Source of the DNA: Deltaproteobacteria bacterium
GTDB taxonomy: Bacteria; Desulfobacterota; Desulfobaccia; Desulfobaccales; 0-14-0-80-60-11
DNA: 37,420 bases
NCBI GenBank assembly: GCA_016875015.1
Contig: VGSJ01000024.1
Location: 1 to 37,420, forward strand
Reading direction: 5' to 3'
Shown: piece by piece, positions 1 through 37,420 of the stretch
How positions within the stretch are numbered: position 1 is the stretch's first letter
How the letters are laid out: the number at the start of each line of letters is the position of its first letter
The notes under the pieces: model-generated
Databases searched by the model: none
What the model saw: only the letters and a program-made list of their open reading frames with translations
Told to the model about the DNA's origin: nothing
Made by a program: the position numbers and the translations under genes

Positions 1-12
1 ATCCTTCTTTAT

Positions 13-60
13 TCCCTCTCCCCCAATGGGGGAGAGGGTTAGGGTGAGGGGGAATTAATC
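13..60. repeat. G/C palindromic repeat, CCCTCTCCCCC family
   Basis: The arms CCCTCTCCCCC and GGGGGAGAGGG flank a short AAT loop and are followed by a TTAGGGTGAGGGGG tail. The same family recurs near 19440, 36140 and 36233. It lies downstream of cbiA. It could fold in RNA, but there is no T-tract, so a terminator role is not supported. Confidence 0.75.
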
Positions 61-137
61 ACTTTCTCCCTGTCGTTGATAAATGCGTTCCCGGATTTTT
101 TGAAAGCTCGGGTGCTAAGTGAACAGCATTGCCCCTA

Positions 138-238
138 AATCCCCCTTTGACAAAGGGGGACTTCCAACCAACATCCTTTTTTTAAAGGGAGCCTCCCGCA
201 ATTCCCCCCTTTATTAAAGGGGGGATAGGGGGGATTTT
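138..238. repeat. Paired CCCCCTTT...AAAGGGGG palindromes
   Basis: Two adjacent palindromes of one family are seen, one with the core TTTGACAAA and one with TTTATTAAA, each with AATCCCCC-like left and GGGGGATT-like right flanks. A further copy sits at about 12609-12661. This non-coding stretch of about 200 bases at the window start holds only these repeats and the preceding one. Confidence 0.75.
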
Positions 239-1662
239 CGTTCTGCCGGATGACCGGACAGGCTCACGCCCCTGGCCCCTTTTCCCAAATTTTCTTTATA
301 CGCCCGGCAGCTCTCCACCAGGCGCCGGGCCACCTCGGGGTTGCTGCCGAAGTGGAGATGGACGTAGCTGGCCAGGACGTTGCGGTCGCCATAGCCTTCG
401 CTCACGGCCGCGCCGCCCCGGCGGGGCGTCAGGCGATAGAGGCGGGGCACGCCGTCGGGCTCTCCCACAATTTCCGAGTAGTGGAATTCGTGTCCCCGGG
501 CCCTGGTTCCCGCGGGGCCCAAGAGGCCGGCAGCCGTCAGGGTGACTTCCCGGTAGCCCAAAGCCTTGAGCCGCGGCAGCATCCGCACTGCGAACGGGAA
601 GACTCCGGCCATGGGGTGGACCCGGCCCTCCAGGTCGCGGATTTCCCGGGCCAGATACATGAGCCCGCCGCATTCGGCGTAGATGGGCAGCCCCCCGGCG
701 GCAGCCTCTTGCAGCGACTGCTTCAGCCCGGCATTGGCGGCCAGTTGCTCGGCATAGAGCTCCGGATACCCCCCGCCCAGGTAGATCCCCTGAAGATCGG
801 GGGGCAACTCCCGGTCTTTTAGGGGGGAGAAGGGGACCAACTCCGCCCCAAAGCTTGATAGCAACTCCAAATTTTCCGGGTAGTAGAAGCAAAAGGCCCG
901 GTCCCGGGCGACCCCCAGGCGCACCCGCGACGGCGTGGCCTCCGGGGCCGGCGCCTCCGGCAGGGTGAGCCGCGGCAGCGCTTCCAGCAGCCCTTCCAGG
1001 TCAAGGTGGGTCTCCAGCCGGTCCGCCAGTCGCCCCAGATACGCGTCGTCCAACGGATGGTCCTCGGCGGTGGCCAGACCCAGATGCCGCTCGGGGATGG
1101 CCAGTTCCTGGTCCCGGGGAAGCCCCCCAAAGCCGCGCACCCCTTTAAGGGACGACAGGGCCTGGTTCAGGTATTCCAGATGGGCGGCGCTGCCGATGCG
1201 GTTAAAGACCACCCCCGCCAGACCCAGGGCGGGGTCGAAGCTGGCGAAGCCATGCACCAGGGCGGCGGCGCTCCGGGCCATGGCCCGGGCATCCACCACC
1301 AACAGCACCGGGAGCCCCAGCCACTTGGCCATCTGGGCCGTGGACCCGGCCTCGCTGGCCCCGTCATAGCCGTCGAACAACCCCATCACCCCTTCCACCA
1401 CCGCCACGTCGGCGCCCCGGGCCTGGCGGCGAAACAGGGCCAGATTGGCCTCCCGGCTCAGCATCCAGCCATCCAGGTTCCGACAGACGCGGCCCGCAGC
1501 CCGGGTGTGATGCCCGGGGTCGATGAAATCCGGCCCCACCTTGAAGGGCTGGACCTTCAAGCCCCGGCGAGCCAGGGAATACAAGAGCCCCAGGGTGACG
1601 GTGGTCTTGCCCACCCCGCTCTGAGTCCCGGCGATCACCAGCCCGCGCGTTTGTTGATTCAT
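214..1662 (-). CDS. cbiA: Cobyrinate a,c-diamide synthase
   Basis: This 482-residue enzyme amidates the a and c side chains of cobyrinic acid using glutamine and ATP during cobalamin synthesis. The sequence shows a P-loop, GTQSGVGKTT, at residues 12-21, and an N-terminal synthetase domain with the motifs KVGPDFIDPGHH and GVMGLFDG. A C-terminal class-I glutamine amidotransferase domain has its nucleophile Cys331 in YAECGGLMYL, plus GHEFHYSE and a late His in ASYVHLHFGS. The length is normal for CbiA/CobB. It begins 48 bases after btuF and appears to be the last gene of the btuCDF transcript, so it should share the cobalamin riboswitch. Linking it to corrinoid import suggests salvage or completion of imported precursors; this is inference. 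Confidence 0.95.
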   Translation of the reverse strand: MNQQTRGLVIAGTQSGVGKTTVTLGLLYSLARRGLKVQPFKVGPDFIDPGHHTRAAGRVCRNLDGWMLSREANLALFRRQARGADVAVVEGVMGLFDGYDGASEAGSTAQMAKWLGLPVLLVVDARAMARSAAALVHGFASFDPALGLAGVVFNRIGSAAHLEYLNQALSSLKGVRGFGGLPRDQELAIPERHLGLATAEDHPLDDAYLGRLADRLETHLDLEGLLEALPRLTLPEAPAPEATPSRVRLGVARDRAFCFYYPENLELLSSFGAELVPFSPLKDRELPPDLQGIYLGGGYPELYAEQLAANAGLKQSLQEAAAGGLPIYAECGGLMYLAREIRDLEGRVHPMAGVFPFAVRMLPRLKALGYREVTLTAAGLLGPAGTRARGHEFHYSEIVGEPDGVPRLYRLTPRRGGAAVSEGYGDRNVLASYVHLHFGSNPEVARRLVESCRAYKENLGKGARGVSLSGHPAERKSPLSPL

Positions 1663-1710
1663 GGTGATAACTCTGTAAACATTTAATAGTTGTCAGTTGC
1701 CGGTTTCCAG

Positions 1711-2697
1711 TTAATCTTTTTCTGATCCCTGACCCCTGGCCCCTGAGCCCTGCTTTTCCCAGGCTTCGGGGTGGAGAAACCGGGCCAGGTCCTCCACTGC
1801 CTCCGCCGACCGGGGTCCCGGGCGGGAGTAGAGGCTCTCACTCACCACCAGCACCCGGCGTTCCTTCACCGCCTTGAGTTCCTGAAAATAAGGCCGGGCG
1901 TAAATGTCTTCGGGGCTGCGGTTCATGGCCCCTTTCTGGATAAGGTAAACCTCCGGGTTCGCCTGGATGAGGGCTTCCAGGCTGTATAAAATCAGCTTTT
2001 GAGGGCTGGTAACGAGATTCCCCCCCCCGGCCCGGGTGATGATGTCATTTACCAGGGAGCCTTGTCCCGCGGCCAAAAGGTTGAGTTCCCGCACCTCGAA
2101 AAAGACCCGGGGCCTGGGGCGGTTCGCCACTCGTTGGGCCACGTCGGCGAGTTTGGATTCCATGGAACGCGTCAGGGCGCCGGCGGCCTCCACCCGCCCG
2201 GTGAGAGTCCCCAGCCGGGCGATAGTGCTGAACAGGCCGGCAAAATCATGGGGCGCAAACATGGCCACCGGCACCTGCGCCGCCTCCAGTCTGGTCAAGG
2301 CCGGCATCCCCTTGGCAACCCCCCCCTGCACCACCAGATCCGGCTTCAGGGCCAGGATCATTTCCACGTTAGGCTGTAGGTGGGTACCCACGGTTGGGAT
2401 CCCCTTAACGGTCTCATCTCCCTGAATACAGGCCACCACGCGGTCGGCCATCCCTAAGGCGCGCAAAATTTCCGTCAAGCCGCCGTACAGGGAGATGATC
2501 CGCCGGGGCGGGGAGGCTAAGGTTACGCCGGCGCCCCGGTCGTCCACGATCTGGGCGGCGTGTAGGTGGTGAGGTACACAAATAAGGAAGATCATCACCA
2601 AGCCGAAGAATAAGACCGCAGCCGCACCGCGGCATTTCCCTCCCCCTTGATGGGGGAGGGAAAATTCTCTTTGGCGCCCTGACCAGTTTTCTCTCAT
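1711..2697 (-). CDS. btuF: Corrinoid ABC transporter, substrate-binding protein
   Basis: This is a periplasmic binding protein of the BtuF/FepB fold that hands cobalamin or another corrinoid to BtuCD. A hydrophobic signal segment (about residues 28-47, ending near HLHA) precedes the mature protein. The class features RRIISLYGGLTEILRALG, KPDLVV and the C-terminal YSRPGPR region are visible. The ATG overlaps the btuD stop as ATGA, which supports this start and translational coupling. Unusually, about 25 residues precede the hydrophobic core, and they are partly encoded by a dispersed palindromic repeat (residues FSLPHQGGGK). The C-terminal tail QGSGARGQGSEKD is also low-complexity. The ligand is inferred from the riboswitch and from cbiA; a related siderophore-type ligand cannot be excluded from this gene alone. 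Confidence 0.9.
   Translation of the reverse strand: MRENWSGRQREFSLPHQGGGKCRGAAAVLFFGLVMIFLICVPHHLHAAQIVDDRGAGVTLASPPRRIISLYGGLTEILRALGMADRVVACIQGDETVKGIPTVGTHLQPNVEMILALKPDLVVQGGVAKGMPALTRLEAAQVPVAMFAPHDFAGLFSTIARLGTLTGRVEAAGALTRSMESKLADVAQRVANRPRPRVFFEVRELNLLAAGQGSLVNDIITRAGGGNLVTSPQKLILYSLEALIQANPEVYLIQKGAMNRSPEDIYARPYFQELKAVKERRVLVVSESLYSRPGPRSAEAVEDLARFLHPEAWEKQGSGARGQGSEKD
2635..2663. repeat. Palindromic repeat inside the btuF signal-peptide region
   Basis: The 12-base arms TTTCCCTCCCCC (2635-2646) and GGGGGAGGGAAA (2652-2663) flank a 5-base loop. Related copies lie at 19506-19545 and about 29500-29530 between genes. Here the repeat is in frame and translated, between the btuF start codon and the hydrophobic signal core. 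Confidence 0.85.
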
Positions 2698-3527
2698 GAT
2701 TGGGCCGCCTCCAGGGCTTCCATTGCGGCCTCATCCTCCCGGGTTCCCGGCGACAGGGGCAGCATCACGGCGTAGGGCCGTTGGTGGCCGGGGTGCCGGA
2801 CGACCTCCATGGGCGTTTCGTAAACCTCTCTCAGAATCGCCGGGGTAAACACCTGGTCCGTGGGGCCGTCCACCACGACCCGCCCATGCTTGATGAACAT
2901 CAGGCGCCGGCAATAGAGGGCCGCCAGATTCAGGTCGTGCATGGCGCAGAGCACCGTAAGCCCCCGGGTCTCGCTCATAAACTTGAGGAGTTCGAAGATC
3001 TCCAGCTTCTTGCGGACGTCCAAAGACGACGTGGCCTCGTCCAGGAGCAAGATTTCCGGGTCCTGGGCCAGGGCCCGGGCGATCACCACCCGCTGACCTT
3101 CCCCCCCGGAGACCTCAATAATCGGCCTTTCCTTGAGGTGCGCCGTGGTGGTCCGGCGCATGGACTTGAGGGCCCAGACCAGGTCCGCGTCCGTCAGGGT
3201 CCCCAGGCGGCGCCGGTGCGGGTACCGGCCCATGAGCACGATCTCCAGGCAGGAAAAGGGGAACCGCACGTCGGTGGATTGGGGCACCACCGCCAGGATC
3301 TGGGCCCGGAGCCGGCTGGGCAACCCCCCCAAGGGCTCGGACTTGACGATAATCCGCCCTTTTTTGGGCGGCAGCAGGCCGGAGAGGGCGTGGAGCAGGG
3401 TGGATTTGCCGCTGCCGTTGGGGCCCAGGATGCCCAGGAACTCCCCCCGATCCACCTGGAAATTGAGGCCCGTGAGGACCAGACGGCCCTCGTAGCCCAG
3501 GTCCAGCGCCTCTACCCGGATCACCAC
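2694..3527 (-). CDS. btuD: Corrinoid ABC transporter, ATP-binding protein
   Basis: This 277-residue ATPase drives the corrinoid importer at the inner face of the membrane. Walker A is GPNGSGKST at residues 35-43, the ABC signature is VSGGEGQRVVIARALA, Walker B is ILLLDEA, and the switch His lies in CAMHDLNLA. The order and spacing match the FepC/BtuD family. The start is GTG, overlapping the end of btuC by 7 bases, and the stop forms an ATGA overlap with btuF, so the three genes are tightly coupled. The C-terminal tail of about 25 residues after the conserved domain is Glu/Ala-rich. Confidence 0.95.
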   Translation of the reverse strand: MVIRVEALDLGYEGRLVLTGLNFQVDRGEFLGILGPNGSGKSTLLHALSGLLPPKKGRIIVKSEPLGGLPSRLRAQILAVVPQSTDVRFPFSCLEIVLMGRYPHRRRLGTLTDADLVWALKSMRRTTTAHLKERPIIEVSGGEGQRVVIARALAQDPEILLLDEATSSLDVRKKLEIFELLKFMSETRGLTVLCAMHDLNLAALYCRRLMFIKHGRVVVDGPTDQVFTPAILREVYETPMEVVRHPGHQRPYAVMLPLSPGTREDEAAMEALEAAQS

Positions 3528-4627
3528 ATCCCCCGGGAGCGGCGGGATTTCAACAGATAAAAGAAAAACGGCCCGCCGAGCAGGGCGCTGACCACGCCCA
3601 CCGGCAGTTCCTGGCCGCTGGCCAGGAGGGTGCGGGCCAGGACGTCGGCCCAGATCAGGATCAGGGCGCCGGCCGCGGCGGACAAGGCCAGGAGGCGGCC
3701 ATGGGAGGGGCCGGCCAGCACTCGCACCAGGTGGGGCACCACCAGGCCCACAAAGCCGATCACCCCGGAGACGGACACCGCCCCGGCGGTGAGGAGCGAC
3801 GCCCCCAGCAACAGCTTCAGTCTGACCGCGGCAACCGCCACCCCCAGGTGGTGGGACTGCTCTTCCCCCAGGGCCAGGATGTCCAGTTCCCGGTGATAAA
3901 CTGCGCCCAGCGCCAGGCCGGCCGCCAAATAGGGCAGGAGAAAACCCACGTGGATCCAGCCCCGACCGGAGAAGCTCCCCATGATCCAGAAAACGATGGC
4001 CGACAGGGACTCCTCATCCAGGCTCTTGATGAGGCTGATGAGGGCGGCGAGAAAGGTGCTCACCACGATTCCGGCCAGGATCAGGGTCTCCTTGCGGATG
4101 CGGCCGGACTCCCGGGACAGGAGCATGACCGCGGCCATGGCCCCCAGGGCCCCGGCCAGGGCCCCCAGGGGCAGGGGGCTCAAGCCCAGGAAACTGCCGC
4201 CTACCCCCAGCATGACCAGGAGCGCCACCCCGAAGGCCGCGCCGGTGGAGACGCCGAGGGTGAAAGGATCGGCCAGGGGATTCAGGAGGAGCCCCTGGAA
4301 GATGACCCCGGCGGTGGCCAGTGAGGCGCCCACCAGCCCGGAGAGCACCACCCGGGAGAGGCGGATGCCCCAGATGACCACCTCCGTGGTGCGGTCCAGC
4401 GCCCCGGTGTGAAAGCCCAGCTTGCTGAGGACCACGGCCGCGATGGCGCCCCACCCCACGTCCATTCGGCCAATGCCCGTGGCCAGGACCACCGAGGCGA
4501 CCAGCCCCAGGCCCAAAACCAGGCAGGCGACGGCAAACCGGCGCGCCCCTAAATTATGCCGGCTCCTGGCTTCCGCCAGGTCCACGGTCCGGTTCAGGTT
4601 ATCGGCGGGCAGAGAACTTTCTTTCAT
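3521..4627 (-). CDS. btuC: Corrinoid ABC transporter, permease
   Basis: This is the membrane permease of the FecCD/BtuC family, with about ten hydrophobic segments. Family motifs seen are GASLATAGVIFQGLLLNPLADP and GVIGFVGLVVPHLVR near the C-terminus. The ATG at 4627 (MKESSLPADN) is chosen, giving 368 residues. An in-frame upstream TTG at 4750 would start translation inside the riboswitch terminator hairpin and add 41 non-membrane residues, so it is rejected. The gene is the first of btuCDF-cbiA and is directly controlled by the upstream cobalamin riboswitch. A soluble N-terminal stretch of about 28 residues precedes the first membrane helix. Confidence 0.93.
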   Translation of the reverse strand: MKESSLPADNLNRTVDLAEARSRHNLGARRFAVACLVLGLGLVASVVLATGIGRMDVGWGAIAAVVLSKLGFHTGALDRTTEVVIWGIRLSRVVLSGLVGASLATAGVIFQGLLLNPLADPFTLGVSTGAAFGVALLVMLGVGGSFLGLSPLPLGALAGALGAMAAVMLLSRESGRIRKETLILAGIVVSTFLAALISLIKSLDEESLSAIVFWIMGSFSGRGWIHVGFLLPYLAAGLALGAVYHRELDILALGEEQSHHLGVAVAAVRLKLLLGASLLTAGAVSVSGVIGFVGLVVPHLVRVLAGPSHGRLLALSAAAGALILIWADVLARTLLASGQELPVGVVSALLGGPFFFYLLKSRRSRGMW

Positions 4628-4730
4628 GGATTTTGCGCCTTTGCGCTTTATATGAGCATAACCCAGTGGGGCGGGCGTCCCCGCCCGCCAACCGATATGG
4701 CGGCCAGGGACGGCCGCCCCGCCAAAACGA

Positions 4731-4763
4731 AAAAAATCCTTAAGCCCCAATGGACTTAAGGAT
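4731..4763 (-). terminator. Intrinsic terminator of the cobalamin riboswitch
   Basis: On the minus strand, ATCCTTAAG (4763-4755) pairs perfectly with CTTAAGGAT (4744-4736). Three further inner pairs form, followed by six T. A second copy of TTAAGGAT at 4786-4779, just upstream in the transcript, can pair with the left arm ATCCTTAA and so act as an antiterminator. This three-segment arrangement is what a transcription-attenuating riboswitch needs. Confidence 0.88.
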
Positions 4764-4778
4764 GCACCCAGCTTCTTT

Positions 4779-5015
4779 ATCCTTAATTGAGGAGACCGCT
4801 TGTCCGGAGCGACCTCTTATGTTTGGACCCTGATCTCGCTTCAGGCTCCAAACCTCCGGGCAGGTCTTCTGGCTCCCGGATCAACCTAGTGCCTGCGCCT
4901 TCCCATCCCACTTCGGTGGAACAGTGGCCTCGTGCAGGGTTCGTCCCCGGTCACAGCGGCGGGACCGCGACGGCTCACACCGTCTTCCCCATTAAACCCC
5001 GAAGGGTACCCGGAT
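4779..5015 (-). promoter_or_regulatory. Cobalamin riboswitch (leader of btuCDF-cbiA)
   Basis: The minus strand carries the recognisable parts of a cobalamin aptamer in order. They are GGGGAAgacGGTGtgA with GCCGTCGCGGTCCCGCC, then CCGCTGTGACCGGGGACG, then GCCACTG (B12 box), then GGGAAGGCGC, and finally GAGCCAGAAGACCTGCC closing the core near 4858. A hairpin with arms GTTTGGA and TCCAAAC follows at about 4823-4856, then the antiterminator (4779-4786) and the terminator. High cobalamin is expected to favour termination and shut off corrinoid import and cbiA, as is usual for this class; the direction is inferred. Confidence 0.93.
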
Positions 5016-5020
5016 GCTTG

Positions 5021-5049
5021 AATATATAAAGTTAGCCCGGGGCTGTCAA
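5021..5049 (-). promoter_or_regulatory. Sigma-70 promoter for the cobalamin riboswitch operon
   Basis: TTGACA (5049-5044) and TATATT (5026-5021) are separated by exactly 17 bases on the minus strand. The start site is predicted near 5014, immediately before the aptamer. Confidence 0.8.
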
Positions 5050-5162
5050 CCTTAATCGGGTCAGGGCCGGTTAGGGGTTCCATCGTTCATGATCATAATG
5101 CGGGGAAATTAAAATAAAAGAGTGGCCAGAGGCCGCTTAGAATAACATTTTAAAATAGACTT

Positions 5163-5471
5163 TTATTTTAGTAATATAATCCGACCTGGCCGTAATTTAT
5201 CTATGAGCTCAGGTTCTTTTTGAACTTGCTCTTTGACCAAGCAGATAACTTCAATGTTGGCTTCTGATGATAGGTCACGAATATGATTTTCGATCAACTG
5301 AACAGCCAATTCCTTTTGCGTTACACCTAAAATACCGGCTAGCTGAATATTTAATTTACTTGCTACTTTGGGAGGAGCATTTGATATGTCAATTACTCTA
5401 TCCAAAAAACTACTTGCATCTTTTTCAAATTCCCCCAATAATTTTGCATCAAGTTCAAATATAATTACCAT
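5163..5471 (-). CDS. Small unknown protein paired with the NAGK-like kinase
   Basis: This 102-residue protein of unknown function begins MVIIFELDAKLLGEFEKDAS and ends KLRPGRIILLK. It has no signal peptide, membrane segment or cysteine motif; its single Cys is in EVICLVKEQ. The central part reads as amphipathic helices and the two ends as beta strands. It starts 5 bases after the stop of the upstream amino-acid-kinase-like gene and shares its AT-rich composition, so the pair was probably acquired and expressed together. A role as a kinase partner is possible but only suggested by position. I do not recognise the family. Confidence 0.75.
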   Translation of the reverse strand: MVIIFELDAKLLGEFEKDASSFLDRVIDISNAPPKVASKLNIQLAGILGVTQKELAVQLIENHIRDLSSEANIEVICLVKEQVQKEPELIDKLRPGRIILLK

Positions 5472-5476
5472 TTTAG

Positions 5477-6376
5477 TTAATTAACAGCTTTCTTAGCAAA
5501 CCCATCCTTCACAAATTCTGTCCCTACTCCTTCATCTGTTAGAATTTCTTCAATAAAAGAATGCGTACTGCCCTTGACAATATGACATTTTTGAACACCA
5601 GCTTTTAAGGCATTGAGGCAGGTCGCTACCTTTGGTATCATACCACCATGAATTACCTTCTTTTCTATCAATTCTTCAACTTGACTCACAGTCAAGCTCG
5701 ACAAGAGCGTACCATTTTCATCCAAAACACCGTCCACATCGGTCATAAGGATCAGTTTTTCTGCCTTAATTTTAGACGCGATAATACCAGCAACATCATC
5801 AGCATTAACGTTAAATCCAATATCACTTGGTTTTGTGCCGGCGGTCACTGATGAGACTATTGGTATAACATTATCCGCAAGGTTATTTAATAACGAAACC
5901 TCAACGGTCCGTGGAACACCCACAAAACCTAATTCCGAGATATCTATTTGTGCTGATTTTACAAGCCCGGTCTCCCGCCCAAAAATTTGGGAATGGTATC
6001 CATGCTTTTCGATTTCATTTTTTATCTCATGGCTAATTTCGAAGAACACTATTGCGGCCAATTCAAGCACGTCTGCCGACGTTACCCGCAACCCCCGGAT
6101 TGATTGAACTTGAAATTTTTTTTCCGTCATCGCAAGGTTAAGCTGCCGAGAGCCGCCATGAACCAAGACAACACTTATCCCTACTTTTTTCAGAAATATC
6201 AAATCGTTAACAAGGAAGGGCAATAGGCTCAAATCATTTAAAACAGACCCCCCAATCTTTAGAACAAACCGCTTCCCCGAAAAAGCATTTATGTAGTTTA
6301 TAGCCGCCCGTAATTCGGAGAGGTTGTGTTCCTTCAAAAGTTTCCGAGCAGTCTTTATCGAAACAAGGTTTGACAT
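5477..6376 (-). CDS. Acetylglutamate-kinase-like amino acid kinase
   Basis: This 299-residue protein belongs to the amino-acid-kinase fold, closest in motifs to N-acetylglutamate kinase (ArgB). It shows KIGG at residues 40-43, HGGSRQLN at 73-80, VNADDVAGIIASKI followed by LMTDVDGVL, HGGMIPKV and a C-terminal GTEF. Canonical ArgB has HGGGPQI at the second motif, so the substrate loop differs (SRQ for GPQ). There is also an extra N-terminal segment of about 35 residues. Base composition is clearly AT-rich against GC-rich neighbours, suggesting transfer. No other arginine genes are near. The substrate is uncertain: it may phosphorylate N-acetylglutamate or a related acyl-amino acid. Confidence 0.8.
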   Translation of the reverse strand: MSNLVSIKTARKLLKEHNLSELRAAINYINAFSGKRFVLKIGGSVLNDLSLLPFLVNDLIFLKKVGISVVLVHGGSRQLNLAMTEKKFQVQSIRGLRVTSADVLELAAIVFFEISHEIKNEIEKHGYHSQIFGRETGLVKSAQIDISELGFVGVPRTVEVSLLNNLADNVIPIVSSVTAGTKPSDIGFNVNADDVAGIIASKIKAEKLILMTDVDGVLDENGTLLSSLTVSQVEELIEKKVIHGGMIPKVATCLNALKAGVQKCHIVKGSTHSFIEEILTDEGVGTEFVKDGFAKKAVN

Positions 6377-6473
6377 AAAATTAATCCTAATCTCTTGATC
6401 GTCGATTTCAAAATAGGGCTTGGCGACCCCAATTTTCCCCGGCAGAGGTTGGTCATTAGTGGGTCATTCTGAC

Positions 6474-6502
6474 TTTATAAGAAATTGGTTTCCTTTGCAA
6501 AT
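6474..6502 (-). promoter_or_regulatory. Possible promoter for the kinase-like gene
   Basis: On the minus strand TATAAA (6479-6474) lies 16 bases from a -35-like TTTGCA (6501-6496). TGCAAAT occurs three times on the plus strand, at 6496-6502, 6510-6516 and 6546-6552, the first overlapping this -35. That is compatible with an operator, but no regulator is identified. Confidence 0.35.
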
Positions 6503-6858
6503 GTAAGTATGCAAATTTTGATGACTATAGGTAATTTCGCCTAAGTGCAAATGGGTACTTTTACCTAATTTCAGATTAGGAAATTATTCACATTCCCCTC
6601 AATTGCGCAGTATACATCGCCTCTTTGCAAAAAGTAAAGGAAAAAATTGGTAGCCCACGTTGACAAATTCATAAACCTTATCGGGTCATTAAGCCAGATA
6701 GATTAAAATTCATGACCCGAGAATTCTTACCTTAGGAGAAGATCTTGGACATGCATATTCGGAATTCAACGCAATTCTATTGCCTAATAATACATGCTAT
6801 TTCAATTAGTTAGCCGAAATAAATCAAATCAGGACAATACCCGGCCAGCCACGGGCCC
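6503..6858. other. AT-rich non-coding stretch
   Basis: No convincing gene is seen. The stretch contains the inverted repeat CCTAAT-5-ATTAGG (6564-6580) and the longer inverted repeat at 6681-6720. Composition stays AT-rich until the end of the third hdrA gene near 6850, marking the edge of the probably acquired island. Confidence 0.6.
6681..6720. repeat. Inverted repeat TCGGGTCAT / ATGACCCGA
   Basis: Perfect 9-base arms (6681-6689 and 6712-6720) enclose 22 AT-rich bases. A further GGGTCAT is near 6460. It could be an operator or the end of a lost mobile element. Confidence 0.6.
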
Positions 6859-8481
6859 TCAGCCTTTCCCGGCCAGCGCGGTCAACAGACGGATGACCCG
6901 GGCCGCCACGCCGCTCCCCTGGCACACGGTCTCGGCGATGTCCCGGGGCCCGTGGCAGGCGCCGGCCAGAAAGACCCCCGGCAGGGTGGACTCCAGGGGG
7001 TGCAGGATGGGGTGGCGCTCCTGGTAAAAGCCCAGCCCGTCTTGGGCCGGCGCCAGGTCCGCAAAGGGCAGCGGCTCCCCGGGGGCCTCCAAACCCACGG
7101 CCAGGACCGCCAGATCCACGGCCAGCTCCACCCGCCATCCCATCTCCTGGTCCTCAAAGCCGATAACCGGACGGCCATCGTCGCCCTGATGGATGCGCCC
7201 CGGCAGCCCTTTGATGAACCGGACTCCCGCGGCCTTCGCCCGCAGGTACAGTTCTTCAAAGCCTTTGCCGGAGGTGCGGATGTCGTTAAAGAAAATGGTG
7301 ACCTGGGCGTCCGGCTCATGTTCCAGGGCCAGCATGGCTTCCTTGATGGAGGCGGTGCAGCAATAGCCGGAGCAATAGGGCAAAAACCGCCGGTCCCGGG
7401 AGCCCACGCACTGAATAAAGGCCAGTCGCTGCACCGGTTGGCCCCCGGGGGTTATCAGGCTGCCCAGGGTGGGGCCGGTGGCGCAGACGATCCGCTCGAA
7501 CTCCAGGTTGGTCACCACCCCGGGGATGCGGCCATAGCCGTATTCGCTTTTGATGGCCGGGTCAAAGGGCTTGGCCCCGGTGGCCAGGACAATGGCGCCC
7601 ACGGTGAGCCGGCGCTGGCTGGGCCGGTAGAGGAGATTGATGGCCTGGTGTTCGCAGGCCTGGACGCACATCTGGCAGTCGATGCAGCAGTCCTTCTCGA
7701 TGGTTGCCCGGAGCGGCACCGCCTGGGCGAAAATGATGCGGATGCATTTCCGGGGCTTGAGCCCCAGGTTCCAGCGGCTGGGCACGATCACCGGGCACAC
7801 CGTGGTGCAGGTCCCGCAGCCCACGCACTTGCTCATGTTCACGTAGCGGGGCCTGATGGTGACTTCCACTTCGAAGCTCCCGGCCTGCCCGGCAATGCGG
7901 CTGAGACTGGCATAGCTGAGCAGTTCGATGCTGGGATGGGCGGCCACCTCCACCAGTTTCGGCCCCAGGATGCAGATGGAGCAGTCCAGGGTAGGGAAGG
8001 TCTTGTCCAACTGCGCCATGGCGCCGCCGATGCTCAAGGAGGACTCGGCCAGGTGAACCTTGAAACCGGCGTTGGCCAGGTCCAGGGCGGCCTGGCAGCC
8101 CCCCACGCCGCCGCCGACCACCAGCACCTCCCGGCAGACCGGGACCGCGGGGATTTCCGGCGGCTCCGGCGTTCCGAGGGCCAGGGTAAGGGCGCCCAGC
8201 GCGGCCTCCAGATCAGCCGCAGACCGCACGTCCACCACCAGAAGCTTATCGCCTGCCAGCGCCTGGAAGAATCCGCCATGGATCTCCGGCCCACAGGCGG
8301 CCACCAGCCAGGGCCGGGCCTTGGCGGCCGTCAGTTTTTTTAGTCGCGCCAGTCCGTCCGGCGTGCACAGGGGCGGCGCCAGGTCGGCCTGCACCCCCGC
8401 CTGTTTCAGCCGCGCTGCCAGCTCCCGGCCATCCATCGCCAGGTCGGGGCAGGCGCATATGAGCACTTTTTGCCGGGTCAT
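6859..8481 (-). CDS. hdrA: HdrA-like flavin/iron-sulfur subunit
   Basis: This 540-residue protein of the heterodisulfide reductase subunit A family binds FAD and passes electrons through iron-sulfur clusters. Visible are the Rossmann motif GGGVGG (123-128) and the HdrA signature AQLDKTFPTLDCSICILGPK with Cys167 and Cys170. Two inserted ferredoxin motifs follow (C219/222/225/229, and C265 or C266/269/272/276), then CVGSRD and GVFLAGACHGPRDI near the C-terminus. Unlike full HdrA, its N-terminal 110 residues lack the CHCG module and look degenerate. It is the last gene of the Hdr/Fwd cluster, 104 bases after the tautomerase gene, with a palindrome between. The redox partner is unknown. Confidence 0.9.
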   Translation of the reverse strand: MTRQKVLICACPDLAMDGRELAARLKQAGVQADLAPPLCTPDGLARLKKLTAAKARPWLVAACGPEIHGGFFQALAGDKLLVVDVRSAADLEAALGALTLALGTPEPPEIPAVPVCREVLVVGGGVGGCQAALDLANAGFKVHLAESSLSIGGAMAQLDKTFPTLDCSICILGPKLVEVAAHPSIELLSYASLSRIAGQAGSFEVEVTIRPRYVNMSKCVGCGTCTTVCPVIVPSRWNLGLKPRKCIRIIFAQAVPLRATIEKDCCIDCQMCVQACEHQAINLLYRPSQRRLTVGAIVLATGAKPFDPAIKSEYGYGRIPGVVTNLEFERIVCATGPTLGSLITPGGQPVQRLAFIQCVGSRDRRFLPYCSGYCCTASIKEAMLALEHEPDAQVTIFFNDIRTSGKGFEELYLRAKAAGVRFIKGLPGRIHQGDDGRPVIGFEDQEMGWRVELAVDLAVLAVGLEAPGEPLPFADLAPAQDGLGFYQERHPILHPLESTLPGVFLAGACHGPRDIAETVCQGSGVAARVIRLLTALAGKG

Positions 8482-8568
8482 AATACCGTTTTCGGTTTTC
8501 GGTTTTCTGCTAAAAAAACTGTTAATATCAATAAGTTAGTTATCGAGTTGGTTGCATTTGAATGTATG

Positions 8569-8585
8569 GTGCGTAAAACGCACCC
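8569..8585. repeat. GGTGCGT(AAAA)CGCACC-type palindrome
   Basis: GGTGCGT and CGCACC arms abut the tautomerase stop codon. Related units occur at 21077-21121 and 30431-30478, some with GGCGCGT...ACGCGCC arms. Confidence 0.75.
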
Positions 8586-8789
8586 TCACTTGCTCTTCCG
8601 CCTGATGACACTCACCGTCTCTCCGCCAATGCCCCAGTTGTCGGTTTCCACCTCATCAATCACGACCACGGTGGTGGCGGGATTTTTCCGCAGCACCTTA
8701 ACCAACAGATCGGTAACTCCCTTAATGAGTTCGGCTTTCTGTCCCGGCGTCGCCCCATCTCTGGTGATCTTGATATTTACGAACGGCAT
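8586..8789 (-). CDS. 4-oxalocrotonate tautomerase family protein
   Basis: This small 67-residue protein begins MPFVNIKITRDGATPGQKAE. The tautomerase family uses the N-terminal Pro, exposed after Met removal, as catalytic base, and Pro2 is present. The length and the pattern of one beta strand, a helix (KAELIKGVTDLLVKVL) and a second strand (ATTVVVIDEV) fit. The WGIGGETVS segment matches the conserved C-terminal part. The start is fixed by a strong AGGAGG six bases upstream; longer readings of the frame run into the hdrA-mvhD gene and are rejected. It lies between two hdrA genes, 22 bases after the first, so co-transcription is likely. Its substrate is unknown. Confidence 0.88.
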   Translation of the reverse strand: MPFVNIKITRDGATPGQKAELIKGVTDLLVKVLRKNPATTVVVIDEVETDNWGIGGETVSVIRRKSK

Positions 8790-8811
8790 ACCGTCCTCCT
8801 GATTCTCCGAA

Positions 8812-11205
8812 TTAAGGCAAGCCGCTTGTCGGATCTTGCGACTTTCCCTTTTCGCCTTTTTCCCTTTTCGCCTTTTCCCCCGCAATTTTCTCGTCCATCT
8901 CCCGGATGACCTGCTGAAAGTTCTTGCCCTCCGTGGCGGAAATCCACTCCAGGCGAAGGCGCGCCGGGTCGATGCCCTGCTTGGCCAGCTTAGGCGCAAG
9001 TTTTTCGATGCGGGCCTGGGCCCTGAGGTTCCCGGCCATGTAATGGCAGTCCCCCGGCGGGTGGCAGCCCGAGACCAGCACCTGGCCGGCGCCTTGCGCG
9101 AAGGCATGGAGGATGAACTTGGGATGGACCCGCCCGGCGCACATGGTCCGGATAATCCTCACCGCCGGTGGGTATTGCAGCCGGGAAACCCCGGCGAAAT
9201 CCGCCCCGGCATAGGAGCACCAGTTACAGCAGAAGGCCAAAATCTTCTCCTGGGGATTAGCCGCCAGGGCCTCATCAATCTGGGCCAGGATCATCTCGTC
9301 GGTAAAGCCCCGGGCGATGACAGCGCCGCTGGGGCAGGCCCCGGCGCAGACCCCGCACCCTTTGCAAGCCGCGGTGATGATCCGGGCTTGACGAGTTTTC
9401 CCTTCTCCCACCATTTCCACGGCCTGGAACGGGCATTCCTGGTAACAGCTCTCGCAGCCGATGCACCTGCCCGGGTCCACCGCGCAAATCAGGCCGTCCA
9501 GGGTGATGGTGTCGTGGGCCATGAGGGCCAAAATCTTGCCCGCGGCCCCGGAGCCTTGGGTAATGGACTCGGCCAGGTCCTTGGGGCCCTGACAGGCCCC
9601 GGCCAAGTAGATGCCGTCCAGCACCGTCTCCAGGGGGCGCAGCTTGGGGTGGGCTTCCATGAAAAAACCGTCTGGCGTCACCGGCAGCTTCAGCGCCTCC
9701 CTGAGGGCGGCGCCGCCCCCCGGCGTCATGCCCACCGCCAGGACCATTAGGTCCACCCGGTCCCGGCTCACCCACTGCCCCAGTTCCTGGTCCGCCTCGA
9801 GCACCACCCGGCCCGCCTCACCCGGCCGGATATCCCGCACCTGGGCCCGCATGAACCCGATGCCCGCCTCCCGGGCCTGGGTGTAAAGGGCCTCCCACTC
9901 CTTCTTGACCGTCCTGATATCCCGGTAATAGATGCGGATGCGGGCCTGGGGCAGGCGGGCCTTCAGTTCTAGGGCCTGCTTCAAGGCCGTGGGGCAGCAG
10001 ACCCGGGAGCAGTAGCGGTTCCCCTCTGCTTCCCGGGAGCCGACGCACAGGACAAAGGCGATGTCCCGGGGCTCGACGGTCGCCCCATTTGCCAGCACCC
10101 GGCCCCCGGTAGGCCCCCGGGGGTCCAGCAGTCGTTCCAGGGTAACCGTGGTGATGACCTGGGGCTGGGCGGCCCAGGCTTCGTAACGGCTGCCCGCCGG
10201 CGTAAAGGGCGCAAAGCCCGTGGCCACCACGATGCTCCCCACCTTTAGGGTATGCTCGATCTCCCCCTCGGCCTCCAAGGTGATGGCCTGGCGGGGACAG
10301 GCCAGGACGCACAGCCCGCAACGGTCGCAGTGCAACGCATCCACCACATAGCGGGCCGGAAAGGCCGTGGGCGACGGCCGGTAGATGGCCGCCCTCAGAC
10401 CTCGGCCCGGTCCCCGGTCATCCGGGACCTCAACCGGGCAGACCGCGGCGCACTCGCCACAGAGGTCACAGTCTTGGGTGACCCGCGGCCGGGCTTGCCT
10501 GACCAACACCTGGTAGTTGCCCAGGTGGCCGCCCACTTCGGTGACGGAACTGTCGGTGAGCACCGCGATGCCGGGGTTGAGCGTCACCGCGGCCATCATG
10601 GGGCTGATGAGGCTCACGATGCTCTGGCCCTGGGGAAAGGTCTTGTGCAACCGGTTGGCCATGCCTCCCAGCACCGGGGCGCGCTCCACCAGGGTCACGG
10701 GGATCCCGGCGTGGGCGATGTCCAGGGCAGCCCGGAGACCCGCCGGGCCCCCGCCGATCACCAGGGCGGCGCGGGTCAGGGGCACCTGGCGCTGGGCCAG
10801 GGGGACCGCGTCCCGCACCTTGGCCAGCCCCATGCGGATCAACTCCAGGGCCTTCACCAACGCCGCGGCCGGTTCCCGGGCGTGCACCCAGGAGCAGTGC
10901 TCCCTAATGTTGACGATTTCCAGGAGATAGGGATTGACGCCGTTTTCGGCCAACAGGCGCCGAAAAGTGGGCTCGTGGAGCTTGGGCGAGCAGGCCGCCA
11001 CCACCATGCGGTTCAAACCGAACTGCTGGATATCTTTGGCTATATCCTTCTGGCCCGCCTCGGAGCACGAGTAGAGATGATCCCGGCACACCGCCACCCC
11101 CGGCCAACCCCGGGCCGCGTCCGCCAGGGCCTCAGGGCTGATGACCCCGGCAATGTTGTGCCCGCAGTGGCAAATATAGAGGCCGATTCGGAGGTCGTCG
11201 CTCAT
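8812..11205 (-). CDS. hdrA: HdrA-MvhD fusion
   Basis: This 797-residue fusion has an N-terminal HdrA module with CHCG at 12-15 and AACSPKLHEPTF at 70-81. The Rossmann motif GGGPAG lies at 151-156, with ferredoxin motifs at C236/239/242/246 and C293/296/299/303. The C-terminal part has two more ferredoxin motifs (CIGCESCYQECP, CKGCGVCAGACP) and an MvhD/FlpD domain (FCCNWCSYAGAD, RTMCAGRV, SGCHPPGDCHY) that normally holds a 2Fe-2S cluster and links HdrA to a hydrogenase or formate dehydrogenase. In the usual DCSxCIL signature the cysteines are replaced (GQSIVSLISP). The last residues, KREKGEKGK, are encoded by the GGCGAAAAGG-type simple repeat. It is probably an entry or exit point for electrons in the complex. 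Confidence 0.93.
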   Translation of the reverse strand: MSDDLRIGLYICHCGHNIAGVISPEALADAARGWPGVAVCRDHLYSCSEAGQKDIAKDIQQFGLNRMVVAACSPKLHEPTFRRLLAENGVNPYLLEIVNIREHCSWVHAREPAAALVKALELIRMGLAKVRDAVPLAQRQVPLTRAALVIGGGPAGLRAALDIAHAGIPVTLVERAPVLGGMANRLHKTFPQGQSIVSLISPMMAAVTLNPGIAVLTDSSVTEVGGHLGNYQVLVRQARPRVTQDCDLCGECAAVCPVEVPDDRGPGRGLRAAIYRPSPTAFPARYVVDALHCDRCGLCVLACPRQAITLEAEGEIEHTLKVGSIVVATGFAPFTPAGSRYEAWAAQPQVITTVTLERLLDPRGPTGGRVLANGATVEPRDIAFVLCVGSREAEGNRYCSRVCCPTALKQALELKARLPQARIRIYYRDIRTVKKEWEALYTQAREAGIGFMRAQVRDIRPGEAGRVVLEADQELGQWVSRDRVDLMVLAVGMTPGGGAALREALKLPVTPDGFFMEAHPKLRPLETVLDGIYLAGACQGPKDLAESITQGSGAAGKILALMAHDTITLDGLICAVDPGRCIGCESCYQECPFQAVEMVGEGKTRQARIITAACKGCGVCAGACPSGAVIARGFTDEMILAQIDEALAANPQEKILAFCCNWCSYAGADFAGVSRLQYPPAVRIIRTMCAGRVHPKFILHAFAQGAGQVLVSGCHPPGDCHYMAGNLRAQARIEKLAPKLAKQGIDPARLRLEWISATEGKNFQQVIREMDEKIAGEKAKREKGEKGKSQDPTSGLP

Positions 11206-11218
11206 AAAAATTTGGGGG

Positions 11219-11253
11219 GAAAAGGCGAAAAGGCGAAAAGGCGAAAAGGGAAA
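11219..11253. repeat. Tandem AAAAGGCG decamer-like repeats
   Basis: GGCGAAAA units are repeated about three times in direct tandem. Related tracts in the opposite orientation lie at about 8847-8880, 11651-11690 and 12790-12830, always at gene borders of the Hdr cluster. They are too short and have no spacers, so they are not CRISPR. Confidence 0.7.
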
Positions 11254-11269
11254 ATAAAAAACCAGATTT

Positions 11270-11653
11270 TCATCGGTCCGATGCCCTCAATGATTTAATC
11301 TGATTCGATAAATACCGGCTTAATTCTAACACCGCCTGGCGCAAGGCCTCATGTTGAGACGGTTTCAGATAACCGAGTTCGGCAGCCACATTTAAGAGGC
11401 TGCGAACCTCTCCGGTTGAGCCCTTGGCATAATTCAGGAAACTGAGATATTCCTTCCTGGAGGAGCGTTCAAACCCTTCGGCGATATTGGTGGGAATCGA
11501 GATGGCCGCGCGGCGCAATTGGTCCCGCAGGGCAAAATCCCTGCATAGCTCACCCTCTCTACTGATAAGATAAACCTGCTTGACGATCTCCATGCCTTTC
11601 TGCCAGACCAGGAGATCCTCAAATCTTTCCACCTTTTTTCGCTTCTCTGTCAT
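11270..11653 (-). CDS. Four-helix-bundle protein (23S rRNA intervening-sequence family)
   Basis: This 127-residue protein matches the family first noticed as reading frames in 23S rRNA intervening sequences. The family hallmarks are FEDLLVWQKGMEIV near the N-terminus, LRDQLRRAAISIPTNIAEG in the middle, and a helical C-terminus (YLSFLNYAKGSTGEVRSLL). Members form a pentameric four-helix bundle of unknown cellular role. It interrupts the Hdr/Fwd cluster between the polyferredoxin and hdrA-mvhD, and both sides carry the same AAAAGGCG tracts. This suggests a late insertion rather than a functional member of the complex; that is inference. Confidence 0.9.
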   Translation of the reverse strand: MTEKRKKVERFEDLLVWQKGMEIVKQVYLISREGELCRDFALRDQLRRAAISIPTNIAEGFERSSRKEYLSFLNYAKGSTGEVRSLLNVAAELGYLKPSQHEALRQAVLELSRYLSNQIKSLRASDR

Positions 11654-11683
11654 TTCCCTTTTCGCCTTTTCCCCTTTTCGCCC

Positions 11684-12526
11684 TTATTTATTTACCAGTT
11701 TCGCCACCGCCGTTTCCCAGGCGTGGGAAAACTCCCCGGGTTCCGCCACCACTTCCTCCCGGACCAGGGTGATGGCCTCGTCGTCGCAGATGTTGACGCA
11801 GACCCCGCAGAAGGCGCAGTTCTCCACCCGGAAGCCGACTCGGTTCCCCTCCCGAACGATGGCCTTCACCGGACAGAGATCGATACACTTCACGCAGTCC
11901 GGCGGGCACTTGTGGTCGTCGATGACCAGGCGGCCGCGGAATTGGGGGTTGACGGCAATGGCTTCGTACTCGCACACCGTCAGGCACTGGGTGCACCGGA
12001 GACACAGGTCGGGAGAAGGCCAAGTCTGGCCCGCGGCCTCATCCAAGACGATGGCCTGGCGGGGGCAGGCGGCCAGACACTTGTGGCACTGCTTGGGGCA
12101 CTCCGTCAGATCGTTGGGCGCCAGCTTGAGTTGTTGGCGGCACCAGTGCTCCTCCCCGTCGGGGGCCGCCGGACAGGGCAGGAGGCACCGGCTCTTGTCC
12201 ATGTCGATCTTGGGGAGAAACGGCGCCAGCCCCTGATGGTCCGCCATGATGGTCTTGGCTTCGCCGTTGTAGCTCAGGGTCACCGCCGCCACCGGGCAGA
12301 AATGAGCGCAGATCTCGCACATCAGGCAGAGGCGGGGGTCGATGGTGATGTCCAGGCCATCGTCCCCGCAAATAATAATGACCGCCTCCCGGGGGCAGAC
12401 TTTGGCGCAGATGTCGCACTTCAGGCAGACAACCTTGTCCAGGCGCAACTGCACCGTATCGACGAACAGCGCGAGCGTCAATTCCAGCTGCGTGGCGGTT
12501 TCGCGTTTGATAACCCGGGGGATCAT
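11684..12526 (-). CDS. Six-cluster polyferredoxin (FwdF/MvhB-like)
   Basis: This 280-residue soluble protein has six cysteine motifs for 4Fe-4S clusters: CLKCDICAKVCP, CLMCEICAHFCP, CPKQCHKCLAACP, CLRCTQCLTVCE, CPPDCVKCIDLCP and CAFCGVCVNICD. The third and fifth use a C-x3-C-x2-C-x3-C spacing, unlike the standard C-x2-C-x2-C-x3-C. An extra Cys-containing linker (CLLPCPAAPDGEEHWC) sits in the middle. Such proteins act as electron wires in formylmethanofuran dehydrogenase (FwdF) and hydrogenase/Hdr complexes (MvhB). Beside fwdA/fwdB-like and hdrA genes, a wiring role in a single large complex is a reasonable inference. No clear ribosome-binding site precedes the ATG. Confidence 0.88.
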   Translation of the reverse strand: MIPRVIKRETATQLELTLALFVDTVQLRLDKVVCLKCDICAKVCPREAVIIICGDDGLDITIDPRLCLMCEICAHFCPVAAVTLSYNGEAKTIMADHQGLAPFLPKIDMDKSRCLLPCPAAPDGEEHWCRQQLKLAPNDLTECPKQCHKCLAACPRQAIVLDEAAGQTWPSPDLCLRCTQCLTVCEYEAIAVNPQFRGRLVIDDHKCPPDCVKCIDLCPVKAIVREGNRVGFRVENCAFCGVCVNICDDEAITLVREEVVAEPGEFSHAWETAVAKLVNK

Positions 12527-12862
12527 GTCATTTTCAAAAGGTACTATTAATGGTTCACGCAGCTTTAAGTCAGGATTCTATCAATTGTCGCCGCAGGCTT
12601 TACCGTAAAAACCCAAATCCCCCTAAATCCCCCTTTGCCAAAGGGGGGCAGGGGGGATTTTCATCCCCTGCTGATGACCGATATCGGTCATGAACCTTTG
12701 GCCTGCGTCAGCACAGGCTGGAAAGCCGGTGCCACCAAAAACTTTCAAGGCAAGAGCCTGTCAACCTGAGGAAACTCTTGCTTGTCTCCCGTTTCGCCGT
12801 TTTTCCTTTTCCCCTTTTCACCCCTAATCTTTTAACCTGTTTAGCCCTTTCCCCTTACTTCC
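12527..12862. repeat. Gap with repeats of three families
   Basis: No gene is seen. It holds a CCCCCTTTG...CAAAGGGGGG palindrome (12609-12661), a decayed copy of the CACAGGCTGGAAGCCTGTGC family followed by GCCACCAAAAACTTT (12710-12745), and a TTTTCGCC-type tract near 12790-12830. The flank GGTGCCACCAAGAACTTTTC reappears near 30519. Confidence 0.7.
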
Positions 12863-13282
12863 TCACTTCTTCTTCCCTTCCAGCTTCCGGTGGTACTCCT
12901 TCGCCGTGAACTTCAACTGGCGGCGGCGCAGGTTGAGCTTCACGTCGGGAAACTGCACCAGGAGCAGTTCGTACTTGTCGCAGGGCGAAAGGTCCGGGCA
13001 CTGATAGCAGTGGTTCAGGCCCCGGGCCTGGGCGCAGACCCGGATGGGGCAATCCTCCAGGCCCCGACCGTCCTTGCAGCCGGGGCATTCCGCGTGGGCC
13101 AGGAACCATTCCAGCCCCTGCCTGAACTCCGGCAGGCTGAAGCCGTCCGGCCCGGGAAAGCAGTGGAGCCAAACGTTGGCCCGGACCTGGTCCAGGTAGC
13201 CCTTCAGCCGGGCAACGGTTTCCAGGAAACCGGGGTTGCCCAACTGGCAATCGTCACACAGACCGCAATAACTCTCTCTCAT
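12863..13282 (-). CDS. Cys-rich DUF3795-like protein
   Basis: This 139-residue cytoplasmic protein begins MRESYCGLCDDCQLG. It carries cysteine pairs in CGLCDDC, HAECPGCKDGRGLEDCPIRVC and HCYQCPDLSPCDKY, the pattern of the DUF3795 family, which probably binds a metal or iron-sulfur centre. The function is unknown. The ATG at 13282 is preceded by AGGAG at good distance; an 18-residue upstream extension starts in non-coding sequence and is rejected. The Lys/Arg-rich C-terminus (KEYHRKLEGKKK) is notable. The gene sits between the tandem hdrA gene and the polyferredoxin, so it may be an accessory or maturation factor; this is weak inference. Confidence 0.75.
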   Translation of the reverse strand: MRESYCGLCDDCQLGNPGFLETVARLKGYLDQVRANVWLHCFPGPDGFSLPEFRQGLEWFLAHAECPGCKDGRGLEDCPIRVCAQARGLNHCYQCPDLSPCDKYELLLVQFPDVKLNLRRRQLKFTAKEYHRKLEGKKK

Positions 13283-13392
13283 GGCCTTTCTCCTGTAAGA
13301 AGCCTTCAGCCGGCAGCCGGCAGCTTTGATGATCAAAGGGCTGCTGCTGTTCGTGGGGGTGCGCCCTGACCACCATAATTCTTCAATTGTTC

Positions 13393-13423
13393 TGTAGGGG
13401 CGGGTTTTAAACCCGCCCCTACC
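13393..13423. repeat. GTAGGGGCGGGTTT palindrome
   Basis: The arms GTAGGGGCGGGTTT and AAACCCGCCCCTAC are perfect and adjoining. A second identical copy lies at 24903-24933 in front of bioF, and a decayed one is near 16593-16621. Confidence 0.85.
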
Positions 13424-13489
13424 ACAGCCGCCAACGACTTATGTCAGCCTTGATATTAGTTTACTACTCCGGAAAAATTTTGCCGACCA

Positions 13490-16400
13490 TTAAGCGCCGC
13501 CGGTCCTCATCTCGCCGCCGCAGGCCGCCTCGATCTGGGCGGACAACTCCGGCTCGGCGCCCCGGCTCATGTGGATGGCCCCGGCCGGACACTCCGCGGC
13601 GCAGACCCCGCAGCCCCGGCAGATCTCGAGGCGCACCTCCGGCTTCGCATCCGAGAGCGCCACCGCCCCGAAGGGGCAAATTTCAACGCATGCCAGGCAG
13701 CGGCGGCATGCCTCCGGGGTGATCCTGGCCACCGTTTCGCTCGCCAGCAGTTCCGTCTGGAACAGAATCCCGGCGGCCCGAATCGCCGCGGCCTGGGCCT
13801 GGGCCGCAGTTTCCCCCAGGCTCTTGGGATAGTGGGCCACCCCGCAGAGAAACACCCCTTCGGTAGCCGAGTCCACCGGCCTGAGCTTCTGGTGGGCCTC
13901 CTGGAGCCACCCGTCCAGGGTCCGGGCGACTCGCAATTGCTGGGCCAGGTTATCGCTCCCCTCCGCGGGTTCGATCCCCGCGCTCAAAACCACCAGGTCC
14001 GCGGGCAAAGCCACTTCCTGGCCCAAAAGCTCATCTTCCACCCAGACCGTGAGGGGCCGCCGCCGGGCCGCGGTCACCCGGATGGGCCGCGCCGCCTCAA
14101 AGGGAATGAACGTCACTCCCCGGTCTTTGGCTTTCACATAGTAACTTTCCCGAAATCCATAGGCCCGGAGGTCCCGGTAGAGGACGGTGATCTCCATCAG
14201 GGGATAGCGTTCCTTGAGCAGGAGGGCGTTCTTGAGGGCCTGGGAGCAGCACAGGCGGCTGCAATAGGGGTGGTCCGGTTCCCGTGACCCCACGCACTGG
14301 ATCATCACCAGGCGCCGCACCTTGGGCAAATCCAGATCGCCAAAATTGATCTTCCCCTCCAACTCCCGCTGGGTGAGCACCCGGGGGTCCTCTCCGTAGA
14401 GATAGCGGCCCTGGGGCCGAAACTCCCGGCCCCCGGTGGCCACGACGATGACCCCGTGCGACAGTTCCCGATCCTTAAAGCCGTTCAGGGTGAAGCGGCG
14501 CACGGTGCTCCTGAACTGCCCCACGTGCCCCGTGAGCTTAAGCAGTTCGGTCTGGATGCGGACTTCGAGGTTGGGATGGTTGTAGACTGCGGTCTGAAGC
14601 TCGTGGAGAAATTCCTGCGGGTCCGGGCCTTCCAGGGTAAAAAACAGCTCCCGGGCCAGGCCCCCCAGGGAGTTCTCCCGTTCCACCAGGTAGGTGTGAA
14701 AGCCCTGGTCCGCCAGGGTCAGGGCGGCGTTCATCCCGGCCACGCCGCCCCCCAGCACCAGGGCCCGGGGAATCACCGGAAAGCTCCGGGGCTGAATGGG
14801 CGTCAGGACCGCCGCCCGGGAGACCGCCATGGCGACCAGGTCCAGGGCCTTGGTCAGGGCGGCAGCAGGGTTCGTCTGATGGACCCAGGCGCACTGCTCC
14901 CTTATATTGGCAAAGGCAAAGTAGCCCGGGTTCAGGCCGGCGGCGGCCAAGACCTCCCGGAACACCCCTTCGTGGGTCCGGGGACTGCAGGCGGCCACCA
15001 CCACCCGGTTGAGCCTTAGGGTCTGGATGGCCTCCCGCATCCGGGTGGTGGACTCCACCGCGCAGGAAAACAGGTTGTCTTCAACCAAGGCGACTCCGGG
15101 CAGCTGCGCTACGGCAGTCGATAGTTTCGCCAGGTCAATGGTCTTGGCGATATTGGCGCCGCAGTGACAGAGAAAGACTCCGATCCGGGGAGGAAATTCC
15201 GCCACCCGGCTTAAAGCCGGCTTCGTCTTGGTGGCCCAGGTGCGGTTGGCGGTAGTGAGCAGCTGGGAGGCTACCGCGGCCGCGGCGCCGGCGGTGGTCA
15301 CGGATTCGGGGATGTCCATGGGTTCCCGGGCGGCGCCGCACACGAGCACGCCGGTCCGGGCGGTGGTCACCTGGAGCAACGGCGAGGTCTTAATGAACCC
15401 GTGCTCATTGAGCCCCACCCCCAGGCGCCGGGGGAACCTTGGCAGCGCTCGCCCGGGCCGAAGCCCCACGGACAAGACCGCCATATCAAAGGGCTGCTCC
15501 CGGGGCCTGCCGCGGGCGTCGGCAAAGCGCACCAGTACTCCGCCCTGGGGCCGGGGAGTCACGGCGGTCACCCGGGAGCGGACCAGGCCGACGCCGTGCC
15601 CCCGGGCTTGCTCCAGATAACTTTCATACCCCTTGCCCTGGGCCCTCAGGTCCATATAAAAAATGGTGGATTCCACCCGCCGGGCGCTGATTTCCCGGGC
15701 CACCAGGGCTTCCTTGAGGCCGGCCATACAGCACACCGTCGAGCAATATGCCGCGCCGGCCTGGGGGTCCCGGGACCCCACGCACTGGATGAAGGCCAGG
15801 CGGGCGGGTTCGGTGTGATCCGACGGCCGCAGCAGCTTGCCGCCATGAGGGCCGGTGGCGCTCAGCAACCGCTCGAACTGGACACTGGTCACCACGTCGG
15901 GATGCCCGTACCCGGGGAAATCCTCGGCCGGCGCCGGGGCCGCACCCAGGGCCAAAATGATGACCCCCACGGACTCCGTCCATTCCTTTGCCGCGTCTTT
16001 AAGATTTATGGCTTTAGCCGGGCAGACCTTGATGCAGGCCTCGCAACTTTTCCCCCGGAACACCCGGCAGGCCTCCGGGGAGATATACGCCGCCTGGGGG
16101 ATGGCCTGGGGGAAGGGCAGGTGAATGGCCTTGGTCTGGCTGAGCCCGAGATTATACGGGTCCGGGAGACTCTGGGGGCACACCCGGGCGCATTCGCCGC
16201 AGCCGGTGCACTTGCCCACGTCCACGAACCGGGGCCTCCGGCTTAAGAGGACCTGAAAATCCCCGGCCCGGCCTTTGACCTCTATGGCCTGGGTGGACGT
16301 CTGGATCGTGATGAGGGGATGGCGGGAGATTTCCAGCATCCGGGGGCTCAGGATGCACATAGCGCAGTCGTTAGTGGGGAAGGTCTTGTCCAACTGCGCC

Positions 16401-16552
16401 ATCAGGCCGCCGATGGAGAAGTTTGCTTCCGCCAGGGTCACCGGCAGCCCCGCGGCAGCCACCTCCAGGGCGGCCTGGATGCCGGCAATGCCGCCGCCCA
16501 CTACCAGCACCCGGGGGTGGGCCACCCGATCTAATGGCCGAACCGTGGCCAT
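13490..16552 (-). CDS. hdrA: Tandem HdrA-HdrA fusion with C-terminal ferredoxin
   Basis: This protein of about 1020 residues contains two HdrA modules in series. Module 1 has GGGIAG (19-24), the signature QLDKTFPTNDCAMCILSPRM with its CxxC (Cys63, Cys66), and ferredoxin motifs C115/118/121/125 and C162/170/173/177, the last with unusual C-x7-C spacing. Module 2 starts near residue 455 with FLCHCGANI and VVAACSPRTHEGVF, and has GGGVAG at 601-606, but lacks both the signature CxxC and the inserted ferredoxin. The end carries two ferredoxin motifs (CRRCLACVEICP, CRGCGVCAAECP). The start ATG at 16552 has AAAGGAG upstream; GTG codons just before it are alternatives. The longer reading runs into a repeat. 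Two FAD sites per chain are expected, so the protein could split electrons between two routes. Confidence 0.92.
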   Translation of the reverse strand: MATVRPLDRVAHPRVLVVGGGIAGIQAALEVAAAGLPVTLAEANFSIGGLMAQLDKTFPTNDCAMCILSPRMLEISRHPLITIQTSTQAIEVKGRAGDFQVLLSRRPRFVDVGKCTGCGECARVCPQSLPDPYNLGLSQTKAIHLPFPQAIPQAAYISPEACRVFRGKSCEACIKVCPAKAINLKDAAKEWTESVGVIILALGAAPAPAEDFPGYGHPDVVTSVQFERLLSATGPHGGKLLRPSDHTEPARLAFIQCVGSRDPQAGAAYCSTVCCMAGLKEALVAREISARRVESTIFYMDLRAQGKGYESYLEQARGHGVGLVRSRVTAVTPRPQGGVLVRFADARGRPREQPFDMAVLSVGLRPGRALPRFPRRLGVGLNEHGFIKTSPLLQVTTARTGVLVCGAAREPMDIPESVTTAGAAAAVASQLLTTANRTWATKTKPALSRVAEFPPRIGVFLCHCGANIAKTIDLAKLSTAVAQLPGVALVEDNLFSCAVESTTRMREAIQTLRLNRVVVAACSPRTHEGVFREVLAAAGLNPGYFAFANIREQCAWVHQTNPAAALTKALDLVAMAVSRAAVLTPIQPRSFPVIPRALVLGGGVAGMNAALTLADQGFHTYLVERENSLGGLARELFFTLEGPDPQEFLHELQTAVYNHPNLEVRIQTELLKLTGHVGQFRSTVRRFTLNGFKDRELSHGVIVVATGGREFRPQGRYLYGEDPRVLTQRELEGKINFGDLDLPKVRRLVMIQCVGSREPDHPYCSRLCCSQALKNALLLKERYPLMEITVLYRDLRAYGFRESYYVKAKDRGVTFIPFEAARPIRVTAARRRPLTVWVEDELLGQEVALPADLVVLSAGIEPAEGSDNLAQQLRVARTLDGWLQEAHQKLRPVDSATEGVFLCGVAHYPKSLGETAAQAQAAAIRAAGILFQTELLASETVARITPEACRRCLACVEICPFGAVALSDAKPEVRLEICRGCGVCAAECPAGAIHMSRGAEPELSAQIEAACGGEMRTGGA

Positions 16553-16661
16553 CACACGCACGCGCTCCTTTGGACAAATCGTCGAGTCCCCATAGGGGCG
16601 ATCCGCCGGGGCACCCCTACGGGGCTGGAACATATTTCAGGCTGGCGTGAAAAACGCCAGG

Positions 16662-17129
16662 TTACTCCGGTTCACCGGCTATCCGGGCCAGGGCGTTTTT
16701 CACCTCCGGCTCTTCAGGCCCGGACAGGAGTGCGCCGATGAGGCGCCGCCTAAGTTCCTGGATAAGCCGCTCCCCCTGCTCCAACCGGGCTACTTGCACC
16801 GGGCTGATGAAGCCGTCCCGGAGAGCCAAATTTCTCAGACCCTGGATAATATCCAGAAAACGCACGTCCTGGGGACACTGAAAGGAGCACCGGGCGCAGC
16901 GGGCGCAGTGCCAGAGGGCCGGAGAACTTAGCAGGGCCGTCCGCCGGCCGTAGAGCACCTGGCGAATGATCAGGCTGGGGCTGAAGTTCGGCGCCAATTC
17001 GCTCACCGGGCAGGTGGCGGTACAGACCCCGCAGGCAAAGCAGCGCAAAAGGTGCTGACAACCGGGTTCGGCGGCCACCTCGTCCTTAAACTGGGGGGCC
17101 AGATCCTGCAGGTTTACGGTTTCGGTCAT
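16662..17129 (-). CDS. hdrC: HdrC-like iron-sulfur protein
   Basis: This 155-residue protein has two 4Fe-4S motifs, CFACGVCTATCP (C30/33/36/40) and CARCARCSFQCP (C75/78/81/85), the pattern of heterodisulfide reductase subunit C. In known complexes HdrC carries electrons between HdrA and the catalytic HdrB. No HdrB with its CCG cysteine-rich motifs is found in this window, so the partner here must be another protein or be encoded elsewhere. The helical C-terminal third (VQVARLEQGERLIQELRRRL) is longer than the minimal HdrC. It is encoded 109 bases upstream of the tandem hdrA ATG and probably in the same transcript. Confidence 0.88.
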   Translation of the reverse strand: MTETVNLQDLAPQFKDEVAAEPGCQHLLRCFACGVCTATCPVSELAPNFSPSLIIRQVLYGRRTALLSSPALWHCARCARCSFQCPQDVRFLDIIQGLRNLALRDGFISPVQVARLEQGERLIQELRRRLIGALLSGPEEPEVKNALARIAGEPE

Positions 17130-17446
17130 ATGGAGCCTTCAGCAGTTAGCTATTAGCTGTAATGACATACAAGGTTATCATACAAAACTGGTTATGGGCT
17201 GTCAGCTACAACAAAGGAGAGAACATGTGGAACAGCCGCCCTCGGCTGTTCATTGGGTGAACCGGCTTTCAGCCGGTTCACCCACACAGGCTGGAAGCCT
17301 GTGCCACTAGGACTTTTGTCTATACATGCGCCCGAGGCATGACCATTGGCCCCAATTTTTGGTGTCGAAGCAGCTTGGTCCAACCATGGCAAATGTGTGG
17401 TAACCTCTATTGTCATTACTGCTAACCGCTGCCTGCTAACTGCTCA
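17130..17446. repeat. Gap with three consecutive palindromes
   Basis: GAACAGCCG/CGGCTGTTC (about 17230-17252), GGTGAACCGGC/GCCGGTTCACC (about 17257-17282) and ACAGGCTGG/AAGCCTGTG (17285-17303) follow each other between the Fe-S protein gene and hdrC. No gene is seen. The three hairpins are not followed by T-tracts and may act in mRNA stability instead. Confidence 0.7.
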
Positions 17447-17896
17447 TCAAAACAACTCAATGGCCTCGGTGGGGCAGTACTGGGCGCACTTGCTGCACTT
17501 CTCCGCGGCCTGGACCAACCGGGTGCAGAGTTCCTGGCGGACCACCACCACCGTGCCGTTGACCACGCGGAAGACCACCTGGTCCTGGGGGCGGGGTCCC
17601 TTGCCCAGCCGGGCCGCGGCGCAATTTCCCAGATGAAATTCGCACATGGCCACGCAGATGCCGCAGCCGTTGCATTTTTCCGGATCGATGCGCATCCCCG
17701 CCGCCGCGGCCAAAGGCCCCAAGAGCTCGTGCAGGGCCTCGATGAACCCGGCATAGTCGGGCTCGTGCAAGACCGGACAGTCCTCCGGCGTCAGTTCCCG
17801 GGCCAGGAGCAATCGGGCGAACTCGGCGCAGCTGGCGCCGCACTGCCGGCAATCGGCGCCGGGCAAAAATTCCAGGAGATCTTCCACCGCGGCCAT
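17447..17896 (-). CDS. Iron-sulfur protein with Fe-S4 and ferredoxin motifs
   Basis: This 149-residue protein has an N-terminal motif DCRQCGASCAEFA with a later Cys39 (C16/19/23/39), resembling the four-Cys Fe-S domain of RnfB and CO-dehydrogenase/acetyl-CoA synthase subunits. A ferredoxin motif follows (CNGCGICVAMCEFHLGNC), and a C-terminal CSKCAQYCPTEAIELF completes a second cluster. It starts 3 bases after the fwdA-like stop, so the two are translationally linked. It probably serves as a ferredoxin-type subunit (like FwdG) of the Fwd-like complex. I considered and rejected HdrB because there is no CCG domain. Confidence 0.85.
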   Translation of the reverse strand: MAAVEDLLEFLPGADCRQCGASCAEFARLLLARELTPEDCPVLHEPDYAGFIEALHELLGPLAAAAGMRIDPEKCNGCGICVAMCEFHLGNCAAARLGKGPRPQDQVVFRVVNGTVVVVRQELCTRLVQAAEKCSKCAQYCPTEAIELF

Positions 17897-17899
17897 GGC

Positions 17900-19273
17900 T
17901 TACCGCCCCACCCAGGGTCCGCCCAGGCCTTCCCGAACCCAGAGGTTTTCCCTTCGCAAACTCTGGAACTGGCAGATTTCCGCCAGCATGGGGGTGGCCT
18001 CGGCGCCGGTTTGCCGGTAATACGTGGCCCGGGCTACCTCCGGGTTCACCAGGCTAAAGTTGTCCACCACGACCTCCCCGGCCTTGAGCAGGGTGCGGCA
18101 GCGGCCCAGGTAGCGGCGCCACTGGCCGGGGGGGGCATCCGTCGGCACGTCATAGATAGCCACGTCGGCCCGGGCGCCTACGCTCAGCCGGCCCCGGTCC
18201 TCAAGGCCCAGCAGCCGGGCGGGCAGGGCGCGGGTGGTCCAGACCCACTCCGACAGCGAATAGCGCCGCGCTCCCAGGTCATCGTGCCAATCCTGCCGGC
18301 GGGCCGCGTGGTCCCACAGCCAGGAGAACAGACGGGGGTATTCGGTCACCGGCGCCCGGGCCAGGCCGGCCCCGGAAAAGGCCGCCTGGGAGCCAGGGCA
18401 GCACAGGGCCAGGGTCATGGCCCTCCGGCCCGCGGCCTCATCCACCGGCGGGTTGAGGTCCAGGGGGCGGAACCACCCCAGGTCTATCCGGACCGGCAGC
18501 CGGGTCGGCCCGGTCTGAGGGCCGGGGAGCATGAGCCCCAGGTCCCCGGTGGCGCCCGCCTCCAGGTGGGCCAGGGCGGCCGAAACCAGATCATCCTCCG
18601 CCAGCGCCGGGCCCAGGGCGGCCAGATGGAAGGCGGCGGGCTCCGGCAGGTTAGCCCGCAGCACCTCGGGGGAGGCTTCCAGGGACAGGGGCGCCCCGGT
18701 CATCCGGGCCAGGTCGGTCAATATCTCCAACACCTTCTCCGGTTCGATGGCGCGATGGGCATAAAAACCCTGCCGGTACCGGACAAAAGGCTCCACCACC
18801 CGGAAATTTAGGGCGCGGGTCTCTTCCAGCAGATACAAGAGAGTTTGTCCCACCTCCTTAAGGTGCTCCGGGGACCGCAGCCACAGGTCGAAGTCTCGCA
18901 GGTTGAGGACCAGGGAGGCGGAGGTGTCCACCACCGGCAGGCCGGCCAACTGGCGCTGGACGTAGCCCGCGGTCCAGGCCGTCAAAAACGGCTCGTGGAC
19001 ATGAGTATATCCCAGGAGGGCATAGCTTTCCCCCAATTCCCGGATAGAGGGCGCCCCGTTGGTCAAACGCAGGAAGTTGAGGCCGTAGGCGGCCACCTGC
19101 CCCCGGAGCTCAATCCCCGCCGGGGCCACGAACTGGCCCCGGGCCTCGATCTCCCGGTCCACCTCGGGGAGCGGCGCCACCAGGCGCCCGTCCTGGATGT
19201 AGAGGTCGCCTACCTCCCCGTCCCAGCCGCAGGTTGGATCATAAAGGCGTCCCCCGGCAATCTTAAGGCGCAT
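17900..19273 (-). CDS. FwdA-like amidohydrolase fold, catalytic ligands lost
   Basis: This 457-residue relative of formylmethanofuran dehydrogenase subunit A (about 570 residues in methanogens) keeps the family frame: an N-terminal beta sandwich, VAPAGIE, LGYTHVHE, EYPRLFSWLWD, and RRYSLSEWVWTTRALPAR followed by GARADVAIYD. The zinc-site motif, usually D-x-H-x-H-I-A-G, reads ELRGQVAA, with Arg57 and Gln59 in place of both His. The Lys of the usual KIVNP motif aligns with Arg158 (RVVEP). The His-rich HLHCNDLGHPG segment reads SLEASPEVL, and the TTDSPN Asp is replaced. Formyl hydrolysis therefore looks impossible. It is preceded by GGAG and followed at 3 bases by the Fe-S gene. The role is unknown, possibly a scaffold. 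Alignment is from memory of the family. Confidence 0.82.
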   Translation of the reverse strand: MRLKIAGGRLYDPTCGWDGEVGDLYIQDGRLVAPLPEVDREIEARGQFVAPAGIELRGQVAAYGLNFLRLTNGAPSIRELGESYALLGYTHVHEPFLTAWTAGYVQRQLAGLPVVDTSASLVLNLRDFDLWLRSPEHLKEVGQTLLYLLEETRALNFRVVEPFVRYRQGFYAHRAIEPEKVLEILTDLARMTGAPLSLEASPEVLRANLPEPAAFHLAALGPALAEDDLVSAALAHLEAGATGDLGLMLPGPQTGPTRLPVRIDLGWFRPLDLNPPVDEAAGRRAMTLALCCPGSQAAFSGAGLARAPVTEYPRLFSWLWDHAARRQDWHDDLGARRYSLSEWVWTTRALPARLLGLEDRGRLSVGARADVAIYDVPTDAPPGQWRRYLGRCRTLLKAGEVVVDNFSLVNPEVARATYYRQTGAEATPMLAEICQFQSLRRENLWVREGLGGPWVGR

Positions 19274-19437
19274 GGCGCGGTGCTCCGAAGTCTATAGTCA
19301 TGAACGCTCAGTCAGCTCCCAGCCCTCAGGTTCAGGTTGACCTATTGAGCCACCGCACGTCGGCCACGGATGGCGGGTCGTGTCAGCCCCTAGGGGTACG
19401 ATTCACAATTAGCTATCCATTTAATTTCTGTCGTTTT

Positions 19438-19545
19438 TCTCCCCCTCCCCTGGTGGGAGGGGGTTGGGGGGAGGGGGAATTAAGCGCAATCTCGATATAT
19501 TTTCACCCCCACCCTGACCCTCCCCCATCAAGGGGGAGGGAAAAA
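19438..19545. repeat. Repeats between fwdA-like and fwdB-like genes
   Basis: Within the 339-base gap 19274-19612 two G/C palindromes are seen. One is CCCCTCCC...GGGAGGGGG with a TTGGGGGGAGGGGG tail (19438-19478); the other is CCCTCCCCC/GGGGGAGGG (19517-19541) with TCACCCCCACCCTGA before it. The rest of the gap shows no gene. The repeats separate two genes that would be expected to form one complex. Confidence 0.75.
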
Positions 19546-19612
19546 GTTGTTTCCTCTTGTAGCGTTAATTGCCAAACAGACCCCCATGATCGCTATTTCA
19601 CCCCGGTCAGCC

Positions 19613-20896
19613 TCAATCTTGCGCCCCGATCAACCGGTGCAGGTCCGTGAGCGCCTGGTGATCCGGGGGCAGCGCCGAGGGCACCAACTGCTTCAGGACC
19701 AGGGGCAACCCATCCATCCGGTAGGCCACCTCGACCGTTTCAATTCCGGCCAGGGCCGTCGGCAAAATAACCGCGGCTTGGCCGGTAGTCCGGTTGGCAA
19801 ACGGGCTCAAGACCACGATAGGGACGCGGCGGCGCTTCAGGTCCCCCACCTGCTCCTCCGGCAGGAACCACAATAAATCCGCCCCGGCGACCAGCACTGC
19901 GTCCACCTCCCGAAAATTCACCGGGAGAGAGTGGGTCGCCAGTTCCCCCGCCCCGAAATCCGGCGCGCCGGCACCGCCCACTTCGTTGAGCAGCAGGTGG
20001 TATAGGCCGCTGGAGTTGAAGTCGCCGGACAGGGGGAACAGAAAAAACCGCTTCTCCCGATTGAGGAATCCCACCAGGCGGGCCAGCCGGTCAAACAGTT
20101 CCAGGGCCGGGCCATAGCTGACCCCCCGGCCGCAAAAGATGACCCCGCAGGAGGCGTTGGCCAAAAATTGCGCCAGACGCCTGACGCCCCGGACCACGGG
20201 ATCAGGCGGCGGCTCCCCGGCCAGGATGGCGGCGGCGCCCAGCACCAGGTCCAGTTCCTGCCCGGGGTTGATCTTGATAAACAGGGGGCAGAACCTGGCC
20301 AGTTCGGTCTGGTAGATGTCCACCGCCGCCACCTGCCGGTCTTCTATCCCCCGTTCGGTGAAGCGGCCCCGGGCAAAGGCGGCATAGCGCACCACGTGCC
20401 GGGGAGCGGAGTGGATGGGATTGGCGCCCCAGAACAGCACGGCGTCGGCCTCATCCCGGATGACCTCCAGGGGGGCCCAGTCGAGGCCGTGCTGCTGGAT
20501 GCTCCGGTAATAGGGGGCCTTGAAGGCCAGATCCGCCGGTTCCAGCCGGGCCCGCAAAGTGCGGGCCAGTTTCAGGGCAGCCTCCTGGGCGAAGGAACCG
20601 GAATTGGTCAGCCCATAGATGAGCGGCCGGCGGGCCCGGCTCATCACCTGGGCCGCCTCCGCCAGGGCCGCGTCATACGACACCATCTCCCAGCGCCCCT
20701 GATGGCGAACCCGGGGCGTCAGCAGGCGGTGACGCTCTTTCTTGGGATGAAATTTCTTGGCGTGGAAAAAGCGGCTCACACCCCAGAGGCAGACATTGGT
20801 GACCTCGACGATCCGGTCCCCTTCGACGGTGACATCAAGATCATCACAGAGGCAACCGCAACCGGGACAGATGATGGATTCGTGCCTGACTCCCAC
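19613..20896 (-). CDS. FwdB-like molybdopterin-oxidoreductase fold, metal-ligating Cys lost
   Basis: This 427-residue homologue of formylmethanofuran dehydrogenase subunit B has the N-terminal 4Fe-4S motif intact (ICPGCGCLCDD...VTNVC: C10, C13, C17, C36). Family landmarks follow: SYDAALAEAA, RRPLIYG, FWGANPIHSAPRH, GIEDRQVAAVD, INPGQELD and the C-terminal VAYRMDGLPLVLK. In methanogen FwdB the Mo or W is held by a Cys (or Sec) in a CHGP motif; here the site reads FKAP, Phe125 replacing Cys. No FwdD-type domain is encoded nearby. The start is GTG with AGGTG upstream. It is the first gene of the Fwd/Hdr cluster. Methylotroph FhcB also lost this site, but FhcA there keeps zinc, unlike the partner here. 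Confidence 0.85.
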   Translation of the reverse strand: MGVRHESIICPGCGCLCDDLDVTVEGDRIVEVTNVCLWGVSRFFHAKKFHPKKERHRLLTPRVRHQGRWEMVSYDAALAEAAQVMSRARRPLIYGLTNSGSFAQEAALKLARTLRARLEPADLAFKAPYYRSIQQHGLDWAPLEVIRDEADAVLFWGANPIHSAPRHVVRYAAFARGRFTERGIEDRQVAAVDIYQTELARFCPLFIKINPGQELDLVLGAAAILAGEPPPDPVVRGVRRLAQFLANASCGVIFCGRGVSYGPALELFDRLARLVGFLNREKRFFLFPLSGDFNSSGLYHLLLNEVGGAGAPDFGAGELATHSLPVNFREVDAVLVAGADLLWFLPEEQVGDLKRRRVPIVVLSPFANRTTGQAAVILPTALAGIETVEVAYRMDGLPLVLKQLVPSALPPDHQALTDLHRLIGAQD

Positions 20897-21170
20897 GTAT
20901 TGCTTGCACCTAACTTGGTTTAGACAAAGTCATACTACCATTATTCCCCGGAGCTGCCCAGCACATAATCAAGGCAAGGGCCGCCCTGGCGCCTTTGCCA
21001 GAGGGCGCCGGAGGTCTAAGCCGCAGGTTCCGCATATGCTATAATATCAAGGAACCTACTCAACGAAGAAATGTCGGGTGCGTTTTACGCACCATATAGT
21101 GGCGCGTGAAACGCGCCCTACTGCTGCACAGGCTGGAAGCCTGTGCTACTTAACTGATTAATCACTTTTC
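20897..21170. other. Divergent intergenic region with palindromes
   Basis: This region separates the fwdB-like gene (minus) from the radical SAM gene (plus). It holds GGTGCGTTTTACGCACC joined to GGCGCGTGAAACGCGCC (about 21077-21118) and the palindrome GCACAGGCTGGAAGCCTGTG (21126-21145). The promoter of the fwdB-like gene could not be assigned. Confidence 0.65.
21037..21045 (+). promoter_or_regulatory. Extended -10 promoter for the radical SAM gene
   Basis: TGCTATAAT is a perfect extended -10 element on the plus strand, about 150 bases before the radical SAM start. No good -35 is seen, as is usual for this promoter type. Confidence 0.5.
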
Positions 21171-21194
21171 TTGAAGGAAAACCGGCCCAGCTCC

Positions 21195-22070
21195 ATGCGC
21201 TACGACGGCCCCATTTACCGGCCCCCCAGTGAAGCCGACAGCCTGCTCGTCCAGGCCACCATGGGCTGCCCCCACAACCTCTGCACCTTTTGCATGGTTT
21301 ATAAAGACGGAGTAAAGTTCAAGTTGAGGCCGGTGGCGGAGATCAAGGCGGACCTGATTGAGGCCGCGGCAACCTGTGGCCGCCGGGTGCGGACCCTGTT
21401 TTTTCCCGCGGGCAACACCATCGCCATGCCGGCTGCGTCTCTGGCGGAACTCTGCCGCTACAGCTACGCCCTCTTTCCCCGGCTTGAGAGGATCACCGTC
21501 TACGGTTCGTCCCAGTATATCCACCGTAAGGGGCCGGATCAGCTTAAGACCCTGAGCCAGGCCGGGTTGGGGCGGATTCACGTGGGGGTGGAGTCCGGCG
21601 ATGACGTCATCTTGACCCGGGTTAAGAAGGGCGCCACCGCCCGGGACCACGTCATGGCGGGCCGAATGGCCCGGGCCGCGGGCATTGCCATCAACGCCTA
21701 CGTCATCCTGGGGATCGGCGGCCAGGACCGCTCCGAGACCCACGCCCGGGAGACCGCCCGGGTCATCAGCGAAATGCAGCCGGCCGTGGTGCGCCTCAGG
21801 ACCTTCGTCCCCAAGATCAACACCCCCTTGCTGGCGGAGGTGCAGGCCGGGCGGTTTAAGATGCTCAGCCCCCACAAGGTGCTCGCGGAAACCATGGCTC
21901 TCCTGTCGCAAATCACGACGCCCACGCAGGTTACCAGCGATCACTACACCAACTACCTCGAAGTGGCCGGCCAGTTGCCCGAGGACCGGGACGCCATGCT
22001 CGAGGCACTGCGCCGGGCCTTGCGGCAAGATGAGTCAACCTTCCGCCCGTTCTTCATCGGCACGCAATAA
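21195..22070 (+). CDS. Radical SAM protein, CX4CX2C type
   Basis: This radical SAM enzyme of about 291 residues and unknown substrate begins MRYDGPIYRPPSEADSLLVQ, typical of a widespread family. The cluster motif is GCPHNLCTFC, a C-x4-C-x2-C spacing rather than the common C-x3-C-x2-C. VGVESGDD and ILGIGGQDRSE correspond to SAM-binding strands of the partial TIM barrel. The ATG at 21195 is preferred because family members begin here; a TTG eight codons upstream is an alternative. It is the only plus-strand gene between the minus-strand Fwd/Hdr and biotin clusters. It may mature or modify a neighbouring system, but nothing shows this directly. Confidence 0.85.
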   Translation: MRYDGPIYRPPSEADSLLVQATMGCPHNLCTFCMVYKDGVKFKLRPVAEIKADLIEAAATCGRRVRTLFFPAGNTIAMPAASLAELCRYSYALFPRLERITVYGSSQYIHRKGPDQLKTLSQAGLGRIHVGVESGDDVILTRVKKGATARDHVMAGRMARAAGIAINAYVILGIGGQDRSETHARETARVISEMQPAVVRLRTFVPKINTPLLAEVQAGRFKMLSPHKVLAETMALLSQITTPTQVTSDHYTNYLEVAGQLPEDRDAMLEALRRALRQDESTFRPFFIGTQ

Positions 22071-22080
22071 TTTGCGGGGC

Positions 22081-22116
22081 GGGCGGGGGAATTTTTAGTA
22101 AGGGCTTCCCCCGCCC
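22081..22116. terminator. Possible bidirectional hairpin between convergent genes
   Basis: The arms GGGCGGGGGAA (22081-22091) and TTCCCCCGCCC (22106-22116) are perfect, lying between the convergent radical SAM and bioC genes. No strong T-tract follows on either strand, so termination is only likely by position. Confidence 0.4.
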
Positions 22117-22135
22117 CTCTCCTCAAAAACTGCTT

Positions 22136-22930
22136 TCAGGATTTTTCGGCCACCGCCCAGATCATTTCGTAGCTTACCGGAATGACGCCGTCTCTGCCGT
22201 AGTTGGTCTGATAGGCCTCCATGAGGGCGGTCAGAAGACGGGGAGAAATGGGGCCGGGCCGGGGATTGGTGGCTCCCGTGGCCTGGAGGGCTTTGAGAAA
22301 CTCCGGCACCGAAGGGAAGGTGGCGGTGACCATTTCCCGGGCCAGCCGGACCTGACTGAATCCGGCCTGATACAAGCGGTCGGACCAGGCCTGGCGGTCG
22401 CCAAACCCCTGGGCGGGAATCGGTGGAGTTGCGGGTAATTTCAGGCTCCGGGCGGCCCGGTTCATGGCCTCGGCCAGTTCCTGAAAGGTTTGGGGTCCCA
22501 GGGTGGAGAAAGCCAGGACGCCCCCGGGAGCCAGACCCAGGTAGTAGGCGGCCAGAGTCTCCCCGGGGCGCGTGAACCACTGGAAGGTGGCGTTGGCGAT
22601 GACCAGGTCATACGAGCCCCGGAGCTGGGTCTCCCCGTCCGCCACCAGCCACGCAACCCCCGCCTCGGGCCCCAAGCGCCGCCGGGCCGCCGCCACCAAA
22701 GCGGCATCCAGGTCGAGAGCGACCAGCCGGGCCTCCCGGTTGGCCTGCCGCAGGAGGCCGGTGAGATAGCCAGTACCGCAGCCGATCTCCAGGATGCACC
22801 GGGCCCCGGCCAGGGAGCCTCCCACCGCCGCCACCAGCCTATGGGCCATGAGGCGCTGCATGCCGGCATGGCGATCATAGGACTGGGCTCGCCGGGCGAA
22901 ATTGCGTCTGATGCCTTGTTTGACTTCCAT
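22136..22930 (-). CDS. bioC: Malonyl-ACP O-methyltransferase
   Basis: BioC methylates malonyl-ACP with SAM so that fatty acid synthesis can build the pimeloyl chain of biotin. The sequence shows RRNFARRAQSYDRHAGMQ, a BioC hallmark, then the SAM motif LEIGCGTGYLTGLL, VALDLDAALV, and LVIANATFQWF. The ATG at 22930 has AGGA five bases upstream and gives about 264 residues, close to known BioC. An ATG at 22996 adds 22 residues and would overlap bioH; it cannot be excluded. It is the last gene of the biotin cluster. The motif NATFQWF corresponds to the NLALQW-type motif of E. coli BioC. Confidence 0.9.
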   Translation of the reverse strand: MEVKQGIRRNFARRAQSYDRHAGMQRLMAHRLVAAVGGSLAGARCILEIGCGTGYLTGLLRQANREARLVALDLDAALVAAARRRLGPEAGVAWLVADGETQLRGSYDLVIANATFQWFTRPGETLAAYYLGLAPGGVLAFSTLGPQTFQELAEAMNRAARSLKLPATPPIPAQGFGDRQAWSDRLYQAGFSQVRLAREMVTATFPSVPEFLKALQATGATNPRPGPISPRLLTALMEAYQTNYGRDGVIPVSYEMIWAVAEKS

Positions 22931-22974
22931 AACGTCCTGCATGCAGGATACAGGCGCCGCCTCGAACTGGGTTT

Positions 22975-23697
22975 TTATCTCGCGGGGCTCAAGCATTTCT
23001 CTAGTATCCTGTTAAAGGCCGCCGCCTTGGTCAAAAAGGGGAGGTGCCCGGCCCCCGGCAAAAGATTTAGCCTGGCGCCGGAAAGCTGTTCCTTCAGGAA
23101 CCGCCCCTGGGCCGGGGGCACGATCCGGTCTTCCTGCCCCTGGATGACGACTGCCCCGGCGGGGAGGCGGGGGAGCAGGGGCCTTAAGTCACGGTTAAGC
23201 AAATAATCGAGGCCTGCCGCCAGGGTCCCGGCGGCCGCCGGGGCCGCAAACGCCTCCCGGGCCTGGGAGACCAACGCCGCTTCCCCCGGGGCCAGGCATT
23301 GTTCGGCAAACTCCGCCAGCACCTGCGGCGGGTTTTCCGCAAGGGCCCGGCGCATAGCCCGGATCACGGCGGGTGGCTGTCCCCAGGGATAATCCGGGCG
23401 TCGGGTAAAGACCGGGGCCACCCCGACCAGGACCACCCCCCCCGGGGGCGGGCCCGGGAGGCTGCTCAAAGCCTCCAGGAGCAGCATGCCCCCCAGGGAC
23501 CAGCCTACCAGCCAGCATTCCCGGAGCGTCATTTCTCGTAATTTTCGTAAGCTTTTCAAGAAGTCTGAAAACCAGCCTGCCTCCCAGGCCGGGACCGTGG
23601 GCGTCAAGACCGTCACCCGGTCGCCGAAGGCCGCTACCTGCCGTTCCCAAACCCGGCCGGAGGCGCCCCAGCCGTGGAAAAAGACCAGGGTGGTCAT
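22975..23697 (-). CDS. bioH: Pimeloyl-ACP methyl ester carboxylesterase-like hydrolase
   Basis: This 240-residue alpha/beta hydrolase is expected to release methyl-pimeloyl-ACP from the elongation cycle. The oxyanion loop HGWGAS is at residues 8-13, the nucleophile elbow GWSLGG has Ser67, the acid is probably Asp190 in GQEDRIVPP, and the base is His218 in GAGHLPFL. The gene overlaps the bioF stop by ATGA and precedes bioC, which fixes its role in the pathway better than sequence alone. It could also be called BioG-like by position, but the fold motif is that of BioH. Confidence 0.88.
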   Translation of the reverse strand: MTTLVFFHGWGASGRVWERQVAAFGDRVTVLTPTVPAWEAGWFSDFLKSLRKLREMTLRECWLVGWSLGGMLLLEALSSLPGPPPGGVVLVGVAPVFTRRPDYPWGQPPAVIRAMRRALAENPPQVLAEFAEQCLAPGEAALVSQAREAFAAPAAAGTLAAGLDYLLNRDLRPLLPRLPAGAVVIQGQEDRIVPPAQGRFLKEQLSGARLNLLPGAGHLPFLTKAAAFNRILEKCLSPAR

Positions 23698-24866
23698 GAC
23701 CCCAGACCCATGGTTCGGGCTGTGGCCACGATGATCTCCCGGGCCCGGGACAGGTCATCCCGGACATGGGCGGCGGACAGGGAAAAACGCACCCGGGCCC
23801 GGCCCGGCGGCACCGTGGGGGGACGCAAGGCCACCGCCATGAGCCCCTGGCCCATGAGACGGGCGGCGAACTCTAGGGTGCGGTCGTTTTCTCCCACCAG
23901 CACCGGCACAATCTGGGTTTCGCTCCCGAGTATATCCAGGCCCGCAGCCAGCAAGCCCTGGCGAAACTCCTGGGATTCCCGGCTCAGAAAAATCCGGCGC
24001 TCCGGCTCCTGCACCACCAGCTTGAGGGCCTGGTGGATGGCCCCCAGCACCGGCGGGGCCAGGGCGGTGGAGTAGATGAACGACCGGGCCCGGTTGTGAA
24101 GGTAGTCCACCAGGCGCCGGTCCCCGGCCACGAAGCCCCCCTGGGAACCCAACGCCTTGGAAAAGGTGCCCATATGAATGTCCACTTCCCGGGTCAGACC
24201 CAAAGCATCGGCCAGACCGCCGCCCTTCGCTCCCAATACGCCGGTGGCATGGGCCTCGTCACACATCAGCCAGGCCCCGTAACGCGCCTTTAACGCCACC
24301 AGGTCCGCAAGCGGCGCCAGGTCGCCGTCCACGGAAAACACCGAATCGGTAACGATAAGACGCCGCCGGGCGGCCCCGGCCCCGCGCAGCAGCTGCTCCA
24401 GGCGGTTCAGGTCCCGGTGGGGAAAGCGCTGCAACGCGGCTCCGGACAGTTTGATGCCGTCATAGATGCTGGCGTGGTTGAGCCGGTCGCTGAAAATCAC
24501 ATCCCCCGGTCCCATGAGGGCGGCGAGCGTACCCACGTTGGCCATGTAGCCGGTGGGAAAAATCACCGCGGCTTCGGCGCCCTTAAAGTCGGACAGGCGG
24601 GCCTCCACCGCCTCGTGCAGGGCCAGGTGGCCCACCACCAGGCGAGAAGCCCCGGCCCCGGCGCCCCACCGGGCCGCGGCCGCCTGGGCCGCCTGGATAA
24701 TCCGGGGGTCCTGGGACAGGCCCAGGTAATCGTTGGAGGATAAGTTGAGGAGGACCTGCCCGGCCATCCTGACCTTGCCGCCGGGCAAGACCTCGTCCAC
24801 CACCTTCAGGCGCCGCCTAAGCGACCGGGCTTCAAGGGCGGCCAGTTCTTGGGTTAACGCATCCAT
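23694..24866 (-). CDS. bioF: 8-amino-7-oxononanoate synthase
   Basis: This 390-residue PLP enzyme condenses pimeloyl-ACP with L-alanine, the first ring-forming step of biotin synthesis. Features seen are NLSSNDYLGLS (41-51), HASIYDG (131-137), DEAHATG (203-209) with the PLP-binding Asp, and FSKALGSQGG with the Schiff-base Lys237. Its stop overlaps the bioH start. The gap to bioD upstream holds a perfect GTAGGGGCGGGTTT palindrome. The PLP-binding lysine context and the length separate it from glycine C-acetyltransferase, and the neighbours confirm it. Confidence 0.94.
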   Translation of the reverse strand: MDALTQELAALEARSLRRRLKVVDEVLPGGKVRMAGQVLLNLSSNDYLGLSQDPRIIQAAQAAAARWGAGAGASRLVVGHLALHEAVEARLSDFKGAEAAVIFPTGYMANVGTLAALMGPGDVIFSDRLNHASIYDGIKLSGAALQRFPHRDLNRLEQLLRGAGAARRRLIVTDSVFSVDGDLAPLADLVALKARYGAWLMCDEAHATGVLGAKGGGLADALGLTREVDIHMGTFSKALGSQGGFVAGDRRLVDYLHNRARSFIYSTALAPPVLGAIHQALKLVVQEPERRIFLSRESQEFRQGLLAAGLDILGSETQIVPVLVGENDRTLEFAARLMGQGLMAVALRPPTVPPGRARVRFSLSAAHVRDDLSRAREIIVATARTMGLGS

Positions 24867-24902
24867 TATGTCTCTTTGGTGGCACCGGCGTCTCGCCGGT
24901 GC

Positions 24903-24933
24903 TGTAGGGGCGGGTTTTAAACCCGCCCCTACC
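24903..24933. repeat. GTAGGGGCGGGTTT palindrome, second copy
   Basis: It is identical in core to the copy at 13393-13423. It lies between bioD and bioF, inside the probable biotin transcript. Confidence 0.85.
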
Positions 24934-25022
24934 CGCTCATTTTTGTGGTTCCGGCTGCGCCCGACGACGGTTACGGTTTTATATCAGCCCAGGATAACTC
25001 AATCGTGATATTAGCCGCAGTC

Positions 25023-25763
25023 TCATTTGGGTCCCCCCAGGAGTTGCTCGGCAATGGGGGAGAGCGCCGCCAGAAAAACCTTCCGGCCCGCCGGGGACGT
25101 AAGGTCCGGCACTTCCGGCAGCCGGCTCAGGACGGGCGCCCCGGTGAGCGCCTCAATCACCCCGGGATTGGTTTCTTCCGCCAGCCCCGGGGTATCGGGG
25201 TAGCGGTTGAGGAGGACCCCCGCCACTACGATCCCGGCCGCCTGCGCCGCCTTGACGGTCAAGACCGTGTGGTTGATGGTCCCCAGGCCGGATTTGGCCA
25301 CCACCGCCAGGGGTAAACCCAGCCACCGGATCAGGTCCAGGACCAGGAAGTGCGTGCCCACGAGGGGGACATACAGCCCCCCGGCGCCTTCCACCACGAA
25401 AAAGTCATACCGCGCCGCCAGGTCCCGGAGACTGGCGGCAATGCGCTCCAGATCCACGGTTATCCCTTCTTGGGCCGCGGCCACTCCCGGGGCCAGGGGC
25501 AGGCGCAGGGCGATGGGAGTGAGGACTTCCAGGGGCTCGGTCAAACCGGCCAGGGTCCGGGCAAAGTTGGCATCCGTGGGAATCAGGCGGTCCCCTTCCC
25601 GGGGGCAGCCGCTCTGGACCGGTTTGAAATAAACCGCCTTAACCCCCCGCTGCCGGAGCGCCGCGGTCAGCCCCGCGGCCACCCAAGTCTTGCCCACGTC
25701 GGTATCGGTGCCGGTGATAAAGACCCCCCGGAGCGGGGTGAGGCTGGGTAATGTCAGATTCAT
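25023..25763 (-). CDS. bioD: Dethiobiotin synthetase
   Basis: This 246-residue ATP-dependent carboxylase closes the ureido ring of 7,8-diaminopelargonate to make dethiobiotin. The P-loop GTDTDVGKTW lies at residues 18-27, the substrate Lys region is YFKPVQSG, and VVEGAGGLYVPL is the metal/phosphate-binding loop. The length is normal. It follows bioB at about 100 bases. The enzyme needs diaminopelargonate, normally made by BioA, which is not encoded in this window. Confidence 0.94.
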   Translation of the reverse strand: MNLTLPSLTPLRGVFITGTDTDVGKTWVAAGLTAALRQRGVKAVYFKPVQSGCPREGDRLIPTDANFARTLAGLTEPLEVLTPIALRLPLAPGVAAAQEGITVDLERIAASLRDLAARYDFFVVEGAGGLYVPLVGTHFLVLDLIRWLGLPLAVVAKSGLGTINHTVLTVKAAQAAGIVVAGVLLNRYPDTPGLAEETNPGVIEALTGAPVLSRLPEVPDLTSPAGRKVFLAALSPIAEQLLGGPK

Positions 25764-25865
25764 AACGAGTCCCGTTCAAAAAAATGCGGATTTATCCGCA
25801 GGGGCCGCCCTGAGTGTCGGCCCTCTGGCGGGTGGACACAACAGTCCGCCCCTACAAAAAAATTA

Positions 25866-26843
25866 TCATTTGAACAGAAACTCGGCATCACTTCGGCTCT
25901 TCCTGCCGGGGAGGGCCTGCACCAATTCCAGGCCCAAATCCGCCAGCATCTGCCGATCGTCATCGGGCAGGCGGCCCCGGGTGGTGAGGTAATCCCCGGT
26001 CATCAGGGCATCGGCCCCGGCGGCGAACAGCAGGGGACTCAAAGAGCGCAGGGTGACCTGGCGGCCGCCGCAGATGATGACCGAGCGCTCCGGGAAAGTA
26101 AGGCGGAAGGCCAGGACGATCTTCAGGGCCGTAAGGGGGTCCAGCAATGGGAGGTGCGCCAGGGGAGTGCCAGCCAGAGGGTGGAGAAAATTGAGGGGAA
26201 TGGCGTCCACGGCCAAAGTTTTAAGCGTCTGGGCCATCTCCCAACGCTGGGGCAAGGTCTCCCCCAACCCGAAGATCCCCCCGGCGCACACGGACAACCC
26301 GGCCTCCCGGGCGTGCTCGATGGTGGCCACCCGTTCGGCAAAGCTGTGGGTGGTGCAAATCCGGGGGAAAAAAGAGGCCGCGGTCTCCAGGTTGTGGTGA
26401 AACCGGTACAGCCCCGCGGCCTTCAACTCCGTAAGGAAGCCCCGATCCGCAATTCCCAGGGAGGCGCAGACGCGGATGGGCACGGCCTCTTTAATGGCGG
26501 CCACTGCGGACAGAATGGCGGTTTGCTCCCGGGGAGACCTGATCCCCCGGCCCGCGGTCACCAGGGAGAAGCGCGAGGCCCCGGCCGCGGCCGCCTGCCG
26601 GGCGGCGGCCACCAACTCGGCTTGGGGGAGCAGGGGATATTGGGGGGCCTGGCTGGACGCCTTAGCCGACTGGGAGCAAAAGGCGCAGTCCTCGGAGCAC
26701 ATGCCGGACTTGGCGTTGATGATGACGCAGAGGCTGACCCGCCGCCCGAAATGGCGCTCCCGGAGCAGGCTGGCCTCCCCCAGCCGGGGCCACAACGCCG
26801 CGGCCGACAGGCTAAACAGCTCTTCCCAATCCGAATAATTCAT
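25866..26843 (-). CDS. bioB: Biotin synthase
   Basis: This radical SAM enzyme of about 325 residues inserts sulfur into dethiobiotin. The SAM-cluster motif is GMCSEDCAFCSQS. The family segments RFHHNLETA, CAGGIFGLGET and NFLHPLAGTPL are present, and Arg of the auxiliary cluster region lies near FPERSVIICGGR. The ATG at 26843 is chosen; an in-frame TTG at 26879 lies inside the BirA operator and is rejected. It is the first gene of the biotin cluster, controlled by the operator 30 bases upstream. It contains a second iron-sulfur cluster by family knowledge. Confidence 0.95.
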   Translation of the reverse strand: MNYSDWEELFSLSAAALWPRLGEASLLRERHFGRRVSLCVIINAKSGMCSEDCAFCSQSAKASSQAPQYPLLPQAELVAAARQAAAAGASRFSLVTAGRGIRSPREQTAILSAVAAIKEAVPIRVCASLGIADRGFLTELKAAGLYRFHHNLETAASFFPRICTTHSFAERVATIEHAREAGLSVCAGGIFGLGETLPQRWEMAQTLKTLAVDAIPLNFLHPLAGTPLAHLPLLDPLTALKIVLAFRLTFPERSVIICGGRQVTLRSLSPLLFAAGADALMTGDYLTTRGRLPDDDRQMLADLGLELVQALPGRKSRSDAEFLFK

Positions 26844-26872
26844 CTTTAATAAAATCACCCAGAGGGAGCCGA

Positions 26873-26904
26873 ATGTCAACCAAAATCAATTCATTGGTTT
26901 ACAA
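26873..26904 (-). promoter_or_regulatory. BirA-type biotin operator
   Basis: On the minus strand TTGTAAACC (26904-26896) and GGTTGACAT (26881-26873) are separated by 14 bases. This matches the known BirA consensus TTGTAAACC-N14/15-GGTTTACAA with two mismatches. It lies 29 bases before the bioB start, and the right half includes a TTGACA that could be a -35. Repression of the bio operon by biotin-loaded BirA is expected; birA is not in this window. Confidence 0.85.
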
Positions 26905-26969
26905 TAGCAGTGCCCTGGGATTGAAAAGGTGGGAGCGAAGAGGGCAAACAGTTTGGGCTGTTAAAGGTG

Positions 26970-27138
26970 GGTTAGGGCCAATGCTGTTCACTTAATCGTA
27001 GAAAGCTCTGCGAGATCGCCTCTCCTGTCATTCTGAGGGAGCGAAGCGACCGAAGAATCTCCAAATGAGATGCTTCGCTTCGCTCAGCATGACAAAAAAT
27101 TTTTCTGCGCCTTAAGTGAACCGTATTGGGGTTAGGGC
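26970..27138. repeat. Nested inverted-repeat element between bioB and ftsK
   Basis: An outer inverted pair, CCAATGCTGTTCACTTAA (about 26979-26996) and TTAAGTGAACCGTATTGG (about 27112-27130), encloses an inner palindromic unit TGTCATTCTGAG...CTCAGCATGACA (27026-27094) with GCGAAGC/GCTTCGC arms. The TTAAGTGAACAGCATTG arm also occurs near 115-133. The structure resembles a small non-coding mobile element. No gene is seen in the 337-base gap. Confidence 0.75.
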
Positions 27139-27180
27139 ACGTTTCTTATGAGAGACGCTTATGTCAGGGCCTAAGCAAAA

Positions 27181-29421
<2,241 letters not shown>

Positions 29422-29753
29422 GGTGAACGTTCGGTTTTGGGGTCAGGGGCCCGGGGGCCTTGCCATAAGCGGCCCTATCACCACTCCTGCCCCCAATTCC
29501 CTCCCCCCACCCCATCAAGGGGTGAGGAAGAGATTCTCACTCGGTTCTTTAATTTTCAATGCCTTGATTTACCTAAAATAGCAATCCTTTTTTGCCCTCT
29601 CCGGCGATTATTATTCAGCCTTGGCCGGTTAAGTTGCTGAATATCAAGGTGATGAATGATGGAAATTGAGATCATGGGGGCCGGGGAAATGGTCAGCGAG
29701 GTTGCGAGCCTCGTTCTGGATTTTAAGCCGTAATTCCCGGGCCCTGGAGAGGG
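29422..29753. repeat. Gap with CCCTCCCC palindrome
   Basis: The gap before ftsK contains CCCTCCCCCCACCCC / GGGGTGAGG (about 29500-29530), a relative of the repeat inside btuF, and GGGGTCAGGGGCC (29439-29451), also resembling the sequence at the 3' end of btuF. A 24-codon frame at 29659-29733 is not supported as a gene. Confidence 0.6.
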
Positions 29754-30029
29754 TTATTTCTTATCCGCGCCAGCCGGGGAGGGTTCCAGGGTGACGCCCT
29801 GTTCTTCCAGCTTTTTCATATACTTTCCCGGGTCTTGGTTGAACGCCGCATCGCAACCCTTGCAGCAAAAATAGAAACGTTTGCCCTGGTAGTCGACATA
29901 GACGTTCTTATCAATATTTCCGGCCAGGACCGGGCAGAGGGTCTGGGGCTTGGGGTCGGCGGCCCAGAGGCTCCCGGCGGCAAAGGCGGTCAGGGTCAGG
30001 GCCAGAATCAGGGCTTGGATGGTTTTCAC
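29754..30029 (-). CDS. Exported YHS-domain metal-binding protein
   Basis: This 91-residue protein has a signal peptide (residues 1-23, ending AAGSLWA) and a mature YHS/TRASH-type domain: CPVLAGNIDKNVYVDYQG, then FYFCCKGCDAAFNQDPGKY. The cysteines CPV and CCKGC are the expected metal ligands; such domains bind copper, zinc or other heavy metals. The start is GTG with a strong AAGGAGA upstream. The mature protein should be periplasmic. It has no partner gene beside it except, further on, the CDF metal transporter. Confidence 0.88.
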   Translation of the reverse strand: MKTIQALILALTLTAFAAGSLWAADPKPQTLCPVLAGNIDKNVYVDYQGKRFYFCCKGCDAAFNQDPGKYMKKLEEQGVTLEPSPAGADKK

Positions 30030-30168
30030 GAGATTCTCCTTATATGGGGTTCACGGATTCACCTTATTTATAACAAATTTGGTTCATATGGCCTATTGTC
30101 AAGCCTCAACAAAAAGTTTTCTTTAATGGCGCGGACCGCTTATAAAAAGCAATCAAACGACTATTATT

Positions 30169-30248
30169 TGTCATTCTGAGTGTAGCGAAGAATATCTGTT
30201 TTTAGCCGCCGAGATTCTTCACTCCGCTTCGCTTCTTTCAGAATGACA
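30169..30248. repeat. TGTCATTCTGA...TCAGAATGACA inverted repeat
   Basis: The 11-base end arms (30169-30179, 30238-30248) enclose GCGAAGAAT and a GAGATTCTTC unit. The same family lies at 27026-27094, and a half copy at 33223-33250. This family of elements is widespread in bacterial genomes. Confidence 0.8.
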
Positions 30249-30330
30249 TAAATATTCAATATCTTTTGACTGCAACTGCGTATTACAATAGCCGAGGATT
30301 TTTTTCCAGCGGCAGGCGGAAGCACGCGCG

Positions 30331-30545
30331 GCACAGGCTTCCAGCCTGTGCACCCGCACCGGTAATACCAGGTTGCTATCAGAAAAGTATTTTCAGGTCC
30401 GGAGAATAGTTTCCCAAGGCGCTAAAATTCGTAGGGCGCGTCTCACGCGCCATTCTTGGTGCGTAAGACGCTACGAAGGGAAATTACCTTTTTGAGCGCA
30501 GATTGGTATAAGATACCGGTGCCACCAAGAACTTTTCTAAGCAGG
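30331..30545. repeat. Cluster of three repeat types before the cupin gene
   Basis: The 523-base gap 30030-30553 shows no gene. Besides the preceding repeat it holds GCACAGGCTTCCAGCCTGTGC (30331-30351), GGCGCGTCTCACGCGCC with GGTGCGTAAGACG (about 30434-30471), and GGTGCCACCAAGAACTTTTC (30519-30538), which matches a sequence near 12728. Confidence 0.75.
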
Positions 30546-30553
30546 AGAAAAAT

Positions 30554-30829
30554 ATGAGCACCATCAAAGTGGAACGGCGGCCCAGCCCCGAGCGCTTGAA
30601 GGAGTTGGGGGTCTCCAACTGGCCCATCTGGACCAAAGAGGCCTCGGAGTTCCCCTGGACTTACGATGAACCGGAGACCTGCTATTTCCTGGAAGGGGAG
30701 GTGACGGTCACCGCGTCGGACGGGGAGACGGCCAGGGTGGGCCGGGGCGACCTGGTGACCTTTCCGGCCGGCCTGTCTTGCACGTGGAAGATCAGCCAGG
30801 ACGTGAAGAAGCACTATCGGTTTGGGTGA
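30554..30829 (+). CDS. Small cupin-domain protein
   Basis: This 91-residue single-domain cupin of the EutQ/Cupin_3-like type has the strands ETCYFLEGEVTVT and GDLVTFPAGLSCTWKI. Usual cupins bind a metal through HxH and a distant His; here the first motif reads TCYFLEGE, so the metal-ligating His are mostly absent and a different or no metal is likely. AGGAG lies 8 bases before the ATG. The C-terminus (VKKHYRFG) is as in related proteins of about this size. The function is unknown. Confidence 0.85.
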   Translation: MSTIKVERRPSPERLKELGVSNWPIWTKEASEFPWTYDEPETCYFLEGEVTVTASDGETARVGRGDLVTFPAGLSCTWKISQDVKKHYRFG

Positions 30830-30915
30830 GGGGGTGCATTAACCTTCTTCCAAAAGTTAATCGAGACCCCGGTATTTCACTATGATTAGAGGACAGATAT
30901 CGCCCCTATAATTTC

Positions 30916-31953
30916 TTACTTCAGAGGTCCTTTTTCTTCCTGATCTGACTGGTCCGGAGTTTTATGGGGGCCGTTGCAGGTCAGGGTGTCCGTCCGCCAG
31001 AGGCGCTGCATCCTGGTGCCGGCCTGGCGGTGCTCGCAGGGTTCATGCCCGCAGATGGGGCACTCCGGTTCCATGCAGGGGTCGGCATGGATGAGGATAT
31101 CCGCCTGCCCCTCAAAGTAATCGTTGAGGATTTTTTCCAGTTGTTTGACCTCAGAGTGACTGGCTTCCAGTAAGAAATCCCGGGGCAGGATGAGGTGGAA
31201 GTCGATGAAGACATGGGCGCCGGCCCGGCGGGCCCGGAGTTGATGGATGTCGATCCACATGGGGCGGCGGTTATCGGCGATGACCCGGCAGATCTCTTCT
31301 AAGAGCTCGGGGTCCGATTTGTCCATGAGGCCGGCCGCGGCCTGGTGGACCAACCGGGACCCGGTAAAGAGAATATTGAGGCCCATAAGGATGGCCACGG
31401 CGCCGTCCAGCCAGTTCCAGCCGGTAAAATAAACGCCCACCAGTCCCAGGACGACCCCAACGGTAGTGTAGACGTCGGTGAGGACGTGTTTGCCGTCGGC
31501 GATGAGGACGATGGATTTGGTGCGCCGGCCCACCATCACCAGGACCATTCCCAGGACGAGGTTCACCAGGGCGGCGCCCAGGATGAGGAGCATGCCCTGT
31601 TCCAGCTTGGGGATGGCCTGGGGGTGAAAGAGACGGGGCCAGGCGGCGTAGAAGATCCCTAAGGCCGCCAGGACAATGAGGGCCCCTTCAAAGCCGGCGG
31701 AGAAATATTCGACCTTGCCGTGGCCGTAAGGGTGATCGGGGTCGGGGCGCTTGGCCGCGATGATGATGCTGCCCAGAGCGAAGCCGGCGGCCACCACGTT
31801 GATGATGGACTCCAGGGCATCGGAGAGGATGGCGGCGGAGTTGGTGAGATAAAAGGCAATAAATTTTACGGCCATCAGGCCCGCGCCGATGAGCAGGGAG
31901 GCGGAGATGGCCAGGAGGTGGTTTCTGAGGTTGGTATTTTTCTGGGGGTTCAC
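30916..31953 (-). CDS. Cation diffusion facilitator metal transporter with Cys-rich tail
   Basis: This 345-residue inner-membrane transporter of the CDF family exports divalent metals in exchange for protons. The metal-site helices carry SDALES (helix 2) and ADGKHVLTD (helix 5), that is, SDxxE and HxxxD. About six membrane segments are followed by a cytoplasmic domain (IDIHQLRARRAGAHVFIDFH). After the standard domain there is an added tail, CMEPECPICGHEPCEHRQ, with a C-x4-C-x2-C-x4-C-x-H pattern like a zinc-binding knuckle, which could sense or load metal. The start is GTG without a clear ribosome-binding site. Zinc, iron or manganese are all possible substrates. Confidence 0.9.
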   Translation of the reverse strand: MNPQKNTNLRNHLLAISASLLIGAGLMAVKFIAFYLTNSAAILSDALESIINVVAAGFALGSIIIAAKRPDPDHPYGHGKVEYFSAGFEGALIVLAALGIFYAAWPRLFHPQAIPKLEQGMLLILGAALVNLVLGMVLVMVGRRTKSIVLIADGKHVLTDVYTTVGVVLGLVGVYFTGWNWLDGAVAILMGLNILFTGSRLVHQAAAGLMDKSDPELLEEICRVIADNRRPMWIDIHQLRARRAGAHVFIDFHLILPRDFLLEASHSEVKQLEKILNDYFEGQADILIHADPCMEPECPICGHEPCEHRQAGTRMQRLWRTDTLTCNGPHKTPDQSDQEEKGPLK

Positions 31954-32104
31954 GAATTTTTTTAAGCAGTGGTAATTGAACTTTGGTTTATCTGATTACT
32001 ATCACATAGTCAGGAAATGGAAAAGGCCTCAGATGGGGGCGGTTGGGAGGAAAAAATTTTTGACGGCGGAGTCAATGGAGAAGATGCCGCCGCGAGTCAC
32101 ACAG

Positions 32105-32428
32105 CTATTGGTGCAAATGGATGAAGATGTTTTCCCGTTCAAAGGCTCCCTTCAAGAAGACTTCCAGGTGATCTTGAGAAAAGAAGGTCTGCAGCTCGAA
32201 CTCCTCGTCGGGGAACCAATCGGTCTCCAGGGTCAAACCGGCCTCTTTTTGCCGGATCATGACGTGGCCTTCGTCCGCGACTTCCAGGGGCCAGGCGAGA
32301 TAGAGGCTGAAGCTCAAGGAATCAGGGGAGCGGTTGATGCTGGCCTTCTTGGCCTCCCAGATTTCATACTTGGGGTCGCCAAACCCGGACAGCCAATACA
32401 GACTGATATAGTTGAGGCCGTCAAACAT
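32105..32428 (-). CDS. Small unknown protein of the fumarate reductase operon
   Basis: This 107-residue soluble protein begins MFDGLNYISLYWLSGFGDPK and ends with ENIFIHLHQ, placed 16 bases after the frdB stop. It is rich in aromatic and acidic residues, with beta-strand pattern (SLSFSLYLAWPLEV, VMIRQKEAGLTLETDW) and no Cys motif or signal. The ATG at 32428 is chosen because upstream in-frame sequence overlaps frdB in another frame and looks non-coding. I do not recognise the family. Location suggests an accessory role with fumarate reductase, for example flavinylation or assembly, but this is only positional. Confidence 0.65.
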   Translation of the reverse strand: MFDGLNYISLYWLSGFGDPKYEIWEAKKASINRSPDSLSFSLYLAWPLEVADEGHVMIRQKEAGLTLETDWFPDEEFELQTFFSQDHLEVFLKGAFERENIFIHLHQ

Positions 32429-32444
32429 GCGCGTCAAACCGCGC

Positions 32445-33185
32445 TCAGGCCGATTTTTTGCACTTGAGGGCCATCTGGGCCATTTTGCGGCGGACGAAGG
32501 CCAGCTGGCCCTGGAGGGGAATTTCCATGGGGCAGAGGTCGTCGCAGGCCATGAGGCCGATGCAGCCGAAGACGCCTTCGTCGGTACCCACCACGTCGAA
32601 GTATTTAGCCGTGGGGCGCTCATCCCGGGGGTCGATCATGAAGCGGGCGATGCGGTTCAGGAAGGCGGCGCCCATAAAGTCGGCCCGCATATTGGCGGTG
32701 GCGCAGGCGCCGATGCAGCAGCCGCACTCGATGCAGCGCTCGGCATCGTAAATCGCCTGGGCGGTGGGGTTGTCCATGCGCGCTTCGATGGACTTGGGGT
32801 TGAAGACCTTGTCGGTGTGAATCCAGGCCTCGGTGCGCACGTTGAGATGCCGGAACCAGACGCCGGTGTCCACGGAGAGGTCGCCCACCAGTTTAAAGAC
32901 GGGGAGGGGCATGACCGTGATCCGGTCCGGCATATCCTGAGTCAGGGTCTTGCAGGCCAACCCCGGCCGGCCGTTGATGAGCATGGCGCAGGAGCCGCAG
33001 ATGGCCGCCCGGCAGACAAAGTCGAACATCAGGGAGGGGTCCATCTCCTCCCGGAGGCGATTCAGGGCGATAAAGAGACTCATGCCCATGGTCTCCTCCA
33101 GCTGATACTCCTGCATCCGGGGAGGAATTTCGGGGGTGATGGGATTGTAGCGAAAAACAGAAAAAGTAAGGAGTCGGTCGGCCAT
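32445..33185 (-). CDS. frdB: Fumarate reductase / succinate dehydrogenase iron-sulfur subunit
   Basis: This 246-residue electron-transfer subunit has C58, C63, C66 and C78 holding the 2Fe-2S cluster (FVCRAAICGSCAMLINGRPGLAC), CIECGCCIGAC holding the 4Fe-4S cluster, and CIGLMACDDLCP holding the 3Fe-4S cluster near the quinone site. These three are the standard set. AAGGAAG precedes the ATG. Unusually, the gap of 158 bases between frdA and frdB carries two dispersed repeats. The two-domain layout and length fit FrdB of the epsilon/delta type. Confidence 0.94.
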   Translation of the reverse strand: MADRLLTFSVFRYNPITPEIPPRMQEYQLEETMGMSLFIALNRLREEMDPSLMFDFVCRAAICGSCAMLINGRPGLACKTLTQDMPDRITVMPLPVFKLVGDLSVDTGVWFRHLNVRTEAWIHTDKVFNPKSIEARMDNPTAQAIYDAERCIECGCCIGACATANMRADFMGAAFLNRIARFMIDPRDERPTAKYFDVVGTDEGVFGCIGLMACDDLCPMEIPLQGQLAFVRRKMAQMALKCKKSA

Positions 33186-33222
33186 TTTAGACTTCCTTTG
33201 GTTGATTATCTCGGAGCCGCGG

Positions 33223-33325
33223 GAGATTCTTCGCTGCGCTCAGAATGACAAGAATTTTATTGGTTGGTGAGCAGTGCGCACCCTGATACGTTAAACTCCA
33301 TTGACCACAGGCTGGAAGCCTGTGC
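33223..33325. repeat. Two repeats inside the frd operon
   Basis: A half copy of GAGATTCTTCGCTGCGCTCA with GAATGACA (33223-33250) and the palindrome CACAGGCTGGAAGCCTGTGC (33306-33325) lie between frdA and frdB. They could modulate relative expression of the subunits. Confidence 0.75.
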
Positions 33326-33343
33326 TACCTGATCTCTTGAACA

Positions 33344-35161
33344 CTAATCGCCCGCCTCGATGGGCATTTCGCCGTAGCCCCGGGAGCCCGGGGGCAGCTC
33401 GGTGATGTTCACCGGTTCGTGCTGGAGGTCGGGCATGGGATCGCCGGGTTTCCAGTAGGCCAGGGTACGTTTCAGCCAGTGGTCGTCGTCCCGGCGGGGG
33501 TAGTCCTCCCGATAGTGGCTGCCCCGGGATTCGGTGCGCTGCAGGGCGCCGAAGGAGATGCACAGGGCCAGGCGGAGCATGCCGGGGAGGCGCAGGGCGG
33601 CCAGCAGTTCCGGGTTGGGCCCGAGGCCGCTGGAGCGCAGCCGGAGGTGCTGGGCCCGCTCATAAAGGCCCTGGAGGGTGGTCACGGCTTCCTGGAGATC
33701 CGCACCGGTGCGGAAGATGCCCACGTTATTCAGGAGGGTTTCTTCCATCCGGCGGCGCAGGACGAAGACGTCTTCGGCGCCGTTCTTGCGGCTGCGGAGG
33801 TCAGCCAGGCGCTGGGCCTGGGCGGCCATGGCTTCTTCCACCAGGGAGAAGGGGAAGATCAGGGACTGTTCCCCGGCAAAATCGGCGACCCGCTCTCCCA
33901 CCGCCATGCCGGCGACGATGGTTTCGGCCAGGGAGTTGCCCCCCAGGCGGTTGAAGCCGTGGAGGTCCCAGCAGGCGGCTTCGCCCGCGGCAAACAGGGC
34001 TTTCAAGCCGTAAGCCTCGCCATGTTTATTGGTACGGACCCCGCCCATGGAGTAGTGCTGGGTGGGCCGGACCGGGATGAGGGCTTCCACGCAGTCGATA
34101 CCCAGGAAATTTTGGCAAATGGTGTGGACTTCCCGGAGGTTGGTACAGATGTGGCCGGGGCCCAGGTGGCGGATGTCCAGCCAGAGGTGGGGGCCGTAGG
34201 GGCTGTCCACCCCGAAGCCCTGGCGGATGTGGTGCAGCATCCAGCGGCTGACCACGTCCCGGGAGGCGATTTCCTTTTTCACCGGCTCATAGTCGGGCAT
34301 GAAACGGTGGAGGTTCTTATCCAGGAGGATGCCGCCGTCGCCCCGGCAGCCTTCGGTGACCAGGATGGCGGCAGGGACAATGCCGGTGGGGTGAAACTGC
34401 ACCGCCTCCATGTTGCCCAGGGGGACAACGCCGGTATCCAGGGCGATGGCCATGCCGGTGCCCTCGTTGATGACGGCGTTGGTGGAGACGCCGTACATGC
34501 GGCCGTAGCCGCCGGTGGCGATGACCGTGGCCTTGGCCAGGTAGGGGCGAATCTCGCCGGTGCGCAGATCCATGGTCACGGCGCCGAAACAGGTGTCGCC
34601 GTTGTGGATCAGGCTGATGGCCTCGCAGCGATCATGGACGGCGACCCCCAGCTTGATGACCACGGAATCCATAGCGTACTGGAGGACGTGGCCGGTGCCG
34701 TCGGAGGCGAAGCAGGTGCGCCACTTGGCGGTGCCGCCGAACTGGCGCTGGGCGATGAGGCCGGCTTTTTCCTGGAGGTCTTCGATATCGACGCCGTCGG
34801 GCAGGGTGCGCTTGCCGGGGACCACCCGGGACCAGGGCACGCCCCAATGGGACAGTTGGCGCACGGCCACGGGGGCCAGTTCACAGAAGAGGCGGGCCAC
34901 CTCCTGGTCGCAGCCCCAGTCGGAGCCCTTGACCGTATCTTCGAAATGGATGTCGGGGTTGTCGCCGTAGCCCATGGCCACGTTGCCCAGGGCCGCCTGC
35001 ATGCCCCCCTGGGCGGCGGTGCTGTGGGAGCGGCGGGGCGGCACCAGGCTCAGGATGGTGACCCGGTGGCCGTTCATGGCGGCTTCGATGGCCACGCGTT
35101 CGCCGGCCAGGCCGGCCCCGATGACCAGGACGTCAGATATATGTGCGTCGGACCAGTTCAT
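33344..35161 (-). CDS. frdA: Fumarate reductase flavoprotein subunit
   Basis: This 605-residue catalytic subunit binds FAD and interconverts fumarate and succinate. GAGLAG (15-20) is the FAD Rossmann motif, and His46 in RRSHSTAAQGG is the expected covalent FAD site. FHPTGIVP, EGCRGDGGILL, RPTQHYSMGGV and NRLGGNSLAE are conserved family segments. The ATG at 35161 overlaps the frdC stop by ATGA; a 41-residue upstream extension would lie within frdC and is rejected. The gene order frdC-frdA-frdB and the di-heme frdC place it with the Wolinella-type enzyme. Confidence 0.94.
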   Translation of the reverse strand: MNWSDAHISDVLVIGAGLAGERVAIEAAMNGHRVTILSLVPPRRSHSTAAQGGMQAALGNVAMGYGDNPDIHFEDTVKGSDWGCDQEVARLFCELAPVAVRQLSHWGVPWSRVVPGKRTLPDGVDIEDLQEKAGLIAQRQFGGTAKWRTCFASDGTGHVLQYAMDSVVIKLGVAVHDRCEAISLIHNGDTCFGAVTMDLRTGEIRPYLAKATVIATGGYGRMYGVSTNAVINEGTGMAIALDTGVVPLGNMEAVQFHPTGIVPAAILVTEGCRGDGGILLDKNLHRFMPDYEPVKKEIASRDVVSRWMLHHIRQGFGVDSPYGPHLWLDIRHLGPGHICTNLREVHTICQNFLGIDCVEALIPVRPTQHYSMGGVRTNKHGEAYGLKALFAAGEAACWDLHGFNRLGGNSLAETIVAGMAVGERVADFAGEQSLIFPFSLVEEAMAAQAQRLADLRSRKNGAEDVFVLRRRMEETLLNNVGIFRTGADLQEAVTTLQGLYERAQHLRLRSSGLGPNPELLAALRLPGMLRLALCISFGALQRTESRGSHYREDYPRRDDDHWLKRTLAYWKPGDPMPDLQHEPVNITELPPGSRGYGEMPIEAGD

Positions 35162-35805
35162 GAGAGGCCTTTGGGGATGCTGCGGAAGTAAAAAACCAGG
35201 AGGGTGAGAAAACCCAGCCCCACCATACCGATGGTGGCGTAGACCAGGTATTTGGTGAATTTTTTCCGGTGGATCCAACTCCACTTCACCAGGATGCGGT
35301 ACAGACCCACCATGGCGTGGATTTCAGCGGCCAGGATCAGGAGGACGAAGCTGGAAAAGTAGCCTCCCTGGATTCGGGCGGCGCTGGTGGCGGCCTCGAT
35401 GGGCCAGGTGACCAGCACGCTCCAGATATGGGTGGCGGCCAGGACCAGGACGATGAGGCCGGTTAATATCTGGACGCCCCAGGCCCAGGTGTCCAGGTGG
35501 GCCAGGCGGCGGGAATGCTGCACGAAGACCCGCATTTCCTGGAACTTCCAGGGGGCCTTGCGCATGGCCACTAAACCGTGGACGAGGATGGCCAGGATGA
35601 CGAGGGGGATGCCGATGTAGGAGAGATAGTACTCATCCATGCGGGCGGAATCCCGGTTGAAGGCGTCCACGCCGAGAATAATGCTGGAGACCGCGAACAT
35701 GTGGAACTGGAGGAAACCGAAGAGCATCAAGCCGGTGGCCAGCTCCAGGAGTTCCAGGCGGGCTTCCAGCCGGGGACTTTTCGCCAGAAGTTTTTGTAAG
35801 ATCAC
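35158..35805 (-). CDS. frdC: Di-heme cytochrome b subunit of fumarate reductase
   Basis: This 215-residue membrane anchor with five helices has His35 (FLQFHMF), His76 (ILVHGLVAMRK), His126 (LAATHIWSV) and His163 (AEIHAMVGLYR), which fit the four axial ligands of the two hemes b in Wolinella FrdC. Glu161, two residues before His163, matches the position of the Wolinella Glu180 that carries protons in the E-pathway. The start is GTG with AGGTGA just upstream. The enzyme may oxidise menaquinol with fumarate or work in reverse as succinate dehydrogenase. It is the first gene of the operon. Confidence 0.92.
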   Translation of the reverse strand: MILQKLLAKSPRLEARLELLELATGLMLFGFLQFHMFAVSSIILGVDAFNRDSARMDEYYLSYIGIPLVILAILVHGLVAMRKAPWKFQEMRVFVQHSRRLAHLDTWAWGVQILTGLIVLVLAATHIWSVLVTWPIEAATSAARIQGGYFSSFVLLILAAEIHAMVGLYRILVKWSWIHRKKFTKYLVYATIGMVGLGFLTLLVFYFRSIPKGLS

Positions 35806-35854
35806 CGGGTCACCTGCTAGATATATGTGAAATTTTACGCAAACCCAATTTATA

Positions 35855-35883
35855 AATATATTTCAAGAAGAATTTGTTGTCAA
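35855..35883 (-). promoter_or_regulatory. Sigma-70 promoter of the frd operon
   Basis: TTGACA (35883-35878) and TATATT (35860-35855) are separated by 17 bases on the minus strand, 50 bases before the frdC start. The plus-strand block TGTCAAAGATTTTCT containing the -35 is repeated at 36004-36018, which may be a duplicated control site. Confidence 0.8.
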
Positions 35884-36357
35884 AGATTTTCTCCCGCCGG
35901 CGGCCCAGAGGTTGGGGGGCGGCAACCGTTAGTTCTCCGAGATTAACGGCTAAATTCTATCAGGGGCGAAGAAGCTGGAAAATCAGGCAAACTTTGATTT
36001 CTCTGTCAAAGATTTTCTTACAAAGGGGATTTTGGGCAGCAGTGTCCGGTTTGGTTTTTGCAAAGGAGGCTGCTCGTTATACGTCGTCCAACAATTCATA
36101 AATTCGCTGACGCACTTTTTGTTCCGAGAAGATTACTTCCCCCTCACCCCAACCCTCTCCCCCATTGGGGGAGAGGGGGTAAAGTTGGACCGATTTAATG
36201 CCTTATGGTTAATAGACCCGGCGACATCACCTACTCCCTCTCCCCCCGCTTCGGGGGGAGAGGGTTGGGGTGAGGGGGGCAGAACAACCGCATGCAATTT
36301 CCTAACCGGACAGTGCTGGATTTTTGGGCGGAATTCGGACAAGATACGACAATGCCG
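35884..36357. other. Non-coding gap with facing repeats
   Basis: No gene is seen. It holds the second copy of TGTCAAAGATTTTCT (36004-36018) and two copies of the CCCTCTCCCCC palindrome family in opposite orientation (36140-36181 and 36233-36279). Each has a CACCCCAACCCTC or GAGGGTTGGGGTG tail, so together they form one long inverted repeat. Confidence 0.7.
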
Positions 36358-36394
36358 AAAAAAACCGCCGGGGCGGGAAACCGCGCCCCGGCGG
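36358..36394 (-). terminator. Intrinsic terminator of the PEP-CTERM gene
   Basis: On the minus strand CCGCCGGGGCG (36394-36384) pairs perfectly with CGCCCCGGCGG (36375-36365) around an 8-base loop and is followed by seven T. It lies 14 bases after the stop codon. Confidence 0.9.
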
Positions 36395-36408
36395 CGGGAA
36401 GGCAGGGA

Positions 36409-37050
36409 TCAGGAACGGCGGCGGCGCAGGGAGTATCCGCCCAGGCCCAGGAGGCCGGAGCCCAGGAGCCAGACCGCGCCGGGGAGGGGGACGGGGTTGG
36501 GCGGGGTGGGTTGGACCCCGATGCCCAGGACCAGGTATATATCGTTGACACCGTCAGGAGCAAATGCATTAGGCGACACCATATCTGCGGTCCCCTGGGC
36601 CCACCCCAGATATATGGAGGGCTGGTTGACAATACCATTATGATAAGAAGTCATAAAATTATCCCATAGGCTAAAGCTGCCGGGGGTGCCGGTGACATAG
36701 AAGTCTGCCCTGATGAAAGGAGAAACGCCACCTAAACTGGGCAAATAGTCTGTATAAATGTTTAACATGTGCCAAGTGCCCGGCGTCCAATTGCCGAAAT
36801 TAAGATTCCCGGCATACAGGTAGTAGACGCTGCCTTCCTGCAAGAGGGGGTTGAGCTCACCGCTGCTGTTAAGACCCAGCAGAGGCCCCCCGGGGTCAGA
36901 GCTGACACCTAGAACGAATCGATTTATATCGGGTCTGGTGATCCATGATGCGACGTTGTAAGTTTGTAAATCAACGAAGTCAAAAGTGATGGCTCCTGCC
37001 GGCCCGGCCAGCATCAGTACACACGCGGCGACTAAAAGCAAACGTTTCAT
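36409..37050 (-). CDS. PEP-CTERM sorting-domain protein
   Basis: This 213-residue exported protein has a signal peptide (1-20, ending AGPAGA), a mature part of about 160 residues rich in Gly, Asn, Tyr and Trp with beta-strand character and no cysteine, and a C-terminal PEP-CTERM tail: VPLPGAVWLLGSGLLGLGG then SLRRRRS. Such tails are cut by an exosortase and go with exopolysaccharide or biofilm. GGAGGG precedes the ATG. A c-di-GMP riboswitch lies in the leader and an intrinsic terminator follows, so it is a single-gene unit. The ligand or matrix role is unknown, and no exosortase is in this window. Confidence 0.9.
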   Translation of the reverse strand: MKRLLLVAACVLMLAGPAGAITFDFVDLQTYNVASWITRPDINRFVLGVSSDPGGPLLGLNSSGELNPLLQEGSVYYLYAGNLNFGNWTPGTWHMLNIYTDYLPSLGGVSPFIRADFYVTGTPGSFSLWDNFMTSYHNGIVNQPSIYLGWAQGTADMVSPNAFAPDGVNDIYLVLGIGVQPTPPNPVPLPGAVWLLGSGLLGLGGYSLRRRRS

Positions 37051-37158
37051 AACACACCCTCCAATTAATGGTCATCAAACAAAGGTGAGAATAGTTAATG
37101 GCTGTCGGCGCAGTGAAGTTGACGGCAGCACCATGTCCAAAGTTTTTCCTTTCCCAAT

Positions 37159-37194
37159 AAAAAGCCGAACTGCCTTGAACCCAGGCAACCCGGC
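37159..37194 (-). terminator. Riboswitch expression-platform terminator
   Basis: On the minus strand GCCGGGTTGCCT (37194-37183) pairs along all 12 positions, with three G-U pairs, to AGGCAGTTCGGC (37175-37164), followed by five T. The left arm is also the 3' strand of the aptamer, so aptamer folding and termination exclude each other. Confidence 0.8.
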
Positions 37195-37262
37195 TGTCTC
37201 ATTTCAGGTTAATTCAGAGACCCGTGGCTTTCCGCCCCCGCCTCGCGGCGGGTTTGGCTTTT
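37181..37262 (-). promoter_or_regulatory. Cyclic-di-GMP-I (GEMM) riboswitch
   Basis: The minus strand reads GCCAAACCCGCC, a GCGA tetraloop, GGCGGG, then GCGGAAAGCCACGGGTCT, a variable loop, and AGACAGCCGGGTTGCC. These are the conserved blocks of the GEMM-I aptamer, including a GNRA tetraloop on the first hairpin and AAAGCC before the second. Because the 3' strand is shared with the terminator, ligand binding should prevent termination, making this an ON switch; that is inference. A possible promoter with TATAAA lies near 37300. Confidence 0.9.
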
Positions 37263-37356
37263 GCTAGTTATTAGGTAGAAAAACATAAATTTATACCAAG
37301 TTGCCATCTAACGAGTAATATGATAGACTGCTCCAAAAATTTATAAGGGGGCAGTC

Positions 37357-37420
37357 ATGGGAAAAGTAACCAAGAGCATCCCCCACCTTTCCAAAGAGGA
37401 GATTCAGGAAAGAATCAAGA
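37357..37420 (+). CDS. 5' end of a gene, possibly an IS630-type transposase
   Basis: An ATG preceded by AAGGGGGC opens a frame beginning MGKVTKSIPHLSKEEIQERI and running off the window. The start resembles the N-terminal helices of helix-turn-helix domains of IS630-family transposases, but 21 codons are too few to be sure. The upstream bases 37300-37350 could hold a terminal repeat, but the other end is not visible. Confidence 0.45.
   Translation, partial: MGKVTKSIPHLSKEEIQERIK

Follow-up and report, generated by a model that had tools for sequence, protein, structure and literature searches.

The window, as we call the whole 37,420-nucleotide stretch of DNA analysed here, encodes a true homologue of the formylmethanofuran dehydrogenase subunit FwdA in which none of the six ligands of the binuclear metal site is kept, together with an FwdB-like partner whose active-site residues are replaced and homologues of HdrA, HdrC, MvhD, FwdF and FwdG. 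With a rough probability of 0.6, we consider that this metal-free FwdA homologue has been kept as a structural subunit, a pseudo-amidohydrolase scaffold, of an Hdr-Fwd-like electron-transfer complex. An earlier sequence-only reading of this DNA had described the loss of the zinc site; the loss of the FwdB active site and the Hdr-Fwd electron-transfer operon, both absent from that reading, are the larger finding. In the order of their transcription from the minus strand, the genes are the following:

19613..20896, minus strand: FwdB-like subunit, 427 aa; four [4Fe-4S] Cys kept, W-site residues replaced
17900..19273, minus strand: FwdA-like pseudo-amidohydrolase, 457 aa; former ligand positions R57, Q59, R158, E199, A219 and A302, new HxH (H91/H93) on strand beta2
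17447..17896, minus strand: FwdG-like ferredoxin, 149 aa, carrying an additional [4Fe-4S] domain (PF04060) at its N terminus; best PDB matches are FwdG
16662..17129, minus strand: HdrC-like subunit
13490..16633, minus strand: double HdrA with two flavoprotein modules, 1047 aa
12863..13336, minus strand: DUF3795 Cys-rich protein, conserved in the operon
11684..12526, minus strand: FwdF-like polyferredoxin, 280 aa
11270-11653, between the FwdF-like and HdrA-MvhD genes: four-helix bundle gene of the 23S rRNA intervening-sequence type
8812..11205, minus strand: HdrA fused to MvhD/FlpD, 797 aa
6859..8481, minus strand: HdrA-like flavoprotein, 540 aa

The FwdA-like and FwdG-like genes are separated by 3 bases and the FwdB-like and FwdA-like genes by 339. 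Most of this set recurs in Desulfobaccia, in a different order in family f71 and partly in f40, and families f13 and f3 carry the B-A-G trio without an adjoining HdrC/double-HdrA operon.

Metal-site residues of the FwdA-like and FwdB-like subunits

The open reading frame at 17900-19273 is intact over 457 codons of the minus strand, which the earlier reading had left unstated, with a GC3 of 0.85 and a GGAG ribosome-binding site 9 nt upstream of its ATG, in agreement with the earlier description of an intact gene with good codon structure and a normal ribosome-binding site. Its product is a true FwdA homologue. Specifically, phmmer matches it to 6s6y_A (1.6e-22) and 5t5i_A (4e-18), and it matches TIGR03121 at 4e-34 with 117.8 bits, below the family cut-off of 392.75 bits. 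An AF2 model (pLDDT 90, pTM 0.91) has only FwdA/FhcA structures among its top eight matches in a PDB fold search (1e-25 to 1e-30, the next match standing at about 6e-15). At 457 aa, the protein is some 90-110 residues shorter than canonical FwdA (545-569 aa).

The binuclear metal site of FwdA/FhcA consists of four His, an Asp and a carboxylated Lys (PMC11656701). The window protein keeps 0/6 of these ligands, the replacements being H57R, H59Q, K178R (residue 158), E199 for the beta5 His, A219 for the beta6 His and A302 for the beta8 Asp. HMMER alignments match R57/Q59 to the HxH of FwdA and R158 to Lys178 of 5t5i, and E199, A219 and A302 were placed via the zinc-retaining f40 intermediates, which have His, His and Asp there; this route was taken for E199 and A219 because the beta5-beta6 region aligns poorly directly to canonical FwdA, the beta5 column being a gap in the canonical f34 rows of the alignment. 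The sequence-only reading, which had the first His-x-His replaced by Arg57-x-Gln59, the carboxylated Lys aligned with Arg158, the Asp replaced and hence every recognised zinc ligand gone, is thus upheld, in that no His, Lys or Asp ligand falls at the six equivalent positions. Its further claim that a His-rich segment is gone fits the shortening, but shortening by itself does not amount to ligand loss, because the equally short f40 proteins keep their ligands.

In the FwdB-like protein (5t5i_B numbering), the tungsten ligand Cys118 is changed to Phe, His119 to Lys, Arg288 to Ser and His290 to Asp, so that the Fwd/Fmd tungsten/molybdenum site (Cys118, His119, Arg288) reads Phe, Lys and Ser. The tungsten Cys, the catalytic His and Arg288 are each missing from all readable clade members, and all three are found in the canonical locus L083; the fold is kept in the predicted model (TM 0.92 to 5t5m_B). 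From these residues and the missing partner genes, we infer that tungsten is absent from the FwdB-like protein. This inference is limited by the existence of molybdenum enzymes in which the protein does not ligate the metal. At the level of sequence, the electron-carrying residues are conserved where the catalytic ones are not, since the FwdB FeS cysteines and the 12 cluster cysteines of the FwdG-like protein (invariant in 32/32) are kept and the W-site residues are lost. The FwdB-like protein also has a weak sequence match and fold matches to NuoG of complex I, a molybdopterin-enzyme relative turned FeS electron carrier; NuoG belongs to a different complex and is an analogy for the FwdB-like subunit only.

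Could these losses be early decay? The ex-ligand positions differ between relatives, as do the leftover ligands between lineages, and FwdB in one relative from the window's genus reads as two ORFs (genome G003, L070:15592-16908), as the result of a frameshift or of misassembly. An early pseudogene or drift without function is nonetheless highly improbable: none of the 19 full-length orthologues in the class (window included), which are accompanied by fragments, has an internal stop, the operon is conserved across distant families, and dN/dS values (0.21-0.25 inside the genus, 0.15-0.24 between three f2 relatives) indicate the purifying selection that the earlier reading had proposed to look for. 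A match to the protein occurs in 21/29 class genomes. The gene is therefore maintained rather than decaying, as had been claimed, given the absence of stops, the dN/dS of 0.15-0.25, the conserved operon and the well-formed predicted fold; the word pseudo-enzyme applies in the sense of FwdA-type binuclear metal chemistry, all of whose ligands are gone, and is limited to that chemistry.

Relatives and the order of metal loss

Family f40 combines a shortened FwdA that keeps its ligands (all six in five rows and five in L043) with a tungsten-less FwdB, and it branches outside all zinc-less proteins with support of 99/95 in the A tree and 98/97 in the A+B+G tree. Because of this pairing and position, tungsten was probably lost before zinc. 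The ligands left over differ among the zinc-less lineages (H57/H59 in f3, H59 in f71 and the beta6 His in f13), a pattern that suggests a subsequent stepwise loss of the zinc ligands; f3 and f71 are long branches, which bears on the number of events, and the concatenated tree groups the Desulfobaccia proteins apart from f71 with support of 54/99, which is not decisive. The relatives thus form an ordered series, from canonical f34 through tungsten-less, zinc-intact f40 to zinc-less f3, f13, f71 and Desulfobaccia, that illustrates how a bifunctional CO2-fixing enzyme can become an electron-transfer part.

Canonical FwdA occurs in 2/395 genomes of the phylum. Family f34 (L083 and L094, genomes G271 and G229) encodes FwdC and Ftr alongside canonical FwdA, and FwdB was read in G271; this gene set corresponds to a bacterial formyl-methanofuran-type route. 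In two f40 genomes (L084:11850-14845 and L085:12467-15474), the zinc-intact FwdA gene is followed by a CdhA-like and then a CdhB-like gene; at 532-538 bits, the CdhA-like protein lies under the TIGR00314 cut-off and is clearly homologous to the CODH/ACS alpha subunit.

Candidate roles of the metal-free barrel

Under the scaffold reading, the products of the operon would form one complex, in which electrons may enter at MvhD/HdrA and pass by way of the HdrA flavins and both ferredoxin-type proteins (FwdF-like and FwdG-like) to the [4Fe-4S] cluster of FwdB, from which ferredoxin or another acceptor would take them up, or may move in the reverse direction; the FwdA-like protein would hold FwdB and FwdG in place and perform no formyl chemistry. 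This reading is argued for by the loss of the six FwdA ligands and of the FwdB site with FeS cysteines and folds kept, and by the 12/12 invariant FwdG-like cysteines, the FwdG/FwdF homology, the conserved operon, the purifying selection and the precedent of an Hdr-Fwd supercomplex (PDB 7bkb).

The gene complement likewise points to a scaffold rather than a formyl enzyme. The window's genome has a single FwdA-like and a single FwdB-like gene, and a genome search found no canonical FwdA or FwdB, so that a canonical FwdA elsewhere in this genome was rejected. Among the 20 trio-bearing genomes tested, none has FwdC above the family cut-off or Ftr/FhcD; the canonical f34 genomes are positive for FwdC, and two of them have Ftr/FhcD. 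Weak FwdC matches lie mostly in long ORFs (of 900 aa in the window's genome), and two fall in ORFs of some 245 aa (G111 and G103). FwdD was not found among the window genes scanned. HdrB is absent from the window's contig, the window has no CCG motif, and the HdrB-like genes of this genome are on other contigs only. Formate activation needs no Fwd, because FTHFS is present in 29/29 class genomes; on the same ground, the unit was rejected as a substitute for a missing formate-THF ligase. Hydrolysis of formyl-methanofuran was rejected as a function in view of the missing FwdC/Ftr and the six lost ligands. One further ORF of the window's genome (C8:53471-54148) resembles formate dehydrogenase and contains an in-frame TGA that may encode selenocysteine.

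The following observations count against the scaffold reading: the trio of f13 and f3 without HdrC/double-HdrA neighbours, the lack of significant excess variability at the ex-ligand columns relative to other strand-core columns (P=0.25), and the invariance of polar residues in the barrel. His stands at positions 91 and 93 in 29/29 zinc-less members, where zinc-intact f40 has H-N and canonical FwdA has T-F, and H91, H93, D116, S118, E161, H216 and D244 are invariant in 19/19 Desulfobaccia. Invariant H91, H93, E161, H216 and D244 seem to exceed the needs of a pure scaffold. The barrel may instead have been repurposed, with a new metal or catalytic site around H91/H93, perhaps with E161, H216 or D244, that would act on some substrate while Hdr and the ferredoxins serve the redox half. 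We regard this as doubtful: one substitution on the tree could explain H93, which is therefore not repeated evidence, most f13 rows have Y/F in place of H216, f3 has F in place of E161, and no new catalytic neighbour gene is common to all groups. It is just as tentatively that we propose the corresponding history, in which the Fwd half of a methanogen-type Hdr-Fwd machine in several Desulfobacterota lineages would have had its tungsten and then its zinc centre dismantled and its barrel given a new H91/H93-based site.

An FhcA-like formyl hydrolase that has kept its activity on a formyl carrier would agree with the closest folds being FwdA/FhcA, with FhcB, which likewise has no tungstopterin, and with the ligands kept in f40, for which such an activity is a possibility; for the window protein, with six ligands lost in a genome devoid of Ftr/FhcD and FwdC, it is very unlikely.

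Comparison with known systems

As in the methanogen Fwd/Fmd-Hdr complex (PDB 7bkb, Fdh-Hdr-Fmd), homologues of FwdA, FwdB, FwdF, FwdG, HdrA, HdrC and MvhD are encoded together, the comparison here being one of genes alone; PDB 9sfi and 9sw6, both with Fwd and Hdr subunits among their chains, are likewise comparable. By contrast with the methanogen complex, the window cluster has no FwdC, HdrB or tungsten- and zinc-site residues, its FwdG-like protein has the extra PF04060 domain, and HdrA is doubled within one gene and represented by three HdrA-type genes. The methylotroph FhcABCD complex (PDB 6s6y) shares bacterial FwdA/FwdB homologues, and it is there that the A subunit has its best fold match. 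It differs in that no Ftr/FhcD or FwdC/FhcC was found for the window system, whose A subunit is devoid of metal ligands and whose operon contains Hdr genes. Metal-free amidohydrolase homologues of the CRMP/dihydropyrimidinase-like type are pseudoenzymes. They share the amidohydrolase fold and are among the fold-search matches but belong to another subfamily, with a fold score of about 6e-15 versus 1e-25 to 1e-30.

An annotation as 'formylmethanofuran dehydrogenase' is thus no proof of a methanofuran pathway in these bacteria, and the operon suggests that Desulfobacca and related bacteria possess an uncharacterised Hdr complex. No description of this Hdr-Fwd-like unit was found in the open-access literature, which leaves out preprints and most subscription papers and so provides weak evidence of novelty.

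Two intergenic gaps of the operon have features of their own. The FwdG-HdrC gap (window 17133-17445) is MITE-like, bounded by 52-nt inverted arms that are 73% complementary and 209 nt apart. The palindrome CCTCCCCCTTGATGGGGGAGGG, for which the chance expectation is none, lies in the FwdB-FwdA gap (window 19518-19540) and again at 2638-2660.
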